A stretch of DNA of 64,000 nucleotides, taken from positions 62,001-126,000 of the forward strand of contig CASXXK010000001.1 in the NCBI GenBank assembly GCA_949480205.1. Reading direction: 5' to 3'. The notes below the pieces were generated by a model that made no database searches, was not told where the DNA came from, and worked only from the letters and a program-made list of their open reading frames with translations. This document shows positions 1 to 64,000 of the stretch, one piece after another; position 1 is the first letter of the stretch, and every line of letters starts with the position of its first letter. Both the position numbers and the translations under genes were made by a program. The stretch is from an uncultured Candidatus Saccharibacteria bacterium. GTDB taxonomy: Bacteria > Patescibacteriota > Saccharimonadia > Saccharimonadales > Saccharimonadaceae.

Positions 1-140
1 ACTAGCCACTGTCCCAGAAATTCAGAAACTAGCGCAGACCAAAGATTCGCAATATCTGCGATTTAAATATTTTGACAAAATTGATTCAATAAAGGAGCTC
101 CAAAAAATCAAAGGCCCCACACTGTGAAGCCCTGAAATAA

Positions 141-764
141 TTATGCCAAAAACTTACGGATATACGCCATCATGTTATGGCAGGATCTGGGATAATTATT
201 GAGATCGGGACGCATATGGTCATCGCTTTCCGCCGACACTAAAAGCCGTAAAACTTCAAAGAAATTATCCATGGTGTAATCACGCATTATCATGTTGACT
301 TCGGGATGCCTTTCTTTGAAATCCAGATACGCCAGACAGAACAGGGTCGAATCACCCTGCGGATGACCATAGCTCCAGCCAAAACGCGCTAAGCGTTGGC
401 GAAATTCCCTCGTATGGTCATAGCGCAACTCCAGCACTTCATTCTTGGCAGATAAACGGTCCAGCCATACAGCACGTACATACTCATAAAGCTCGTCCAA
501 TCCGTGCTGCATTTCGGCGTCAAAGGTGTAGCGCCCCACCTTGATTTGCCATTCATAGCCCACATAATGAAAGTCGTGTTCGATGCCAATGGTCGATAAA
601 GTCATCACTAACTGATTAACCACTGCCATACGTTGGGCCGGATCAGCGCTACCGCGGTAGCGCTGATAAAGCGCAAGATCTTGCGCGCTAATCGCCGTGG
701 CATCCTGTTTCATTGGAGCATTTACACTTGTTGTAATTTGGTTCTGGATGTTTGTTGTGTCCAT
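141..764 (-). CDS. hypothetical protein
   Basis: 207-aa ORF; good minus-strand promoter upstream (TTGACA-N17-TATTAT at 848-876). Confidence 0.7.
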   Translation of the reverse strand: MDTTNIQNQITTSVNAPMKQDATAISAQDLALYQRYRGSADPAQRMAVVNQLVMTLSTIGIEHDFHYVGYEWQIKVGRYTFDAEMQHGLDELYEYVRAVWLDRLSAKNEVLELRYDHTREFRQRLARFGWSYGHPQGDSTLFCLAYLDFKERHPEVNMIMRDYTMDNFFEVLRLLVSAESDDHMRPDLNNYPRSCHNMMAYIRKFLA

Positions 765-847
765 ATACCCCTCCTTGTATTTTTGATGTGCAACCTACTG
801 GTAGATAAGGTTTTGGCTCAAGGCCGTCAAAAACTAACCTTGAATCA

Positions 848-876
848 ATAATAGCACACATTTGTCCAAATGTCAA
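848..876 (-). promoter_or_regulatory. sigma70-type promoter for the 141-764 gene
   Basis: Reverse complement reads TTGACA-TTTGGACAAATGTGTGC-TATTAT. Confidence 0.6.
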
Positions 877-886
877 GATAGAGTCG

Positions 887-1690
887 CTATTTATTGCTTG
901 TTTTCTTGAGAAACCCAATAATGCGCTCGCGTTGCCAAATACCAATGCCTAGAATAATCACGCCAAGCAGCGCCACAATCGCTACCATGGTAAAGTTTTC
1001 ACCAATACCAGCACCTAGATAATTGGTAAGAATAATCGTCGGTAAACGACCAAGTGTAACCAAAATCATCAAACGTTTAATCGACAATTTGGTTAATCCG
1101 GCAAGATAGCAAACAACATCATCTGGAAAACCTGGCAATAGAAAAATTGCAAACAAAATCAGTGAAGCACTTTTGGCCTCTAATATAAAATCAAATTTAG
1201 TGATGACGGATTTCTTGAAAATTTTCTCCAACAATGGACGGCCAAAACGTCGGGCGAGTAGAAAAACAATCCAGCAGCCAATGAGACTACCAATTGTGGT
1301 CCATAAAATTCCCCATGGCCCAAAGAGAAAACCACCAACACTACCCACGATTTGCCCTGGGATAGGCGCCACCACGGTTTGTACCATTTGTAAAAGTATG
1401 TATAATAATGGTGCAAATGGTCCGAATGACTGCACTGACTCAACTAACTTATCACGATTAGACAAAAGCGACATGAGTGGCCCATGTAAAGCCACGTCTA
1501 AAATCAGGTACAGCATTAATGCGGCAATCAGAAGCGCTACAATTGCGACTTTGATTTTGGTTTTGCGAGCAATCCGTTTACGTAATAAAGGCTCGTCTAG
1601 TGGCAAAAGACCAGGAGTGGAACCCGATTGAACTTGTTCTTCTGGAACAAGTTCAACTTCTTTGTCAGGCTTTTTACTTGGCATACTCAA
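887..1690 (-). CDS. TVP38/TMEM64 (VTT/SNARE-associated) family membrane protein
   Basis: 267 aa, VTT-type core (PFAPLLYILLQMVQTVVAPIPGQIVGSVGGFLFGPWGI). Confidence 0.8.
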   Translation of the reverse strand: MSMPSKKPDKEVELVPEEQVQSGSTPGLLPLDEPLLRKRIARKTKIKVAIVALLIAALMLYLILDVALHGPLMSLLSNRDKLVESVQSFGPFAPLLYILLQMVQTVVAPIPGQIVGSVGGFLFGPWGILWTTIGSLIGCWIVFLLARRFGRPLLEKIFKKSVITKFDFILEAKSASLILFAIFLLPGFPDDVVCYLAGLTKLSIKRLMILVTLGRLPTIILTNYLGAGIGENFTMVAIVALLGVIILGIGIWQRERIIGFLKKTSNK

Positions 1691-3191
1691 CGGCGCGGGT
1701 CTCGCGAATCACGTTGACTTTGATGACGCCAGGATAAGACATGGTGGCCTCAATCTTGTTAGCAATATCCCGCGCGAGCTTGAGCGCAGAAAGATCATCG
1801 ATTTGCTTAGGTTCTACAATCACGCGAATTTCGCGGCCAGCAGAAATTGCATAGGCCTTGTCGATGCCAGGAAAGCTGGTGGCAATATTTTCGAGATCGC
1901 GCATACGTTCGGCAAAGTTCTCAGCGGAAATATTACGTGCGCCTGGGCGAGCCGCCGAAAGCGAGTCTACAATTTTGACGATAATGGCTTCTGGAGTGGT
2001 GGGCTCAATATCGTCATGGTGAGCCGCCATGGCATGCACTACAGCATCAGGCATGCCATACTTCTTGGCTAATTCAGCGCCAATTTCAGCATGCTTGCCC
2101 TCGATTTTGTGCGTTACCGCTTTACCAATATCGTGAAGTAAAGTAGCAGTCTTTGCTACGCGCTTGTTAGCGCCAATTTCTTCGGCAATCATACCCGCTA
2201 TGTGCGCCATCTCAACCGAGTGCAGTAAGACATTTTGACCATAGCTAGTACGGAATTTGAGTTCGCCTAGCAAATGAATGAGTTCGTGTGGAATCCCAAC
2301 TACCCCAACTTCGCGGGCTGCATCTTCGCCAGCACGCATGACTTCTTTCTCAATTTCACGCTCAGCCTTAGCCACAGCGTCTTCGATTGAACTTGGGTTG
2401 ATACGACCATCTTTCATTAAGCGTTCCAAAGCATAACGTGCTACTTGGCGACGAATCGGATCGAAGCTTGAGAGCACTACCATGCCTGGAGTGTCGTCCA
2501 CCATGATATCAACGCCAGTGGCGCGTTGCAAAGCTTGGATATTACGACCTTCTTTACCAATAATGCGACCTTTCATGTCGTCATCTGGCAACTTGAGCGC
2601 GGTGACAGTGCGGTCAGCGGTAACTTCAGACGACATCCGCTCCATTGCGGTCAACAAAATTGCCTGTGCGGTTTCGTCAATGTCATGTTTAATTTCCTTT
2701 TGTTCTTTTGCTACTAAACCAGCCAAATCTTGTTTGATGTCGCGTTCAGTCATCTGCATCAGCTTATCGCGTGCGTCTTCTTTTGAGAGACCAGCAATCT
2801 TTTCCAACTTTTCCTGCTGTTTGTTGCGAATATCGCGAACTTCATTCTTGAGGTCATCAAGCTCTTTTTCCTGCTTGGCCAAACGCTCAGTTTTTTGTTC
2901 AAGCTGGTCGAGCTTGTTGTCGAGATTAGCCTCGCGTTCGCTCAAACGATTCTCGGTGTTTTTCCATTCGCGACGACGCTCGGCTTCCTCTTGCTGAGAC
3001 TTGGCTGCCATATCAGCCGCATCGGTTTTAGCCTTGAGCACGATATCCGAAGCCTCGTTTTTGGCTTTACGCACCAAATCGTCAGCTTTGTTCTTGCCGC
3101 CATTCTCGTTTTTCTTATTGTAAGCAAAAATTCCACCCGCCCCGGCAGCTGCGCCGAGTGCAAGGGCAATAATTACTAAAATTACGGTCAT
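1674..3191 (-). CDS. rny: ribonuclease Y
   Basis: N-terminal TM plus coiled coil, KH domain (GRIIGKEGRNIQALQRATGVDIMVDDTPG), HD domain (LLHDIGKAVTHKIEGKHAEIG). Confidence 0.95.
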   Translation of the reverse strand: MTVILVIIALALGAAAGAGGIFAYNKKNENGGKNKADDLVRKAKNEASDIVLKAKTDAADMAAKSQQEEAERRREWKNTENRLSEREANLDNKLDQLEQKTERLAKQEKELDDLKNEVRDIRNKQQEKLEKIAGLSKEDARDKLMQMTERDIKQDLAGLVAKEQKEIKHDIDETAQAILLTAMERMSSEVTADRTVTALKLPDDDMKGRIIGKEGRNIQALQRATGVDIMVDDTPGMVVLSSFDPIRRQVARYALERLMKDGRINPSSIEDAVAKAEREIEKEVMRAGEDAAREVGVVGIPHELIHLLGELKFRTSYGQNVLLHSVEMAHIAGMIAEEIGANKRVAKTATLLHDIGKAVTHKIEGKHAEIGAELAKKYGMPDAVVHAMAAHHDDIEPTTPEAIIVKIVDSLSAARPGARNISAENFAERMRDLENIATSFPGIDKAYAISAGREIRVIVEPKQIDDLSALKLARDIANKIEATMSYPGVIKVNVIRETRAVEYAK

Positions 3192-3312
3192 AATGCACCT
3201 TTCCTAATTGTTTGTCGACATTTTTCTCTATGCCAACGGGGTAACAAAATATATAAATTAATGAATTTCCATTTTAATTATAGCACAGAACCTAGTAGAG
3301 TGTCGAACTTCA

Positions 3313-3660
3313 TTACTTGCGTGGCGCAGAAATATTGGCTGGCCGGCCGTAGTCAGGCAAAATAATTTGATGTTGTTGCCCATGCTGATCAAAAAGCGGA
3401 ACTTGTAACTGGTCAGCCAAAGTATTCACAATTGTGGCGCCAATCCGCAAACCAGTAAAAGATCCTGGTCCTGCATAAAAGGTTATCTCAGAAATATCTT
3501 GCCAATCAGCTTGATTTTCTTGTAGCTTCTCGTGAATGAACTCTAGGATTTTTTCGGACATATCATGCCGGCCGGGACGAGCATATTCTTTGTCATCAAG
3601 GCGCAAAACACAAACGTCAGTTGATGTATCAAGATATAATTTCACGGCTACCATCCTCAT
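3313..3660 (-). CDS. tsaB: short TsaB-like t6A biosynthesis protein
   Basis: LDTST...GPGSFTGLRIGATIVNTLA motif; only 115 aa; overlaps tsaE. Confidence 0.8.
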   Translation of the reverse strand: MRMVAVKLYLDTSTDVCVLRLDDKEYARPGRHDMSEKILEFIHEKLQENQADWQDISEITFYAGPGSFTGLRIGATIVNTLADQLQVPLFDQHGQQHQIILPDYGRPANISAPRK

Positions 3661-4051
3661 TTAATCTGATTTCTAAATGATGTTTGCGCGCTGGTAACAA
3701 CTCTGCGACATCGCCGCCCCATTCTACCACCACGACGGAGTTTGGCTCACTCAAAGTCTCCGCTAACTCATCACGCATAATTCCCGGATCATCGAGGCGA
3801 TAAAAATCATAGTGCACCAATTCCCCGCCCGGAAAGGCGTAGCGCTTGGAAATAGTAAAACTCGGGCTAGTGATAGATTCTGTAACTCCTAAACCTTTAG
3901 CTAAACCCCGCGTAAAGGTGGTTTTGCCCGCACCAACATCACCTACCAGTTCAATCACGGCAGGCAGTTCAAGATTTTTGGCGAAATTTTGACCAAAATC
4001 CAACATGGCGGCTTCAGAAGCGATGTTCATGGTATATATTATACCATGCAA
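3629..4051 (-). CDS. tsaE: tRNA threonylcarbamoyladenosine biosynthesis ATPase TsaE
   Basis: Walker A GDVGAGKTTFTRGLAKGLG; TSPSFTISKRY; HYDFYRLDDP. Confidence 0.93.
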   Translation of the reverse strand: MHGIIYTMNIASEAAMLDFGQNFAKNLELPAVIELVGDVGAGKTTFTRGLAKGLGVTESITSPSFTISKRYAFPGGELVHYDFYRLDDPGIMRDELAETLSEPNSVVVVEWGGDVAELLPARKHHLEIRLNEDGSREIIS

Positions 4052-4069
4052 ATGTTCCTCTTAGTGCTC

Positions 4070-5677
4070 TCAAGACACGGAGTTCTTCCGGCCTGTCGTT
4101 ACAGGCGGAAGCCTCCTCTTCCATTGCGTCTGACGACGCTTCCCGATTCTGCGCATCCTCGGAAATGAGAACAAGTTCTCGTTCCTCTCGGATGCTTGAA
4201 TCGGCGCCACGTGTCGACAAATCTTCGAGTTTGTCGACTGGCTGCGGAATGGTCTTGAAAGCACTAATAGAAGCACAGCGATGATGATATATACTAAGAA
4301 AACTCTTCCGTCGCCAGCTGGCAGTTCAAAAATAAACATCTTCTTTTCCCCAAGGAAATTCACTAGCCAAATATGAGCTTCCAGAAGCAACGTAGCTAGT
4401 TTACCAAAAATCCCAGCAAGCCACGGCCAGAAGCTGGTAGCGCCAGTCAAAAACACAAGGAGCATTGCGTATGGCAGAGTTGGCAAAATAAAAAGATTCG
4501 CCACAAATGACAAGAGCGAGAGGGTGCCAAAATTATAGATCAGAATAGGCGCACAAGTCAAAGTCGTCGCGAGGCTAGTTAGTAACATTCCGGCCAACCA
4601 GGGCAATTTTTTGCCGCCATAAAACAGTTTTTGTAGACGAGGTGCAACTATCAGCAAGGCGAAAAAGGAGGCAAACGAAAGCTGCCAACCCAAGTTGAGA
4701 CAATTTAGTGGGCTGAATAATAATGTAAGCATGGCGACAAAAATCAAAAGTCGTAATGGGGTAAATTTACGCCCGACATAGCCAAAACAAAGCGATAAAC
4801 TAGAAACTAACGCCGCGCGCGTCATGGACGGCGTAAATCCAACAATTAGCACAAACCCAGCAATCAACAATCCGGCACCTAGCAGACCAGAGAATTTTGA
4901 GAGTTTACCAAAAACTTTCCGTGCGGCGCCAACCAAAATTCCAAGATGCGCACCCGATGCCACTATGACGTGCGTCATTCCAACCGCCCGCAGTGTGTCC
5001 GAAAGTTCTTCCGGCAAGCCGGACTTTAACCCTACTAAGTAGCCAAGTCCTAGTTCCACAGCTGGCGACGGAATAAAGTTCCGCACAATTTTGGCAAATC
5101 CTTGCTTGACACGAGCAAAAATATCACCTGTATCTGCCCGTCTAAGTTCAAGTAATTCTGGACGGTACATTGTCCCTACATAAGTGCCAAATCCCGCCGC
5201 CAAAGTTCCCTGCAAGGTCACAATATCCGAGCGTTCAAGTGATACATTCGTACTTAGCTTTACATAAAGCGTCCCCGCAATTGCATAATTTTCTTGCGTG
5301 GTAGCAAATTCTAGATGTGATAGATTTAAGGTAGTTTGCCCAGCAGTGGTCTCGGGGTCATTATTAATTACTCCCGAAATCGTAATATTACGCCCAATCA
5401 TCGACGTCAAAAATTCTTGCCCCGAAAATTCAGATGCTAGACGGAAATTACCAATCACTAACCCCGCTATAAGAGCCCAAAGTAGTGTACCCCTCCGTGA
5501 GCAACGTAAACAATAATATATAATCAAAACCGCTGCCACTACCCAAAGCCAGTGCTGAAAAAATATCTTACCGCTAGCCACCGTCAAAACAATTCCACTA
5601 ATCACACCACAAAAACTTGCATACAAACACCAAGAGGGGTGAATTTCAGACCAAAAATAGCGGAAAAATCGCAACAT
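4070..5677 (-). CDS. comEC: ComEC/Rec2 family competence protein
   Basis: Competence domain (VGMTHVIVASGAHLGILVGAARK...GFTPSMTRAALVSSLSLCFGYVGRK); no beta-lactamase-like C-terminal domain. Confidence 0.85.
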   Translation of the reverse strand: MLRFFRYFWSEIHPSWCLYASFCGVISGIVLTVASGKIFFQHWLWVVAAVLIIYYCLRCSRRGTLLWALIAGLVIGNFRLASEFSGQEFLTSMIGRNITISGVINNDPETTAGQTTLNLSHLEFATTQENYAIAGTLYVKLSTNVSLERSDIVTLQGTLAAGFGTYVGTMYRPELLELRRADTGDIFARVKQGFAKIVRNFIPSPAVELGLGYLVGLKSGLPEELSDTLRAVGMTHVIVASGAHLGILVGAARKVFGKLSKFSGLLGAGLLIAGFVLIVGFTPSMTRAALVSSLSLCFGYVGRKFTPLRLLIFVAMLTLLFSPLNCLNLGWQLSFASFFALLIVAPRLQKLFYGGKKLPWLAGMLLTSLATTLTCAPILIYNFGTLSLLSFVANLFILPTLPYAMLLVFLTGATSFWPWLAGIFGKLATLLLEAHIWLVNFLGEKKMFIFELPAGDGRVFLVYIIIAVLLLVLSRPFRSQSTNSKICRHVAPIQASERNENLFSFPRMRRIGKRRQTQWKRRLPPVTTGRKNSVS

Positions 5678-5780
5678 GGCCAGAGTGTAGCAAAAATTTT
5701 ACAAAATTAGCAAGCACAAGCATGACAAAAAAACATAAAGTCACACTTTTGTATATACATTGTACATACAATGTATTACG

Positions 5781-8543
5781 CTATACTTTAGAGAAAAGTT
5801 GCGTCTTGTGCGTAGTTTTACGTTTTTTGGCGGCAAGCCGACTCTTGCGGTAGGTGGCTAAACCCGCATATGCTCCCGCCATCATACTCATCAGTAAGTT
5901 AGGAGTAACACTCTGATCAGCAAAAACATCAGCCTGAGTTGGTAACGTAGAGGCCGGTTCGGTTGTAACTGGTTGCATAAACTGTTGGCTGACTGGCGCC
6001 TGCACGTTGCGCTCCAGTGCGAGCATAGAAAGATTGAGATCAAACACTAGATCATCTGCATCAGCCTGAGTTGCCGTACCATCGGCCAGTAGAGTTTTGG
6101 CGCGTTCCAAATCAGCCAAAACATTAGCATAAGTGGCAGGAGTGTAATCCGATGCTTCCAACTTGGCAATATCAGCCACCACATCACGCAACGCCGACCA
6201 ATCGGTGTTATTCGCAGTATTGGTAGGATTAGTAGATTTGGAAATCGCTGCCAGGGCAATTGCCCCTAGCCGAGTATGGCGCTTAACTTCATTAGTAGAG
6301 TTTGCGGGCTCTGGAGTAACGGCCTGTGGAGCCGGTTCTTCTTCCAGCCGTAACCCAGCCGTGGCAAATTTAAGCTCATCCATGGTATCAAGAATTTCCG
6401 GCAAAACCGCATCGGGTTTCTGCAAAATTGCCTGTGCTTTGACGATTGCAACCTGAAGTTCGCCAAACTGTTCAGCAAACTCAGCCTGATAATCTTTGAG
6501 TGCTAAATCGCGCACCGCTTCCACCATGAGGTAGAGGCTAGAACGTGCATTATCAAACGCCGCCAACGCTAATTCATCAACTGGTTCTGGAGCATCCTCC
6601 ATCGTAATTTCGGTTTCGACAGACACCGGCGCTGGTTCTGGCTCTATAGCAACTACCTCATCTATTTCCGGCTCGGCCTCAATTTCAACTTCAGCTTCAA
6701 CAACTGCTGGCGTTAAATCCAAAGTCGCCAAAATTACACTTGCTCCCAGCTCAGCCAAATTCTGTTTTTCAATAGGTGCTAGCTCTGGCTCTAGTAATTC
6801 CAGACTTGGTTCGGCCAATTCCGGTTTAGCAACTGGCGCCGACGGCAAAATTGGCAAGACGGCGGGGGGCATTTCCGGCAAAGCAATATCAAGTTCATTT
6901 TCCGGTTCTTCTAATAAGTCAATGTTGAGTTGTAAATCGCAAAACACCGAATACAATTGGTTGAGCGAAGCTTCGGGCTGTGCCGTCAGTGCTAGCGCAG
7001 CAATAATTGCCTCTTTCAGAGCGTTGTAACTGTAAGCTGAATATTCGTGTGGGTCGAGCTCTTGGGCGGTAGTTAGAACCGAAAGCATTTCTCCGCGCAT
7101 CTCATCGGCAATCTTTTCGATACCCTGAATAGTGGTTTTGAGGCGCTTTTGCAAATGTTGCACTGGCTCAAGCGCCACTTCTTTGCTGCCTTGCAAAAGT
7201 TTTTCCGCCGCTTTTACTGCGCGCTTAATTGCAGCTACTGCCTTGTTGGCAGCATCCTGCCATTCACCCAACTCATCGCCAACAAAGTCCTTGTCTAGAT
7301 AAACTTTTGCCTCCGCCACTAAACGCTCTAGCGCCGCACATTCCAACGCAAGCTGTTCCACTGGGTCAATTTCTGCTTCAGGTGGATGTGGGTCGATCAC
7401 AGAAACTGCCCCAGTCTTACGATCAACATCTAGATAAAATCCTTTTACCAGATAGTCAGTCAGCTCCGTAGCTGACGGCGTTAAGAATGTCCCGCCCGAA
7501 ACTGATACAATAGGCTGGCTCGTAGTACCAGACGCAATGCCATAAAACACCCCACTTGGCACAGTGAAATTCCCATCTTTAATCTCCAGACTTTGCAGGG
7601 TTGATGCTGAGCCATATTTGGCTACCAAATAGCTTTGCCGGCTGACATATTCCCCGCCAGTTAAGTTCAAGTTAATTTCCCCAGCATACTCGCTGCTTTC
7701 TTCAATTTGCATCACTGCACCCACCCCCACCGAGTTGTCCCAACCGCTAGGGTTAGTCAATTCGCCAGTGGCGGTGATTTTAGTATTGGCAAAATCTAAC
7801 CGTCCAGCCTTCACGCTCGCGCCAGTAGCTCCAGTGATAGTTGCTGCTCCCACTTGCCATTCGGCATAACCTGCCGCCGATAGCGCCACACCTTCATCAG
7901 CGTCGACTTCGATCATAGCTGTATCGGTGATAGTTATTCTTGGAACGTGCTTGCCTTTACCCTGCACCAAACGATTAATTCCTACGCCATGGCGCGCCAC
8001 AATTTTGCCGCGCAACACTATCTCCACGCCATAGGCTGCCTTGAAATTTGCCGTTAGATAAATTCCATAAGCATGCGGCGCATACAATGTCACTTGTTCA
8101 TCCACTATCAGGCTAGCATAATGCAAATTTTCTGGCGTCATGGCACCTTTGACGCGCACACCACTGGCCCCCACGCCATTAGCAACGATACTCCCCTGCC
8201 CAGTGATAACAAGTTCACCGGTTTGCAAATCAATTGCCGAAGCATTGGCCCGGAGCGAGGCAATCTTGTAGCCATTCAGATCTAAAGTGAGCGGCGATTG
8301 ACGATTGACAGTAATGTCAGACATCACAATAATGTCACTGGTAAGAATAATTTTAGTGATTTCCGGATCATTGACGGCAGCATTCAATTCTGGCTCCAAT
8401 GCAACTTTGGCAGTATGTTTGGCTTCAAAAATTTCCCTGGCGGCCAGACGTTCGCTAGCAGCACAGAGCTCACCCGGCAACGCCGACCCCGAGGCCCATA
8501 GCATTGCCAAAAAACTCGAAAGTTGGTCCGGTTGCATGCTCAA
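5781..8543 (-). CDS. large surface protein (beta-helix-like N-terminus, helical FIVAR-like repeats, acidic Pro/Glu linker, C-terminal TM plus basic tail)
   Basis: 920 aa; C-terminus LLMSMMAGAYAGLATYRKSRLAAKKRK; E/P/A-rich middle. Confidence 0.7.
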   Translation of the reverse strand: MSMQPDQLSSFLAMLWASGSALPGELCAASERLAAREIFEAKHTAKVALEPELNAAVNDPEITKIILTSDIIVMSDITVNRQSPLTLDLNGYKIASLRANASAIDLQTGELVITGQGSIVANGVGASGVRVKGAMTPENLHYASLIVDEQVTLYAPHAYGIYLTANFKAAYGVEIVLRGKIVARHGVGINRLVQGKGKHVPRITITDTAMIEVDADEGVALSAAGYAEWQVGAATITGATGASVKAGRLDFANTKITATGELTNPSGWDNSVGVGAVMQIEESSEYAGEINLNLTGGEYVSRQSYLVAKYGSASTLQSLEIKDGNFTVPSGVFYGIASGTTSQPIVSVSGGTFLTPSATELTDYLVKGFYLDVDRKTGAVSVIDPHPPEAEIDPVEQLALECAALERLVAEAKVYLDKDFVGDELGEWQDAANKAVAAIKRAVKAAEKLLQGSKEVALEPVQHLQKRLKTTIQGIEKIADEMRGEMLSVLTTAQELDPHEYSAYSYNALKEAIIAALALTAQPEASLNQLYSVFCDLQLNIDLLEEPENELDIALPEMPPAVLPILPSAPVAKPELAEPSLELLEPELAPIEKQNLAELGASVILATLDLTPAVVEAEVEIEAEPEIDEVVAIEPEPAPVSVETEITMEDAPEPVDELALAAFDNARSSLYLMVEAVRDLALKDYQAEFAEQFGELQVAIVKAQAILQKPDAVLPEILDTMDELKFATAGLRLEEEPAPQAVTPEPANSTNEVKRHTRLGAIALAAISKSTNPTNTANNTDWSALRDVVADIAKLEASDYTPATYANVLADLERAKTLLADGTATQADADDLVFDLNLSMLALERNVQAPVSQQFMQPVTTEPASTLPTQADVFADQSVTPNLLMSMMAGAYAGLATYRKSRLAAKKRKTTHKTQLFSKV

Positions 8544-8612
8544 AATAATTTCCTATCCAATAACTTCACCAGTTATTGCTAGTATTATAGCAAAAATCAG
8601 TATAAAAATCAA

Positions 8613-9542
8613 CTATGCGCCGACCCGGTCTTTGGAATTCTTGCGTGTAGCGTTATGCTCTACGTATTCGATGATTTTTTCGGCCACATTGCGTCCAGTA
8701 ACTTTTTCGATACCAAACCCAGGTGAGGCGTTTACTTCAAGCACTAGTGGCCCACGGCTAGAACGCATCAAATCAACGCCGGCCACATGCAAGCCCATGG
8801 CTTTGGCCGCTTTGATAGCGATATGGCGCTCCTCTGGAGTAAGCTTGATGCTAGTACCTTCACCACCCTTATGTAAGTTACTACGGAAATCATCATCCAA
8901 CGACTGACGTTTCATGCTGGCTACCACGCGGGAGCCCACCACAAACGCACGGATGTCGGTACCGGCTGATTCTTTGACATATTCTTGCAACAAAATATTG
9001 GTACCATCTTCGTTGTAAAGGTAAAAAGCTTGAAGCGCAGACTTAGCTGCTTTCTTCGTATCGGCCAACACCACGCCATTACCATGGGTGCCGGTCGCCA
9101 ACTTAATAATCACCGGGAGACCAATCTGCTCCAAGAGATCGTCAATGTCGGTCGTATTGCGACTCACCAAGGTCTTGGGGGTATCTACGCCAGCTTTGGT
9201 GAGAATTTGCTGTGAGCGCAGCTTGTCACGTGCGCGCGTGATGGCAATGGAGCTGGAAACCATCCAAGCCCCTTGCATCTCAAGTTGACGCACCACGGCA
9301 CAGCCATAGCGAGTCATACTGTTGGAGATTCGCGGAATCACGGCATCAAAACTAGGAAGTTTGGCTCCCTTGTAATAAACATCCGAGTGTTTTTCGTCCA
9401 GAGCAAGGTAACAATTTTTGTATTTAATCACCCGCACTTCGTGCCCACGCTTTTCAGCTTCGGCTACTAGGCGCTGAGTGGAATAATTGGCGTTACCATT
9501 GGATAAAATCGCAATTTTCATAATGATTAGATTATATAACAC
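8613..9542 (-). CDS. rimK: RimK family ATP-grasp ligase
   Basis: ILSNGNANYSTQRLVAEAEKRGHEV; ATP-grasp motifs (VIIKLATGTHGNGVVLAD, LVLEVNASPGFGIEKVTG). Confidence 0.88.
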   Translation of the reverse strand: MLYNLIIMKIAILSNGNANYSTQRLVAEAEKRGHEVRVIKYKNCYLALDEKHSDVYYKGAKLPSFDAVIPRISNSMTRYGCAVVRQLEMQGAWMVSSSIAITRARDKLRSQQILTKAGVDTPKTLVSRNTTDIDDLLEQIGLPVIIKLATGTHGNGVVLADTKKAAKSALQAFYLYNEDGTNILLQEYVKESAGTDIRAFVVGSRVVASMKRQSLDDDFRSNLHKGGEGTSIKLTPEERHIAIKAAKAMGLHVAGVDLMRSSRGPLVLEVNASPGFGIEKVTGRNVAEKIIEYVEHNATRKNSKDRVGA

Positions 9543-9577
9543 AGAGTCAAAAAAGTCAATGTGATGTCTATGCTATA

Positions 9578-10540
9578 ATGTCTAATATGATTGATTATTA
9601 TACCGTTATGGAAGACACTCTTCCTATGTCAATGCGCGTTCTGCGCAAAAAGTTACAGGAACGTGGCTGGCAGGCATATAAATTGGCCTCTGATGATCTA
9701 AATAATCTAATCTTAGTGCGACCAGATGGTAAAGAATTACGAATTGCCTCGAGTACCCCGCCAACCACAAGTGTTTTTGCATTGCGTTTGGCGGATAGCA
9801 AATTAGCAAGCTACAACTTACTACAACAGATTGACATACCGCAGCCCGAAACAATAGTACTGCATTCTTCAGAAGATGCAAAACAGTTACTGGAAAAATA
9901 TAGCACAATTATCATCAAACCAGTGGATGGAGCGCATGGACGTGGAGTAACAACTGGAATTACGCAGCCTAACCAAATTGAGCCCGCAATACAAAAAGCT
10001 GTGATGGCTTCTCCAACTGCAAAATTCGCCATTGCGCAACCCCAGCTGCCAGCTGACGCTTTAGAATTACGTGTAATTTGCATAAACTATAAGTTTATCG
10101 AGGCGATTGCCAGAATTCCAGCGCATGTGACAGGTGATGGCAAACATAGTCTAATTGAGCTAATTGATTTAGAAAATACAACCTTGCGCACTGCCCCCTA
10201 CAAAAGCGATTTGTCATATATTGATCGGTCAATGGCGCTTAACTTTTTAGGTGAGCGCCAAAATGAAATTCCTGCAGCCGGCGAGAAAGTCAGAGTGGTA
10301 GCAAGCTGCAACCTGGGTCAGGGCGGTACAGCAGAGGATTACTCAGCCTCGGTTCCGGATGAGATGAAGGCTATGGCAGAAAAAATTGCACTGGCAGCTC
10401 AACTTCCAGTGATTGGTATTGATTTTTATGGCGACCAAGTGATCGAATTTAATGCTTGCCCATCATTGTATTACCCCACAGGAGATGCAGCATCTACTAA
10501 AGCAATTGACGCATATATCGACTACTTGGCCGAGTTATAG
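9578..10540 (+). CDS. ATP-grasp domain protein (glutathione synthetase/RimK-like)
   Basis: TIIIKPVDGAHGRGV...GIDFYGDQVIEFNACPSLYYPTG. Confidence 0.8.
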   Translation: MSNMIDYYTVMEDTLPMSMRVLRKKLQERGWQAYKLASDDLNNLILVRPDGKELRIASSTPPTTSVFALRLADSKLASYNLLQQIDIPQPETIVLHSSEDAKQLLEKYSTIIIKPVDGAHGRGVTTGITQPNQIEPAIQKAVMASPTAKFAIAQPQLPADALELRVICINYKFIEAIARIPAHVTGDGKHSLIELIDLENTTLRTAPYKSDLSYIDRSMALNFLGERQNEIPAAGEKVRVVASCNLGQGGTAEDYSASVPDEMKAMAEKIALAAQLPVIGIDFYGDQVIEFNACPSLYYPTGDAASTKAIDAYIDYLAEL

Positions 10541-10543
10541 GCG

Positions 10544-11065
10544 CTAGCTCATGTATTTTTGGTGAAATTTCTGCGGGTCAGATTTCAATTCCGCCTCAAT
10601 ATCGGAATTATCCATTCTGTGAGGACGAGGGATTTCGGTGTGAGCCACGTCAACCAAGAATCGATTTTTCAGAGTTTTACGTCCGATTAAAACCGGGAAA
10701 TTATTACTACTACGATCATAAAGCGTAAAACTTGCCTTGATGCGTTTTCCTACAGCTGTCATTGGTAAGCTAACGCGATAACGTACCGTAACCTGACCAG
10801 TAGAGTTACGCACGCGTTGTACTTTGTACTGATCAAAAGTTAGTTTCTCCCCTGTATAGAGTGGGCTTTCTGGCCCAAAAAGACAAAATTCCAGCTGGTT
10901 TTTAGAGTTAATCTTAATATTACTTGCCCAAATCGAAGAGGAGTCTGCGCCAGTATCAACTTTGGCTGGCACATTTTTGACGCCAGCGACTGTAATCAAA
11001 GCATTACTGCCAATAATAGTGAGATTTTTAGTACTCATACTTTCATTATAGCACAGATTATGCAA
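10544..11065 (-). CDS. RimB-like retropepsin-fold zinc/aspartyl protease (ATP-dependent zinc protease family)
   Basis: VPAKVDTGADSSSIWASNI...FPVLIGRKTLKNRFLVDV. Confidence 0.85.
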   Translation of the reverse strand: MHNLCYNESMSTKNLTIIGSNALITVAGVKNVPAKVDTGADSSSIWASNIKINSKNQLEFCLFGPESPLYTGEKLTFDQYKVQRVRNSTGQVTVRYRVSLPMTAVGKRIKASFTLYDRSSNNFPVLIGRKTLKNRFLVDVAHTEIPRPHRMDNSDIEAELKSDPQKFHQKYMS

Positions 11066-11098
11066 AAAGTCAATAGAAATAATGGTTATGACGTGATT

Positions 11099-11998
11099 TT
11101 AGCCCCAAAAACCGCGTTTTTTGGACTTAGCACCACCGCGGAATTCTTCAAGGAGCTCCTTTTGGCGCTTAGTAAGATTCTTGGGGGTCTCCACAATAAC
11201 GGTCACAATATGTGGACCACGATCGCCATCGCTGCGCATCAGAGGTACGCCGTGACCAGAAAGCTTAAATGGTGTGCCAGACTGCGTACCGGCTGGAATC
11301 CGCATGCGCACAGTCCCATCCACGGTTTCAACATCAACAGTGGTGCCGAGAGCAGCGTCAGCCATGGAGATACGTGTCTCCGAGAGGATAATTGTACCCT
11401 CACGCGTGAGATGCTTGTGTGGCTTGACCCGAATGAAAACGTAGAGATCACCTTTGGTGCCACCTTTAGGCGCGGCGCCGCCTTTGCCATTCAGACGAAT
11501 TGACATACCATCGTCGATACCGGCTGGAATCTTAACTTTGAGATCTTTGCCGTCGGCGCTCACGACTTTAGTAGTGCCGAATACGGCTTCTTCGAAAGTT
11601 AAAGTAACTGTAGTGCGATAGTCGGCGCCGCGCGCAGGGCGGCGGGGGCCACCACCGAAACCAAAAATCGAGCCCAAGATGTCATCGAGGCCCCCGCCGC
11701 CTCCACCAAAATCAAAGTTGAAGTTCTGAAAGCCACCACCCTGGAAAGGATTGCCGCCCATGCCGCCATTACCCCCCACGCCAGCATGGCCAAACTGGTC
11801 ATAGCGTGCTCGCTTCTGTTTATCCGACAAAACTTCATGCGCCTCAGAAATCTCCTTGAATTTTTCCTCGGCTTCCTTATTTCCAGGATTTTTATCCGGG
11901 TGATATTTGACAGCCAACTTGCGGTAGGCCTTCTTGATTTCATCATCCGAGGCGTTCTTAGAAACGCCTAATACTTCATAATAATCTTTTTTCGCCAT
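11099..11998 (-). CDS. dnaJ: DnaJ-type chaperone lacking the zinc-finger domain (CbpA-like)
   Basis: J domain [36 protein letters not shown] region, C-terminal domains; no CxxCxGxG repeats. Confidence 0.92.
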
Positions 11999-12059
11999 AA
12001 ACTATCTTTCTTAATACTTAATTTTAGCACACATTAAGTCGGAGTGCTAGTGCAATATG

Positions 12060-12734
12060 TCACGATTTTCTGAGGATAGCTAGGGTATGCCGCACCTGGA
12101 GGCGATATTCAGGATGTGCACGCAAAAATTCGTCGACGGCACGACTGGATCCTGGTAGCTCGGGGTTGTTATAATCATGCACGATCATAATTCCCTGTTC
12201 ATGCAGGCGTGGCGCCACTAGTTTAAGGCTGGTCTTAATTGAACCGTAGAGATCACCATCTAGAAAAGCAAAAGCGATTTGGCTAGGCAAATCCCGGTCA
12301 GCCAAATCATCAAACCACGCCTTTTTAATGATGACGTTATGAAGGTTGGCGCGACGGATTTTTTCTACCACTTCGCGCTTAGTGACAAAGAGTTCTCCAG
12401 CCTGGAAATTTTGCCCAGCACCCGAAGTATCTTCGGTCGTCTTGTCGGGCAACCCAGCGAAAGAATCATAAATCCATAGATGCCGTGGAGGAGTTTTACA
12501 CGGGTTTTCCACTGCCTGTGCGGAAGTTTTGCACTCATTATTTGTGCTTTTACACAAGTTTTCCACAGCTTTTCCACAAGCTAGAGTATTTTTAGCCAAC
12601 AGTTTGCCCAACAATACAGAGGTGTCTCCCCGGTAGCATCCTAACTCCACAAAATCCCCCGCTACGGGCAGACACCGCTCAGCGAGCTCTAGAATTGTGG
12701 CAGTTTCTTTAGGAGTAACTTGGTCGTTTTGCAT
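12060..12734 (-). CDS. TylF/MycF-like class I methyltransferase
   Basis: FVELGCYRGDTSVLLGKLL ... IYDSFAGLPDKT ... AFLDGDLYGSIKTSLKLV; carries an atypical AVENLCKSTNNECKTSAQAVENPCK segment. Confidence 0.75.
   Translation of the reverse strand: MQNDQVTPKETATILELAERCLPVAGDFVELGCYRGDTSVLLGKLLAKNTLACGKAVENLCKSTNNECKTSAQAVENPCKTPPRHLWIYDSFAGLPDKTTEDTSGAGQNFQAGELFVTKREVVEKIRRANLHNVIIKKAWFDDLADRDLPSQIAFAFLDGDLYGSIKTSLKLVAPRLHEQGIMIVHDYNNPELPGSSRAVDEFLRAHPEYRLQVRHTLAILRKS
12494..12577. repeat. helically phased array of six TTTTNCAC (DnaA-box-like) motifs inside the methyltransferase CDS
   Basis: TTTT[A/C/G]CAC at 12494, 12505, 12527, 12548, 12559, 12570 (steps of 11, 22, 21, 11, 11 bp). Confidence 0.65.
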
Positions 12735-12749
12735 AAAATTATAGTTTAA

Positions 12750-12782
12750 CCATTGACATTTTGAACCTTGTGTGCTACAATA
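12750..12782 (+). promoter_or_regulatory. extended -10 promoter
   Basis: TTGACA then GTGTGCTACAAT, upstream of the 12911 CDS. Confidence 0.6.
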
Positions 12783-12910
12783 GAATCAGGTGAAGCCGCT
12801 TAAGGCTGCTTTCTCCGGGGTTTTTGTGGTACTTTAACACGGTTGTGGGATTTATTATACCCCATTCCGAGATGACAGTCAAACCGAAGATTATAGAAGG
12901 AGGTATAAGT

Positions 12911-13252
12911 ATGAGTTATGAAAGTTTTAGTGAGGTTTTTGCGCCCAATGCGGATACGGTGGAAGGTAATTGGTATAAGCATCACAAGGCAGCGAAAGCC
13001 TATACCGGCGTGGCGGTCTTTGCCCTGCTGGGCGTGGCAGCTTGCCTGTGTGTCATCATGAGGAATTGTGACTTCTTTGCAGAGGTTGTGATGGCGATGA
13101 TGCCATGGTTGATGCTGTTCGAGGGCGCGATTGCGCTTGGCGCCGGCGCCGCGGCTATCTACCATCTGTGCAAGGCAGAGCACTTCCAGAATGTTTTAGA
13201 CACCCAGTATCTCCTGCACCGCAAATGGCGCTCAACGAATTTTTATGATTGA
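12911..13252 (+). CDS. small membrane protein
   Basis: ATG at 12911 preceded by AGAAGGAGG; two hydrophobic segments (start shorter than in the ORF track). Confidence 0.7.
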   Translation: MSYESFSEVFAPNADTVEGNWYKHHKAAKAYTGVAVFALLGVAACLCVIMRNCDFFAEVVMAMMPWLMLFEGAIALGAGAAAIYHLCKAEHFQNVLDTQYLLHRKWRSTNFYD

Positions 13253-13268
13253 GCGCCCGCCATTAATT

Positions 13269-13298
13269 TGGCGCCTCCCCGCAAGGGGAGGTTTTTCT
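13269..13298. terminator. intrinsic terminator
   Basis: CCTCCCCGCAAGGGGAGGTTTTTCTTT. Confidence 0.7.
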
Positions 13299-14483
13299 TT
13301 AGGCGTTGTCACCCAAAAGTAGCTTGGCGCGACGCAACATTTCAGCAGTTTCGTCGGTGGCAATGACATAGATTGGCTTGCTACCAGAGGCAGAAATCAG
13401 GGCGTGACGCTTGTCGGTGAGACCTTCATCATTCTTGGCAGCGTTAATCTTGAAACCAAGATATTCTAGGCCGGCCACGACGTCACGACGAATCATACTA
13501 TTGCGCTCACCAACCGTAGCAGTGAAGACGAGCTCATCCACACCATGCATAGCGGCAGCAAGCTGGCCAATGATGACTTGCAAACGATAGATGTACATGT
13601 CGTAAGCCAAAGCGGCCTTTTCGTCACCTTGGTCGCGCTTACAAATAATCTCACGCATGTCATCAGAGCCGCCCACACCTTTGAGGCCACACTCTTTGTT
13701 GAGATAAGCTTCGAGACCTTCGTTGTCAAGTTTAAGTTCGCGCGCAATCGCAAGAGCGGCAGCTGGGTCGATATCGCCACAGCGTGTAGCCATCATGAGG
13801 CCGCCGTTTGGCGAATAACCAATCGTGGTATCGACAGATTCACCGTTCAAAAGTGCGGTAGCCGAAGAGCCTGAACCGATATGACAAACAATGACTTTTT
13901 CGGCTTCGAGACCAGCTTCCTTGAGGTATTCACGGATTGAGCCAATAGAGAGACCGTGATAGCCGGTGCGATAAACATCAATCTTATCAGCGAGGTCTTT
14001 ATCAATGGCGTAGTATTTGTGCACATCATCGCGCGTAGTATGGAAAGCGGAGTCAGAAACCGCAATTACTGGAGTATCGCCAAAAGTCTCGACACAGGCT
14101 TCAATCTCGGCTGCAGCCACCGGAACGTGGAGCGGCGCACGCTTCTTGGCGGCATCGAGACGCTTGAGACAATCATCATCCACGATGTGATCGGCAGCAA
14201 AATAAGTGCCTGGTGCTGCCACGCGAGCTACAATTGCATCAAGTTTGGAAGTAGCGCTGATGTAACCCTCATCATCAAGAATATCACGGACATATTTGAC
14301 AGTATCGGTCAATTTCTTGAATTTTTGATCAAGTTTTTGTTTGACGCCATCCTTTTTGATGGTGCAGACAACATCGTTCCCCTCCATTTCGAAGTGCAAG
14401 CTACAGACTTCCTCGTCGTCGCGATAGAGACCATACTTGCGCGAGGACGAGCCAGGATTGGTGACAAGAAATAGTTTTGACAT
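13299..14483 (-). CDS. ackA: acetate kinase
   Basis: LVTNPGSSSRKYGLY...CHIGSGSSATALLNGESVDTTIGYSPNGGLMMATRCGDIDP. Confidence 0.95.
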   Translation of the reverse strand: MSKLFLVTNPGSSSRKYGLYRDDEEVCSLHFEMEGNDVVCTIKKDGVKQKLDQKFKKLTDTVKYVRDILDDEGYISATSKLDAIVARVAAPGTYFAADHIVDDDCLKRLDAAKKRAPLHVPVAAAEIEACVETFGDTPVIAVSDSAFHTTRDDVHKYYAIDKDLADKIDVYRTGYHGLSIGSIREYLKEAGLEAEKVIVCHIGSGSSATALLNGESVDTTIGYSPNGGLMMATRCGDIDPAAALAIARELKLDNEGLEAYLNKECGLKGVGGSDDMREIICKRDQGDEKAALAYDMYIYRLQVIIGQLAAAMHGVDELVFTATVGERNSMIRRDVVAGLEYLGFKINAAKNDEGLTDKRHALISASGSKPIYVIATDETAEMLRRAKLLLGDNA

Positions 14484-14566
14484 ATAAAAATTAACTCCTT
14501 TTGGAGTTATTATAGCATAGAAAAAGCCTCCGTATTTTATACCAGAGGCCTTTTCGACTTTGCCGC

Positions 14567-15256
14567 TTAGAAATCTCCCGGGAGGTCCGCATAATAAACA
14601 TCGTTTCTACGAAAGTAGCCTAAATGCTTGCGGAAGAAATCCCGAGTTTCTACGGGGTAGGACAAGGTATTCCCCTTAAAAATATGAATAGTATACTGTA
14701 AGGGGTACTGGAATTCAAATACACCGTGCAATTTCTCGATAAGCTGATAATGTATTTCTTTTCCGTGCCACGCCCATGATGTCTCTCCCGGCATACTATA
14801 CCAATAGGCTATTGCCTGACGTCTGAACTTGGTTTCTACGAAAGCGTACCGCAGATAAAACCCGAGATATTCAAACTCACGAAAAGAGATTTGAATATTA
14901 GGATTTTCCTTACGATATTCTTCGCATTTTGCACGGAATGCGTCTTCGCTCTCACAATGTACTTTGCGTCCAAGCCCGAAGAGCCAAAAGTCTACATCCA
15001 CACAGTGATGTGGAGGAGTGACTTTATGTAATTGTAACGCGGACTGATTCCTGCGCTGCAATAGATAGCAGGTGCGATCTTCGACCGCGAAGGACGCCAC
15101 GGACTCACCTTTTTCGTCCGTAATGTACAGATAAGGGTGACTTTCGTATGTATACTCATAGTACAATCCCTTAAAATTCCGTAATGCTACCGGCGCTTTA
15201 GTGTAGTCGCATACATAAATATACTCCATAGCCATAATTTGCCTTTCCCTACTCAC
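14567..15256 (-). CDS. hypothetical protein
   Basis: 229-aa ORF; consensus promoter about 235 bp upstream (15490-15525). Confidence 0.6.
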   Translation of the reverse strand: MSRERQIMAMEYIYVCDYTKAPVALRNFKGLYYEYTYESHPYLYITDEKGESVASFAVEDRTCYLLQRRNQSALQLHKVTPPHHCVDVDFWLFGLGRKVHCESEDAFRAKCEEYRKENPNIQISFREFEYLGFYLRYAFVETKFRRQAIAYWYSMPGETSWAWHGKEIHYQLIEKLHGVFEFQYPLQYTIHIFKGNTLSYPVETRDFFRKHLGYFRRNDVYYADLPGDF

Positions 15257-15489
15257 GTATAGTGTTCGCTCCCAGAATTCTTCTCGGCTAAAGTCGAATC
15301 CTTTGCTCAGCTAGCGGGGCGTTTTATATTTTTACTGTTTTTGACAGCACAGAGAAGTCCATTAGATTACTTAATACTTATTCTATGTACCACTCGATGC
15401 CGCCAAAAACGTGCCACTTTCGCTAAACCAAGAAAGGAAGTTGAATTTCTAAAGGTTCTCAAGCCTTATTAAGCTTATGTTTCTATTGT

Positions 15490-15525
15490 AGCACACAATG
15501 TTAAAATTGTCAATAGTTTTTATGC
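15490..15525 (-). promoter_or_regulatory. extended -10 promoter
   Basis: Reverse complement CTATTGACAATTTTAACATTGTGTGCTACAATAG. Confidence 0.65.
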
Positions 15526-15562
15526 ATATTCCGCAATTCTGCAAGCGTGCTATAATAGATTT

Positions 15563-16954
15563 ATGAAGCGAGGTATAGTGAAAAAGATTTCAACTTATTT
15601 GTTGTATAGTTTACCAGTGATTTTCTTTGCCGTATGCTATTTTTGCATGACGGTATGGGGCGAGGATATCATCCAAGGTGCAGGCACCAGTCCAGATATT
15701 TGGAACGACATCGTGGGGGCGTTTCGGCACAATTCTAGGCTTAGCGATATGTACGCTTGGACGGTGATAAATTTCTTTGATTTTCAATATAGTTTTGGGG
15801 TGGATACGATTTTCCGATTGATCGACGTAGCGATGGCGACGGGAATAATTTATCTACTCACCAGTCTAATTCTGAGGCGTTGGCCAAAATTGCAACTTAA
15901 GGATTCCTTGGTGTTCGCCCTGAGCTTTTTGGTGATTTTTATCACGCCGCACGGTTACACGCTCTATCGTGGGTTCTCAGTAATCCATAATTACCTGATT
16001 ATTGGACTTTCGACGGCGGCGTTTGTGCTGCCTTGGGTACGGAGTTTTGTTGGACAAACCATGCCAAAACTGTACCAAAAGTGGTGGTTCGCACTGCTAA
16101 TTGGGTTGATTTTTGGGATGTCGTCGAATATCACGCCAATCGCATTCTTAATTAGTTTTATCCTGATAAAACTCTGGCAGGTGTGGCGAGAAAAATCCTG
16201 GAAGCAGGCATGGAAATTGCCAGCTTGGCAAATTTGGATGCTACTGGGGATGGTTATTACTGTGGCTGTGGCCTATGTTTTTGGCGCCGGAGTATCAACT
16301 TATGCCAACAACCCAGTTTATACCGAAACCTATGATTACCTGGCGTTTGGTGAAATTTTTGCCAACTTCGGTGGCTCCGTGATCCGGATTATCAAGCATG
16401 TAGTGGTGAATTTTGGTTATAGTTTTGGGCTAGTTGGAGTGATGGCCGTAGTTTTGGGTGGTCTGGCTGCAGCAGTAAGCAAGATTAGGGGGCGAAAATT
16501 CGTCATCCTGCCCAGAGACACAGCAGAACGTCGAGTATTGGTGGTTTGCGTAATATTTGCGGCAGTATATCTACTTTGCGGGTCGCAAATTATGCTCCCG
16601 GTGCGACTAGCCTTGCCAGCCTACTTGGCCCTGACGGTGACTTTAGGGATACTAATGCATCACTGGTGGATTAAATCTGATTTGGTCGAAAACGTGGCCC
16701 TTGGCGCACTAATGATTATAGTGATGTTAGCGATGGTGATTATCAAGGCGGATTTTGCGTTGGAATATCGGGCGGAAATGGCGGAAGTTTTGGCGACGAT
16801 AGAGGAAACGCCAACGGAGGTGGTTTGCATTAGCTCCAATATTGCTAAACCCCGGCATTTGCCGATTGTAAACTTGGGTCAGGATGAGACCTTGGCCGAG
16901 TGGGCGTTGCCGTATTTGACGGTGTATGGGAAAGAAGTGAGAATTTGCGAATAG
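15563..16954 (+). CDS. polytopic membrane protein (DUF6056-like)
   Basis: 463 aa with many TM segments; extended -10 TGCTATAATAG just upstream. Confidence 0.75.
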   Translation: MKRGIVKKISTYLLYSLPVIFFAVCYFCMTVWGEDIIQGAGTSPDIWNDIVGAFRHNSRLSDMYAWTVINFFDFQYSFGVDTIFRLIDVAMATGIIYLLTSLILRRWPKLQLKDSLVFALSFLVIFITPHGYTLYRGFSVIHNYLIIGLSTAAFVLPWVRSFVGQTMPKLYQKWWFALLIGLIFGMSSNITPIAFLISFILIKLWQVWREKSWKQAWKLPAWQIWMLLGMVITVAVAYVFGAGVSTYANNPVYTETYDYLAFGEIFANFGGSVIRIIKHVVVNFGYSFGLVGVMAVVLGGLAAAVSKIRGRKFVILPRDTAERRVLVVCVIFAAVYLLCGSQIMLPVRLALPAYLALTVTLGILMHHWWIKSDLVENVALGALMIIVMLAMVIIKADFALEYRAEMAEVLATIEETPTEVVCISSNIAKPRHLPIVNLGQDETLAEWALPYLTVYGKEVRICE

Positions 16955-16966
16955 CAATGTCTTTAC

Positions 16967-17190
16967 TTCGTGCGCAGCGGGCATGCTTTGTTGAGTGATG
17001 GAGAGCTGCAGACGATCGGACAGAGTGGGTATTTATGGTCATCATATGGCTATCTGGCATCATGGGATGGTGCCAATGTACCTAGTGCTCGTGTCGTTGG
17101 CATTGGTGATGCTAGTATAAACTCGTCAGCTGGTCCAGCCTTCCGTTGGTATGGTCTCCCCCTCCGCTGCCTTAGTACTGTATTAGACAT
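16967..17190 (+). repeat. FISUMP/C-type-lectin-like cassette A (promoterless C-terminal half-domain)
   Basis: 5' box TTCGTGCGCAGCGGG; 3' box CCCTCCGCTGCCTTAGTACTGTATTAGACAT; encodes FVRSG...GYLWSSYGYL...GLPLRCLSTVLD. Confidence 0.85.
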
Positions 17191-17202
17191 AGTAGAGAAT
17201 GC

Positions 17203-17259
17203 AAAAAACCGGCATTCGCGGTCGGTGCAAGAACCTTAGGCTAGTCCGGTTATGGTGAT
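17203..17259 (-). ncRNA. candidate short RNA between dnaK and cassette A
   Basis: Minus-strand promoter TTGACA-N17-TAACAT (17266-17294), then ACCG-CGAATGC-CGGT hairpin and T6. Confidence 0.3.
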
Positions 17260-17303
17260 ACTCTTATGTTACACCATGTAGGCGAAAATGTCAATAGCTT
17301 TCT

Positions 17304-17339
17304 AGCAAAAATACCCCAATTGGGGTATTTTTGCTAGGC
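17304..17339. terminator. palindromic terminator downstream of dnaK
   Basis: tagcaaaaataccccaattggggtatttttgcta, near-perfect palindrome. Confidence 0.75.
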
Positions 17340-17349
17340 AGATTGTAGA

Positions 17350-19248
17350 CTATTTGTTATCTACAACTTCCCCTTCTACGGCGTCGCCGTCATCGCTTCC
17401 GGAATTATCCATCGGCTCAGCAGTCGGTTTCTCGTCTTCAGACTTAGATTGATACATCTTGGCACCAATTGGCATCAGGACGTTGTTGAGGGCCTTCTGA
17501 GCCTCTTCAAGCTTCTCTTTATCGGCGGCAGAATCCTCAAGCACCTTCTTGGCTTCGGCCACAGCATCCTTGATAGCCTTGGCGTCATCCTCGGAGATCT
17601 TATCCTTAAACTCTTCAGGCATCTTCTCGGCCTGATAGATAGCATTTTCGAGTTGGTTTTTAGCGTCGATTGCTTCACGCTTCTTCTTATCTTCGTCAGC
17701 GTGAGCTTCGGCTTCCTTCTGAGCCTTCTCGATGTCTTCTTTGCTCATGTTGCCGGAGTTCTGGATGGTGATAGATTGCTCTTTGCCGGTTCCCTTGTCT
17801 TTGGCGGTCACATTCAAGATACCGTTAGCATCAAGGTTGAAGGTCACCTCAATCTGAGGCACACCACGTGGGGCGGGAGCGATACCGTCAAGGATGAAAC
17901 GGCCAAGAGACTTGTTGTCGGCGGCCATTTCGCGCTCACCCTGCAAGACATGGATCTCTACCTGTGGCTGGTTATCAGCAGCAGTGGAGAAGACCTCAGA
18001 CTTGCTAGTAGGGATGGTAGTGTTGCGCTCAATCAACTTAGTGCTCACGCCGCCCATAGTCTCGATACCGAGAGAAAGCGGAGTGACATCAAGCAAAAGC
18101 ACGTCTTTGACATCGCCTTGCAAGACACCACCTTGGATGGCGGCACCTACAGCCACAACTTCGTCTGGGTTAACGCCCTGCATTGGGTCTTTACCGAAGA
18201 TTTTCTTGACTTCTTCAATCACGGCCGGCATGCGGGTCATACCACCCACCATCACAACTTCGTCGATATCTTTGGCGCTAAGCTTAGCATCGGCGAGAGC
18301 CTTCTCAACAGGACCTGCCAAGCGCTCCAAGAGAGGCTTAACCAATTCTTCGAGCTTGGCGCGAGTCAAAGTATACTCAAAGTGCTTGGGGCCGTCGGCG
18401 TCAGCGGTCAAGAATGGTAAGTTAATCTCAACTTCTTTGGCGCTAGAAAGCTCTTTCTTAGCCTTCTCGGCTTCGTCTTTGACGCGTTGCATCGCAGCAG
18501 CATCGTTCTTGATGTCGATACCAGACTCTTTCTTGAACTCATCCAAGAGGAAGTTAACAATAATGTTGTCGAAATCTTCACCACCGAGGTGAGTATCACC
18601 GTTGGTGGACTTAACTTCAAACACACCATCGCCGAGCTCGAGGATGGAAACATCGAAAGTACCGCCACCAAGGTCGAAAACGGCGATTTGCTCGTCTTTC
18701 TTGCTCTCAAGACCATAGGCCAAAGCCGCAGCGGTTGGCTCGTTGATGATACGCTTTACCTCAAGGCCGGCAATTTTACCAGCGTCTTTAGTAGCTTGGC
18801 GTTGCGAGTCGTCGAAGTAGGCCGGGACGGTAATAATCGCCTCGGTAACAGGTTCGCCAAGGAAAGCCTCGGCATCTGCCTTAATCTTGGAAAGAATCAT
18901 TGCAGAAATTTCTTCTGGAGTGTATTCTTTACCGTCCATCTCGACAGCCACACCATTGCCTTTTTTGACAATTTTGTAAGGCATGATATCAAGATCACGT
19001 TGAACTTCTTTGTCGTCGAATTTACGACCAATCAAACGCTTAATACCGTAAATTGTGTTCTTTGGATTGGTAACGCGCTGACGTTGAGCAACTTTACCGA
19101 CTAAGCGGTCACCCTTCTTAGTGACAGCAACAACGCTAGGCGTGGTGCGATCACCTTCGCTATTGGCGATAACCTCTGGCTTACCAGCCACCATGTAAGC
19201 GAAGGCGCTGTTGGTGGTGCCGAGGTCAATACCGATAATTTTTGACAT
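17350..19248 (-). CDS. dnaK: chaperone DnaK (Hsp70)
   Basis: [19 protein letters not shown]; full-length Hsp70. Confidence 0.99.
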
Positions 19249-19275
19249 AATTATTCCTTTCTTTAATATTCCGAC

Positions 19276-19400
19276 TAATTAACTGGCTACATAGTTTCTT
19301 GAGTGACGCGTCGTCGCGGCCCGTCGTTACGGGCGCTCCGCGCTGCATGCTCAGCCGTAGCCTGCGCACCCACTCAAGTAACTATCTAGCCAGCCCCTCA
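19276..19400 (-). repeat. large imperfect hairpin in the dnaK 5' leader
   Basis: Outer arms ctggctacatagtttcttgagtg / cactcaagtaactatctagccag with inner GCCCGTCGTTACGGGC hairpin. Confidence 0.6.
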
Positions 19401-19442
19401 GTCATAATCTTAAATTTCAGTTCTTGTCTAAATGATATATCA

Positions 19443-19469
19443 TTAGCACTCGTGTGTCAATAGTGCTAA
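19443..19469. promoter_or_regulatory. CIRCE (HrcA operator) 1
   Basis: TTAGCACTC-N9-TAGTGCTAA; one mismatch to TTAGCACTC-N9-GAGTGCTAA. Confidence 0.85.
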
Positions 19470-19488
19470 TTAAATTAATTGTAGCAAA

Positions 19489-19515
19489 TTAGCAGTCTAG
19501 TGTCAAGAGTGCTAA
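19489..19515. promoter_or_regulatory. CIRCE (HrcA operator) 2
   Basis: TTAGCAGTC-N9-GAGTGCTAA; one mismatch to consensus. Confidence 0.85.
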
Positions 19516-19524
19516 TTTGAGTCA

Positions 19525-19566
19525 CCTAGAAAATGCCCCGCTCCGAAGAGCAGGGCATTTTCTAGG
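19525..19566 (-). terminator. terminator of the 19.5-20.07 kb ncRNA
   Basis: GCCCTGCTC-UUCG-GAGCGGGGC-ATTTTCT within a longer CCTAGAAAAT.../...ATTTTCTAGG inverted repeat. Confidence 0.7.
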
Positions 19567-20072
19567 GCTTGGAGTCTTGTATCTCCAAGTAGGTTAGTGG
19601 GGTAGTACCCCGAATGGGTTAGACGCTATACTTGGCGCCTACCAGTTTCTGAGAGTTTGTCCTCCACAGGACTCCTCTCTGACCAATCGACTCACTCTTG
19701 TTCCCGAAAACCGGTATTGCGGCCTGTGGTGAGCCTAGAGTTTGTTGCTGATGACTAGACTGTTAATGATATTCGCCCGTAATCGAGCCTCGTCCAGTCA
19801 TTGAGCAAGGGGACAACAATCTGTCCCAACACGGACCTCAAACGTGCATAGCGTTTGCCGTGACCAAGAATGTTCTTGCCAACACTCTTCAAATGAAAAT
19901 GTGATTAAAATCTCCACTTAGGCAAGTTTGTAACGTGTGTTTTCTTCTATGCAGAAAACTTGAGATTTTAATACTCGCAGGACTTGCACCTGCCCTTTTT
20001 ATGATTATATGATCAGAGCCGTCTGGCGGTCTCATGACTTTGAATAACTTATATCGCCGTCATGCTGATCAT
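19530..20072 (-). ncRNA. candidate large structured non-coding RNA (~540 nt), family unidentified
   Basis: Own promoter (TTGACA...GTGTGCTATCAT, 20079-20108), UUCG-loop terminator, many internal perfect stems (e.g. ATTAAAATCTC/GAGATTTTAAT), no ORF of 60 aa or more in the track. Confidence 0.65.
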
Positions 20073-20078
20073 GTTTCC

Positions 20079-20110
20079 ATGATAGCACACTATTATGATA
20101 TTGTCAATAG
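20079..20110 (-). promoter_or_regulatory. promoter of the large ncRNA
   Basis: Reverse complement CTATTGACAATATCATAATAGTGTGCTATCAT. Confidence 0.65.
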
Positions 20111-20167
20111 TTTTTTCGCATTTTGATACAAAAAGTCAAAAAATCGCTATCTGCTTCCCTGTTAAGT

Positions 20168-20383
20168 TTCTACATAGTCTAATACAGTACTAAGGCAGCG
20201 GAGGGGGAAACCGTAGTGACGACTACCATAGCTCGAGGGATTGACGATGCCAGCATCGAAGCGAAGGAAGTATGTGTTCGTGGTTGAGGAATATGGGCGC
20301 GATGACCACTCATACCCATTCTGACTAGCAACCCGCAAGGTTCCAGTAGTAACAGTCAAATTAAAATACCCGCTGCGCACGAA
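20168..20383 (-). repeat. FISUMP/C-type-lectin-like cassette B
   Basis: Reverse complement begins TTCGTGCGCAGCGGG and ends TTTCCCCCTCCGCTGCCTTAGTACTGTATTAGACTATGTAGA; encodes FVRSGYFNLTVTTGTLRVASQNGYEWSSR...GFPLRCLSTVLD. Confidence 0.85.
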
Positions 20384-20441
20384 GTTTAATATCAATACGC
20401 AGAAAGACCCCGCTAGTGCGAGGTCTTTAAGGTAAATATGC

Positions 20442-21038
20442 TTACCAATTATTGACCAGCCAATCATACTGATCGCACTTGATGAACTGAATCTTGTGCT
20501 TAAACTGCGGATATTTTGCGAGCAATTTGGATGTGTCTTTGCCTTCAAAGAATATAAACATGCCACCCTTTCTTTTGCTGGCGTCGTATTCACAGAAGCA
20601 CAATTCGCTGTCAATCAACCAGATACCGCCGGCAAAATGCCAAATTTGCGATTCTGAGCTGTCGACCCGTGTCAATTGGCCATGCAATGATGTAAGACGT
20701 AATTTTCCATCCACGATCGCGGCATCTTCCGGAGCAATGCAGGACGTTCTTTCGGAGCGTATACAAGGCATGTCCTCCGGTATTTCGACAGTTGGGAAAG
20801 TTATGCGCTGATATGCTCTCATAAAATCCTCAAACAGTTCGTCTCTTATGCCGTCGTGACTCATGCCATTGGTGATGTTTAGCCAGATGTAGCGTTTTTG
20901 CCCCTGTGTTTCCCATATTCTGCCACGTTCTGTCGTGATTGGTTTTCTTCTTTTTTTCATATCCTCACCCTTTCCTCTCATGCACCAACCTATGAATATG
21001 ACTATCCCCAGTTTTTTAAGGTGCGCTATGTTCATCAA
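20442..21038 (-). CDS. hypothetical protein
   Basis: 198-aa ORF (start may be internal, MKKRRKP...); promoter at about 21071-21100. Confidence 0.6.
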   Translation of the reverse strand: MMNIAHLKKLGIVIFIGWCMRGKGEDMKKRRKPITTERGRIWETQGQKRYIWLNITNGMSHDGIRDELFEDFMRAYQRITFPTVEIPEDMPCIRSERTSCIAPEDAAIVDGKLRLTSLHGQLTRVDSSESQIWHFAGGIWLIDSELCFCEYDASKRKGGMFIFFEGKDTSKLLAKYPQFKHKIQFIKCDQYDWLVNNW

Positions 21039-21119
21039 AATTTTGCCTCAAGTTGAGGTCTATCTTAGTGTATCATAGATATTAGTTTTTGTCAATAGAT
21101 AAAGCGGTATCGGTTTTAC

Positions 21120-21342
21120 TTCGTGCGCAGCGGGAGATTCGATTTGGCTACGAAAGCGGGTATACTTGGATATGTTGACCCAAGCGGCTTCTGGTGGTCT
21201 TCGCGAGCTGTCATTTACTCTTCTAGTACCTTAGCTAATGCTTATAGCCTCTATTTTAGTTCTACAACAGTTAATCCATTAAATGGCCCATCCAATCGTT
21301 ACGCTGGTTTCCCCCTCCGCTGCCTTAGTACTGTATTAGACA
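21120..21342 (+). repeat. FISUMP/C-type-lectin-like cassette C
   Basis: 5' box TTCGTGCGCAGCGGG at 21120; 3' box at 21308-21342; FVRSGRFDLATKAGILGYVDPSGFWWSSRA...NRYAGFPLRCLSTVLDM. Confidence 0.85.
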
Positions 21343-21436
21343 TGGCGAATACAAAAGCTTCGCCGGCAAGTTTGGCCACAAGAACAATGAGCAATTAGGA
21401 GTCACCGTTACCTATTTACCAGTGTTCAAATAAAAA

Positions 21437-21464
21437 CTGCGGTCTAACCTTAAGGTTAGACCGC
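21437..21464. terminator. loopless perfect palindrome (terminator-like)
   Basis: tgcggtctaaccttaaggttagaccgca. Confidence 0.5.
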
Positions 21465-21488
21465 ATCCGGATGCGCAGATGATTAAAA

Positions 21489-22456
21489 CTAAAAAGGCTT
21501 GAGTTCGAAGGCTTCCAGACTGGCCATGACAAACTCAGGGCTACGCAGAACACCAGACTTGTTCATCTCCTGGATTTCTGCCGGAGTAAACCAACCGATC
21601 TCTGAGGTTTCTTCAGTATGATACTGTTTGGGGCCGTCTACCGCATAGGCCAAGAAAACAGGCATGGTGTAAATTTTTCCGGGCTTGCGACTGGTACGAG
21701 TATGAAGTAAGCCCTCAAGTTTAATCTGCCAGCTGCTTTCCTCGCTGACTTCACGGATAACCGTTTCGGCGTAGGCTTCGCCAACTCTGACACGGCCGGA
21801 GGGCAGATTCCAACCGCCATCGCCATCAACCCAATTATCAGGTGCCTTACCCGCATCAAGATACCCCTGCTTGAGCACAGGATCCTTGATTTTCTCAACC
21901 TGAACACGTGCTTCGTGCATCATGAGGATTTTACCTTCCTTGTTATACACCAGTGCACCAGCCCGAAACCACGGTAAACCCCACTTCTGGATGTCGCCGA
22001 TGGATTCCTCGGGGATAATGACGTTCTTTGACGTGTTCTGGATGGCGCCAAGAACCGCGTCAGCATCACGCAGATTGTTGTCATTGGCCAGTGCTATGAT
22101 TTCGTCTTGGCCATACCAGCCCATGGACTTGATTATCTGCGGGTCGGGCGTCTCCGTGGCACTGAGATCATATGGATTATCAGCCCCATAGATTACAATA
22201 ACCCTAGGATCAGCTTCGTCAGCGATAAATTGAGTGTCAACGTAACGAATACCTTCCATGTCATAATCGTAAAACGTTTGTTCCATGCCAGCGTGTTCGG
22301 CAGCATAGTCAAGCCTCTGGTTCGCCTGCAAATCCACACAAGGTAAACCAATTTGGCCACTGCTCTGCGTTTGTTCGACCAAGAAAAATTTCTGGTGAAC
22401 ATTGGTAAGCAGAAGGCCGACTTGCACTCTGGGGCGGTTAATATTTCTCTTTTCCA
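21489..22456 (-). CDS. NUDIX hydrolase (probable degenerate N-terminal plus active C-terminal Nudix domains)
   Basis: Nudix box GRVRVGEAYAETVIREVSEESSWQ; likely start MEKRNINRP at 22456 (ORF extends to 22505). Confidence 0.8.
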
Positions 22457-22735
22457 TGATTCTTTCCTCCTTTTGATCTGAAACTAACAGCACCTTCCCA
22501 ATCATCTTTCGCTTGGTAATGTGCTATCTACGACGTAATGTCGTCAAAATCTTTCCTCTGATGAGGATTGTCTACATTGTATCACAGATTATGCTTTTTG
22601 TCAATAGAAACACAAGAGCACCCCGAAGGGTGCTGAAGGCGGCGCATGGATCGGTGCCGGAAAACGACACTTACTGTCTTTAGCTCACCATGCGGCTGAC
22701 GCCGTGGGCTCATTATATCAGAAAATTGAATTTTA

Positions 22736-23452
22736 TCAATAATCGGCACCCCGAATCAAACTACCATCAAATTGCGAGTAAGGAAATTCACCCAGATTGA
22801 CGATACGCGATTTGATGAGATTGAGAAAATGTGGCTGTTGGCGGTGATAAGCTTTGTAGACTGTACCAGCGATAAGGTCAGCAACCTGAAGATTATACTC
22901 AGTCTTGGAGTCGCGCTGAAAAACCTCGACGTGATGACGCACGAGATTTGACGTAGTGTAGGCATTGATGGTGATGTAATCGGTGAGCGAATTCATAGAC
23001 TTGACGGCGGTGGAACGTTGGTCAAACACGATACGAAAATCACCATGGTATCTCTGGAAAATCGCATCGGTGAGCAACTTAGCAAAATAATTATAGACCA
23101 GATTCTTAGGCTTTTGCTCTTGTAACAACGTAACCTGTGTTTTATCGACTACGAGATAAAAGATATCAATGTCTGGCTTGGCGGTAAGCTTGTTAAGAAT
23201 ACGCTGGCGCTCGGGAAACTTGAGTGTGCAGGATTTAATCTCTTGAATGGTGTCATAGTTTCTTTCTTTGGCAAGGAGCTGCTGCTCTTTACGAATAATG
23301 CGCTTGGCACGAGTTAGGCCTTTTGCCGTGTCGAAAACTGCGGCGGCCAATACAAAATATTTACCTCCACAGCCCATGTTCCCCGACTCGTCGATATAGG
23401 CCGTAATCATTGAGCCCATTGTAGCATTTCGAGAAAAAATACCAAAACACAA
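22736..23452 (-). CDS. DUF3800 family protein
   Basis: AYIDESGNMGCGGKYFVLAAAVFD...IVFDQRSTAVKSMNSLTDYI...LQVADLIAGTVYKAYHR. Confidence 0.8.
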   Translation of the reverse strand: MCFGIFSRNATMGSMITAYIDESGNMGCGGKYFVLAAAVFDTAKGLTRAKRIIRKEQQLLAKERNYDTIQEIKSCTLKFPERQRILNKLTAKPDIDIFYLVVDKTQVTLLQEQKPKNLVYNYFAKLLTDAIFQRYHGDFRIVFDQRSTAVKSMNSLTDYITINAYTTSNLVRHHVEVFQRDSKTEYNLQVADLIAGTVYKAYHRQQPHFLNLIKSRIVNLGEFPYSQFDGSLIRGADY

Positions 23453-23469
23453 GCAATATAGAAATAAAG

Positions 23470-23500
23470 GTTGACTTTTGGCAAGGGTACGCTATAATGA
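23470..23500 (+). promoter_or_regulatory. nusA promoter
   Basis: TTGACT...TACGCTATAAT. Confidence 0.6.
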
Positions 23501-23560
23501 AACTATACAGATATTGACCGACCCGAAGAGGGGCGGTTTTTAGTTTAGAAAAGGAGAAAA

Positions 23561-24679
23561 ATGGAAGGTTTAGACCTGAAACAACTGAGCGCGATGGTGA
23601 ATGTGATCGCAGAGGAAAAAGGCTTGCCTGAGGACGCCGTGCTAGATGTGGTACAGATGGCGATTGCGGCGGCTTGGCGACGTGATAATGGTGATAAAGA
23701 TATGGATGTGCGTGCCCTGTTGGACACCAAGACCGGCAAAGCTACCGTATTTGTAAGCCGCGAGGTGATCGAAGATGACGTAGCTTACAACCCAGCTACC
23801 GAGATTCCTCTGGCCGAGGCAATGCAATTGAAAAAAGATGCTCAGGTGGGCGACATTGTAGAAGAGTCGTTTGAGGTGAAAGAGTTTGGTCGCGTAGCAG
23901 CAATGACCGCCAAGCAAGTAGTGGTGCAGCGTCTGCGCGAAGCGGAACGTGATGCTGTGTTGAGTGCTTTTGAAGATAAAATCGGCACTGTGATGACTGG
24001 CGTGGTAGCTCGCGTAGAACCCCGGGTGGTGCGGATTGACCTCGGCAAGGCTTCGGGGATTATGCCACGATCTGAGCAGATTGACGGCGAATATTACACC
24101 GTGGGCGAACGGATTAAGGTTTATATTAAGGGCGTAGAACACGACGATACGCGCGCGCAATTGATTCTCTCACGTGGGAATGCTGAGTTTATCGAATATT
24201 TGTTCCGTCAGGAAGTGCCAGAACTTGAGAACGGCTCGGTGGAAATTCGTGGAATTGCCCGTGAAGCTGGTCGTCGCACCAAGATTGCCGTAATGTCTAC
24301 TGTACCAGGCGTGGACCCAGTGGGTACTTTTGTGGGTGGCCGCGGCATGCGCGTGCAGGCCATTATGAACGAAATTGGCGATCGCGAGAAGATTGATATT
24401 ATCAACTGGAGCGAAAACCCATCAGAATACATCCGTGAAGCACTGAGCCCGGCCGAAGTGACGAAGGTGGAAATTGAAGGCAAGAAAGCCAAGGTTTACG
24501 TGACCGAAGATCAGCAGTCGATTGCGATTGGCCGCCAAGGTCAAAACGTACGTTTGGCGTCGAAGTTGACTGGTTATGAAATCGATATTGAACTCGCCAA
24601 AGCCCCAGAGAAGAAAAAGCGCAAGAACGCGGAAGATTCCCTCTTGAATGCTTTGAGTGAAGCGGACGAAGAGGAATAA
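23561..24679 (+). CDS. nusA: transcription termination/antitermination factor NusA
   Basis: S1/KH architecture; GTFVGGRGMRVQAIMNEI...IAIGRQGQNVRLASKLTGYEIDI. Confidence 0.95.
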   Translation: MEGLDLKQLSAMVNVIAEEKGLPEDAVLDVVQMAIAAAWRRDNGDKDMDVRALLDTKTGKATVFVSREVIEDDVAYNPATEIPLAEAMQLKKDAQVGDIVEESFEVKEFGRVAAMTAKQVVVQRLREAERDAVLSAFEDKIGTVMTGVVARVEPRVVRIDLGKASGIMPRSEQIDGEYYTVGERIKVYIKGVEHDDTRAQLILSRGNAEFIEYLFRQEVPELENGSVEIRGIAREAGRRTKIAVMSTVPGVDPVGTFVGGRGMRVQAIMNEIGDREKIDIINWSENPSEYIREALSPAEVTKVEIEGKKAKVYVTEDQQSIAIGRQGQNVRLASKLTGYEIDIELAKAPEKKKRKNAEDSLLNALSEADEEE

Positions 24680-24691
24680 GCCTAGCCATCA

Positions 24692-24720
24692 AAAAGAGCG
24701 TCCTAGGACGCTCTTTTTAG
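24692..24720. terminator. nusA terminator (loopless palindrome)
   Basis: aaaagagcgtcctaggacgctctttttag. Confidence 0.8.
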
Positions 24721-24729
24721 TGCGATTTG

Positions 24730-25623
24730 CTATTTACCCGCGAGAAAGGCAGCAGCAAAAATAGCAATAAAGACAATGAGGAAAATTGCCAAACCGATAC
24801 GTTTAAGGATAAGCGAGAGAGTGTTTTGACTTTCTTTAATTTTATCCTGTACTAAAGTCATATTTTCTGGCCAATTTGCGGCACCTTCCTGGTTTTTGAT
24901 TTGTTCAATAAACTCTGGTTGGAACTTGTCTTTGAGCCCTTTCTGGAAGGTGTCAAGCCGATATGATCTACTACCCAGCCCTTGCACGTCGTCTTCGTCG
25001 TAGATTTGTTGGTGCAAAATTGAAGTCATAACTACAACTGGCTGCAGCCAATCATCTTGCGCAATATACATCACATAACGTGATTTACCGTTTTTGACCG
25101 GTGTACGCTTCTCTACTGTGGCTACCATAGTTTGATTAACGTCATACATACAGAAATAGATTGATTTACCTTCGCCCACAATGTAACAATTGAGCTTTTT
25201 GGCACCGAGTTGGAGACTCCAATAAGTATAGGATTCTATGCCATCATCGATGACTGGAACTTGTACATTGCCGGCTTCTACCCCATTGCTATTAACGATT
25301 TTGGGCGCCATTTCGTCAAGTGCGCCCCAGCCTTCACCTTTGACAAAATTACCAGCCATCTTGGCCAAACTTTTAATCGTACCAAGATTAGTGCTTTGTT
25401 GCCAAAACTTAATGAGATAACTTTCTCCATTAGCAAACGCCACCGAAAGATCGTATGTGTCGGCTTGCGCTACGCCATCAAGTCGACAAACCTCCGCGTT
25501 GCGCGCAACTACGGTGGCGCGGTATGGTACAATTGTGGCTCGAGCTTTTACTTCCAGCGCTCCAATACCAATACTAGTGTTGCGCTTTTGGTCCCACTCT
25601 AATTTGATATATTCTGCAATCAT
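24730..25623 (-). CDS. hypothetical protein with C-terminal TM
   Basis: 297 aa; terminal LILKRIGLAIFLIVFIAIFAAAFLAGK. Confidence 0.6.
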   Translation of the reverse strand: MIAEYIKLEWDQKRNTSIGIGALEVKARATIVPYRATVVARNAEVCRLDGVAQADTYDLSVAFANGESYLIKFWQQSTNLGTIKSLAKMAGNFVKGEGWGALDEMAPKIVNSNGVEAGNVQVPVIDDGIESYTYWSLQLGAKKLNCYIVGEGKSIYFCMYDVNQTMVATVEKRTPVKNGKSRYVMYIAQDDWLQPVVVMTSILHQQIYDEDDVQGLGSRSYRLDTFQKGLKDKFQPEFIEQIKNQEGAANWPENMTLVQDKIKESQNTLSLILKRIGLAIFLIVFIAIFAAAFLAGK

Positions 25624-25632
25624 AGTTTGAGC

Positions 25633-26283
25633 TTATTTGACACTACAAGTGTAGCCATTCTTGGTGTACACGGTCTTAATCTCATCCATGGTAAGCCCTT
25701 GGAAGTCCTCGGTCAGTTCATCGGTATCCGTTTTATTCGTCTTGGTTAAATCAGCTGTTAGCGAAACAGTAGTAAGTGTTGGTTTTTCACTGTAATAATA
25801 GTCAATACCCTCATGCCCCTCATATTCCGCAAGCGCCATCGAAAGGAAGGCGGCGGCGAACAAGCTCTCTTGGTCTGATGTGCTTAAATCATCTTCGTCA
25901 ACCGTGCCATCTAGTAGTAAAGTATATTCAAGCTTAGTCAACCCTTTCTTATCATAAGTCAAAGCAGTGGATTGCGTCACAGCTTTACCATCTTGAGTAC
26001 AGCTCAGAACTTGCGTACCACCAGATCTAGAGTTGATAAACCAGATAGCCAGCACCGCAAGCCCAATAGCAACCAGTGCACCAACAATACATTCAATAAT
26101 CAAGATGGTATGAGCGGGGTTCTTCTTGGTCTGAACAGCGGCATTAAGATTATTGAAACCACTGGCGATTGTAGTGGGCGGGTTAACTGGTGCGGGCGTA
26201 GGGCTTGGTTGGAGCGAAGCTCCACACTTGGAACAAAACCCAGAGTCGTCTGCGTTCTCGCTACCACATTGATTACATTTCAT
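25633..26283 (-). CDS. zinc-ribbon domain membrane protein
   Basis: MKCNQCGSENADDSGFCSKCGASL; SD GGAGGAGG directly upstream of ATG at 26283. Confidence 0.75.
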   Translation of the reverse strand: MKCNQCGSENADDSGFCSKCGASLQPSPTPAPVNPPTTIASGFNNLNAAVQTKKNPAHTILIIECIVGALVAIGLAVLAIWFINSRSGGTQVLSCTQDGKAVTQSTALTYDKKGLTKLEYTLLLDGTVDEDDLSTSDQESLFAAAFLSMALAEYEGHEGIDYYYSEKPTLTTVSLTADLTKTNKTDTDELTEDFQGLTMDEIKTVYTKNGYTCSVK

Positions 26284-26411
26284 ATTACCTCCTCCCACAA
26301 AAAATGGGCTAATGTTTAGTATTTGTTCAGAATACAACTAAAGCGTTAACTCTAGCAACATTAGCCCAATCTCAGAGTTAACGAAAAAAGGCCTTAATTG
26401 TATTCTGAACA
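26284..26411 (-). promoter_or_regulatory. structured 5' leader (pseudoknot-like) of the zinc-ribbon gene
   Basis: Three perfect stems: 26324-26337/26398-26411, 26344-26353/26374-26383, 26305-26316/26357-26368 (interlocking). Confidence 0.6.
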
Positions 26412-26694
26412 TTTTTATTGTAACACGACTCTTTGGGAAAGGAAATAATCCCCCAGGTGGCTTATTGTGTCATAAGTTATATATTTTATCAAGTATTTTT
26501 ATAGTTGTTTTCTGGCCAGTCGTCAAATAATATCATAAAACTATTCTTGCCTGTGTCAATGTGCGAAAAACCTAGGTATTTACACAACTGTGGAAAAGTG
26601 AAAAATTGGTGTTCGGTTTTGCTTTTCGGCAATATTAGATTCCCTCTCAATCAAAATGGAGCCGCAATCGGGGGGGCGATATACGACTCCATTT

Positions 26695-26771
26695 TGGTGG
26701 CGGGAGTTGGATTTGAACCAACGACCTTTTGGTTATGAGCCAAACGAGCTACCAGGCTGCTCTATCCCGCG
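26695..26771 (-). tRNA. tRNA-Met (CAT), probable initiator; CCA encoded
   Basis: Reverse complement CGCGGGATAGAGCAGCCTGGTAGCTCGTTTGGCTCATAACCAAAAGGTCGTTGGTTCAAATCCAACTCCCGCCACCA; unpaired C1:C72. Confidence 0.93.
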
Positions 26772-26937
26772 ATACGTGTTTATTATATCGCATGACGAGA
26801 GGTTTTGCAAGAGTTTTTGCATGTTTTAGAAAAAGTTGACCCGCTCAATGAGCGGGTCGGGTGGAACTAAATGCTTAAGGTTGAGGAGCAGGTTGAGCAG
26901 AGTCGTCGCGCTGAACACCGCTACCTATTTCGGCGTT

Positions 26938-27978
26938 TCAGTTATTTACCGGATTTGTCGGATGCGGCGGGTACGGCTCAGGATCGTAATTGGGGGCTGA
27001 TGACTCTTCATTCGTATTGTGTCGGTCAGGGTCGGGGTCGGGCGATATAACAAGGGTTGGCCTCGGCCTGAGCTCGGTGACATAAGTTTCTTCATGTTCA
27101 GTGCCGTCTACGTTGCATTCATAAGTATAGCATCCAAACGTGCTGTTCAAATCGCCATAATCATGCTCGACGTATTCTCCCGATGTGTAAAAACACAAGG
27201 TGAATTGATTGTCATTATAATCGTCAATCGTAGGCCAAGCGCCATAAGCACGAATTCCACATTTGTCTGCACAAAACTCAATACCCAAATTTCCGCTGTC
27301 TGAGGCGATCTTGAGTTCACCAACGTAGTCGATGTCTGCGTGATAATCCCTTAAGGTAATACTGATAGTGCCAGTGCCATTTTCTTTGATGAGATAGTCA
27401 CTGCTTGCGGTAATGTTAGCTGAAACCTTTCCATCGTCGTTAAAGAAGAGGGGTGAGGCATCCCAGCGAATAGCGTAAACCTTGTCTCCTTCCAGCAGGT
27501 AATACCCATCCCGATAGTCGCCCTCTGAACTAGGCTCGACAAGAATCTCACCGGAATTGGAAACCTCGTAGAGTTCAAACTCAATGGGCTGCTCAGTGTA
27601 AACCGGCTTTACTTCTTCGGGAGCGTAATAGTAGACGTCGGACGTATTGTACGCCTCGGACGCATCGTGATCCCCGCGGGTATCCGGCAGGTTGGACTCC
27701 AGCCTTTCCATTTCAGAAGCAACGTAGAGCCAATTAGCTGCAATAGCTGTCTCCTGAGCTGTGATAGCTGCCTCTTGAGCTGCGATTCGGTCATAAATAT
27801 CAGCCGCCATACGAAACCAGCAAGACAAACCAACGACGACTGCCGCTGTCAGACAAACCAAAACGACGCCCAGCAAAAGAAACGCCTTGCGACTATGCTG
27901 CGGTTTTTGGTTGACGTAGTCAATGCAACCATTGTCATCCCTGTCATTGCGAAGCTCCTGATTGTCTTTGTTCATCAT
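26938..27978 (-). CDS. hypothetical membrane-anchored protein
   Basis: 346 aa; N-terminal TM, Pro/Asp-rich tail. Confidence 0.6.
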   Translation of the reverse strand: MMNKDNQELRNDRDDNGCIDYVNQKPQHSRKAFLLLGVVLVCLTAAVVVGLSCWFRMAADIYDRIAAQEAAITAQETAIAANWLYVASEMERLESNLPDTRGDHDASEAYNTSDVYYYAPEEVKPVYTEQPIEFELYEVSNSGEILVEPSSEGDYRDGYYLLEGDKVYAIRWDASPLFFNDDGKVSANITASSDYLIKENGTGTISITLRDYHADIDYVGELKIASDSGNLGIEFCADKCGIRAYGAWPTIDDYNDNQFTLCFYTSGEYVEHDYGDLNSTFGCYTYECNVDGTEHEETYVTELRPRPTLVISPDPDPDRHNTNEESSAPNYDPEPYPPHPTNPVNN

Positions 27979-28124
27979 TTAAATTCCCTCCTAATTTTGC
28001 ATACATGAACACAGTTTACTTGGAACTCGGGTTTTATAAGCTTTAGTTCTTAATTTGCTTAACTTCCCCGATAGTTATAATTTCATTGTAGCATACTTAT
28101 GCTTAAAAGTCAATACTTTTATGC

Positions 28125-29780
28125 TTATTTTTGCGATTTTGGCAAAGAACTGGTGGAATTTTTTGTAATTTTGACAGATTCTGGCTGATTTGGCAAAAAG
28201 AGATAATACAACAGGGGTGGGAGCAGATAGATATGGAGGGCATTTGGCAACCCCGAGAAGAACTGCAGAGTAATAACATACGCGATGATAAGCGCTAATA
28301 ACAGAGGTAGTGCAGGGTGCTGCCAGAAGGTTGGAGCGGGCTGGGCGTTAGCACTGCGACCATCAACAAACTTACGCGGAAAGATTTGCGGACAAAACGC
28401 AAGCAAAAGCGAGAAAACAACAAGCGCTACGCCAACAAGGCCGAGTTCGAGTAGGAGACTAAGGGGCTGGTTTTGGACGATTTCTTTGGGCGAAGTGACT
28501 TTGGTGACGGCGCGATTCTCGTATAGAGCCGTACCGGCGCCACCAAGACCAACGCCAAAGAGAGCGTTTTTTGGCGTAGTAGACCAAGTTTTGAGGGCGG
28601 CCGAGTTGAGATTAAGGCGAATGTCAGTAGATTCAGCGATGTAGCCGTCGAAAGTCGAGGTATTCTCTGAAGCAGTGTCGGAATTATCTTGGGATGGAGT
28701 TTGAGGGCGAAAATCGATAAGGCCAAGGGAGAGCTGGTGGACAGATTTGGCGACTCCAGAGGTGAAACTACCATAAGTGGGGCCAACAACATTGAAGACT
28801 CCCTGCATCGTAAGTGTAAAAATGAACGCGACGACTGGGACAGCGAGCAGGCTAGGACGGAATTGATGCTTGATGAGGGCAAAAATGAGCAGTACAGCAA
28901 GACCGGCAGCGAAAGCATAAATTGCGCCGCGCGAGAAAGTTAGGAATAGGGTTGCTGAAAACAATAACGCCAAGAAAACTACCCCTATTTTCTCGAGGCG
29001 CGTTCGCGACGCCGTTTCTCGAGAAGTAGCAGACTTTGCTTCTGTTTGGCCTGTTTTATGGAAGGTTATAAGGTATAGTGTAGTGAGTGTGGGTGCAAGG
29101 AGAAGGTTTCCCATGAATTGAGGCTCAATGGCAAAACCAGAAGGGTGCGGGAAGCCAAAAACCTGCGAGACGCAACCTTGACAGAGGAGCGTAGTTTCCC
29201 TGCCAACTCCAAGCACATCGAGGATGGCCTGCAACCAGCAAACAATACATATAATAGCGCTAGAGATGAAAAAGGTCTTGAGGAGATTAATCCGAAAGCT
29301 TTTGACTGGGTTTAGGAGCGGAGTGATATAAATGATGGCAAAAACCGCAAAAAAGAGTAGCCAGATGATGCCGGCCGTAAGAAAGGCGCGGGTAGAATTG
29401 GCCGACCAAAGGATTGAGATGGTGGCGTAGAATGGAAATAGGCTAAAGAGGAAAAACTTTTTATTACTAATGCCTAGCAATACTTTTTGTCGACTTTTCT
29501 TCGCCCCGTTCGCGCGCCCGTCTTTACGGGGCGCTCTTTCTGTCGTCGCAGCTTGCTCCTCCCGGGATGGCTTAGAAAAGTGACGAAAAGTATTACCGGG
29601 CACAACTAATAAGCTTACAAAGGCAATCACATCAAACATTGCTAGCCAAATTAATGGTAGCGAAAGCTCAAAGTTCATAGAGTCGCTACTACCGAGGCGA
29701 ATCACTGGGTAATAAGAGAAAAAGAGGATGGCCGGAAGTGCATAAAGCAACATATAATAAATGCGACGAAGGAGTTTCAT
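28125..29780 (-). CDS. O-antigen ligase/polymerase-like membrane protein (Wzy/WaaL)
   Basis: Polytopic; GVGLGGAGTALYENR...NQPLSLLLELGLVGVALVVFSLLL. Confidence 0.8.
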   Translation of the reverse strand: MKLLRRIYYMLLYALPAILFFSYYPVIRLGSSDSMNFELSLPLIWLAMFDVIAFVSLLVVPGNTFRHFSKPSREEQAATTERAPRKDGRANGAKKSRQKVLLGISNKKFFLFSLFPFYATISILWSANSTRAFLTAGIIWLLFFAVFAIIYITPLLNPVKSFRINLLKTFFISSAIICIVCWLQAILDVLGVGRETTLLCQGCVSQVFGFPHPSGFAIEPQFMGNLLLAPTLTTLYLITFHKTGQTEAKSATSRETASRTRLEKIGVVFLALLFSATLFLTFSRGAIYAFAAGLAVLLIFALIKHQFRPSLLAVPVVAFIFTLTMQGVFNVVGPTYGSFTSGVAKSVHQLSLGLIDFRPQTPSQDNSDTASENTSTFDGYIAESTDIRLNLNSAALKTWSTTPKNALFGVGLGGAGTALYENRAVTKVTSPKEIVQNQPLSLLLELGLVGVALVVFSLLLAFCPQIFPRKFVDGRSANAQPAPTFWQHPALPLLLALIIAYVITLQFFSGLPNALHIYLLPPLLYYLFLPNQPESVKITKNSTSSLPKSQK

Positions 29781-30889
29781 TTATTGCCCCGCCGACTGCT
29801 AACGATTTTGGTAATTCCCTGCGTGAATTTAGCGGTAGAAAATTTGGTGGCAGATTTGGCAACAGCGCCGGAGTTAAACTGGGATTGATCAAATTTTTGC
29901 AGAGCTTGGGCGAGTGATTCTACGGTTTGTTCCGTAAAAAGCATGCCATTCTTCTCCGTCACAATATCACGACTGCCACCTTCGGCGTAGGCAATTACCG
30001 GGCAGCCAGCGGCCAGAGCTTCGACCGGAGCGATGCCAAACGGCTCAAGACTGGGAAAGATATAGGCCGCAGCGGATTGCAAGTGTTTGGCAAGTTGTTT
30101 GGTCTCAACCCATGGAATAAACTTGATAAGTGATGAACCGTCTGCGAGACGCACAAGATTGGCGTGTTCTGGACCGTCACCGATCACAGTGAGGGGCTGA
30201 TTGACCTGAAGACAGGCCCGAATCGCAAGATCAACTCGTTTCCAGGTGACTTGACGACAAGAAATAACAAAACCAGAACGTTTTTGAGCTTTTTGGGCGG
30301 CAAATTCTTGTTCGTTGACTGGTGGAAAAATCACCTCGGCCTGGCGATTATAATATTTCTGGATTTGGTCGGCGGCGTAATGAGAAATTGTAACGAATTG
30401 ATCTGGACGTTGGGCAGCACGATAATCAGCTTTGCGCAAAGGCTTGACTAGTAGCTTGAGGCCAAGTCTAGCCAAAGGATTAAGAATACCGAAGCCAGGA
30501 TTTTGAAGATATTTATCGTAAAATTGCCAGTAATATTGCGTGGGGACGTGGCAATAACAGAGATGAAATGCCTTTGAACTTGTTTTTTGGGAACAAGTTC
30601 GTACGCTCTTGGCCTCGGCGCCGGTGACGGAGATTACCACATCGTAATCGGATAAATCAAGGCGAGAAAAGTAAAGTTGACGTAACGGGCCAATGAAGCG
30701 ACGGAGTTTAACTGGGAAAAAGTTGAGCCAACCGGTGCGTACATCGGCGTCACCAAACCAGTTAATTCCCTTAGGGCGATATTGCGAGGTATAGATGGGT
30801 GCGTCAGGGTACATCTGGTGAAGCTGGAGTAGAACCTTCTCGGCGCCACCAGGAGTGGTGAGCCAATCACATACAAGGGCGACTTTCAC
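29777..30889 (-). CDS. glycosyltransferase family 4-like
   Basis: VCDWLTTPGGAEKVLLQLHQMYPDAPIYTSQY...FPSLEPFGIAPVEALAAGCPVIAYAEGG. Confidence 0.88.
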   Translation of the reverse strand: MKVALVCDWLTTPGGAEKVLLQLHQMYPDAPIYTSQYRPKGINWFGDADVRTGWLNFFPVKLRRFIGPLRQLYFSRLDLSDYDVVISVTGAEAKSVRTCSQKTSSKAFHLCYCHVPTQYYWQFYDKYLQNPGFGILNPLARLGLKLLVKPLRKADYRAAQRPDQFVTISHYAADQIQKYYNRQAEVIFPPVNEQEFAAQKAQKRSGFVISCRQVTWKRVDLAIRACLQVNQPLTVIGDGPEHANLVRLADGSSLIKFIPWVETKQLAKHLQSAAAYIFPSLEPFGIAPVEALAAGCPVIAYAEGGSRDIVTEKNGMLFTEQTVESLAQALQKFDQSQFNSGAVAKSATKFSTAKFTQGITKIVSSRRGNK

Positions 30890-32310
30890 TTTGCTCCTTT
30901 GCGGAAAAGAACAGCGCCGATGGTACGGAACATAATGCGGAAGTCCATACCTAGGGACCAGTTTTGGATGTAATACAAATCAAGCGCACGGCGTTCGTCA
31001 AAGGAAATATCGCGCCGTCCAGAAACTTGAGCCAGACCCGTGAGGCCAGACTTGACCGAGAGCAGCAGTGAGCGGTCGCCATAATGATGAAGCTCTCCCG
31101 GAACAAGCGCGCGTGGGCCAACTAGAGAAATGTCACCCCGCAGAACATTAAGCAGCTGTGGAAGCTCGTCAAGAGAAGTGGCGCGAAGGAACTTTCCCAG
31201 TTTGGTGATACGCGGATCATTAGGGATTTTGTCGCCGTTTTGGCGGTATTTTTTGATTAACTGTGGCTTACCCATTTGCGTGAAGGCTTCTTCAGGAGAA
31301 AGGCCACAGTATTCGGGCTTCATGGAACGAAACTTGTAGATCTTAAATCTCCGATTATAGCGCGAAAGGCGAGTTTCAGCATAGATAGCGGGTGCTTTGG
31401 GGTTGGCGATTTTTTGCAGAATCCAGATAACCCCCATTGGAATGGCAGCGATAATTAAAGCAATAACACTAAAGATAATGTCACACAAGCGCTTGGTAAC
31501 TTTGGCACCACCAGCTAAAGGCGTAACGTTGACCAAAATAGCCGGAGTATCACCTACGAGTTCCAGCTCGCCCATCTGCGAAGTGAGCATCGAGTTGGAC
31601 GGAACAAAATAATACAGCAAGTGACGTTCGATAGCCTGACGATAGACATAGTCTGTGTGGCGATCGTCGGTCTGGAAAATAACATCTGGTTTAGCTTTGC
31701 GTAGGGCCTCCTTGAGTGAGGAATATTGTTTGCGCCGTAAATCTTTGGGAATGAATTTGGCCGCCGCAACTACACCTGCCAAGGCAAAACCAGATTCAGG
31801 AAAGGCGGCAATATAGTCTGAAAGATATTCGGTGTTTTTGGTACTGCCGATGATGACAGCACGCAAAACGGCGCGCTTTTTCTTGAGAATTGAGCTACGC
31901 ATAAAACGTACCACGCCACGAAAAATACATAGTAATAGAAAACACGAAATTACGATATAGACTGCCATAATGCGCACCGGAAAGAGATCGACGTTGAAGA
32001 AAAAGTCATAACTTATGATCGCCATTACACCAATTACTGACGTCAGGAAGAGCCGGCCGATTTCCGACCAACGATTGCGATTTAAGAAAATTGTACGGCG
32101 ATAGAGACCAAAAGCTGCCAGGATAATGATATAAATGGGTAACAATAACAGCAATGAGGCAAGAAACTTCCAAGGCTGTGACTCAAAGTAAAACGGACGT
32201 TGGTCAAGGTGGGTGCGCATAAAATATGCCAGCAAAAAGGAGAGACAAATCGCAAAAGCGTCGCCCAAAATCAGGCAGATGCGAAAAATCAACCCAAAGT
32301 CCTTCTTCAT
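30886..32310 (-). CDS. exopolysaccharide biosynthesis polyprenyl glycosylphosphotransferase
   Basis: KRLCDIIFSVIALI...RFKIYKFRSMKPEY...LDELPQLLNVLRGDISLVGPRALVPGEL. Confidence 0.92.
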   Translation of the reverse strand: MKKDFGLIFRICLILGDAFAICLSFLLAYFMRTHLDQRPFYFESQPWKFLASLLLLLPIYIIILAAFGLYRRTIFLNRNRWSEIGRLFLTSVIGVMAIISYDFFFNVDLFPVRIMAVYIVISCFLLLCIFRGVVRFMRSSILKKKRAVLRAVIIGSTKNTEYLSDYIAAFPESGFALAGVVAAAKFIPKDLRRKQYSSLKEALRKAKPDVIFQTDDRHTDYVYRQAIERHLLYYFVPSNSMLTSQMGELELVGDTPAILVNVTPLAGGAKVTKRLCDIIFSVIALIIAAIPMGVIWILQKIANPKAPAIYAETRLSRYNRRFKIYKFRSMKPEYCGLSPEEAFTQMGKPQLIKKYRQNGDKIPNDPRITKLGKFLRATSLDELPQLLNVLRGDISLVGPRALVPGELHHYGDRSLLLSVKSGLTGLAQVSGRRDISFDERRALDLYYIQNWSLGMDFRIMFRTIGAVLFRKGAK

Positions 32311-32368
32311 ACTCTATATTATACAACAGATTGTGTGGTAAAATAGAACAAAGGGTTTTGGAGGATTT

Positions 32369-33394
32369 ATGAACAAAGAGAAAGTTTTGTTGACAGGTGG
32401 TACCGGATTTATTGGTTCACATACTGCCGTGGAGTTGATTCAGGCGGGTTATGAAGTAGAAATTCTGGATAATTTATACAATAGTAAAATCACTGCACTA
32501 GATAATATTGAGCAAATCACGGGCGTACGGCCAAAGTTTTATGAGGTAGATATTCGTGACGGTGACGCCTTGGCAAAGGTGTTTGCGGAAGGTCACTTTG
32601 ATAGCGTGATTCATTTTGCTGGGCTCAAAGCCGTGGGTGAATCCGTGGAGAAACCGCTCACTTACTACGAAGTGAATATTGGCGGGACAATTAATTTGCT
32701 GGAGTGTATGCAAGAATTTGGCGTGCACAAGATTATTTTTTCTTCGTCAGCTACGGTGTATGGTGAGCCTGATTCCCCGCTTTGCGTGGAGGATTTGCCG
32801 GTGGGACGTAATTTGGCCAACCCTTACGGGCGCACAAAGTATTTTATCGAAGAAATCTTGCGCGATGTTGCCGTGAGCGACCCGAATTTTCAAGTAACAA
32901 TTTTGCGTTACTTTAACCCAATTGGTGCACACGCTTCTGGGCTACTTGGCGAAGACCCTAACGATAAACCAAATAATCTAATGCCGATTGTGATGAAAGT
33001 GGCAGCGGGAGAAATTCCTGAATTGTCGATTTATGGAAATGATTACGACACACCAGATGGAACTTGCATCCGTGATTATATCCACGTGGTGGATCTAGCA
33101 AAAGGTCACGTGGCAGCAGTGAAGAAAATTGGTAACGGTGAGCAAGTACAGGTATATAATTTGGGAACTGGAAGTGGCTTATCCGTGATGGAGATTGTCA
33201 AAGCGTTTTCTAAGGCTAGTGGTTTTGCCTTGCCGCATAAAATTGTGGGGCGTCGGGCGGGCGACTTGGCTGCACTTTGTGCCAATCCGAGCCATGCCGA
33301 GAAAGAACTAGGCTGGAAGACTGAGCTAACAATTGATGACGCGATGCGTGATACGCTAAACTATTTGAAGCATCAAGGCGTAGAGATTAAATAA
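32369..33394 (+). CDS. galE: UDP-glucose 4-epimerase
   Basis: LLTGGTGFIGSHTAVELIQAGYEVEILDNL...SSSATVYGEP...GTCIRDYIHVVDLAKGH. Confidence 0.95.
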   Translation: MNKEKVLLTGGTGFIGSHTAVELIQAGYEVEILDNLYNSKITALDNIEQITGVRPKFYEVDIRDGDALAKVFAEGHFDSVIHFAGLKAVGESVEKPLTYYEVNIGGTINLLECMQEFGVHKIIFSSSATVYGEPDSPLCVEDLPVGRNLANPYGRTKYFIEEILRDVAVSDPNFQVTILRYFNPIGAHASGLLGEDPNDKPNNLMPIVMKVAAGEIPELSIYGNDYDTPDGTCIRDYIHVVDLAKGHVAAVKKIGNGEQVQVYNLGTGSGLSVMEIVKAFSKASGFALPHKIVGRRAGDLAALCANPSHAEKELGWKTELTIDDAMRDTLNYLKHQGVEIK

Positions 33395-33397
33395 TCT

Positions 33398-33608
33398 CTA
33401 CATAGTCTTAATACAGTACTAAGGCAGCGGAGGGAGCGACCAACATAACGACCACCTTCGTACGACGAGGCGACTGCCGTAGCGAAGTCGAGGTAATAAG
33501 CAGTTGTAGACGTCGAAGCCGCTCGCGACGACCACCATAGGCCTTCGTAGCTAGCGTACCGAAAAGTACCAGCAGCAATAGTCGGAGCAAAGACCCCGCT
33601 GCGCACGA
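33398..33608 (-). repeat. FISUMP/C-type-lectin-like cassette D (degenerate 3' frame)
   Basis: Reverse complement TCGTGCGCAGCGGG ... CCCTCCGCTGCCTTAGTACTGTATTAAGAC (one extra A); VRSGVFAPTIAAGTFRYASYEGLWWSSRAASTSTTAYYLDF. Confidence 0.83.
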
Positions 33609-33684
33609 TATTTTGCGGCCTTAACAAAAATTAAAAAGTAATAAGGCATGTTGTTTGAAATAACAGGGGTAGAATAATTTTTGG

Positions 33685-33714
33685 ACCTTATCGTTTTTTA
33701 AAAAACGATAAGGT
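33685..33714. repeat. 30-bp perfect palindrome between cassettes D and E
   Basis: accttatcgttttttaaaaaacgataaggt. Confidence 0.7.
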
Positions 33715-33732
33715 AACATAATATCAAATATT

Positions 33733-33960
33733 TTCGTGCGCAGCGGGCGTATCAATTTGACTGTTTCGGCAGGTACATTAGGGTACGCTGACCAGTACGG
33801 CCACTGGTGGCCGTCACGGGCGGCTGCTTATACGTCTTCTACCTCGGCGACTGCTTATTATCTCGATTTTAGAGATACAGCGGTTTACCCATCGAATGGC
33901 CCGGTTAATCGTTGGAATGGTTTCCCCCTCCGCTGCCTTAGTACTGTATTAGACATGTAG
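33733..33960 (+). repeat. FISUMP/C-type-lectin-like cassette E
   Basis: TTCGTGCGCAGCGGG ... TTTCCCCCTCCGCTGCCTTAGTACTGTATTAGACATGTAG; VRSGRINLTVSAGTLGYADQYGHWWPSRAAAYTSSTSATAYYLDF...GFPLRCLSTVLDM. Confidence 0.87.
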
Positions 33961-33985
33961 AGTGTGTAGAGGGCGGATAGCACAG

Positions 33986-35029
33986 TCATCTAAACTGATT
34001 ATACAGTTTCCAGGCGAGTTTGAATACCGGACGCCCCAGCAAGAGGGAGCGCATAGCGAGACGATCACGCCGGTTAGCATCAGGACAGTGTAAAACCCAA
34101 TTTTTATGTTGCAAAAGGTAGGATGTGATTCCCTGCTCGACTTGCTGGAATTTGACTTGATTTTCAGGAGTAGGTTTAGCTAAGACCATCTGACGCAAGA
34201 TACTGAAACGTGCGTGCATGCGGCGAAGATTCGTGACATTTTGGAGATTTGGGAACTTAGCATCAATATCGTCACACATTTGGTCGGTCAGTTCAATTAA
34301 ATCTAACTTATGAAAATTAAAGTTTTGGTGAATAATGGAGCCAGCATTTTGATGATAATAATAAATCGGAACAGGCGAAAAAGAGACGTATTGTGGACAT
34401 TGCATAACGAGGCGATAAGTAGTGCCAACATCCTCATATAACTTTCCTACTGGGAACTGGACAGTTTTGAACAAATCACGATGGTAGAGTTTTCCACAGG
34501 CAGACATAGTAAACCCCTGCTCTAAGAGCATGTAGCGCAGGCAGTCTTCCACAGTGAAACTTTGACGTTCGACCTCGCTTGGCATAATGCACCCTTTTTC
34601 CCAAGATACTGCGCCAGGAATGGCGTGCCGTTTGCCGTTTGGCGCTACTTCGGTAAAAGAGCAAACTCGCACAGGATCATTGCGAAGGCTACTTAATTCC
34701 GCTAACATATCTGGGTAAATTGCGTCATCGGAATCCACAAAAGTGATATACTCGCCTTGAGCAATTTTGATGCCAGCGTTACGCGCAACAGAAAGGCCAG
34801 CGTTCTTTTGATGTAGAACGCGAATATTCTGGTGCTGCTTAGCAAGTTGGTCACATAATTCCCCAGCGCCGTCAGGGGAGCCGTCGTCCACCAAAATAAT
34901 CTCAAAATTGGGATAAGTTTGCCAGAGGATAGAATTGACACAACGCTCAAGCGTGGATTTAGTGTTATAAACTGGAACAATGACCGAGACTAAATCGAGT
35001 TTTTTAAACACGGTTCTGAATCTCATCAA
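33986..35029 (-). CDS. glycosyltransferase family 2
   Basis: VSVIVPVYNTKSTLERCVNSILWQTYPNFEIILVDDGSPDGAGELCD. Confidence 0.92.
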   Translation of the reverse strand: MMRFRTVFKKLDLVSVIVPVYNTKSTLERCVNSILWQTYPNFEIILVDDGSPDGAGELCDQLAKQHQNIRVLHQKNAGLSVARNAGIKIAQGEYITFVDSDDAIYPDMLAELSSLRNDPVRVCSFTEVAPNGKRHAIPGAVSWEKGCIMPSEVERQSFTVEDCLRYMLLEQGFTMSACGKLYHRDLFKTVQFPVGKLYEDVGTTYRLVMQCPQYVSFSPVPIYYYHQNAGSIIHQNFNFHKLDLIELTDQMCDDIDAKFPNLQNVTNLRRMHARFSILRQMVLAKPTPENQVKFQQVEQGITSYLLQHKNWVLHCPDANRRDRLAMRSLLLGRPVFKLAWKLYNQFR

Positions 35030-36197
35030 ATTTAGCTAAAGCGGCAGCAATAGTCTTGTCCATATCGTAATAAGCATATTCACCAAGGCGACCACCGAAG
35101 ATAATATTAGTGTCGTCGGATGCTAGGGCTTGATACTTGGTAAGCATGGCGCGATCTTCGGCAGTGTTAACTGGGTAGTAAGGTTCATCACCTCGATGCC
35201 AGGTCTTACTGTATTCGCGTACAATAACAGTCTTGCTAGAGTTGGGCGCATAGCCCCCAGTGTGGCGTTCAGGATGAAAATGTTTGAACTCATGAATGCG
35301 CGTATATTTTGGCTCTAAGTCGGCATAGTTCATCACGGGGCAGCCTTGAAAATCATCCACATCTAAAACTTCCTTTTTGAAATCGAGGCTCCGCCATTTG
35401 AGTTCACCAAATCGATAATCATAAAACCGATCAATTGGGCCAGTGTAAATCGTAAGAATGCCTGATTCGCGCAGCTCTTGAATTTCTGGATCGGTAAAAT
35501 AATCTGTTTCCAAGCGGACAGAAAGGTTTTTCCCACATTGGGAAATCATATTTTGAAACCAAGCATTGTAGCCATTCACTGGCAGACCTTCGTAGGTATC
35601 ATTAAAATAGCGATTGTCATAGTTGTAACGCACCGGCAGACGCTTAATGATGTCGGGAGAAAGCTCTTCGGCTGGAGTCTGCCACTGTTTGGCGGTGTAG
35701 TTCTTGATAAAGGCGTCAAACAGTGGCTGGCCAATCAAGGAAATTCCCTGTTCGGCAAGATTTTGCGGATGCTCAGGAGCGCTGGCGGCTTGACCAGCAA
35801 TCTTCACCTTGGCTTCGTCCGGTGTATAAGCTGCCTGGAAAAACTGATTAATTGTGCCGAGGTTAATAGGCAAAGGATAAACTACTCCATCGTGTGTTGT
35901 ATAAACTTTATGCACATAATTGGTGAACTTAGTAAATTGATTGACGTATTGCCAAACATGCTCTAGCGAAGTGTGGAACAAATGAGCGCCGTACTTATGA
36001 CACTCGATACCAGTAATGGAGTCATTTTCAGAAGCGCAATTACCGCCAATATGGTTACGCTGATCAATTAGGAGAACATGTTTTCCTAAAATCCGCGTTA
36101 AGCGCTCGGCAATAGTGAGCCCAAAAAGCCCAGCCCCAACTACTAGGACGTCAGGACGAAGGTCTTCTTTAGAATTTTTCACACTCTTTCTCAACAT
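35004..36197 (-). CDS. glf: UDP-galactopyranose mutase
   Basis: DVLVVGAGLFGLTIAERL...HIGGNCASENDSITGIECHKYGAHLFHT...YTGPIDRFYDYRFGELKWRSL. Confidence 0.95.
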   Translation of the reverse strand: MLRKSVKNSKEDLRPDVLVVGAGLFGLTIAERLTRILGKHVLLIDQRNHIGGNCASENDSITGIECHKYGAHLFHTSLEHVWQYVNQFTKFTNYVHKVYTTHDGVVYPLPINLGTINQFFQAAYTPDEAKVKIAGQAASAPEHPQNLAEQGISLIGQPLFDAFIKNYTAKQWQTPAEELSPDIIKRLPVRYNYDNRYFNDTYEGLPVNGYNAWFQNMISQCGKNLSVRLETDYFTDPEIQELRESGILTIYTGPIDRFYDYRFGELKWRSLDFKKEVLDVDDFQGCPVMNYADLEPKYTRIHEFKHFHPERHTGGYAPNSSKTVIVREYSKTWHRGDEPYYPVNTAEDRAMLTKYQALASDDTNIIFGGRLGEYAYYDMDKTIAAALAKFDEIQNRV

Positions 36198-36242
36198 GAT
36201 TTTATAGAAAGTTTAACACAATAATAGAATATTGGCAATATC

Positions 36243-36275
36243 TATTGACATATTTATTATTTAATGCTATAATGT
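36243..36275 (+). promoter_or_regulatory. promoter with downstream 5' UTR hairpin (36297-36345)
   Basis: TTGACA...ATGCTATAATG, then GGTTAGCA...TGCTAACC. Confidence 0.55.
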
Positions 36276-36362
36276 CAGTTAGAACCTATTGTTATGGTTA
36301 GCACATGATACAGAATTGGAACTTTTGTTGATGCTAACCTATCCCTTAAAGGAGAATGTCAT

Positions 36363-37019
36363 ATGAGTAATGTATTAAGGCAACCCTGGATGGATGATTC
36401 TACCTATGAGTGGTACTACCTTGAGGAGCAAGCAAGGGTCAATACCCTGGAGCGCCTGCACAGAGGGGGTAACCGAGCTTTAATCGCAGTTAAAGCTCAG
36501 CACCCGCTGAACGCTGACGGTACCCCTGGCAAGGAATACACCTTGCGACTGTGTAAAGCACTGAAGGTAAAAACAGGGTTGGAAGCCGACGGAGTTACAG
36601 TCGACTTTGTCACTTTTGGCGGAGTTCATCAAGGTCACCCTATGGTCACACTTGCTGAAGCAGGGAGAGATTATCTTGTAGCCAACGGCATCGGCCAGGA
36701 ACATATTAAGTCTTTTAACAAGATTTATTCTGGTAATGATGAAGACAGAATAGCCGCAGAGGAGTTTTCTAACGGAGATTACTCGCAGTTGCATGTCGTG
36801 TGTAGCGCTGGACAGTGGGAAAGAGCAAGATTGTTCTACATCTTTATGGGTTGGCAACCATTCATGCATGCGGTAACTTTTTTGGAAGAACGGCCCAATC
36901 ACAGCATGATTTGTGAACTGTGGGGTTCTTGGGGTGTGCCTGCCTTTGCAAACGGTCCAGAATCCATCAAATTAGCAACTGACGAAATCGTTCGCAAACA
37001 TCTTAGCGAAGCGCAATGA
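36363..37019 (+). CDS. YdcF/DUF218-like protein
   Basis: 218 aa; IAVKAQHPLNADGTPGKEYTLRLCKALK pattern; weak family call. Confidence 0.6.
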   Translation: MSNVLRQPWMDDSTYEWYYLEEQARVNTLERLHRGGNRALIAVKAQHPLNADGTPGKEYTLRLCKALKVKTGLEADGVTVDFVTFGGVHQGHPMVTLAEAGRDYLVANGIGQEHIKSFNKIYSGNDEDRIAAEEFSNGDYSQLHVVCSAGQWERARLFYIFMGWQPFMHAVTFLEERPNHSMICELWGSWGVPAFANGPESIKLATDEIVRKHLSEAQ

Positions 37020-37107
37020 TAGTATCCAAAGTATACAAACTGGGCGGTCACAGACCGTCCTTTTTGCGCTCATAGACCTTCAGCCTAGCTTAGGGTTAAG
37101 TTAGGCT

Positions 37108-37896
37108 TTAACTCCATAAACCTTCATAGGCTTTGGCGACAGTTTCTGGGTTGCCTTCGGTGGCGATTTTGCCGTTTTCAATCAAAATTGCTCGGTTACA
37201 GAAACGACGCACATTTTCCATAGAATGCGTTACCAAGATTACTGTCTGTTTGCCGCCCTTGAGGCTAGAGAAGTAATTATTGCATTTTTCCTGAAAAGCA
37301 GCGTCACCAACGGCCAAAACTTCATCCAAAATGAGAATATCGCCCTTAGCACGAATTGCAATTGAGAAAGCCAAGCGCACCTGCATACCTGAAGAGTAAT
37401 TTTTGAGTTTGGCGTCCATAAACGGTTCGAGTTCGGCAAATTGAACGATTTCATCGTACATTGCATCCATCTCTTTATGTGAGAAACCTAGTAGAGCACC
37501 GTTGAGATAGACATTTTCGCGGCCGGTAAGTTCAGGATTAAAGCCTACGCCAAGCTCAATAAATGGAACTAGCGTACCATTAACCTCGATATCCCCTTGT
37601 TCGGGATAGTAAATTCCAGCAAGAATCTTGAGCAAAGTTGATTTACCCGAGCCATTCCGCCCTACAATGCCGACGAATTCACCCGGCTTTATCTCAAAGC
37701 TCACATCGTCAAGAACTTTTTGCTCGGTGTAACCCTTAACGCCTTTGAGCCAGTTGAAGATGGCTTGTTTGAGGCCAGCAGCACGCTCCGTCGGTAAACG
37801 AAAGCTCTTATGTAGATGTGTGGCACGAATGGCGAAATTGGGCTTTTTGGACGATTTTGTATGTACATTGTCCATGCACTGTATAGCTTTACTCAT
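37108..37896 (-). CDS. polysaccharide/teichoic acid ABC exporter ATP-binding subunit (Wzt/TagH-like)
   Basis: Walker A GIVGRNGSGKSTLLKILAGIYYPEQG; signature NYSSGMQVRLAFSIAI. Confidence 0.92.
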   Translation of the reverse strand: MSKAIQCMDNVHTKSSKKPNFAIRATHLHKSFRLPTERAAGLKQAIFNWLKGVKGYTEQKVLDDVSFEIKPGEFVGIVGRNGSGKSTLLKILAGIYYPEQGDIEVNGTLVPFIELGVGFNPELTGRENVYLNGALLGFSHKEMDAMYDEIVQFAELEPFMDAKLKNYSSGMQVRLAFSIAIRAKGDILILDEVLAVGDAAFQEKCNNYFSSLKGGKQTVILVTHSMENVRRFCNRAILIENGKIATEGNPETVAKAYEGLWS

Positions 37897-38715
37897 TTAG
37901 ACCTCCTCCGCAAAGCGTTTGGAACGTTTTCGGAAAAATAGTGCTGCTAGGGCTAGAACCAAGATAACTAACAAAATCGGTACCATCTGAAGATAACCGG
38001 GGAGGATTTCCCAGGCCGTGATAGTCTCTGTGGTGATGAGGTTGTAGCGTACGTCCTGAATTACTTGAGCGATTGGGTTGAGCATGATAATTTTGGCGGC
38101 AATGACCCCAAAACTACCTGATTCTAACACCATCGGAAGCGTGTAGATAATTGGGATGGCATAGAATAACGCCTGAATCAAAACGTCCCAAATCGAAGTG
38201 ACGTCACGATATTTAACGTTGATGGCGCCAAGCAAAAAGGATATACCGAGTGAGAATGCGTAGAGTTCCAAAACCAAAAATGGTACTAAGAGCCATGACC
38301 AGGACGGCGTAACTCCATTGATGAGTGCAAAAACTACTACGACGCAGAGGTTGATGGCGAGGTTAATCAAGGCTGTGGCAGTGGCAGAAACCACGATAAT
38401 GTATTTAGGAAAGCTAATCTTGCGGAGGAGGTCGCCACGGAGGACGATGGCTTGGATTCCCTGGCTGGTGCACTCGGTAAAGAAACTCCATAAGACGGTA
38501 CCGGTAAGAAGATAGACTGGGTAGTGTGGAATATCACCACCAAAGCGTAGGAGTTTGGCAAAAACGATATAGAGGATAGCAAAAGTGAGTAATGGACGCA
38601 AAACAGCCCAAAGATAGCCCAAAACTGAACCTTGGTAGCGGAGCTTGAAATCGGTCTTGACTAGCTCACCCAACAAGATGCGATTCTTGCGGCACAAAAT
38701 GTGTGGAATTCCCAT
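37897..38715 (-). CDS. ABC-2 polysaccharide export permease (Wzm/TagG-like)
   Basis: LVKTDFKLRYQGSVLGYLWAVLRPLLTFAILYIVF. Confidence 0.92.
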   Translation of the reverse strand: MGIPHILCRKNRILLGELVKTDFKLRYQGSVLGYLWAVLRPLLTFAILYIVFAKLLRFGGDIPHYPVYLLTGTVLWSFFTECTSQGIQAIVLRGDLLRKISFPKYIIVVSATATALINLAINLCVVVVFALINGVTPSWSWLLVPFLVLELYAFSLGISFLLGAINVKYRDVTSIWDVLIQALFYAIPIIYTLPMVLESGSFGVIAAKIIMLNPIAQVIQDVRYNLITTETITAWEILPGYLQMVPILLVILVLALAALFFRKRSKRFAEEV

Positions 38716-38739
38716 AACTGTAATTATTATACCACAGTA

Positions 38740-39693
38740 CTAGTAGATGAGAAACTTCTCGGTGAGTTTTGGTACCCGCAACATCATCTGGGCTATGAGC
38801 CAATACTTGGGCACGAATTCAGAACGCTGCAACAAACCTTTGGCCTGAGCAGCGCGTAGTTCAGTAAGAGTGGTTTGGTAAAACTTACGGGCAGCAGGAG
38901 CAGGCAAACGTAAGATATTCCAGAGATAATTACCAAACTTGGTAGCAGTGATAGTAGGAATAAGCTCTCCTAAATTGTGCTGTTGTAAAAATTCCTCAAT
39001 GCTGGCATATTCTGCGGGGGTACATTCTAGTTTGCCGGCACTATTACTAGAAGAGTTGACATTATCAGTACGATAGTGCAGATAAGCCTGATCTGTTAGC
39101 GCCACACGCTTGGCAAGAGCAAGAGTTTTAGTATTAAAACCAATATCCTGATAAGATGCTCCTGGGGTGGGCAAAAACTCAAGATGATTAGCAAGCAAGA
39201 ACTCTCGCCGATAGAGAGTTGCCCAAACTGCATGTGGCAGACGGAAAACAAAGTGGTCCTGGCGCGGATTGATGATCTTGCCAGTGTCTTTGCGTCGGAT
39301 ATTTTCGAGCTTGCGATTCTTGCCGTTTTCTAAGAGAAAATAGTTAGCTTTGACGATATCTGCTTTATTCCAGTCGGCAAGTTGATAGAGCTTGGCGAAA
39401 GCTTCGGGATCAAGATAATCATCTGGTTCAAGAATGCCAATATATTCGCCTTTGGCGCGCTTGATTCCCTGGTTCATGCTGTCACCGTAGCCAGAGTTTG
39501 GTTTATCAATAACCACAATGCGCCGATCTCGCTTAGCATATTCTTGAATAATTTTTGAAGAGTCGTCCGTGGAGCCATCGTTGATACAAATAATTTCTAG
39601 GTCAGACAAAGTTTGACCGATAAGACTGTTCAACGCTTGGCGGAGATATTCTGCAGCGTTATAGATTGGGACCAGTACTGACACTTTAGGCAT
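38740..39693 (-). CDS. glycosyltransferase family 2
   Basis: VSVLVPIYNAAEYLRQALNSLIGQTLSDLEIICINDGSTDDS. Confidence 0.92.
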   Translation of the reverse strand: MPKVSVLVPIYNAAEYLRQALNSLIGQTLSDLEIICINDGSTDDSSKIIQEYAKRDRRIVVIDKPNSGYGDSMNQGIKRAKGEYIGILEPDDYLDPEAFAKLYQLADWNKADIVKANYFLLENGKNRKLENIRRKDTGKIINPRQDHFVFRLPHAVWATLYRREFLLANHLEFLPTPGASYQDIGFNTKTLALAKRVALTDQAYLHYRTDNVNSSSNSAGKLECTPAEYASIEEFLQQHNLGELIPTITATKFGNYLWNILRLPAPAARKFYQTTLTELRAAQAKGLLQRSEFVPKYWLIAQMMLRVPKLTEKFLIY

Positions 39694-39755
39694 ATCTATA
39701 TTATAGCAAAGTTATCGGAGCGTGTTATAATGTAGTCAAGCAATTTGGAGAGAAT

Positions 39756-40715
39756 ATGTCGAAGAAAAAGCCAGTTTTGTATCTTGTGATTCCCTGCTAC
39801 AATGAGGAAGCTGCTCTGTTGCAAACAATTGAGCGCCTAAAACAGAAGATGGCTGATTTGTTGCAAGAAAATAAGATTGCGGAAGGCAGCCGGGTTTTGT
39901 TTGCAAACGACGGCAGTAAGGATAAAACTTGGGAGATAATTCAGGAGCAACACCATAAAGATAAGTTGTTTACGGGTATTTCTCTGTCGCGTAATCGTGG
40001 GCATCAAAACGCCCTGTTGGCGGGGTTGATGACTGCAAAGAAATATGCCGATGTAGTGATTAGCCTGGATGCGGATTTGCAAGACGATATTGATGCGATT
40101 GATGAAATGTTGGCGAAATATGCCGAAGGTGCTGAGATTGTCTACGGCGTGCGCTCGTCGCGGCAAAAGGATTCAACTTTCAAACGAGTGACGGCTGAGG
40201 GTTTTTACAAATTTATGCACTTGATGGGAGTTGAGGTCGTGTTTAACCATGCCGACTACCGTCTTGCTAGCAAGCGCGTCTTGGATGAGCTGGAGAATTA
40301 TCATGAGGTTAATCTTTTCTTGCGCGGAATTTTCCCGTTGATTGGGTTTAAGTCGGAAGTGGTTTACTACGAACGCGGTGAGCGCTGTGCTGGTGAGTCA
40401 AAGTATCCTCTCAAAAAGATGTTAGGTCTAGCCTGGGACGGAATTTCTTCCCTTAGCATTCGACCGTTGCGCTTTATTACTGCGTTAGGATTGATTATGG
40501 CTGGCCTGAGTGCCTTAGTATTGATTTATAGCATCGTAGTTAAAGTGCTAGGCAATGCCGTGTCGGGCTGGACTTTTACGGTATGCTCGATCTGGTTAGT
40601 GGGCGGAATTCAGACTTTTTCTATTGGTGTTATTGGTGAATATATTGGCAAGATTTATAGCGAAACCAAGCGTCGCCCACGCTACTGCATTGCCGAAAGC
40701 CTGATTGAAGAATAG
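39756..40715 (+). CDS. DPM1/GtrB-like membrane glycosyltransferase
   Basis: LVIPCYNEEAALLQTIERLK...ISLSRNRGHQNALLAGL...C-terminal TM pair. Confidence 0.9.
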   Translation: MSKKKPVLYLVIPCYNEEAALLQTIERLKQKMADLLQENKIAEGSRVLFANDGSKDKTWEIIQEQHHKDKLFTGISLSRNRGHQNALLAGLMTAKKYADVVISLDADLQDDIDAIDEMLAKYAEGAEIVYGVRSSRQKDSTFKRVTAEGFYKFMHLMGVEVVFNHADYRLASKRVLDELENYHEVNLFLRGIFPLIGFKSEVVYYERGERCAGESKYPLKKMLGLAWDGISSLSIRPLRFITALGLIMAGLSALVLIYSIVVKVLGNAVSGWTFTVCSIWLVGGIQTFSIGVIGEYIGKIYSETKRRPRYCIAESLIEE

Positions 40716-40718
40716 GTC

Positions 40719-40761
40719 TGTATATACATTGTGCGTATTCTGTAGGTACAATGTATATACA
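40719..40761. terminator. 14-bp perfect inverted repeat between convergent genes
   Basis: TGTATATACATTGT-N15-ACAATGTATATACA. Confidence 0.55.
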
Positions 40762-40762
40762 A

Positions 40763-42289
40763 TTATGATTTTGCGGGTTTCTTAGCAAGCTGAGTAGCAG
40801 CTAGCACTACGAAAATCACCAACAGTGGCATGGTGTAGCGACGCATCACTTCTACCATTAGTGAGACAGCAACGATACCACAGAGGCAAAGCATCAGGAA
40901 TAGACTATAAGAATCAATCTGCCATTTGCCAGACCAGAATCGACTAAGGCAGTAGACTAGGCTCAGGATAATACAGGCTACAAACAATATTACTCCTAGA
41001 CTATGTATAGCAAGATAAACGGGATTATCATTAGAAAAATGAAAGCCGGATGGCACTGTCCAGGTGATAGTTTCTGAATCGTCAGCAAAGAGCGTGACTG
41101 ATTTATTGATAAGATGTGGGAGAATTTTAGCAATGCCCATTGCCTTGTAACGTTCAATCGTCATGTCAAGAAATTGTTGTTGAATAGCAACAACGTCGGT
41201 TTCGGCAGCAGGCTGGCCATAGAGTAATGGACCAAGCAGAGCGGAGTCTTCGCGTGTCCAATGGCCACTAGATTCATAATTAGCGCCGACAAAGAAATTC
41301 CAGCCCACACCTACGCCTTCGACCGCATATGGGTTAATGGATTGATGGATTAAATTAGTAACTTTGCTGCAGCCAAAGCTTGCACTCAACGCCACAATCA
41401 GACTAATGATGGCGGGCAAAACAAAACGTTTAAATTGTTTGCCCCGTTGCAAGACCTGGAAGATTAGAACCAACACAAAAGCAATAGCCACTACAGTGAA
41501 AATTGGGCGATAAGCGTTACCGATACCTATTGCAAGCCCCAATCCGAGTGCAGTGAGAATAATTTGCCACCATTTACGCTGTTGTAGCGCCCGGATAGCG
41601 AGATAACCAAAAAGTAGGGCGATGGCTAGCCACATGTTGGTAACAACAATAGAAAGGCTACAGCTACAGAAAAGAATCTCTAGTGGGTTAAGCAACCATA
41701 TAATTGCACCAGTTTGCGCAGCACGTTGCCCGCGCCAGCGGTCTAATAATAGATATATTATGAGGGCCGTGAACAGGTCAAAGATGAGGTTAGAGAATAC
41801 AATTGCACTGTAGCCCGTGCCAAAGATCCGCATGAAAAAGGCAAGCGTAGCAGAATATGTCATGAGGTGCGGAAAGAAAGCGGCATAGATTCCCTCTGTG
41901 GGTTGGATTTCTTCGCCATTGACGATAGCAGGAGCATAATACCAGTGAATACCGTTATCCGTGAGCGACTCTTCACCGTAATGTGAGCCCAGTGCCAGAA
42001 AACCGAGTCGCGCCACTACCCCCAAAACAAGAGCGACAATCAGGCTAATTTTGAGAACTTTGTCGATGGTAAGGCTAGGAAAACGTTTTTTGCCCCACTG
42101 CAAGAGGCGACGATAGCGCTGACGATAAGCGAGACAACCAATGACGACCAAGATGATGAAGATACCAAACAATAACATATTGGGGGCAACTTCAAGGCCT
42201 TGGCTAAGAAAGACTAATACCACCCAGCCCAAAATCAATGTGGTGATAATAGTAATAACTTTGTACCCCCAATCAGCTAGACCTTTCAT
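40763..42289 (-). CDS. polytopic membrane glycosyltransferase-like protein
   Basis: 508 aa; multiple TM helices, ArnT/PMT-like layout. Confidence 0.7.
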   Translation of the reverse strand: MKGLADWGYKVITIITTLILGWVVLVFLSQGLEVAPNMLLFGIFIILVVIGCLAYRQRYRRLLQWGKKRFPSLTIDKVLKISLIVALVLGVVARLGFLALGSHYGEESLTDNGIHWYYAPAIVNGEEIQPTEGIYAAFFPHLMTYSATLAFFMRIFGTGYSAIVFSNLIFDLFTALIIYLLLDRWRGQRAAQTGAIIWLLNPLEILFCSCSLSIVVTNMWLAIALLFGYLAIRALQQRKWWQIILTALGLGLAIGIGNAYRPIFTVVAIAFVLVLIFQVLQRGKQFKRFVLPAIISLIVALSASFGCSKVTNLIHQSINPYAVEGVGVGWNFFVGANYESSGHWTREDSALLGPLLYGQPAAETDVVAIQQQFLDMTIERYKAMGIAKILPHLINKSVTLFADDSETITWTVPSGFHFSNDNPVYLAIHSLGVILFVACIILSLVYCLSRFWSGKWQIDSYSLFLMLCLCGIVAVSLMVEVMRRYTMPLLVIFVVLAATQLAKKPAKS

Positions 42290-42325
42290 ATATTTTAGTA
42301 TAGCACACTAACTGTACGCTATGCG

Positions 42326-44527
42326 CTATTGAGCCTTACGAAGCTGCCACTTTTGCGGGTCCCCACCATTTTTGGCCCAAAGTTGAATATTAGTTTCGTT
42401 ATCGGTGTAGCCACCATAACAGTCCAGGGCTTTGCTTGTATCGCAGGTTGAGATAAACTGGTAAGAGTCATCGCCATTTGAGATGATACGCCAGCGCTGG
42501 TTGCAGTTATTGTTACGATCCCAGATTTGGATATTGGTATTGTTGGCCGTGTAAGAACCGTATAAGTCAAGCGCTCGGCCAGAGGCAGGGTTCACCAAAG
42601 TATAATCATCCGTGGTGGGGTTATAGGTAATTTGCCAAACCTGCGAAGCGCGACCGTGGTAGTCGAAGAGCTGAACATTAGTGCTATTGGCAGTATAACC
42701 ACCATAAACATCAATTGCTTTGTATGGGGCTGACTTCATCAAAATACTATACCGTCCATCTGCTACGACCGGTGTAACCGGAGTAAAAATCCAGCGGTTA
42801 GCGGCGTTGCCAACGTTAGCCCAAAGCTGAATGTTAGCACCATTGACGGCAGAATTATTAGCAATGGAAATACTATAATTGAGCGAACAGGCTGAGACTA
42901 GAGCATACGCATTATTAGATTGTGGAACAATTTTCCACTTTTGTGCGCAAGAAGAATTGCGACTCCATAGCGCAATATTGGCGCCATTTTTAGCATTAGC
43001 GTATTTGACATCTAACGCTTTACCCGTGGCAGGGTTATAAATCGTATAAAAATCAGTTTTACTGTCATATGCAACATACCACTTTTGGTGAGCGCCGCCA
43101 TGATACTGCCAAAGTTCAATATTAGCACCGTCGTAAGTATATTCTTTATAGATTTCGATACTTTGATTCTGATTAAGTCGAGATTGCAGATTGTAAACTC
43201 CGTCAGCTACTGTGCGTCCGGTCTTGAGCACCCATTTTTGTTGGTTGCTGCCAGTGCTGAGCCATAGTTGGACATTGGTACTGGCCTGGTTGACACCAGA
43301 TTGTGCATCTAGAACCATACCTGTCATACAGGCCGATTCGATAATCAGCTGATCGTTTTGTTCGTAAAGCTTCCATTGCTGTGAGCAAGCGGGACCAGTA
43401 GTCCAGAGTTGGATATTTTGTCCATTATTGGCAGCCGCCTTGTTGAGGTCTAGCCGTTTGCCGGTGGCAACGTGGGTGATGTTGTAGTATCCAGTAGTTT
43501 GATCATACTTGAAACTCCATTTCTGGTTTTTGTCGTTGAGGTTGTACTCAGCTAGTTGGACATTGGTACCATCAGTGCTGCCGTTTGCAATACCGAGCGC
43601 CTTGGTATCAGAAACTCCTGAAGCTAAAACATATTCTCCGTCTGGAATCACGATTGGCGTACCAGTAACCGCGGCTTGTGTGCTACCGAACCAATCGGTG
43701 AAGTAAAGATAGAAGTTACGGTTACCATAAGCTGAGCAGCTGTCACCCGTGCCGTAACCTGCCGCAAGGGCTGAAGCATTGGGTTGATATGGAGTGTAAC
43801 GGTAGAGAGCAGCAGTGGCGCGATTTTCGATATAAACTTCGCTGCGGCCGCAAGCTGAACTTGGGTTGTAACCAATGTAGATTCCCTTTTTCTGTTCTGG
43901 ATAGGCAGAATAGCCATTATCTAGCACATCGCGGAAAAGCGCAGCTGCATGGCGGACTTGGTTTTTGAAACCGTAATATTTGGTATCACAAGCCGCGGTA
44001 TCAGGACAACCGTAGCCAGTCGCGGAACGATATTGCTTAGAGTTGGGATAAGTGTCAGTGATGAGACTTTGCTCTTTTTCTAGTAAAACAATCAAAACTT
44101 GGGGGTTAATTCTGTAATCTTGAGCGGCTTGATAAATAATTTCGGCAGCAGTCTGGCCTTCGCCAATTACGGTGCCGTCACCAAATTTCTCTTCCGACAA
44201 ACAAACAAAGTGCCCATTTTCAAAATGCCAGTCAAGATTGGGGTACTGTTTTTTGAGCTCCTCGTACCGAGCGGCGTTTTTATTGTTGCAAGGGTTCTTT
44301 TTGGTGAGAAAAGCTTGGATTTCATCTTTAGTCATGGAATTGTAGTTGCTCATCACGGCGTCGCTAATAATGTTGCCAGGCTTAAAATCGCTCAGCGAAG
44401 CAGCTGAAGATTCATGCATACTGCGCGTAGCCAAGAAAGATAGCGTAGCCACCATACAAAATGCAAAAATCACCAAGACTAGACCACGATACTTGCGCAA
44501 ATCGTCGACTGTACTTTTGATACTCAT
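42326..44527 (-). CDS. secreted protein with N-terminal hydrolase-like domain and tandem ricin-type beta-trefoil lectin domains
   Basis: Repeated Q-x-W motifs (NQKWSF, SQQWKLY, NQQKWVL, HQKWYV, CAQKWKI, CNQRWRI, PQKWQL) and NIQLW blocks. Confidence 0.88.
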   Translation of the reverse strand: MSIKSTVDDLRKYRGLVLVIFAFCMVATLSFLATRSMHESSAASLSDFKPGNIISDAVMSNYNSMTKDEIQAFLTKKNPCNNKNAARYEELKKQYPNLDWHFENGHFVCLSEEKFGDGTVIGEGQTAAEIIYQAAQDYRINPQVLIVLLEKEQSLITDTYPNSKQYRSATGYGCPDTAACDTKYYGFKNQVRHAAALFRDVLDNGYSAYPEQKKGIYIGYNPSSACGRSEVYIENRATAALYRYTPYQPNASALAAGYGTGDSCSAYGNRNFYLYFTDWFGSTQAAVTGTPIVIPDGEYVLASGVSDTKALGIANGSTDGTNVQLAEYNLNDKNQKWSFKYDQTTGYYNITHVATGKRLDLNKAAANNGQNIQLWTTGPACSQQWKLYEQNDQLIIESACMTGMVLDAQSGVNQASTNVQLWLSTGSNQQKWVLKTGRTVADGVYNLQSRLNQNQSIEIYKEYTYDGANIELWQYHGGAHQKWYVAYDSKTDFYTIYNPATGKALDVKYANAKNGANIALWSRNSSCAQKWKIVPQSNNAYALVSACSLNYSISIANNSAVNGANIQLWANVGNAANRWIFTPVTPVVADGRYSILMKSAPYKAIDVYGGYTANSTNVQLFDYHGRASQVWQITYNPTTDDYTLVNPASGRALDLYGSYTANNTNIQIWDRNNNCNQRWRIISNGDDSYQFISTCDTSKALDCYGGYTDNETNIQLWAKNGGDPQKWQLRKAQ

Positions 44528-45111
44528 AGCTCCACCTCGTCTATAATTTTACCTTGTTTATTGTCGCCTGAGAGGTTAATTTCGATTTGATACTTACCAC
44601 TTGCGAGATTGGTGACAGGAATTTCGAAAGTATCACAGATTGAAGTAGTGGCATCGGGTGTAGCGCTACGTGAGGCACTATAAACAGTTTGGCCAGCTGA
44701 GTTTTTGAGTGTGACTGTGCAGTAACCCGAAGAGTGGAGGTATTGATCAATCACAGCAACAATTGTCAGCTCACCATCATCAACGCCTTTGCGCGTAAGG
44801 TAGCCAGTGAGGGTTCCTAGCGTGTTAGGATCTTCGCCTTCGTACTGAGTGGTTTTTTCGGGTTCAGCGGAATCTTCGGGCGGAGTGGTCTCCTCTTCCG
44901 GCACGGCAGGATTAGAGTTGTTGGTAGTGGGAGTTTGAGTCGTTGTGGTGGGAGTGGATTTTGGTTCATCATTCGAACGTGGTTTTAGAAAAAGTAATGC
45001 TAAAACCACAGCAGCAGCCATAGCTAAGAAAAAGATAATTACCATCCAGGGTCGACGATATGTCGGTACACGATGGGAGTTTTTGCGTTTTGAAGTTTTT
45101 GTTTTGGACAT
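44524..45111 (-). CDS. hypothetical membrane-anchored protein
   Basis: N-terminal TM, Thr/Pro/Glu-rich linker, beta-rich C-terminus. Confidence 0.65.
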   Translation of the reverse strand: MSKTKTSKRKNSHRVPTYRRPWMVIIFFLAMAAAVVLALLFLKPRSNDEPKSTPTTTTQTPTTNNSNPAVPEEETTPPEDSAEPEKTTQYEGEDPNTLGTLTGYLTRKGVDDGELTIVAVIDQYLHSSGYCTVTLKNSAGQTVYSASRSATPDATTSICDTFEIPVTNLASGKYQIEINLSGDNKQGKIIDEVEL

Positions 45112-45162
45112 GACATTTCTCCTAATTTCAGTTTAGCATAAACTTTGTAAGAGTCAACTCAT

Positions 45163-45196
45163 TTAGCATCTTAGTTTGTCTAAGATGCTAAATGAA
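45163..45196. terminator. hairpin terminator
   Basis: catttagcatcttag-tttgt-ctaagatgctaaatg. Confidence 0.6.
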
Positions 45197-45203
45197 GCAA
45201 TTA

Positions 45204-45527
45204 TCACAAGTCTAAACCAAGAATTTTTGCAGCTTCATAAAGTGTAGTTCTCTCTTCTGGGGAAGCCGTAATGAGGTTTTGACGAAAAAGTTCGACTGTC
45301 TCGGGATGAGTCAGGTCAATGACTTCAAGCGACCTGGCAGCACCAGGAATTTTCTTAAGCGCACCTTTAGCACAAAGATTGTCAATGTGCTCGGCCACCG
45401 CCGACACCGATGATAAACCCAAAGCCGTCATGATTTCCCGATAGGTTGGCGAAACTCCCCGCGTAGCAGTAAAATCATTAATAAAGTCAATAATAAGCGC
45501 TTGTTTTTTAGTCAATTTAATCGTCAT
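45204..45527 (-). CDS. LexA-like winged-helix DNA-binding protein lacking the S24 peptidase domain
   Basis: LTKKQALIIDFINDFTATRGVSPTYREIMTALGLSSVSAVAEHIDNLCAKGALKK; 107 aa only. Confidence 0.78.
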   Translation of the reverse strand: MTIKLTKKQALIIDFINDFTATRGVSPTYREIMTALGLSSVSAVAEHIDNLCAKGALKKIPGAARSLEVIDLTHPETVELFRQNLITASPEERTTLYEAAKILGLDL

Positions 45528-45579
45528 ATGTTATAATTAATTATAGGTTAAAAGTGGAAATAGGTCAAATAAGGGGTAA

Positions 45580-47385
45580 ATGGGTAGAACAAGTATTGAT
45601 GGATTAGCTGTGCGCTCGTCGGGTTCCAAGCCGGTTTCGGCGGCGAGCTCACGCCGCGTAGTGGGGGATGTTGTGGTGCCAGCTCGCCGCCGAACAGCGC
45701 CGCGCGCCGAACGACACACACGTGATAATACTACAGACGATTCTAGTATACAATCCACATCTCGTTCCAGCGTGGCGCTGGAGGATGACTTTTTGGCTCC
45801 AGTAGAAAGTTTTACTGATGACTCTAATAATTCTTTTGGCGCCATGGACGAGGCGGCCTGGTCGGAGTTGCTAGATGGGTTTGGCGATAGCAATTCTAAG
45901 CGTAGCGATGATTTGGGCTTACAACGCCACAATACAAATACGGAGCAACCCAGTGAACGACGCCGACGTCAAACTCAAAATATTGATGAAACCGAAAAGC
46001 CTCAACCTTCTCGACGCGAGCGCAAAAAGCAAAAGTTGCCCAAAAAACGCCGTTTCAAGATTAAACACCCGATTCTGTTGACTATTATGATAGTACTGGT
46101 CTCTCTAGGTGTGACGGGATTCGTGTGGGGCGACAGCCTGATTTCACGTTTAACGAACGGTAAATCGGGGATTTTTAGTGCGATTGGTGCCATGATTTCC
46201 AATGAGATTCCCTTTGAAACCGATGAACATGGGCGCACTAATGTCCTAGTTTTTGGTACTGAAGGCTACAACATGAGCGGGGCGATGGATTACGTCGATC
46301 GTGACGACGCTGATGGTGTGCACGATGGCGCGAATTTGACCGATTCAATCATGGTAATTAGTTTCGATCAAGAAACTCAAGATGTAGCAATGATTAGTAT
46401 TCCGCGCGACCTCAAAGTCTCCATGGCTTGTTCGGTTGGGAAAATTAATGAAGTCTACTGGTGTCACAACCGCAATGGTGACGATGAAGAGGCTGGGGCA
46501 TTGGCGCTAGCTACTCAGTTAAGTGAAGTCCTAGGTATAGAATTTCAATATTGGGCGCATGTAAACTGGGGCGCGTTGGCAGATATTATTGACACAATTG
46601 GTGGCATAACCGTAACTTTGAATGAAGATATTAACGACAAGTATTATACTGGTACCGTTATTGAGGCTGGCGTCCCCACGCGTCTGACCGGCCTACAGGC
46701 TGTCGCCTTAGCGCGGGCACGCCACGGAACTTTGGGTGGTGACTTTACTCGTGGCAATTCACAACAAAAAATCATGGAAGGCATTGTCAATGAGCTAACC
46801 ACCAATGGCGTCAATCTCACTGAAGCCTTTAGCCTGATGAACATTTTGGGAGACAACTTCCGTTCAAATTTCTCCACCGACAATATTAAAGCTGGAGTAA
46901 AAATGATATCTGCGTTTAATCCAACGCTAATGCGTAATATCCTGCTAGTAGATTATATTAATAATGTTTACTATATGACAACTGCAACGATTAACGGAAT
47001 TTCTTATGTAGTACCACAAGCTGGAGCGGGCAACTATACCGCCATTCATCAATATATGGACCAAATTCTTAGCAGTAATCCAGCCGTACGTGAAGGGGCC
47101 CAAGTTGCAGTATATAATGGCACTGAAACGACTGGAGTGGCAGCTGGTGAGCAGGGCAAGCTTGAAGCGGATGGCTTTGTGGTGAGCGGCATCGGTGATA
47201 CCGATACTGGTAGTTGTGCCGAAAAATACTGCGTATATGCCCTGACCGACAACATGCCAGCTACCCAGGCAGCACTGGCAGAGCGTTACGGAGTGGAAAT
47301 TCGGTCAGCATCGGAGCTACCAGCAGATATTTATCCTGGCGTAGCTAACTTTGTGGTAGTAGTCGGGCAAGCCGAGACAGAATAA
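45580..47385 (+). CDS. LytR-CpsA-Psr (LCP) family protein with LytR_C domain
   Basis: LTDSIMVISFDQETQDVAMISIPRDLKV...ALARARHGTLGGDFTRGNSQQKIM. Confidence 0.9.
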   Translation: MGRTSIDGLAVRSSGSKPVSAASSRRVVGDVVVPARRRTAPRAERHTRDNTTDDSSIQSTSRSSVALEDDFLAPVESFTDDSNNSFGAMDEAAWSELLDGFGDSNSKRSDDLGLQRHNTNTEQPSERRRRQTQNIDETEKPQPSRRERKKQKLPKKRRFKIKHPILLTIMIVLVSLGVTGFVWGDSLISRLTNGKSGIFSAIGAMISNEIPFETDEHGRTNVLVFGTEGYNMSGAMDYVDRDDADGVHDGANLTDSIMVISFDQETQDVAMISIPRDLKVSMACSVGKINEVYWCHNRNGDDEEAGALALATQLSEVLGIEFQYWAHVNWGALADIIDTIGGITVTLNEDINDKYYTGTVIEAGVPTRLTGLQAVALARARHGTLGGDFTRGNSQQKIMEGIVNELTTNGVNLTEAFSLMNILGDNFRSNFSTDNIKAGVKMISAFNPTLMRNILLVDYINNVYYMTTATINGISYVVPQAGAGNYTAIHQYMDQILSSNPAVREGAQVAVYNGTETTGVAAGEQGKLEADGFVVSGIGDTDTGSCAEKYCVYALTDNMPATQAALAERYGVEIRSASELPADIYPGVANFVVVVGQAETE

Positions 47386-47425
47386 TAGACTTACTTTGCA
47401 TTTTGCTTAGTTCTTCACTCATCTC

Positions 47426-47643
47426 CTACATGTCTAATACAGCACTAAGGCAGCGGAGGGGGAAAGCATACCAGCGACCATATGGTCCAGCGGAGGGGTT
47501 GAGTTCAGTGCCGACAAATTCGAAACTGTATGCATAAGCAACGTTGGCTCCGCGTGAAGACCAGAGATCACTATATTGCCCGGCAACCTTAAAAGTATTA
47601 TCATTGTTCCCTCTGGGTAGTTCGATCCACCCGCTGCGCACGA
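47426..47643 (-). repeat. FISUMP/C-type-lectin-like cassette F
   Basis: Reverse complement CTCGTGCGCAGCGGG ... TTTCCCCCTCCGCTGCCTTAGTGCTGTATTAGACATGTAGGA; VRSGWIELPRGNNDNTFKVAGQYSDLWSSRGANVAYAYSFEF...FPLRCLSAVLDM. Confidence 0.86.
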
Positions 47644-47696
47644 GAAAACTGATTTATTAACTATAAAAAACACCAGAATAACAGATATGAAAATAA

Positions 47697-47729
47697 TTTG
47701 AACTAGTAACGGCGTTACTAGTTCAAATA
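47697..47729. terminator. perfect inverted repeat between cassette F and khpB
   Basis: tttgaactagtaac-ggc-gttactagttcaaa. Confidence 0.6.
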
Positions 47730-47746
47730 AATTCCTGCAACGTTCC

Positions 47747-48217
47747 CTATTCGTTGCCTAGAGAAATTTTCTCAATAATCAATTGACGCTCGCGCCCCTC
47801 ACCTTCGGAATGCGTATCAATGTCAGAATAATCTTGAGCAACTTTGTGGACGATACGACGGTCGGCAGCGTTAAGATTGAGCCGACGGGGCTGGCCAGTT
47901 TGGCGCACCTCACGGATCCACTCTTCAGCCTGCTCCGCGATGCGTTCGGCGCGTTGACGTTTGTAGTCGGCTACGTCCACATTGACCCGCGTGAGCTCAG
48001 CTTCCCTACTGGTAAGAGCCATTGAGACAATATGCTGCAAAGCGCGAAGATTATTCGCCTCGCGTCCGATTAGAAGCGAGTTCATACTGGTAGATGGAAT
48101 GGCCAGCTGAATCACCTCATCGTCAACTGTAGAATCAACAGCAACATTCACTCCAAAAAATGACAATAAGTCCTCGAGGTACTTGGTGGCAAAACGAATT
48201 GATTCATCTTTATTCAT
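47747..48217 (-). CDS. khpB: KhpB/Jag-like RNA-binding protein (KH-R3H)
   Basis: IGREANNLRALQHIVSMAL...NLNAADRRIVHKVAQDYSDIDTHSEGEGRERQLIIEK. Confidence 0.9.
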   Translation of the reverse strand: MNKDESIRFATKYLEDLLSFFGVNVAVDSTVDDEVIQLAIPSTSMNSLLIGREANNLRALQHIVSMALTSREAELTRVNVDVADYKRQRAERIAEQAEEWIREVRQTGQPRRLNLNAADRRIVHKVAQDYSDIDTHSEGEGRERQLIIEKISLGNE

Positions 48218-48226
48218 AATAAACTC

Positions 48227-49294
48227 CTATTTATGACCTTTCTTATGCCCACGTTTTTTACTCTTGGCGGTAATACGGGTAACTTTAGCCCCGCCAGCTT
48301 CCTTAACAACTTTGCCTTCTTCAATTTTATTGAGCTCGCGAATGACTCGCTTATCGGCAGCAACTTCCATTTCGTTTTCACTACGCGAAAGGACGAACTT
48401 TTGTTGAACGCCGGTCATAATATTACTAATGAGATAGTAGAATACCAAAGCACCTGGAAGATTAATCATAATAAGCAACATCATAATTGGCATCATTTTG
48501 GACATTTGGCCCGACATAATAGTGTTGAGTTCGGTCTGATCTGGCTCTTTGCCGTCAGCAGCTTCGCGCATAATCTGACGGAAGGTTTTTGACTTTTGTG
48601 ACTTTTTAGAGGGTAGCTGCTGACGAGAAATCCAATACTGAGTAAAGGCCGAAGCGATAGCAAAGACCATCATAATTAGTGCGCTAACAGACGTAAATCC
48701 AGGGCGCACGCCGAGATCGACAATATTGAAGAGCTTTGGCTGAAAATCATAGGTAGTGGCTGAGGTGTCGGAGATTTTTTGGCTCTTTTGCTCATCACTT
48801 AAACTACCGTCATCACGAATATTTTGCAAAGTTTGTTGATAAGATAGATATGGCTGTTGCAGGGCAATCACCTCGCTGACTTTATCAATTTGAGCCACAA
48901 AAGGATAAGCCCGCTTCTCGAGATTATCCGCCGGCGTTGGTTGCACCATGACGCGCACTGCCGTATAGAGTGCAATAAAAATTGGCAATTGGATAATCAA
49001 AGTTAACATCGAGCGAAATGGCTTGATGTTGTTGCGCTTATAGAGATCCATCATCTGGAGTGACTCAAGCTGACGGTTGCCATTGCAATTCTTTTTGATC
49101 TCAGCAAGTTCGGGCTGAATCTTGCGCATCAGACGAGTCTGGTGCAGTTGGCGCTTGATTAGTGGCCAACAACAAATTTTTACTAAAACTGTGAATAAAA
49201 TAATTGCAAGACCAAAGTCGCCCACAAACCCGTAAATCACAAACAAAATGTTCGTAATTGGTCGCACAATCACCATGTCAATTAACGAAAACAT
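48227..49294 (-). CDS. yidC: membrane protein insertase YidC
   Basis: YGFVGDFGLAIILFTVLVKICCWPLIKRQLHQTRLMRKIQPELAEI. Confidence 0.95.
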   Translation of the reverse strand: MFSLIDMVIVRPITNILFVIYGFVGDFGLAIILFTVLVKICCWPLIKRQLHQTRLMRKIQPELAEIKKNCNGNRQLESLQMMDLYKRNNIKPFRSMLTLIIQLPIFIALYTAVRVMVQPTPADNLEKRAYPFVAQIDKVSEVIALQQPYLSYQQTLQNIRDDGSLSDEQKSQKISDTSATTYDFQPKLFNIVDLGVRPGFTSVSALIMMVFAIASAFTQYWISRQQLPSKKSQKSKTFRQIMREAADGKEPDQTELNTIMSGQMSKMMPIMMLLIMINLPGALVFYYLISNIMTGVQQKFVLSRSENEMEVAADKRVIRELNKIEEGKVVKEAGGAKVTRITAKSKKRGHKKGHK

Positions 49295-49431
49295 AGTACT
49301 ATTATAGCATACTTAACGTTATATAGAGGAAACATCTCTATTACTCATCCGGTGAGCCTCTGCTCATCTAAAGAATCGCACCCGGCTCAGCCGAGAAACG
49401 ATTCGCAACAGAGATATTCCCTCCATATGCC

Positions 49432-50550
49432 CTATAAGATATTCTTTATTAGTGGAAGTTTCTTAACAAGAACTGTGACACCGAGACTAAGCCCTGTCAC
49501 CACTATGGTATAGATAATTACCCCGCAAAATGTGACTATAAAAGGCATGCTGGACAGAGGGCTAGTATATTGCATAATAAATCCATTGAACCATGTAGTA
49601 AGAGCGTAGATAATCAACATATGGACAAGATAAATACCAAGGGTATTGCGCGAGATGGTACGAAAAACGATATTATCTTTGCGCCAATTGAGACAAAGCA
49701 GAAAGATCGACAGTGTAGCGATAAGGGCAAAAATCGTGTCATAACCATACCAAATATTGTCCCAGATGCGACCAGAGGCTTTAGAATACATGTAGCCGAG
49801 ACCAAACAACCCAATCCAGCCAACCACCAAGCCGGTAATCGCAGCTAAGTTGCGTGTTCTTTTGGCAATATTCTGAATCTTATCCATATAATACGCTGCC
49901 ACGCCACCTAAACAGAAATAGACAAAAGTATAACCGTACATGCCCCGGAAGGGGTTAAAAATATTAAGGAAGTTAGTCTCAGCATAAACAATTCCCTGGT
50001 GGGCGATGAAGTTGGAATACAGAGTCAGGATATTATTAAGTAAAGTGTTACCAAAGGTAATAACGGCACAGATGATCGTGAAGTAGAGAAAGACCTGGCG
50101 ATGATGATCATAAACCACTTTAAGCAATGGGAAGAAAATATAAAGGCAAACCAAAGCACCTAGATACCAGAGATGTGTGACGCCGTACTTGAGCGAAGAG
50201 ATTGTTGCCGCTAAGCCACTAGTGACTAGTTGGTCACGGTGAAGCAGAACCAAAAAAGCAAGTGTAGCGGCATACCAAAAGACCGCAACCAGAACAAAAT
50301 GGACAATTTTGCGTAGGTGTTTTTTGAAATCGAATGGCCGGCTAAGCAGAAGATAGCCATTAGCAAAGAAAAATAGCGGCACACAGACTGCTGTGATCGA
50401 GCGAAAAGCGTAGTGCAAGTAAAATCCTGTCCCAGCAGAATCTAAAGTAGAATTAGCAATATGCGCCGTGCAGTGACATAAAACTACCGCAACAATCGCA
50501 ATCGTTTCCAAGAGATCGATCCAGGCGATACGAGTCTTGGCGGGTTTCAT
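49432..50550 (-). CDS. acyltransferase family 3 (OafA/WecH-like)
   Basis: IAWIDLLETIAIVAVVLCHCTAHI...; polytopic. Confidence 0.85.
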   Translation of the reverse strand: MKPAKTRIAWIDLLETIAIVAVVLCHCTAHIANSTLDSAGTGFYLHYAFRSITAVCVPLFFFANGYLLLSRPFDFKKHLRKIVHFVLVAVFWYAATLAFLVLLHRDQLVTSGLAATISSLKYGVTHLWYLGALVCLYIFFPLLKVVYDHHRQVFLYFTIICAVITFGNTLLNNILTLYSNFIAHQGIVYAETNFLNIFNPFRGMYGYTFVYFCLGGVAAYYMDKIQNIAKRTRNLAAITGLVVGWIGLFGLGYMYSKASGRIWDNIWYGYDTIFALIATLSIFLLCLNWRKDNIVFRTISRNTLGIYLVHMLIIYALTTWFNGFIMQYTSPLSSMPFIVTFCGVIIYTIVVTGLSLGVTVLVKKLPLIKNIL

Positions 50551-50888
50551 TGCGTAAGACTCCGTTCAAGTAGCTCATGAATTGTACGGCGAAGCTCAAG
50601 GAATGGCATTGTTGCGATAGATTTATTAAAAATCACAAAAAGACAGTCTTGCCGAGCGGTAAACTCCGGGAGCTCTAATCGAACCGCTTCATAAACCCGA
50701 CGCCGAATACGGTTACGCCCCACGGCAGACTTGAGTACCTTCTTGGAAACCACTACGCCAAAGCGTTGACGATTATGAGTGTTGGGAGCATAAACCAATG
50801 ACAAAATCGGCGTACGAATAGTTTTTCCCTTCTGATAAACATAGCGCACGCCTCCACGAGAATGGAAGCGGAATTTTTGAGAAATCAT
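50547..50888 (-). CDS. rnpA: ribonuclease P protein component
   Basis: RFGVVVSKKVLKSAVGRNRIRRRVYEAVR. Confidence 0.95.
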   Translation of the reverse strand: MISQKFRFHSRGGVRYVYQKGKTIRTPILSLVYAPNTHNRQRFGVVVSKKVLKSAVGRNRIRRRVYEAVRLELPEFTARQDCLFVIFNKSIATMPFLELRRTIHELLERSLTQ

Positions 50889-50928
50889 AATATTATTATA
50901 GCAAATTAGCCCGCGAACGGGCTAATCT

Positions 50929-51066
50929 CTAGGCAGTGAGGCGAGCGCGGCCTTTGATGCGACGACGCTTGAGAACCTTTTGGCCAGTTTTAGAATTGTT
51001 GCGCTTCATGAAGCCATGTTCGACTTTGCGTTGGCGCTTATGTGGTTGATAAGTTCGCTTTGGCAT
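50929..51066 (-). CDS. rpmH: 50S ribosomal protein L34 (absent from the ORF track because it is 45 aa)
   Basis: [45 protein letters not shown]. Confidence 0.97.
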
Positions 51067-51114
51067 ATAATTATTCTTTCTATATTAACTAAATCTTGTT
51101 CTAGTATAGCGTAG

Positions 51115-51245
51115 ATTTCCACTTTTTGCAAGGAGTTTTCCACATGTTCCCTAGGCTAAAAACGCTAATTGTGGAAAAGTCTACCCCTGTATAAGGTGTC
51201 AGATATTATAACATGCAGAAAACTGGGGTAAAACTGTGGAAAAGT
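51115..51245. promoter_or_regulatory. dnaA upstream region with DnaA-box-like sites
   Basis: TTTTCCACA at 51136 and TGTGGAAAA at about 51170 and 51235. Confidence 0.65.
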
Positions 51246-51295
51246 CGGAGGGAGTTTGCTATAATTGGGGTAGTTAAGGAGGAGTATAAGGGGTC

Positions 51296-52675
51296 ATGTT
51301 TGACGTATGGAAGAGTGTCTTGGCTGAAGTTGAACAGTCGATTCCGCACGAGCAGTACTCCACTTGGTTTACTGGCACCGAGCTGGTGGGCGTTGAAAAC
51401 AACATAGTAACAATTGGTGTACCAAATGTCTTCAAAATTAAGCAACTTGAGAAGAAATATTTTAGTATTTTACGTGATGCCTTTTTGCATAACAATATCA
51501 ACGTAGATGAAATCAAATATATTGTACAAAGCAGTATAAAACCACGAGTGCGCGCACGCGAGGTGCCGGTAGTGTCGCCTGGTTCCCCGTCGGCGCCTAT
51601 GCGAGCCTCGCATGCCGTAGATAACGAGCGCATAACCAATATGGGCAAGTCTTTCCAGACTGGATTAAACCCTAAATATACCTTGGCAAATTTCGTAATT
51701 GGCTCCAATAATGATCTTGCCGTAAGTGTAGCGCGAAATATCATTGACCAGCCAGGCGGGAGCTACAATCCTTTCTTCCTTTACGGTGGTCCAGGTTTAG
51801 GCAAAACCCACTTAGTGCAAGCAATTGGCAATGAGCTTTTGGCGAGAGATCCGAAACTTAAGGTATTATACACGCCGGTGTCGAGTTTTTATTCAGATTT
51901 TATTAAGTCTTTGCAGAACAAAAAGAGCGACGAGTTTCGACAGAAGTTCCGCCGGTTGGATGTGTTGATTATTGATGACTTTCAGATGATTATGAATAAG
52001 GACGCATCGCAGGTTGAGTTTTTTGATATCTTCAACGAGCTTTATAACCTAAGTAAACAAGTCATTGTGACTTCAGACCGTCTACCTAATCAAATCAAAT
52101 CCGTAGACGAACGTCTGGCTTCACGGTTAACTTGGGCTGGAGCCTATGATTTACAATTGCCGCAGTTTGAGGATAAGTGCGCAATTTTGCGTGCCAAAGC
52201 TGAATTTAGTGGCATTGAGGTAGAGGATGAAGCAATTGAATACTTAGCCGAAAACGTAAAAACCAACATTCGTGATCTTGAGGGTGAATTTAATCATCTA
52301 CTAGCGGTGGCTGAGCTCAAGAATATGTCACCCCTGGAGGTAATCAGCGAAGGTTACGTAAATACTGCCAGAAATCCCCAGGCAAAAACTCTTTCACCAA
52401 AACAAGTTATCGAGAAAGTGGCAAAGTACTACAATATGACACCTAAAGAAATGTGTAGTAAAAGTCGTGTGGCACATATCAAAAACGCGCGACAAGTGGC
52501 AATGTATATGCTCTCTAAGGAGCTGAGTATGAGTACGCCGAAGATCGCTCTGGAAGTAGGCGTAAAGGATCACACCACCGTTATGCATGGTATCAAAAAA
52601 GTAGAGGCAGATTTGAAGCTGAATTTTAGCCTACGCGACCAAATTGCCACCCTGCGGGAGAAAATCTATGGATAA
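51296..52675 (+). CDS. dnaA: chromosomal replication initiator DnaA
   Basis: FFLYGGPGLGKTHLVQAIGNELL...VLIIDDFQMI...VGVKDHTTVMHGIKKVE. Confidence 0.98.
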   Translation: MFDVWKSVLAEVEQSIPHEQYSTWFTGTELVGVENNIVTIGVPNVFKIKQLEKKYFSILRDAFLHNNINVDEIKYIVQSSIKPRVRAREVPVVSPGSPSAPMRASHAVDNERITNMGKSFQTGLNPKYTLANFVIGSNNDLAVSVARNIIDQPGGSYNPFFLYGGPGLGKTHLVQAIGNELLARDPKLKVLYTPVSSFYSDFIKSLQNKKSDEFRQKFRRLDVLIIDDFQMIMNKDASQVEFFDIFNELYNLSKQVIVTSDRLPNQIKSVDERLASRLTWAGAYDLQLPQFEDKCAILRAKAEFSGIEVEDEAIEYLAENVKTNIRDLEGEFNHLLAVAELKNMSPLEVISEGYVNTARNPQAKTLSPKQVIEKVAKYYNMTPKEMCSKSRVAHIKNARQVAMYMLSKELSMSTPKIALEVGVKDHTTVMHGIKKVEADLKLNFSLRDQIATLREKIYG

Positions 52676-52679
52676 TTTC

Positions 52680-53025
52680 CCTGTTAATATGATTTGTTCG
52701 GTTTTTATACGTGTTCGGTTTTGTCTTGTTCGGGTTTTCGTGAAAATTGGAAAAACTTTACGTTCGGTTTGTTCGGTAGATTTTGTGGAAAAATTGTGTA
52801 AAAGCTTGTGTAGAAATTTGTGGGAAAACTTGCGAAAAAGTTTCCACAAGTGGCAAAAAATGGTAGTTTTACACATAAATGCGGCGAAAAATACACAGTT
52901 TGATGGGTTTTGTGGAAAGATTTCCAGATGGTTTTGCACATGGTTTTATATCTGTAAAAGTGGTGGTTTTGCACATTTTCCACAGAGTCTACTATTACAA
53001 CTACTAAATATATTATAGAAAGGGA
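52680..53025. other. probable oriC (dnaA-dnaN intergenic repeat arrays)
   Basis: Five GTTCGG copies (52696-52776); phased TTGTGNRAAA units at 52784-52838; further TTTTNCACA / TGTGGAAA motifs to 52985. Confidence 0.75.
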
Positions 53026-53030
53026 GAAGG

Positions 53031-54137
53031 ATGGAAATTAAGATTCTTCAAGAAAAATTAGCTAAGGCATTAAACACTGTGAGCCGTGTAGCTGCGGGTT
53101 CGCGAGCGACTTTACCAATTCTAAGTAATGTACTTATAAGAGTGGATGATAATAAAGTAACTCTTACGACCACGAATCTTGATATGGCAGTAGTAAGTTA
53201 TTTGCCAGCTAGTCAGAGCAAGAATGGAGTAATTACGGTGCCAGCACGCTTAATGGCCGAATTTGTGGGTAATTTACCGCGAGGTGAAGTAGTAGAGATT
53301 GGCGCTAATAACGATAAAGTAACAATCAAGGCCGGAGGTTATACTTCAACGATTAATGGTGCTTCGGCAGAGGATTTTCCGGAATTGCCAGAAATTGATG
53401 AAGCTAAAGCAGTGAAGTTCCAGATGGGGGTTGAGGAATTTAAGGAAGGATTGTCGCAGGTGATGATTGCGGCAAGTAATGATACGACGCGTCCGGCACT
53501 GACTGGGGTATACTTCAATACTTTTGAAGGAAGTTTGTATTTGGCGGCGACGGATGGTTATCGCTTAGCGGAGCGGAAATTTATTGATAAGGTGAGCAGT
53601 GAAGTGATGGCGATTGTGCCGGCGGTTTCGCTACAAGAGGTGTTACGTTCTTTGAGTGATGATGTGACGGAGATTGAATTGTTATTTGATGAAACTCAAG
53701 TACGCTTCCGTTTGGGAGAGATTGAGATTACTTCGAAATTAATCGATGGTTCGTTCCCCGACTATCGACAGTTGATCCCTAAGCAGACAGAGATTAGTTT
53801 GGAGTTGAAGCGTGACGAGTTGGTACGTATTACTAAACTGGCAGCATTATTTGCAAAGGAAGTGGGCGGATCAATTGTTTGTGAGGCGAATGTGGAAAAT
53901 AAGAACTTTTCTGTGGCATCAGTAGCGAATGAGTTGGGCGAGAATAATTCTGCAATTGAGGCGGAGCCTAATGCAGATGGAAAAGTGACATTGAATTCGC
54001 GCTTTTTGCTAGATGCGCTGAATGTGTTGGATGGTAATGAAATTGAGTTTGGGTTTTCCAATAAGCTAGATCCGGTAGTATTGAGGGGCAAGAAAGATAA
54101 GAATTATATCCATATTATTATGCCGCTAAAGGGCTAA
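53031..54137 (+). CDS. dnaN: DNA polymerase III beta subunit
   Basis: MEIKILQEKLAKALNTVSRVAAGSRATLPILSNVLI; sliding clamp. Confidence 0.97.
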   Translation: MEIKILQEKLAKALNTVSRVAAGSRATLPILSNVLIRVDDNKVTLTTTNLDMAVVSYLPASQSKNGVITVPARLMAEFVGNLPRGEVVEIGANNDKVTIKAGGYTSTINGASAEDFPELPEIDEAKAVKFQMGVEEFKEGLSQVMIAASNDTTRPALTGVYFNTFEGSLYLAATDGYRLAERKFIDKVSSEVMAIVPAVSLQEVLRSLSDDVTEIELLFDETQVRFRLGEIEITSKLIDGSFPDYRQLIPKQTEISLELKRDELVRITKLAALFAKEVGGSIVCEANVENKNFSVASVANELGENNSAIEAEPNADGKVTLNSRFLLDALNVLDGNEIEFGFSNKLDPVVLRGKKDKNYIHIIMPLKG

Positions 54138-54138
54138 A

Positions 54139-55164
54139 ATGGTTATTAAGCGGGTTAAATTAAACAATTTTCGAAGCCATGATGGTTTTGTGTTGGATTG
54201 TGATCCGTGTACGACGAAGATTATAGGTGAAAATGGGTGTGGAAAAACTTCGATTCTGGAGGCGATTTACGAGGCGATGCAGGGGAAAAGTTTTCGGGCG
54301 GTGGATCGAGAAATTGTGCGCCGGGGTGATGAATTTTATCGCGTAGAGTTGGAGTATGAAGACGGGCGTAAGACTGTAGTGATGTATGATGGAGAGAAGA
54401 AAGAATTTCTTGTAGAGGACAAAAAAACCCGACGTTTGCCGAAGAAGGCGAGATATCCAATTGTGCTATTTGAGCCGGATGATTTAAATTTGGTGGGTAG
54501 TAGTCCAACGAGCCGGCGGAATTATTTTGATCGGGTGTTCGGACAGTTATCGGAGAAATACAACGTAGCATTGGGGCGATATAATAAAGCTTTGAAACAG
54601 CGGAATGAGCTTCTTAAACAAGAGATGGTAGATGCAGGAGATGTATTTTCTTGGGACGTATTGCTAACAAAGTACGGTGCTGAACTGCGAAATGAGAGAT
54701 CTGAATATATTAACCAGATTAGTGAGAAAATTACGGAGGTATATCGTTCGATTGCGGAGAATGAAGACAAGATAGCGATAAGATATGTGAGCGAAGTAGA
54801 GTCGGAGAGTGGTTTTTTGGCGCGACTGGAGCGTGACTTTGAGCGAGACCGATTGCTGGGACACACGAGTTTTGGAGTACATCGAGATAATTATGAATTT
54901 GTGTTTAACGGGGTACAGGCGGATGGATCGGCTAGTAGGGGCGAGGTGCGTTCGATGGTGATTGCTCTGAAATTTATTGAGGCAGAGATGGTGGTGGAGC
55001 GGTTAGGCCGGCCACCGGTGGTATTGCTAGATGATGTGTTTTCTGAGCTTGATGAAACTCGGCAAAAATGTTTAGTAAAAAATTTTCAGAACAACCAAAT
55101 CTTTTTAACTTCTTGTGGGAGTCAGGAGGATTTGACGGGTTGTGTTGCCTTGAAGCGACAGTAA
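54139..55164 (+). CDS. recF: DNA replication/repair protein RecF
   Basis: IKRVKLNNFRSHDGFVLDCDPCTTKIIGENGCGKTSILEAIY...VVLLDDVFSELDE. Confidence 0.95.
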   Translation: MVIKRVKLNNFRSHDGFVLDCDPCTTKIIGENGCGKTSILEAIYEAMQGKSFRAVDREIVRRGDEFYRVELEYEDGRKTVVMYDGEKKEFLVEDKKTRRLPKKARYPIVLFEPDDLNLVGSSPTSRRNYFDRVFGQLSEKYNVALGRYNKALKQRNELLKQEMVDAGDVFSWDVLLTKYGAELRNERSEYINQISEKITEVYRSIAENEDKIAIRYVSEVESESGFLARLERDFERDRLLGHTSFGVHRDNYEFVFNGVQADGSASRGEVRSMVIALKFIEAEMVVERLGRPPVVLLDDVFSELDETRQKCLVKNFQNNQIFLTSCGSQEDLTGCVALKRQ

Positions 55165-55168
55165 GCAG

Positions 55169-56014
55169 CTAGATGTTTGCGTCGTCAGGCGCGCGACTGG
55201 GGGTTTGCTCGGCACTAAGATCATTATAAACTATAGTATAGTCGTCAGGGTTGATTCCCTTCTCTTTGAGTTGATCAAGCGCGGCTTGACGGTTGCCACC
55301 AGTTTTATCATTGATAATAACAGTAAGTTTATCATCGCGGACTTGAGCGATGATGTCGTAAGCTACGTAAATCGAATAATCGTTTTCGTAATAAGCGATT
55401 TTTATCGGTAGAATTGAGTTAATTGGGTCATTGTAGACGCCATTGTCGGAAAAACCATCTTTACAATCAAAAGGTTGATAGATAAGTTGATCGGCTGTGG
55501 GGCAGGTAGCTAGTACGGGGTAGCCAATATCGGCGAGATTACTATTGTTAGAGTCTGGTGACCAGGTGACCTGGAAAGAGTAACTTTGCTGCAACTCTTC
55601 TAAGTCAACAATGAACCGGTCGGTGTAAACGTTAGTGGCTTTGTTGTATTGTCCCGTGGTTGTTCCGCCTCGGATTTTTGCCCCAGATTTTGGTAATTTG
55701 GTGTCGGGGTTATTATTCGCCACTATATTATATAGTGTATTATAGATAGAATCTTCTACGTTGCTAGGAAAGTTCTTGTAATATTGGTTGAGGTTGTTGA
55801 TTTTGATTTGTTCCCCATAAGGGTTTTGGTGGAAAACTTGGACGAGCGTAATAATTATAAGGACAATGGCAGCAAAAATAGATAGAAGTATTATAATATG
55901 TACCGGTGTGAGCTCTTTAGCTTTAGGTTGGGGCTGAGGGTTTGATTTTGGTGTCTGGCTGGGGGCCGGCGTGTAGCCTTGGAAGGGATTAAGTGAGGTG
56001 TTGTTTGGATTCAT
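55169..56014 (-). CDS. hypothetical membrane-anchored protein
   Basis: 281 aa; Pro-rich N-terminus plus single TM; directly downstream of T4SS-like genes. Confidence 0.65.
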   Translation of the reverse strand: MNPNNTSLNPFQGYTPAPSQTPKSNPQPQPKAKELTPVHIIILLSIFAAIVLIIITLVQVFHQNPYGEQIKINNLNQYYKNFPSNVEDSIYNTLYNIVANNNPDTKLPKSGAKIRGGTTTGQYNKATNVYTDRFIVDLEELQQSYSFQVTWSPDSNNSNLADIGYPVLATCPTADQLIYQPFDCKDGFSDNGVYNDPINSILPIKIAYYENDYSIYVAYDIIAQVRDDKLTVIINDKTGGNRQAALDQLKEKGINPDDYTIVYNDLSAEQTPSRAPDDANI

Positions 56015-56015
56015 A

Positions 56016-57377
56016 TTAATAAATTCCGTTTACACTATTAGGATAGGCATAATGATAGCTACTGCTCATGTACTTGCTTAGAGATTCGGATTTAGCTTGA
56101 ATGCCGGCCTCTCCTAGACCGCAGGCGGCTTCGCCAATGATAATGGTATCAGTATTAGTATTGATGCCAAGCACGACGCCGGTGTGGCCACAAGCTTTTT
56201 CTCCACACATGGTTGAGCCGCTGGCAGTACTAAAGATCGCATAAACTTTAGGAATGTTACCGCCGTAGGTAAATTCGTAATCGCCACTGATGAGACTACT
56301 GACTATATCGGCGCCATTTCCTAGTCCAACGGTAATATGATTGGTGATGTAATTGTTTGTGTACATATTAATGAAGTAGCGTGTAAAAGAGACGCAGTTG
56401 TAGGCGATTCCGCCGCTACAGCTATTATTGGTCATGCCATAAAGCGTGATAAGATCGGCATTGGAGACACCACGGACGGCCATTTTGTAGGACATCATAA
56501 AGGTATAAGCTTCTTCTATGTTCATGCCGTTTACCCCAGCAATGAGGCGCCCACCATTGGCACCAACGATATAGCACTCCGTTGTTGAACCACCGTCAGT
56601 GCCGCCAAGTCCAACGTAAATGGTATAAGCTCCGGGGCGAGATGAGGTAGAGGTGGCGTTCCATTGGCCGTCACCGACGTATCTTCCAGGCCAGAGAGGA
56701 CTCATGTTTGGACTGCTCGGGTCGCGGGCGGCGTCGTATTTGTTCATGACGTATGGAGATCCTTCACCCGTGGCCGCTTCTTCGGCAGTGAAACCCATGT
56801 CGATGGCTTTGTCAATGTATTTTTGGGCGCGACCGTTATATTTGAAGAAAAGAGTTTTGATACCAGCAGCTGTATTAAGATCTAGGCCAGCGCCGTATTG
56901 GTTGGCAATAAGATCGGCCATAATATCGGTTTGGCGCTGGAATTCTTCGTCGGAAATTTGTCCAGCGGGAAGAAAGGCATTGGAATTTTTACCGCCGTTT
57001 GTGTAGCTATATAATTGATACGCTCCTTGCCCGTTGGTTGGATTAGACCGTTTGGCACTATTTTCCATAATATGAATAGTGGCAATAATACGCCAGTCGA
57101 AACCATACTGGTCGGCGGAGTTTTTATAGAAGGCTTGGTTGGCTTGGATTGCGCTGGTAGTGGCGGCGTTTAGAATTTGAGCTCCAGAATAGGTGGCATT
57201 GCTACCAGATAGACAATTAGCGCTAGTGCTGCCTTCTGGATTGTAATAATAAATTCCGTTTTGCCCCATGAAATCAAGGGTCGTATTGCTTAGGGTGGCA
57301 TGTGCTGGTGTGGTGGTTAAGGACAAAGTCAAGCAAGAAGTAAGTAGAAAAGCTGTTTTTAGAATTTTCTTAATCAT
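56016..57377 (-). CDS. secreted CHAP-domain peptidoglycan hydrolase
   Basis: Signal peptide; CSGGIAYNCVSFTRYFINMYT...CGEKACGHTGVVLGINTNTDTIIIGEA. Confidence 0.78.
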   Translation of the reverse strand: MIKKILKTAFLLTSCLTLSLTTTPAHATLSNTTLDFMGQNGIYYYNPEGSTSANCLSGSNATYSGAQILNAATTSAIQANQAFYKNSADQYGFDWRIIATIHIMENSAKRSNPTNGQGAYQLYSYTNGGKNSNAFLPAGQISDEEFQRQTDIMADLIANQYGAGLDLNTAAGIKTLFFKYNGRAQKYIDKAIDMGFTAEEAATGEGSPYVMNKYDAARDPSSPNMSPLWPGRYVGDGQWNATSTSSRPGAYTIYVGLGGTDGGSTTECYIVGANGGRLIAGVNGMNIEEAYTFMMSYKMAVRGVSNADLITLYGMTNNSCSGGIAYNCVSFTRYFINMYTNNYITNHITVGLGNGADIVSSLISGDYEFTYGGNIPKVYAIFSTASGSTMCGEKACGHTGVVLGINTNTDTIIIGEAACGLGEAGIQAKSESLSKYMSSSYHYAYPNSVNGIY

Positions 57378-60124
57378 GCGGCGTAGCTCCGATTGCGTAC
57401 ATCGTCGTAGAGTATATAGTGGTTATTGATGGCTATGATAGGGCTAGTGGCATTTTTATCGCTGCTAAAGCCATAGGAAGGATGCTCGTTTTTTAAGTTT
57501 GCAACGATTTCGTTCCCTGTCGTGGCGATATTGTAGTCATCTGTAGTGGTGCGAGTTTCAGGATCATAGTTAGCAATATAATTATAATATTCAGCGAAAG
57601 CAATGACGGTTTCAGCATCGTCTTTGGTGATACCAGAAATGCGGGCAAGATAGCCAGCTGGAGAATTGTCGAGTGGGTGCTCTTTTTCGTATTGAGTCTC
57701 GTAGGCCATGACCGGGCTTTGACTGTCACCATAAGCGCCAGCCCACTCCAGGATACGTTGATCTTCGATATAGCGTTGGTAGTAGCGATAGTCGTCTTTC
57801 CAGAAATTATTAGTGCTACTATTGACGCAGGCTTGTCCGGATGACCAGGCGAGGTTTTCTGCTGTATGGCTTGAATTAATAAGATCAATAACATCACCGA
57901 TAATTGGGATTGAGTTAAGAATTACGTTGCCTTTTTCAAGATTACCCAGGATATTGGTATCAACGGTGCCAAAAGGAGAATCGCGACCGTCACAATATGT
58001 GATATACTTGGCGAGATCTGAGTCAGTTTTGATTACGTAGTTGCCGTTAGAATCATGTTCTAGATTTCTTGATATTATCCGGATGTATTCGGAGTCTTCT
58101 GGGTCCATATCAATTAAACTTGGGTCGGTGATAGTGATTGGGTTACAGTAAATATCGCCAACGGCGCCAATAGACTCAAGGTTTGGGCATTTGCCGAAGC
58201 TAGCCATATAGATACTGTTGCCAGTGGCGAATGTGGAGTTAGTTAGAGATGAAAGAGCAGATGATGTAGCACGCGCAAAAGTATTAACATTAGTGAGGAG
58301 TGACGTACTACTCTTAGGGCTAAGTAGTGTAATTGGTAAAAGATTATAAACGATGCTACCGAGGAATGTGTTTTTTGATGTGATATCGAATGGACTGCGG
58401 TTCTGGCGGTCAGCTTCGGCTTCCATGGCGATAACATCTTGAGTAATACGACTGTAAGCTAGGGCAACGTCGCCAGAAGCGAGGGATTGTCCACTGCCGG
58501 AGCGCCCAACACGGGTATTGGCAGCGGATGCTCCGCGGGCAAGCAATTCGCCGGCAGGAATACCGGTGGTGGTTTCGAAAATATTAGTAAAGAGTGTTTT
58601 AGCGATAGTAGGTACGATAAAACTTAAGGCGACGGAAGTAGTAGCACTAATTGTTACACTGGTAGCAAAATTAAATACCATTTGACCAATTGCGGAGACG
58701 CCAAGGGTGCCGATGGTAGTAGCAATTGAGACTACAGCGGCGCCAGCCTGGACGCCTGCGCAAGTCATTACTTGTGCAGCGTTCATGTTTAAGAAATTAG
58801 CAATAGCATTGCCAGTGCGTTCAAGAGAAAAATTATCCGTAGTTTTGATGCTAGCTGGAGCATAAGCTAGCATCATTTGTAGGCCGTTGGCCTGGACTGG
58901 TGCTCCGGAAAAGTCGATATCTTCTCCACCATTGCCTTCGTCGTCAAAATCATTAATGTTGGAGTAGGTGGTATTGACTGGAGTAGTGAGAGTGTTTAGA
59001 ACTTCATTGATAGCAGAGTTTTCACCTTCTCCATATTTCATTTTACTGATGTTCTCCATGTAATTCATGAAATAGTTGATGGATTGATAGATTTCGTTGG
59101 CGGCAACAACTGCAGAAATAGTGGCGCCAACGCGCATCATAGCACAGGTAATATTGCCGATATTGCCAACTGTGCCGGCGATGTTAGCGACTTTGCTGGT
59201 AGTGCTATTGACGAAATCTTGGGCCTTTTGGTCAGCGTCGGCAATATTACTATTGGAACGGCCATCAAGGTCGGTTTCGTTGACTGGACCGGTGGTCATT
59301 TTGGGAGATCCGTCATCGTTAAAGAGGGGTCTGCCGTTTTCGTCTGTTTCTTGGACTTCTTTGTCGTAGGCGCCTCGTATGGTGGAACTATTATTGTCAT
59401 ATTCTGAGTTCATGGTGTTACGGAAATTATCCATGTCGGCATCGGCGTTGCCGGTTTGTTTGTAATCGTTAAAGACATTGCGGCTGAGTCCTAGCTTGTT
59501 ATAGATTTTGGTGGCCATTTTGTCGAAGAAGGTTGCTACCCTGCCTTGTTTGGCTTTGATTTGGGCGGCGTCCGTGGGGATGTCGGCGTAGCTTTTGGTA
59601 AAGTTACTAGAAGAAGTGCCGCTGTGATTATTGGCGTAGTTAAAAAGTTTGGTAGTTCTAAGAGCCCAGCTGGCGTGCTGTGTATCGGTGGCCTCGGTCA
59701 TGAGTGACTCCATGGCGGGTGCTAGTAAAGAGTGTGAACTGCCCAAAAAAGTTCCGCCACCAACCAGCAACGTAATAATGACCATCATGGCAGCAATGCC
59801 GCCCTTCTTTTTGCTGCCTATTTTACCTTTGGCATTTTTATTGTTGGAATTTTTTTGACCGCTGACGCTGTTTTTCCATGGCGAATTGAATGTTGGCTCG
59901 TTCTTGGAAAGGGCGGAATTTTCGGAATTGCGCAGGAGATCTTTAGAACTACTGGATTTTCCACCATCGATTACTTTGAAGTTATCACGGTTCCCTTTTT
60001 GAGCTGGGCCAGTATTGCCACCTTGGTACACTTGGAAATTTGGACGCGTTTCAGCACGATCCATATTATTATATGGATCGTTGGGTGCTAGAGCACTACT
60101 CCCGTCAGTGTTATACCTTGCCAT
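57374..60124 (-). CDS. large multi-TM T4SS-associated protein (VirB6/TrbL-like position)
   Basis: 916 aa, several TM segments; adjacent to VirB4-like gene. Confidence 0.65.
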   Translation of the reverse strand: MARYNTDGSSALAPNDPYNNMDRAETRPNFQVYQGGNTGPAQKGNRDNFKVIDGGKSSSSKDLLRNSENSALSKNEPTFNSPWKNSVSGQKNSNNKNAKGKIGSKKKGGIAAMMVIITLLVGGGTFLGSSHSLLAPAMESLMTEATDTQHASWALRTTKLFNYANNHSGTSSSNFTKSYADIPTDAAQIKAKQGRVATFFDKMATKIYNKLGLSRNVFNDYKQTGNADADMDNFRNTMNSEYDNNSSTIRGAYDKEVQETDENGRPLFNDDGSPKMTTGPVNETDLDGRSNSNIADADQKAQDFVNSTTSKVANIAGTVGNIGNITCAMMRVGATISAVVAANEIYQSINYFMNYMENISKMKYGEGENSAINEVLNTLTTPVNTTYSNINDFDDEGNGGEDIDFSGAPVQANGLQMMLAYAPASIKTTDNFSLERTGNAIANFLNMNAAQVMTCAGVQAGAAVVSIATTIGTLGVSAIGQMVFNFATSVTISATTSVALSFIVPTIAKTLFTNIFETTTGIPAGELLARGASAANTRVGRSGSGQSLASGDVALAYSRITQDVIAMEAEADRQNRSPFDITSKNTFLGSIVYNLLPITLLSPKSSTSLLTNVNTFARATSSALSSLTNSTFATGNSIYMASFGKCPNLESIGAVGDIYCNPITITDPSLIDMDPEDSEYIRIISRNLEHDSNGNYVIKTDSDLAKYITYCDGRDSPFGTVDTNILGNLEKGNVILNSIPIIGDVIDLINSSHTAENLAWSSGQACVNSSTNNFWKDDYRYYQRYIEDQRILEWAGAYGDSQSPVMAYETQYEKEHPLDNSPAGYLARISGITKDDAETVIAFAEYYNYIANYDPETRTTTDDYNIATTGNEIVANLKNEHPSYGFSSDKNATSPIIAINNHYILYDDVRNRSYAA

Positions 60125-60143
60125 ATGTATATATTATACCATA

Positions 60144-62000
60144 TTATCGACGGTCTTCGGGTCGAGTTGTGATTAAAGCTTCTTCAGTTTCGGAGGCGAT
60201 GACTTGAATATGGACGTGATTGGCGCCAGCAAAGAACAGACCTTGGCCAACTGGGAAGTTGGCGAGACGCTTACGTTCTTCGTCGGTTAGCTTGAAAACA
60301 TCGGACAAAACGTCGACGGCCGAAGCGGATTGTTTGAGTAATAATTGCATAGAGGAGTTGGCGACAATAGCGCGACCCATTTTGCTGCTCATAAAGTCTT
60401 CTACGTCCTGAGTGATAGTAGTGAGACCAAGATAGTATTTGCGGGCACGTTTGGCGAGACTAAAGAGGAAGTTGGCGGAGTCGTCGTATTTCATTAGTTG
60501 CCAGGCTTCGTCTACGATAAGTAGACGGCGTTTTTGCTGAGCGCGAACAACATTCCAAATATGAGACAAAACGATATACATCGCCACGGGGCGAAGTTCA
60601 TCTTCGAGGTCACGAATATTGAATACTACCATTTGATTGTTGATGTCGACATTAGATTGTTGCGAGAAAATACCAGCAAAGGTCCCCGAAGTGTATTTGC
60701 GCAAACGTTGGGCAAGTTGTGGTCCAGTGCCACCCATATGAGCGAGCGTGTCGTATAAGTTGATAATAGTTGGAGGGGTGCTTTGGTGGGTGAGCGGGTC
60801 GCTCGTGATGCCGGCGCGGGCATAAGTGTCAATTAGGGCCTGATCAAGGTCGGCCTCTTCGTTGGCAGTGAGTGCGGGTACAATTTGACCATTAGGACCA
60901 ATTTGGTTGCCGCCGAGCATGAGACGGAAAAGCCCGTGTAATGTGACAAGATTAGCGCGCAGCGCATCATTGGCGTCTTCGTTATCGACGACTTTAGGTA
61001 AATCAAATGGATTAATGCGTACGTCAGAGTTGAGACTGAGGCGGATGTAGCTACCGCCAACAGCGTCACAAAGTTTTTGGTATTCGTTTTCTGGGTCGAT
61101 AATGATAATTTCTGTACCAATCATCATGGAGCGAACAGCTTCGAGTTTGACAGCGAAAGATTTACCAGCACCAGATTTAGCAAAGACGACTTGGTTAGCG
61201 TTTTCCAAGGAGAATCGGTCAAAGATGACCAGACCATTATTGTGCATGTTGATACCATACAAAATGCCTTTTTCTTGAGTAAGATCGGCTGAAGTGAATG
61301 GAAAGCTAGTGGAGATGGCGCCGGTGTTCATATTGCGACGAATTTGGAGCTGGTCGGTACACTGTGGCATCGTGCTATTCATTCCCTGTTCTTGTTGTGA
61401 ACTGGCAACTTTCGAGAAGATCATTTGTTGACCCAAGAGGGTTTCAATTTTGTGTTGGACAAAACTGAGCTCGTCTAGAGAATCAGCCCACAAAGTGATA
61501 TAGAGACCAAAGCGGAAGAATTTTTCTGCACCAACTTGGAGTTTATCGCGTAGTTCTTCGGCGTCTTGGATGGCGGCCTCAAGCTCTGGGTCACGAACTT
61601 TGCCTTTTTCGGCATTAACGTTGTAGCTAGCTTCGAGTTGAGTAACCTTTTTGCGGAGGTTTTTCATGACGACAGTGGTTTCAACAGGATAGACATACAT
61701 TGAAACGTCTAAGACCTCGTCGATATTGATCAAGCTAGAAATCCAGCCAGTGTAAAGACTGCGGGGATAGCCGTAGACGTAGATAGTGCGACCGTATTTG
61801 GTGCCAAGACGGAAGTAGCTAGAGTGGATTTCGATAGAGCTCGGTGAGATGAGATCACGAAGAGTATTGATTCCCTGTTCAAAGGCGCGCTGAATTTCGG
61901 CGTCTTCGGCGGCTTGGGATTGAGCGGCGATGTTGGCGGCAGTAGTTTGATTTTGTGCGAGTTTGGCAGCCTTTTTGGCGGCACGGGTTTCTTTGCTCAT
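60144..62000 (-). CDS. VirB4/TraC-like conjugative ATPase
   Basis: NQVVFAKSGAGKSFAVKLEAVR...EIIIIDPENEYQKL...RRLLIVDEAWQLMKYDDSANFLFSLAKRARKYYLGLTTITQDVEDF. Confidence 0.92.
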   Translation of the reverse strand: MSKETRAAKKAAKLAQNQTTAANIAAQSQAAEDAEIQRAFEQGINTLRDLISPSSIEIHSSYFRLGTKYGRTIYVYGYPRSLYTGWISSLINIDEVLDVSMYVYPVETTVVMKNLRKKVTQLEASYNVNAEKGKVRDPELEAAIQDAEELRDKLQVGAEKFFRFGLYITLWADSLDELSFVQHKIETLLGQQMIFSKVASSQQEQGMNSTMPQCTDQLQIRRNMNTGAISTSFPFTSADLTQEKGILYGINMHNNGLVIFDRFSLENANQVVFAKSGAGKSFAVKLEAVRSMMIGTEIIIIDPENEYQKLCDAVGGSYIRLSLNSDVRINPFDLPKVVDNEDANDALRANLVTLHGLFRLMLGGNQIGPNGQIVPALTANEEADLDQALIDTYARAGITSDPLTHQSTPPTIINLYDTLAHMGGTGPQLAQRLRKYTSGTFAGIFSQQSNVDINNQMVVFNIRDLEDELRPVAMYIVLSHIWNVVRAQQKRRLLIVDEAWQLMKYDDSANFLFSLAKRARKYYLGLTTITQDVEDFMSSKMGRAIVANSSMQLLLKQSASAVDVLSDVFKLTDEERKRLANFPVGQGLFFAGANHVHIQVIASETEEALITTRPEDRR

Positions 62001-62001
62001 A

Positions 62002-63030
62002 TTATTCCTTTGTCCCCTTCTTGACGTAAGTGGTTGCTAACTTGGTGAAATCTACTAGTGGCTCGCGTACGGCGGTATCAGGGTTGTTGAAGTTATAGAA
62101 GAGTTCGCTGAGCTCTTTGGTATTGAGGCGAACAGATTGGATGCCGATTTGGTAAAGCCCAGAAATCACGGTTTCAACACGATTATTGAGCTCATCAATA
62201 GCTTTATTGTAGGTGTCGCGGTTGATTCGGGTGACGTTTGGCCCCTTGTTTTTGCCGATGGCCTTGAAGAAATTTTTGGTTTGCTGGACGGCGGCCTCGA
62301 GGTCGGCAGAAGGATAATATGGGATAACGATAAAGAAAGACTTGTCCATAATGTTTGCCTCTTGCGCTAGAATATCAATAAAGTTGATATAGTCATCCAT
62401 CAAAACACCTAGAAGCATGTTGTCATTATTACGACGCATCTGAGCGAGTTTTTCGATGTATGGTCCAATATCGACGCGTTGAGAACGAACAAGAATTTGA
62501 ATAGTGAAGTTGAGTGAGTTAAGGAAGTTTTGATAGCTGTATTCTACGCCTTCACGTTCGGTCTCGGACATGAGGTCAAAGTTGATCGATTGACAAGCGA
62601 CGACAGCGCGGAAAGAACCGTCCTTCATGATAACGAGGCTATCGCGAAGTTCGGAAAACTGCAGTGTTGCTTGAGTAGAAAGTGGATCTTCGGTGATTTG
62701 CGGAACGGCGAGCGGAGCAACGGCTGGTTGTGCTCCGGTTAGGGGTTGTTGGGTCATGGGTTGCTGGGCGACAGGTTGTTGAATGAATGGTTGTGCAGCA
62801 GCTGGCGCTTGTGGGGTTGCTGGCTGTGTTGGATAGGCTTGGACGGGTGTTTGTGCGGAGGCTGGAACCGTAGGCATTGGTTGAGGTTGCGCTAAGGGCT
62901 GAGTTTGAGGGCGCTGCATGGGTTGCATTGCGGGATGAGCAGCGGCCATAGCGCGAGCCTGCGCATTAGCGCCGTAGCCTTGTGGCGCGGATTGGCCTTG
63001 AGGAATCTGGTTATAATTTTGTGGGTTCAT
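62002..63030 (-). CDS. T4SS protein with VirB4/TraC N-terminal-like domain and Q/P/A-rich N-terminal extension
   Basis: FSELRDSLVIMKDGSFRAVVACQSINFDLMSETEREGVEYSYQNFLNSL. Confidence 0.7.
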   Translation of the reverse strand: MNPQNYNQIPQGQSAPQGYGANAQARAMAAAHPAMQPMQRPQTQPLAQPQPMPTVPASAQTPVQAYPTQPATPQAPAAAQPFIQQPVAQQPMTQQPLTGAQPAVAPLAVPQITEDPLSTQATLQFSELRDSLVIMKDGSFRAVVACQSINFDLMSETEREGVEYSYQNFLNSLNFTIQILVRSQRVDIGPYIEKLAQMRRNNDNMLLGVLMDDYINFIDILAQEANIMDKSFFIVIPYYPSADLEAAVQQTKNFFKAIGKNKGPNVTRINRDTYNKAIDELNNRVETVISGLYQIGIQSVRLNTKELSELFYNFNNPDTAVREPLVDFTKLATTYVKKGTKE

Positions 63031-63038
63031 ATAGCTCC

Positions 63039-63848
63039 TTAGTGTAGTGGTACGTAGACCTCAGTTTCGTTTTCGCGTTGGATACGATCGGCTTGTTGCT
63101 GAATAGTTTCGACAGAGAAATCGGGATTGTGGGCAAGGTTGGTCATTTGGGCTGATTGGGCGGGCGTAATTGGTTGAACAATTGCAGGATTAGATGAAGA
63201 TCCAGGTAGAGGTTGAATGACGCGATCTCCGGTTATGGGAGTAGCTGCTTGGTTGGTCTGGTTGGATTGTTGAATAGCAGCACGCATTTGATTGACGATC
63301 TCGTCGTGACGTTCCTGTTGCTCTTTGCTAATGAGGTGATTTAGGCGGTTAGTGCCAGAACGGTCAAACATATCGGTAGCGTTGTAGGCTTCGGCGTAAA
63401 ATTCGTCACGCATGGGCGAATTGGCATTTTTGATAGCGTAGCCTTCGGAGTCAACAATGGCAGCCAAGAATGAAAGGCGATGGCCGGCTTCTTCTTCAGT
63501 AATATCACGGACGCGGTTTTCTTCAACCTTTTTGGGGGCAGTGATGAGGATGGTGGAATCGCTTTGACCAGTCATCCAAAAACGCTTGCGTGGCTTGGTG
63601 TAAAAAGAGAGGAGGGCGGCAAGATAGACTTCCATAGGTTGGTCTTTCTTGATTGGGAGCGCTAGAATGAGGAAGAAAAAAGCGAAGGGTAATGGGATAA
63701 TAGCAAGGAGTGGAAAGACCTGAAAAAGCGCTACTGCGGCAACACCGAGGCCGAATACAAGCATAAGATAGACGAATTGTCGAAAAGAAAATGGTCCGAT
63801 GAGCTTGTCGTCGGCTTCAACATCCTGCGGTACCTTATAAGTCGCCAT
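63039..63848 (-). CDS. PrgI family (VirB3-like) T4SS membrane protein
   Basis: YKVPQDVEADDKLIGPFSFRQFVYLMLVFGLGVAAVALF. Confidence 0.82.
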   Translation of the reverse strand: MATYKVPQDVEADDKLIGPFSFRQFVYLMLVFGLGVAAVALFQVFPLLAIIPLPFAFFFLILALPIKKDQPMEVYLAALLSFYTKPRKRFWMTGQSDSTILITAPKKVEENRVRDITEEEAGHRLSFLAAIVDSEGYAIKNANSPMRDEFYAEAYNATDMFDRSGTNRLNHLISKEQQERHDEIVNQMRAAIQQSNQTNQAATPITGDRVIQPLPGSSSNPAIVQPITPAQSAQMTNLAHNPDFSVETIQQQADRIQRENETEVYVPLH

Positions 63849-63905
63849 AATTCTATTTTATCATAGTAGACGTGTAAAAAGCAAAATAACGCCCACCAAA
63901 ATTTC

Positions 63906-63940
63906 ACCTCCCTGTGGCTTTAGGATACACGGGGAGGTGA
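63906..63940. terminator. hairpin
   Basis: tcacctccctgtg-gctttaggata-cacggggaggtga. Confidence 0.5.
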
Positions 63941-64000
63941 GAAAAGTCAAGAGCTAGTCGTAATGGATACTATCGACGAGATCCAGGATCTCTGCTGCCA

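Follow-up and report, generated by a model that had tools for sequence, protein, structure and literature searches.

The window, a 64,000-nt stretch of a Saccharibacteria genome, contained six silent variable repeat (VR) cassettes, each composed of a 5′ box, a variable interior, and a 3′ box (Table 1). Cassettes D and E formed a head-to-head pair within the 591 bp that separate galE from a glycosyltransferase gene. Exact copies of CCGCTGCCTTAGT were located at 17164 (+), 20201 (−), 21317 (+), 33430 (−), 33930 (+), and 47456 (−), and TCGTGCGCAGCGGG was found without mismatch at the corresponding 5′ ends of all six cassettes. When up to two mismatches to CCGCTGCCTTAGT were allowed, we observed seven matches in the window (1.2 expected; equaled in 0 of 100 shuffles). 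The putatively expressed gene, the template RNAs, and the reverse transcriptase (RT) of a diversity-generating retroelement (DGR) described below were all located outside the window. A 47-nt imperfect repeat in four copies (62–72% alike) was also present at 42347-43278.

Table 1 Cassettes, boxes, and neighboring genes in the window
Feature	Position	Strand	Basis or remark
Silent VR cassette A	16968..17190	+	Exact boxes; between ORF 15563-16954 and DnaK 17350-19248
Silent VR cassette B	20175..20382	-	Exact boxes; intergenic
Silent VR cassette C	21121..21343	+	Exact boxes; intergenic
galE, left of D/E pair; 3′ end directly next to the glycosyltransferase gene in relatives	32369..33394	+	
3′ box of D (IMH-like border)	33395..33434	-	84 genome copies and column conservation
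Silent VR cassette D, one extra A in 3′ box	33398..33608	-	Box matches
5′ box of D (TCGTGCGCAGCGGG)	33595..33608	-	Exact match
Spacer between 5′ boxes of D and E, palindrome CCTTATCGTTTTTTAAAAAACGATAAGG	33609..33733	.	Similar spacers at other pairs
Silent VR cassette E, head-to-head with D	33734..33960	+	Box matches
5′ box of E (TCGTGCGCAGCGGG)	33734..33747	+	Exact match
3′ box of E (IMH-like border)	33926..33962	+	Window matches, genome copies, column conservation
Glycosyltransferase gene, right of D/E pair	33986..35029	-	
Silent VR cassette F, G for A at one box position	47430..47643	-	Exact boxes; intergenic

The genome that includes the window (G000) is a draft of 855 kb in 28 contigs (88% complete). 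The 22-nt 3′ box had 84 matches in this genome, 79 of which were exact, and the reversed box, used as a control, had none; in some copies the box was decayed (e.g., C7:34832). At the protein level, the cassette product was encoded at 94 places. Complete cassettes (n = 65) were taken from the window and from 38 stretches around genome matches. The frame V-R-S-G ... L-R-C-L-S-T-V was open and free of stops in all 65, the cassette length was compatible with this frame in 64, and the N-terminal part of the protein was absent from every one. Sixty-one cassettes did not overlap any ORF of at least 150 aa; the other four were overlapped by ORFs of 150 to 660 aa, which we read as neighboring frames fortuitously open across the cassette. 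The VR cassettes are most likely intergenic gene fragments that encode the tip of one surface protein, a C-terminal domain of approximately 70 residues. That they are complete small genes was considered and rejected on sequence grounds: the sole start common to all is the GTG of VRSG, in many head-to-head pairs a stop lies a few codons upstream of it, and a 12-bp spacer leaves no room for a promoter.

As the initial annotation had described, the 3′ box was longer than the 5′ box and the two carried complementary GCAGCGG/CCGCTGC cores. Among the 65 cassettes, the stretch TCCGCTGCCTTAGTACTGTATTA was 97–100% conserved at each column, third codon positions included, as was every column from TCC through CTGTATTA, degenerate third positions included; conservation dropped off beyond GACATGTAG. 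Third positions in the cassette interiors differed at approximately 39–66% between nearest neighbors. This difference between box and interior indicates that the box is held as DNA, and the earlier suggestion to that effect was borne out by the invariance of its synonymous sites across the genome copies. The extra A in the 3′ box of D (CTGTATTAAGAC), which shifts the frame after LSTVL, was likewise present and recurred in another cassette (C1:151438). The terminal inverted repeats exist as sequence in the window but did not hold up as a conserved or functional feature: the repeat was only 5 bp long (AGCGG/CCGCT) in the sister species G024 and was not recognizable in G013. The supposed likeness to integron attC sites, which are imperfect palindromes that fold single-stranded, was not supported, as the 3′ box formed no hairpin (z-scores of 0.29 for one strand and 0.90 for the other).

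Orthologous sites without cassettes were found in about a dozen relatives, including G030, in which galE and the glycosyltransferase gene lie end to end; no target-site duplication was visible at the D/E pair. A recombination-site role had been called unlikely if the boxes varied at synonymous sites like ordinary codons or if the locus never occurred without the cassette; we observed invariant synonymous sites and empty orthologous sites. In head-to-head pairs elsewhere in the genome, the 5′ boxes were often 12 bp apart. The spacers of such pairs (33609-33733 in the window, and others) belonged to a small number of recurrent types, with strong palindromes (e.g., GAACTAGTAACGC..GTTACTAGTTC, CCTTATCGTTTTTTAAAAAACGATAAGG) and a TAACAGRGRTARAAT-like core, and they resemble REP or MITE-type elements. 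Relatives held similar libraries, with 98 matches in G013, at least 96 in G024, and at least 86 in G030. In G030, no DGR RT was found by protein query and approximately 86 diverged cassettes were present; a library can thus exist without the retroelement and may outlive it. The best match of the cassette protein in relatives was usually a single Asn-rich repeat, and several of these repeats adjoined an RT carrying the IGNLTSQ motif of DGRs.

The initial annotation had every copy bounded by both boxes. This was too strong for ten further copies in the same genome, which shared the 5′ box and the interior and differed at the 3′ end after CCGCTGCC (GCCGCGG..GGTGCCGATCTTT, where VRs have TTAGTACTGTATTAGAC). 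All ten carried AAAGATCGTGA 137–193 nt upstream of the 5′ box, and CGATCTT, which is complementary to AAAGATCGTGA, closed the element in all eight copies whose examined stretch reaches it. Transcription would be expected to run from a −10-like element of the leaders to the CGATCTTT end. When the ten leaders were aligned, they showed a consensus fold with compensatory changes on both sides in 18 of 33 pairs. A covariance model of these leaders matched the stretch that immediately follows the DGR RT in three named Saccharibacteria genomes (L257-L259; 70–87 bits), and it also had six matches in the G024 stretches and further matches in G013 and G014; no Rfam family matched the leaders searched. 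All assemblies were drafts, and the three relatives with adjacent RT and leader were metagenome-assembled. The different 3′ end, the covarying leader, and the position of the leader beside the DGR RT in relatives identify the ten copies as template repeats (TRs) and the rest as VRs. Several TR genes adjoined tRNA genes (L063, L064, and L077; C1 and C6 of the same genome). At two places in G024 (L192:219 and L234:3599), the TR leader was followed by a VR-type 3′ box without the TR tail; these are apparent TR/VR hybrids.

The DGR RT (C2:65724-67010; accessory ORF, 64736-65803) contained the motifs IGNLTSQ and YVDDF and shared 70% identity with the G013 RT, which adjoins a TR. Its best PDB match was 8ub7 (E = 2e-20), which we take to be the BPP-1 DGR reverse transcriptase. 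It emerged from the protein query, and the RVT_1 scan of the genome returned only an AbiP2-type RT at C8. The latter is a separate defense RT (G000:C8:26010-27500; L099 1102-2604; PADLOC E = 7e-173). With a DGR RT and ten TR RNA genes in the genome, the earlier guess of attC-like sites or an IMH-type priming site was supported in its retrohoming half. The TR repeats match the cassettes to approximately CCGCTGCC and then diverge, as TR/IMH* does from VR/IMH, which argues for an IMH-like reading of the 3′ box. A GC-rich CCCCCTCCGCTGCC was present but without a following hairpin; a hairpin or cruciform after the IMH has been described for phage DGRs (PMC3240598) and does not belong to every DGR definition.

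VR mismatches were counted against the closest TR of the same genome by codon position. At position 1, TR adenines differed in 53% of VR positions (C, G, and T, 23–28%); at position 2, A differed in 39% and the other bases in 14–26%; at position 3, 37–62% differed, mostly by transitions. These rates point to an excess of changes at A in a protein that is otherwise constrained. If the codon frame was ignored, the A signal was weak. The pattern was cleaner in G024, where A differed in 40.5% and the other bases in 24–25% overall, and where A accounted for 210 of 421 mismatches in the 16 closest pairs, although two of the six templates used there ended like VRs and the set is not pure. Asn represented 15% of TR residues and 5% of VR residues, and TR-Asn codons were mostly N, Y, S, G, H, D, T, or A in VRs. 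The share of A among mismatches, approximately 50% for the closest pairs of G024 and 39% for those of the window's own genome, was below the 75% threshold used for accepting secondary VRs (PMC8144416). In nearest VR–VR pairs, position-1 A was also the most variable base, so part of the bias reflects the choice of variable sites. We read the A bias as a probable DGR signature on which drift and recombination are superimposed.

When the N-terminal region of the G013 target was used as a query, exactly one gene was recovered in the same genome as the window (contig C20); its product has a hydrophobic segment at the N-terminus and is weakly similar to FISUMP. Its contig stopped just before the C-terminal domain, at the expected start of the VR, and the VR expected there was not assembled; the G013 contig likewise broke at the VR of this gene. 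A repeat that the gene has in common with the silent copies would explain both breaks. G024 had a single such gene (C27), complete with 593 aa from the ATG, and its product ended LYFVRSGYIHL...NNRYFGFPVRCLVY, i.e., in a VR; the C-terminal half of this product was modeled by AlphaFold with a mean pLDDT of 44. Three features of a DGR were present: a DGR-type RT, non-coding TRs that match the VRs (10 TR genes with covarying leader), and a VR at the 3′ end of the target gene (complete in G024 C27, cut there in C20). One expression site with many silent partial copies, the arrangement of vls/pilS-type systems, was found as well (65 complete silent copies). Silent copies with longer 5′ pieces of the expressed gene occurred in G013 (C10:32241-32627; L149/L198) and at the start of G024:C11 (L192); their start points differed, as if they were 5′-truncated copies of its 3′ end. 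G013 also encoded a complete 561-aa paralogue (C5:11931-13613; L204) with a C-terminus that was not of the variable type.

The expressed VR of G024 was identical to a silent cassette of the same genome (C19:7622-7842) from TTCGTCCGTAGCGGG to GTTTGGTATA, box to box, and the flanks of the two were unrelated on both sides. Three pairs of silent cassettes in the genome of the window had fully identical interiors (C2:13530/C3:33733, C9:6016/C22:11206, and C1:135192/C10:5621), as did three further pairs in G024. Shared tracts of intermediate length were few in the former and somewhat more common in G024. The identical pairs showed no A change, which argues against passage via the mutagenic RT. Mis-assembly may account for single identical pairs, since the G024 assembly is a draft with 7% contamination in which such a pair could be a mis-join.

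That the cassettes are VRs of a DGR is well supported by the sequence comparisons. We consider it likely that they belong to a two-layer system, in which the DGR would diversify the silent VRs and whole VRs would be copied into one expressed gene at the boxes. The best explanation of the data, inferred in part, is a silent library from which a single expressed gene is supplied by copying between the boxes. In such a system, the RT (C2) and approximately ten TR RNA genes would produce A-mutated cDNA of the approximately 70-residue C-terminal domain, and the cDNAs would renew a dispersed library of approximately 90 VR cassettes in which the remainder of the gene is missing. The full-length, anchored surface gene (C20) would bear the sole expressed VR at its 3′ end, and whole cassettes would be copied between the silent loci and this gene, the direction being putatively toward the latter. 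The 5′ and 3′ boxes would be the borders and serve as homology arms; in addition, the 3′ box is probably the IMH of the retroelement. A more specific version, in which several template RNAs and the mutagenic RT would renew approximately 100 silent fragments and whole fragments would be swapped into one surface protein as a two-tier repertoire, is put forward tentatively, as a possibility that may or may not hold.

An ordinary DGR whose extra VRs are relics, i.e., ectopic intergenic cDNA insertions without a role, would fit the missing N-terminus, the intergenic insertion (at an otherwise empty junction in the one case tested), and the decay of the 3′ box in copies such as C7:34832. We regard it as unlikely, since relics would decay, yet 65 of 65 frames were free of stops and 76 of 76 G024 lengths were in frame. 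Divergence from the closest TR reached 37–62% at third positions but only 14–28% at non-A first and second positions, the box was exact in 79 of 84 copies, and one copy was identical to the expressed VR (G024). The box-to-box identity of whole cassettes between loci and the head-to-head pairs with a fixed 12-bp spacer might alternatively reflect site-specific recombination, with an integron-like or Xer-like recombinase moving the cassettes via the boxes; this is improbable, because the terminal inverted repeats were not kept in the sister species, there was no attC-like folding, and template RNAs and a DGR RT account for the sequence family without a recombinase. Mutagenic retrohoming could also act alone, the expressed gene and the silent VRs each being filled from TR RNAs with no VR–VR exchange, which would agree with the RT, the ten TRs, and the A-biased differences. 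Identical VR pairs without A change, the expressed/silent pair included, and the distance of the VRs from the TRs of their own genome (23 differences in the closest pair) make that account highly improbable. Diversification of a silent library combined with box-bounded copying remains our preferred reading.

The pilS/pilE system of Neisseria and MgPar of Mycoplasma genitalium have one expression site, many silent partial copies, and conserved borders. The same features link the present cassettes to vls of Borrelia (PMC11499132). Unlike in these three systems, the cassettes were dispersed over the genome and often in head-to-head pairs, identity was mostly over the whole cassette and not segmental, and a retroelement was attached. 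DGRs (BPP-1 type; CPR clade, Roux 2021, PMC8144416) resemble the system in the DGR RT, the accessory ORF, the TR RNA downstream of the RT (in relatives), the C-terminal VR in a surface protein, the excess of A changes, and the GC-rich 3′ end of the VR. They differ from it in that here approximately ten TR genes were dispersed, approximately 90 VRs lay outside any gene, the A bias was diluted, no hairpin followed the VR, and the TRs of the same genome were not found beside the RT. The DGR of Treponema denticola (PMC4891356) has one TR and two to seven targets that are complete genes, whereas here one expressed gene was accompanied by approximately 90 gene fragments; several remote VRs per RT are common to both, and some T. 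denticola isolates keep VRs without an RT. A highly repetitive DGR call in Pseudomonas costantinii (PMC6642488) is similar in its several TRs and approximately 91 TR–VR pairs in one genome; in that case A-to-N changes are few and a single ORF contains many VRs, whereas here the TRs had a covarying RNA leader and the VRs were intergenic. In open-licence papers searched for DGRs with silent cassettes or gene conversion, we found no system that joins both, and the combination of a DGR with a silent-cassette library appears to be undescribed.

DGRs are abundant in Patescibacteria, and here one was tied to an archive of ready-made variants that takes up approximately 2% of a genome smaller than a megabase. 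In genomes of this kind, the expressed variable domain can be the very point at which a draft contig ends. An archive of this kind suggests that selection to vary a single surface protein is strong in an obligate epibiont, and the variation would be directed toward host bacteria or phages, probably to fit changing hosts or to escape phages. The system makes retrohoming and gene conversion in series a testable question, and the two-tier reading, if true, would join hypermutation and cassette switching in one bacterial system.
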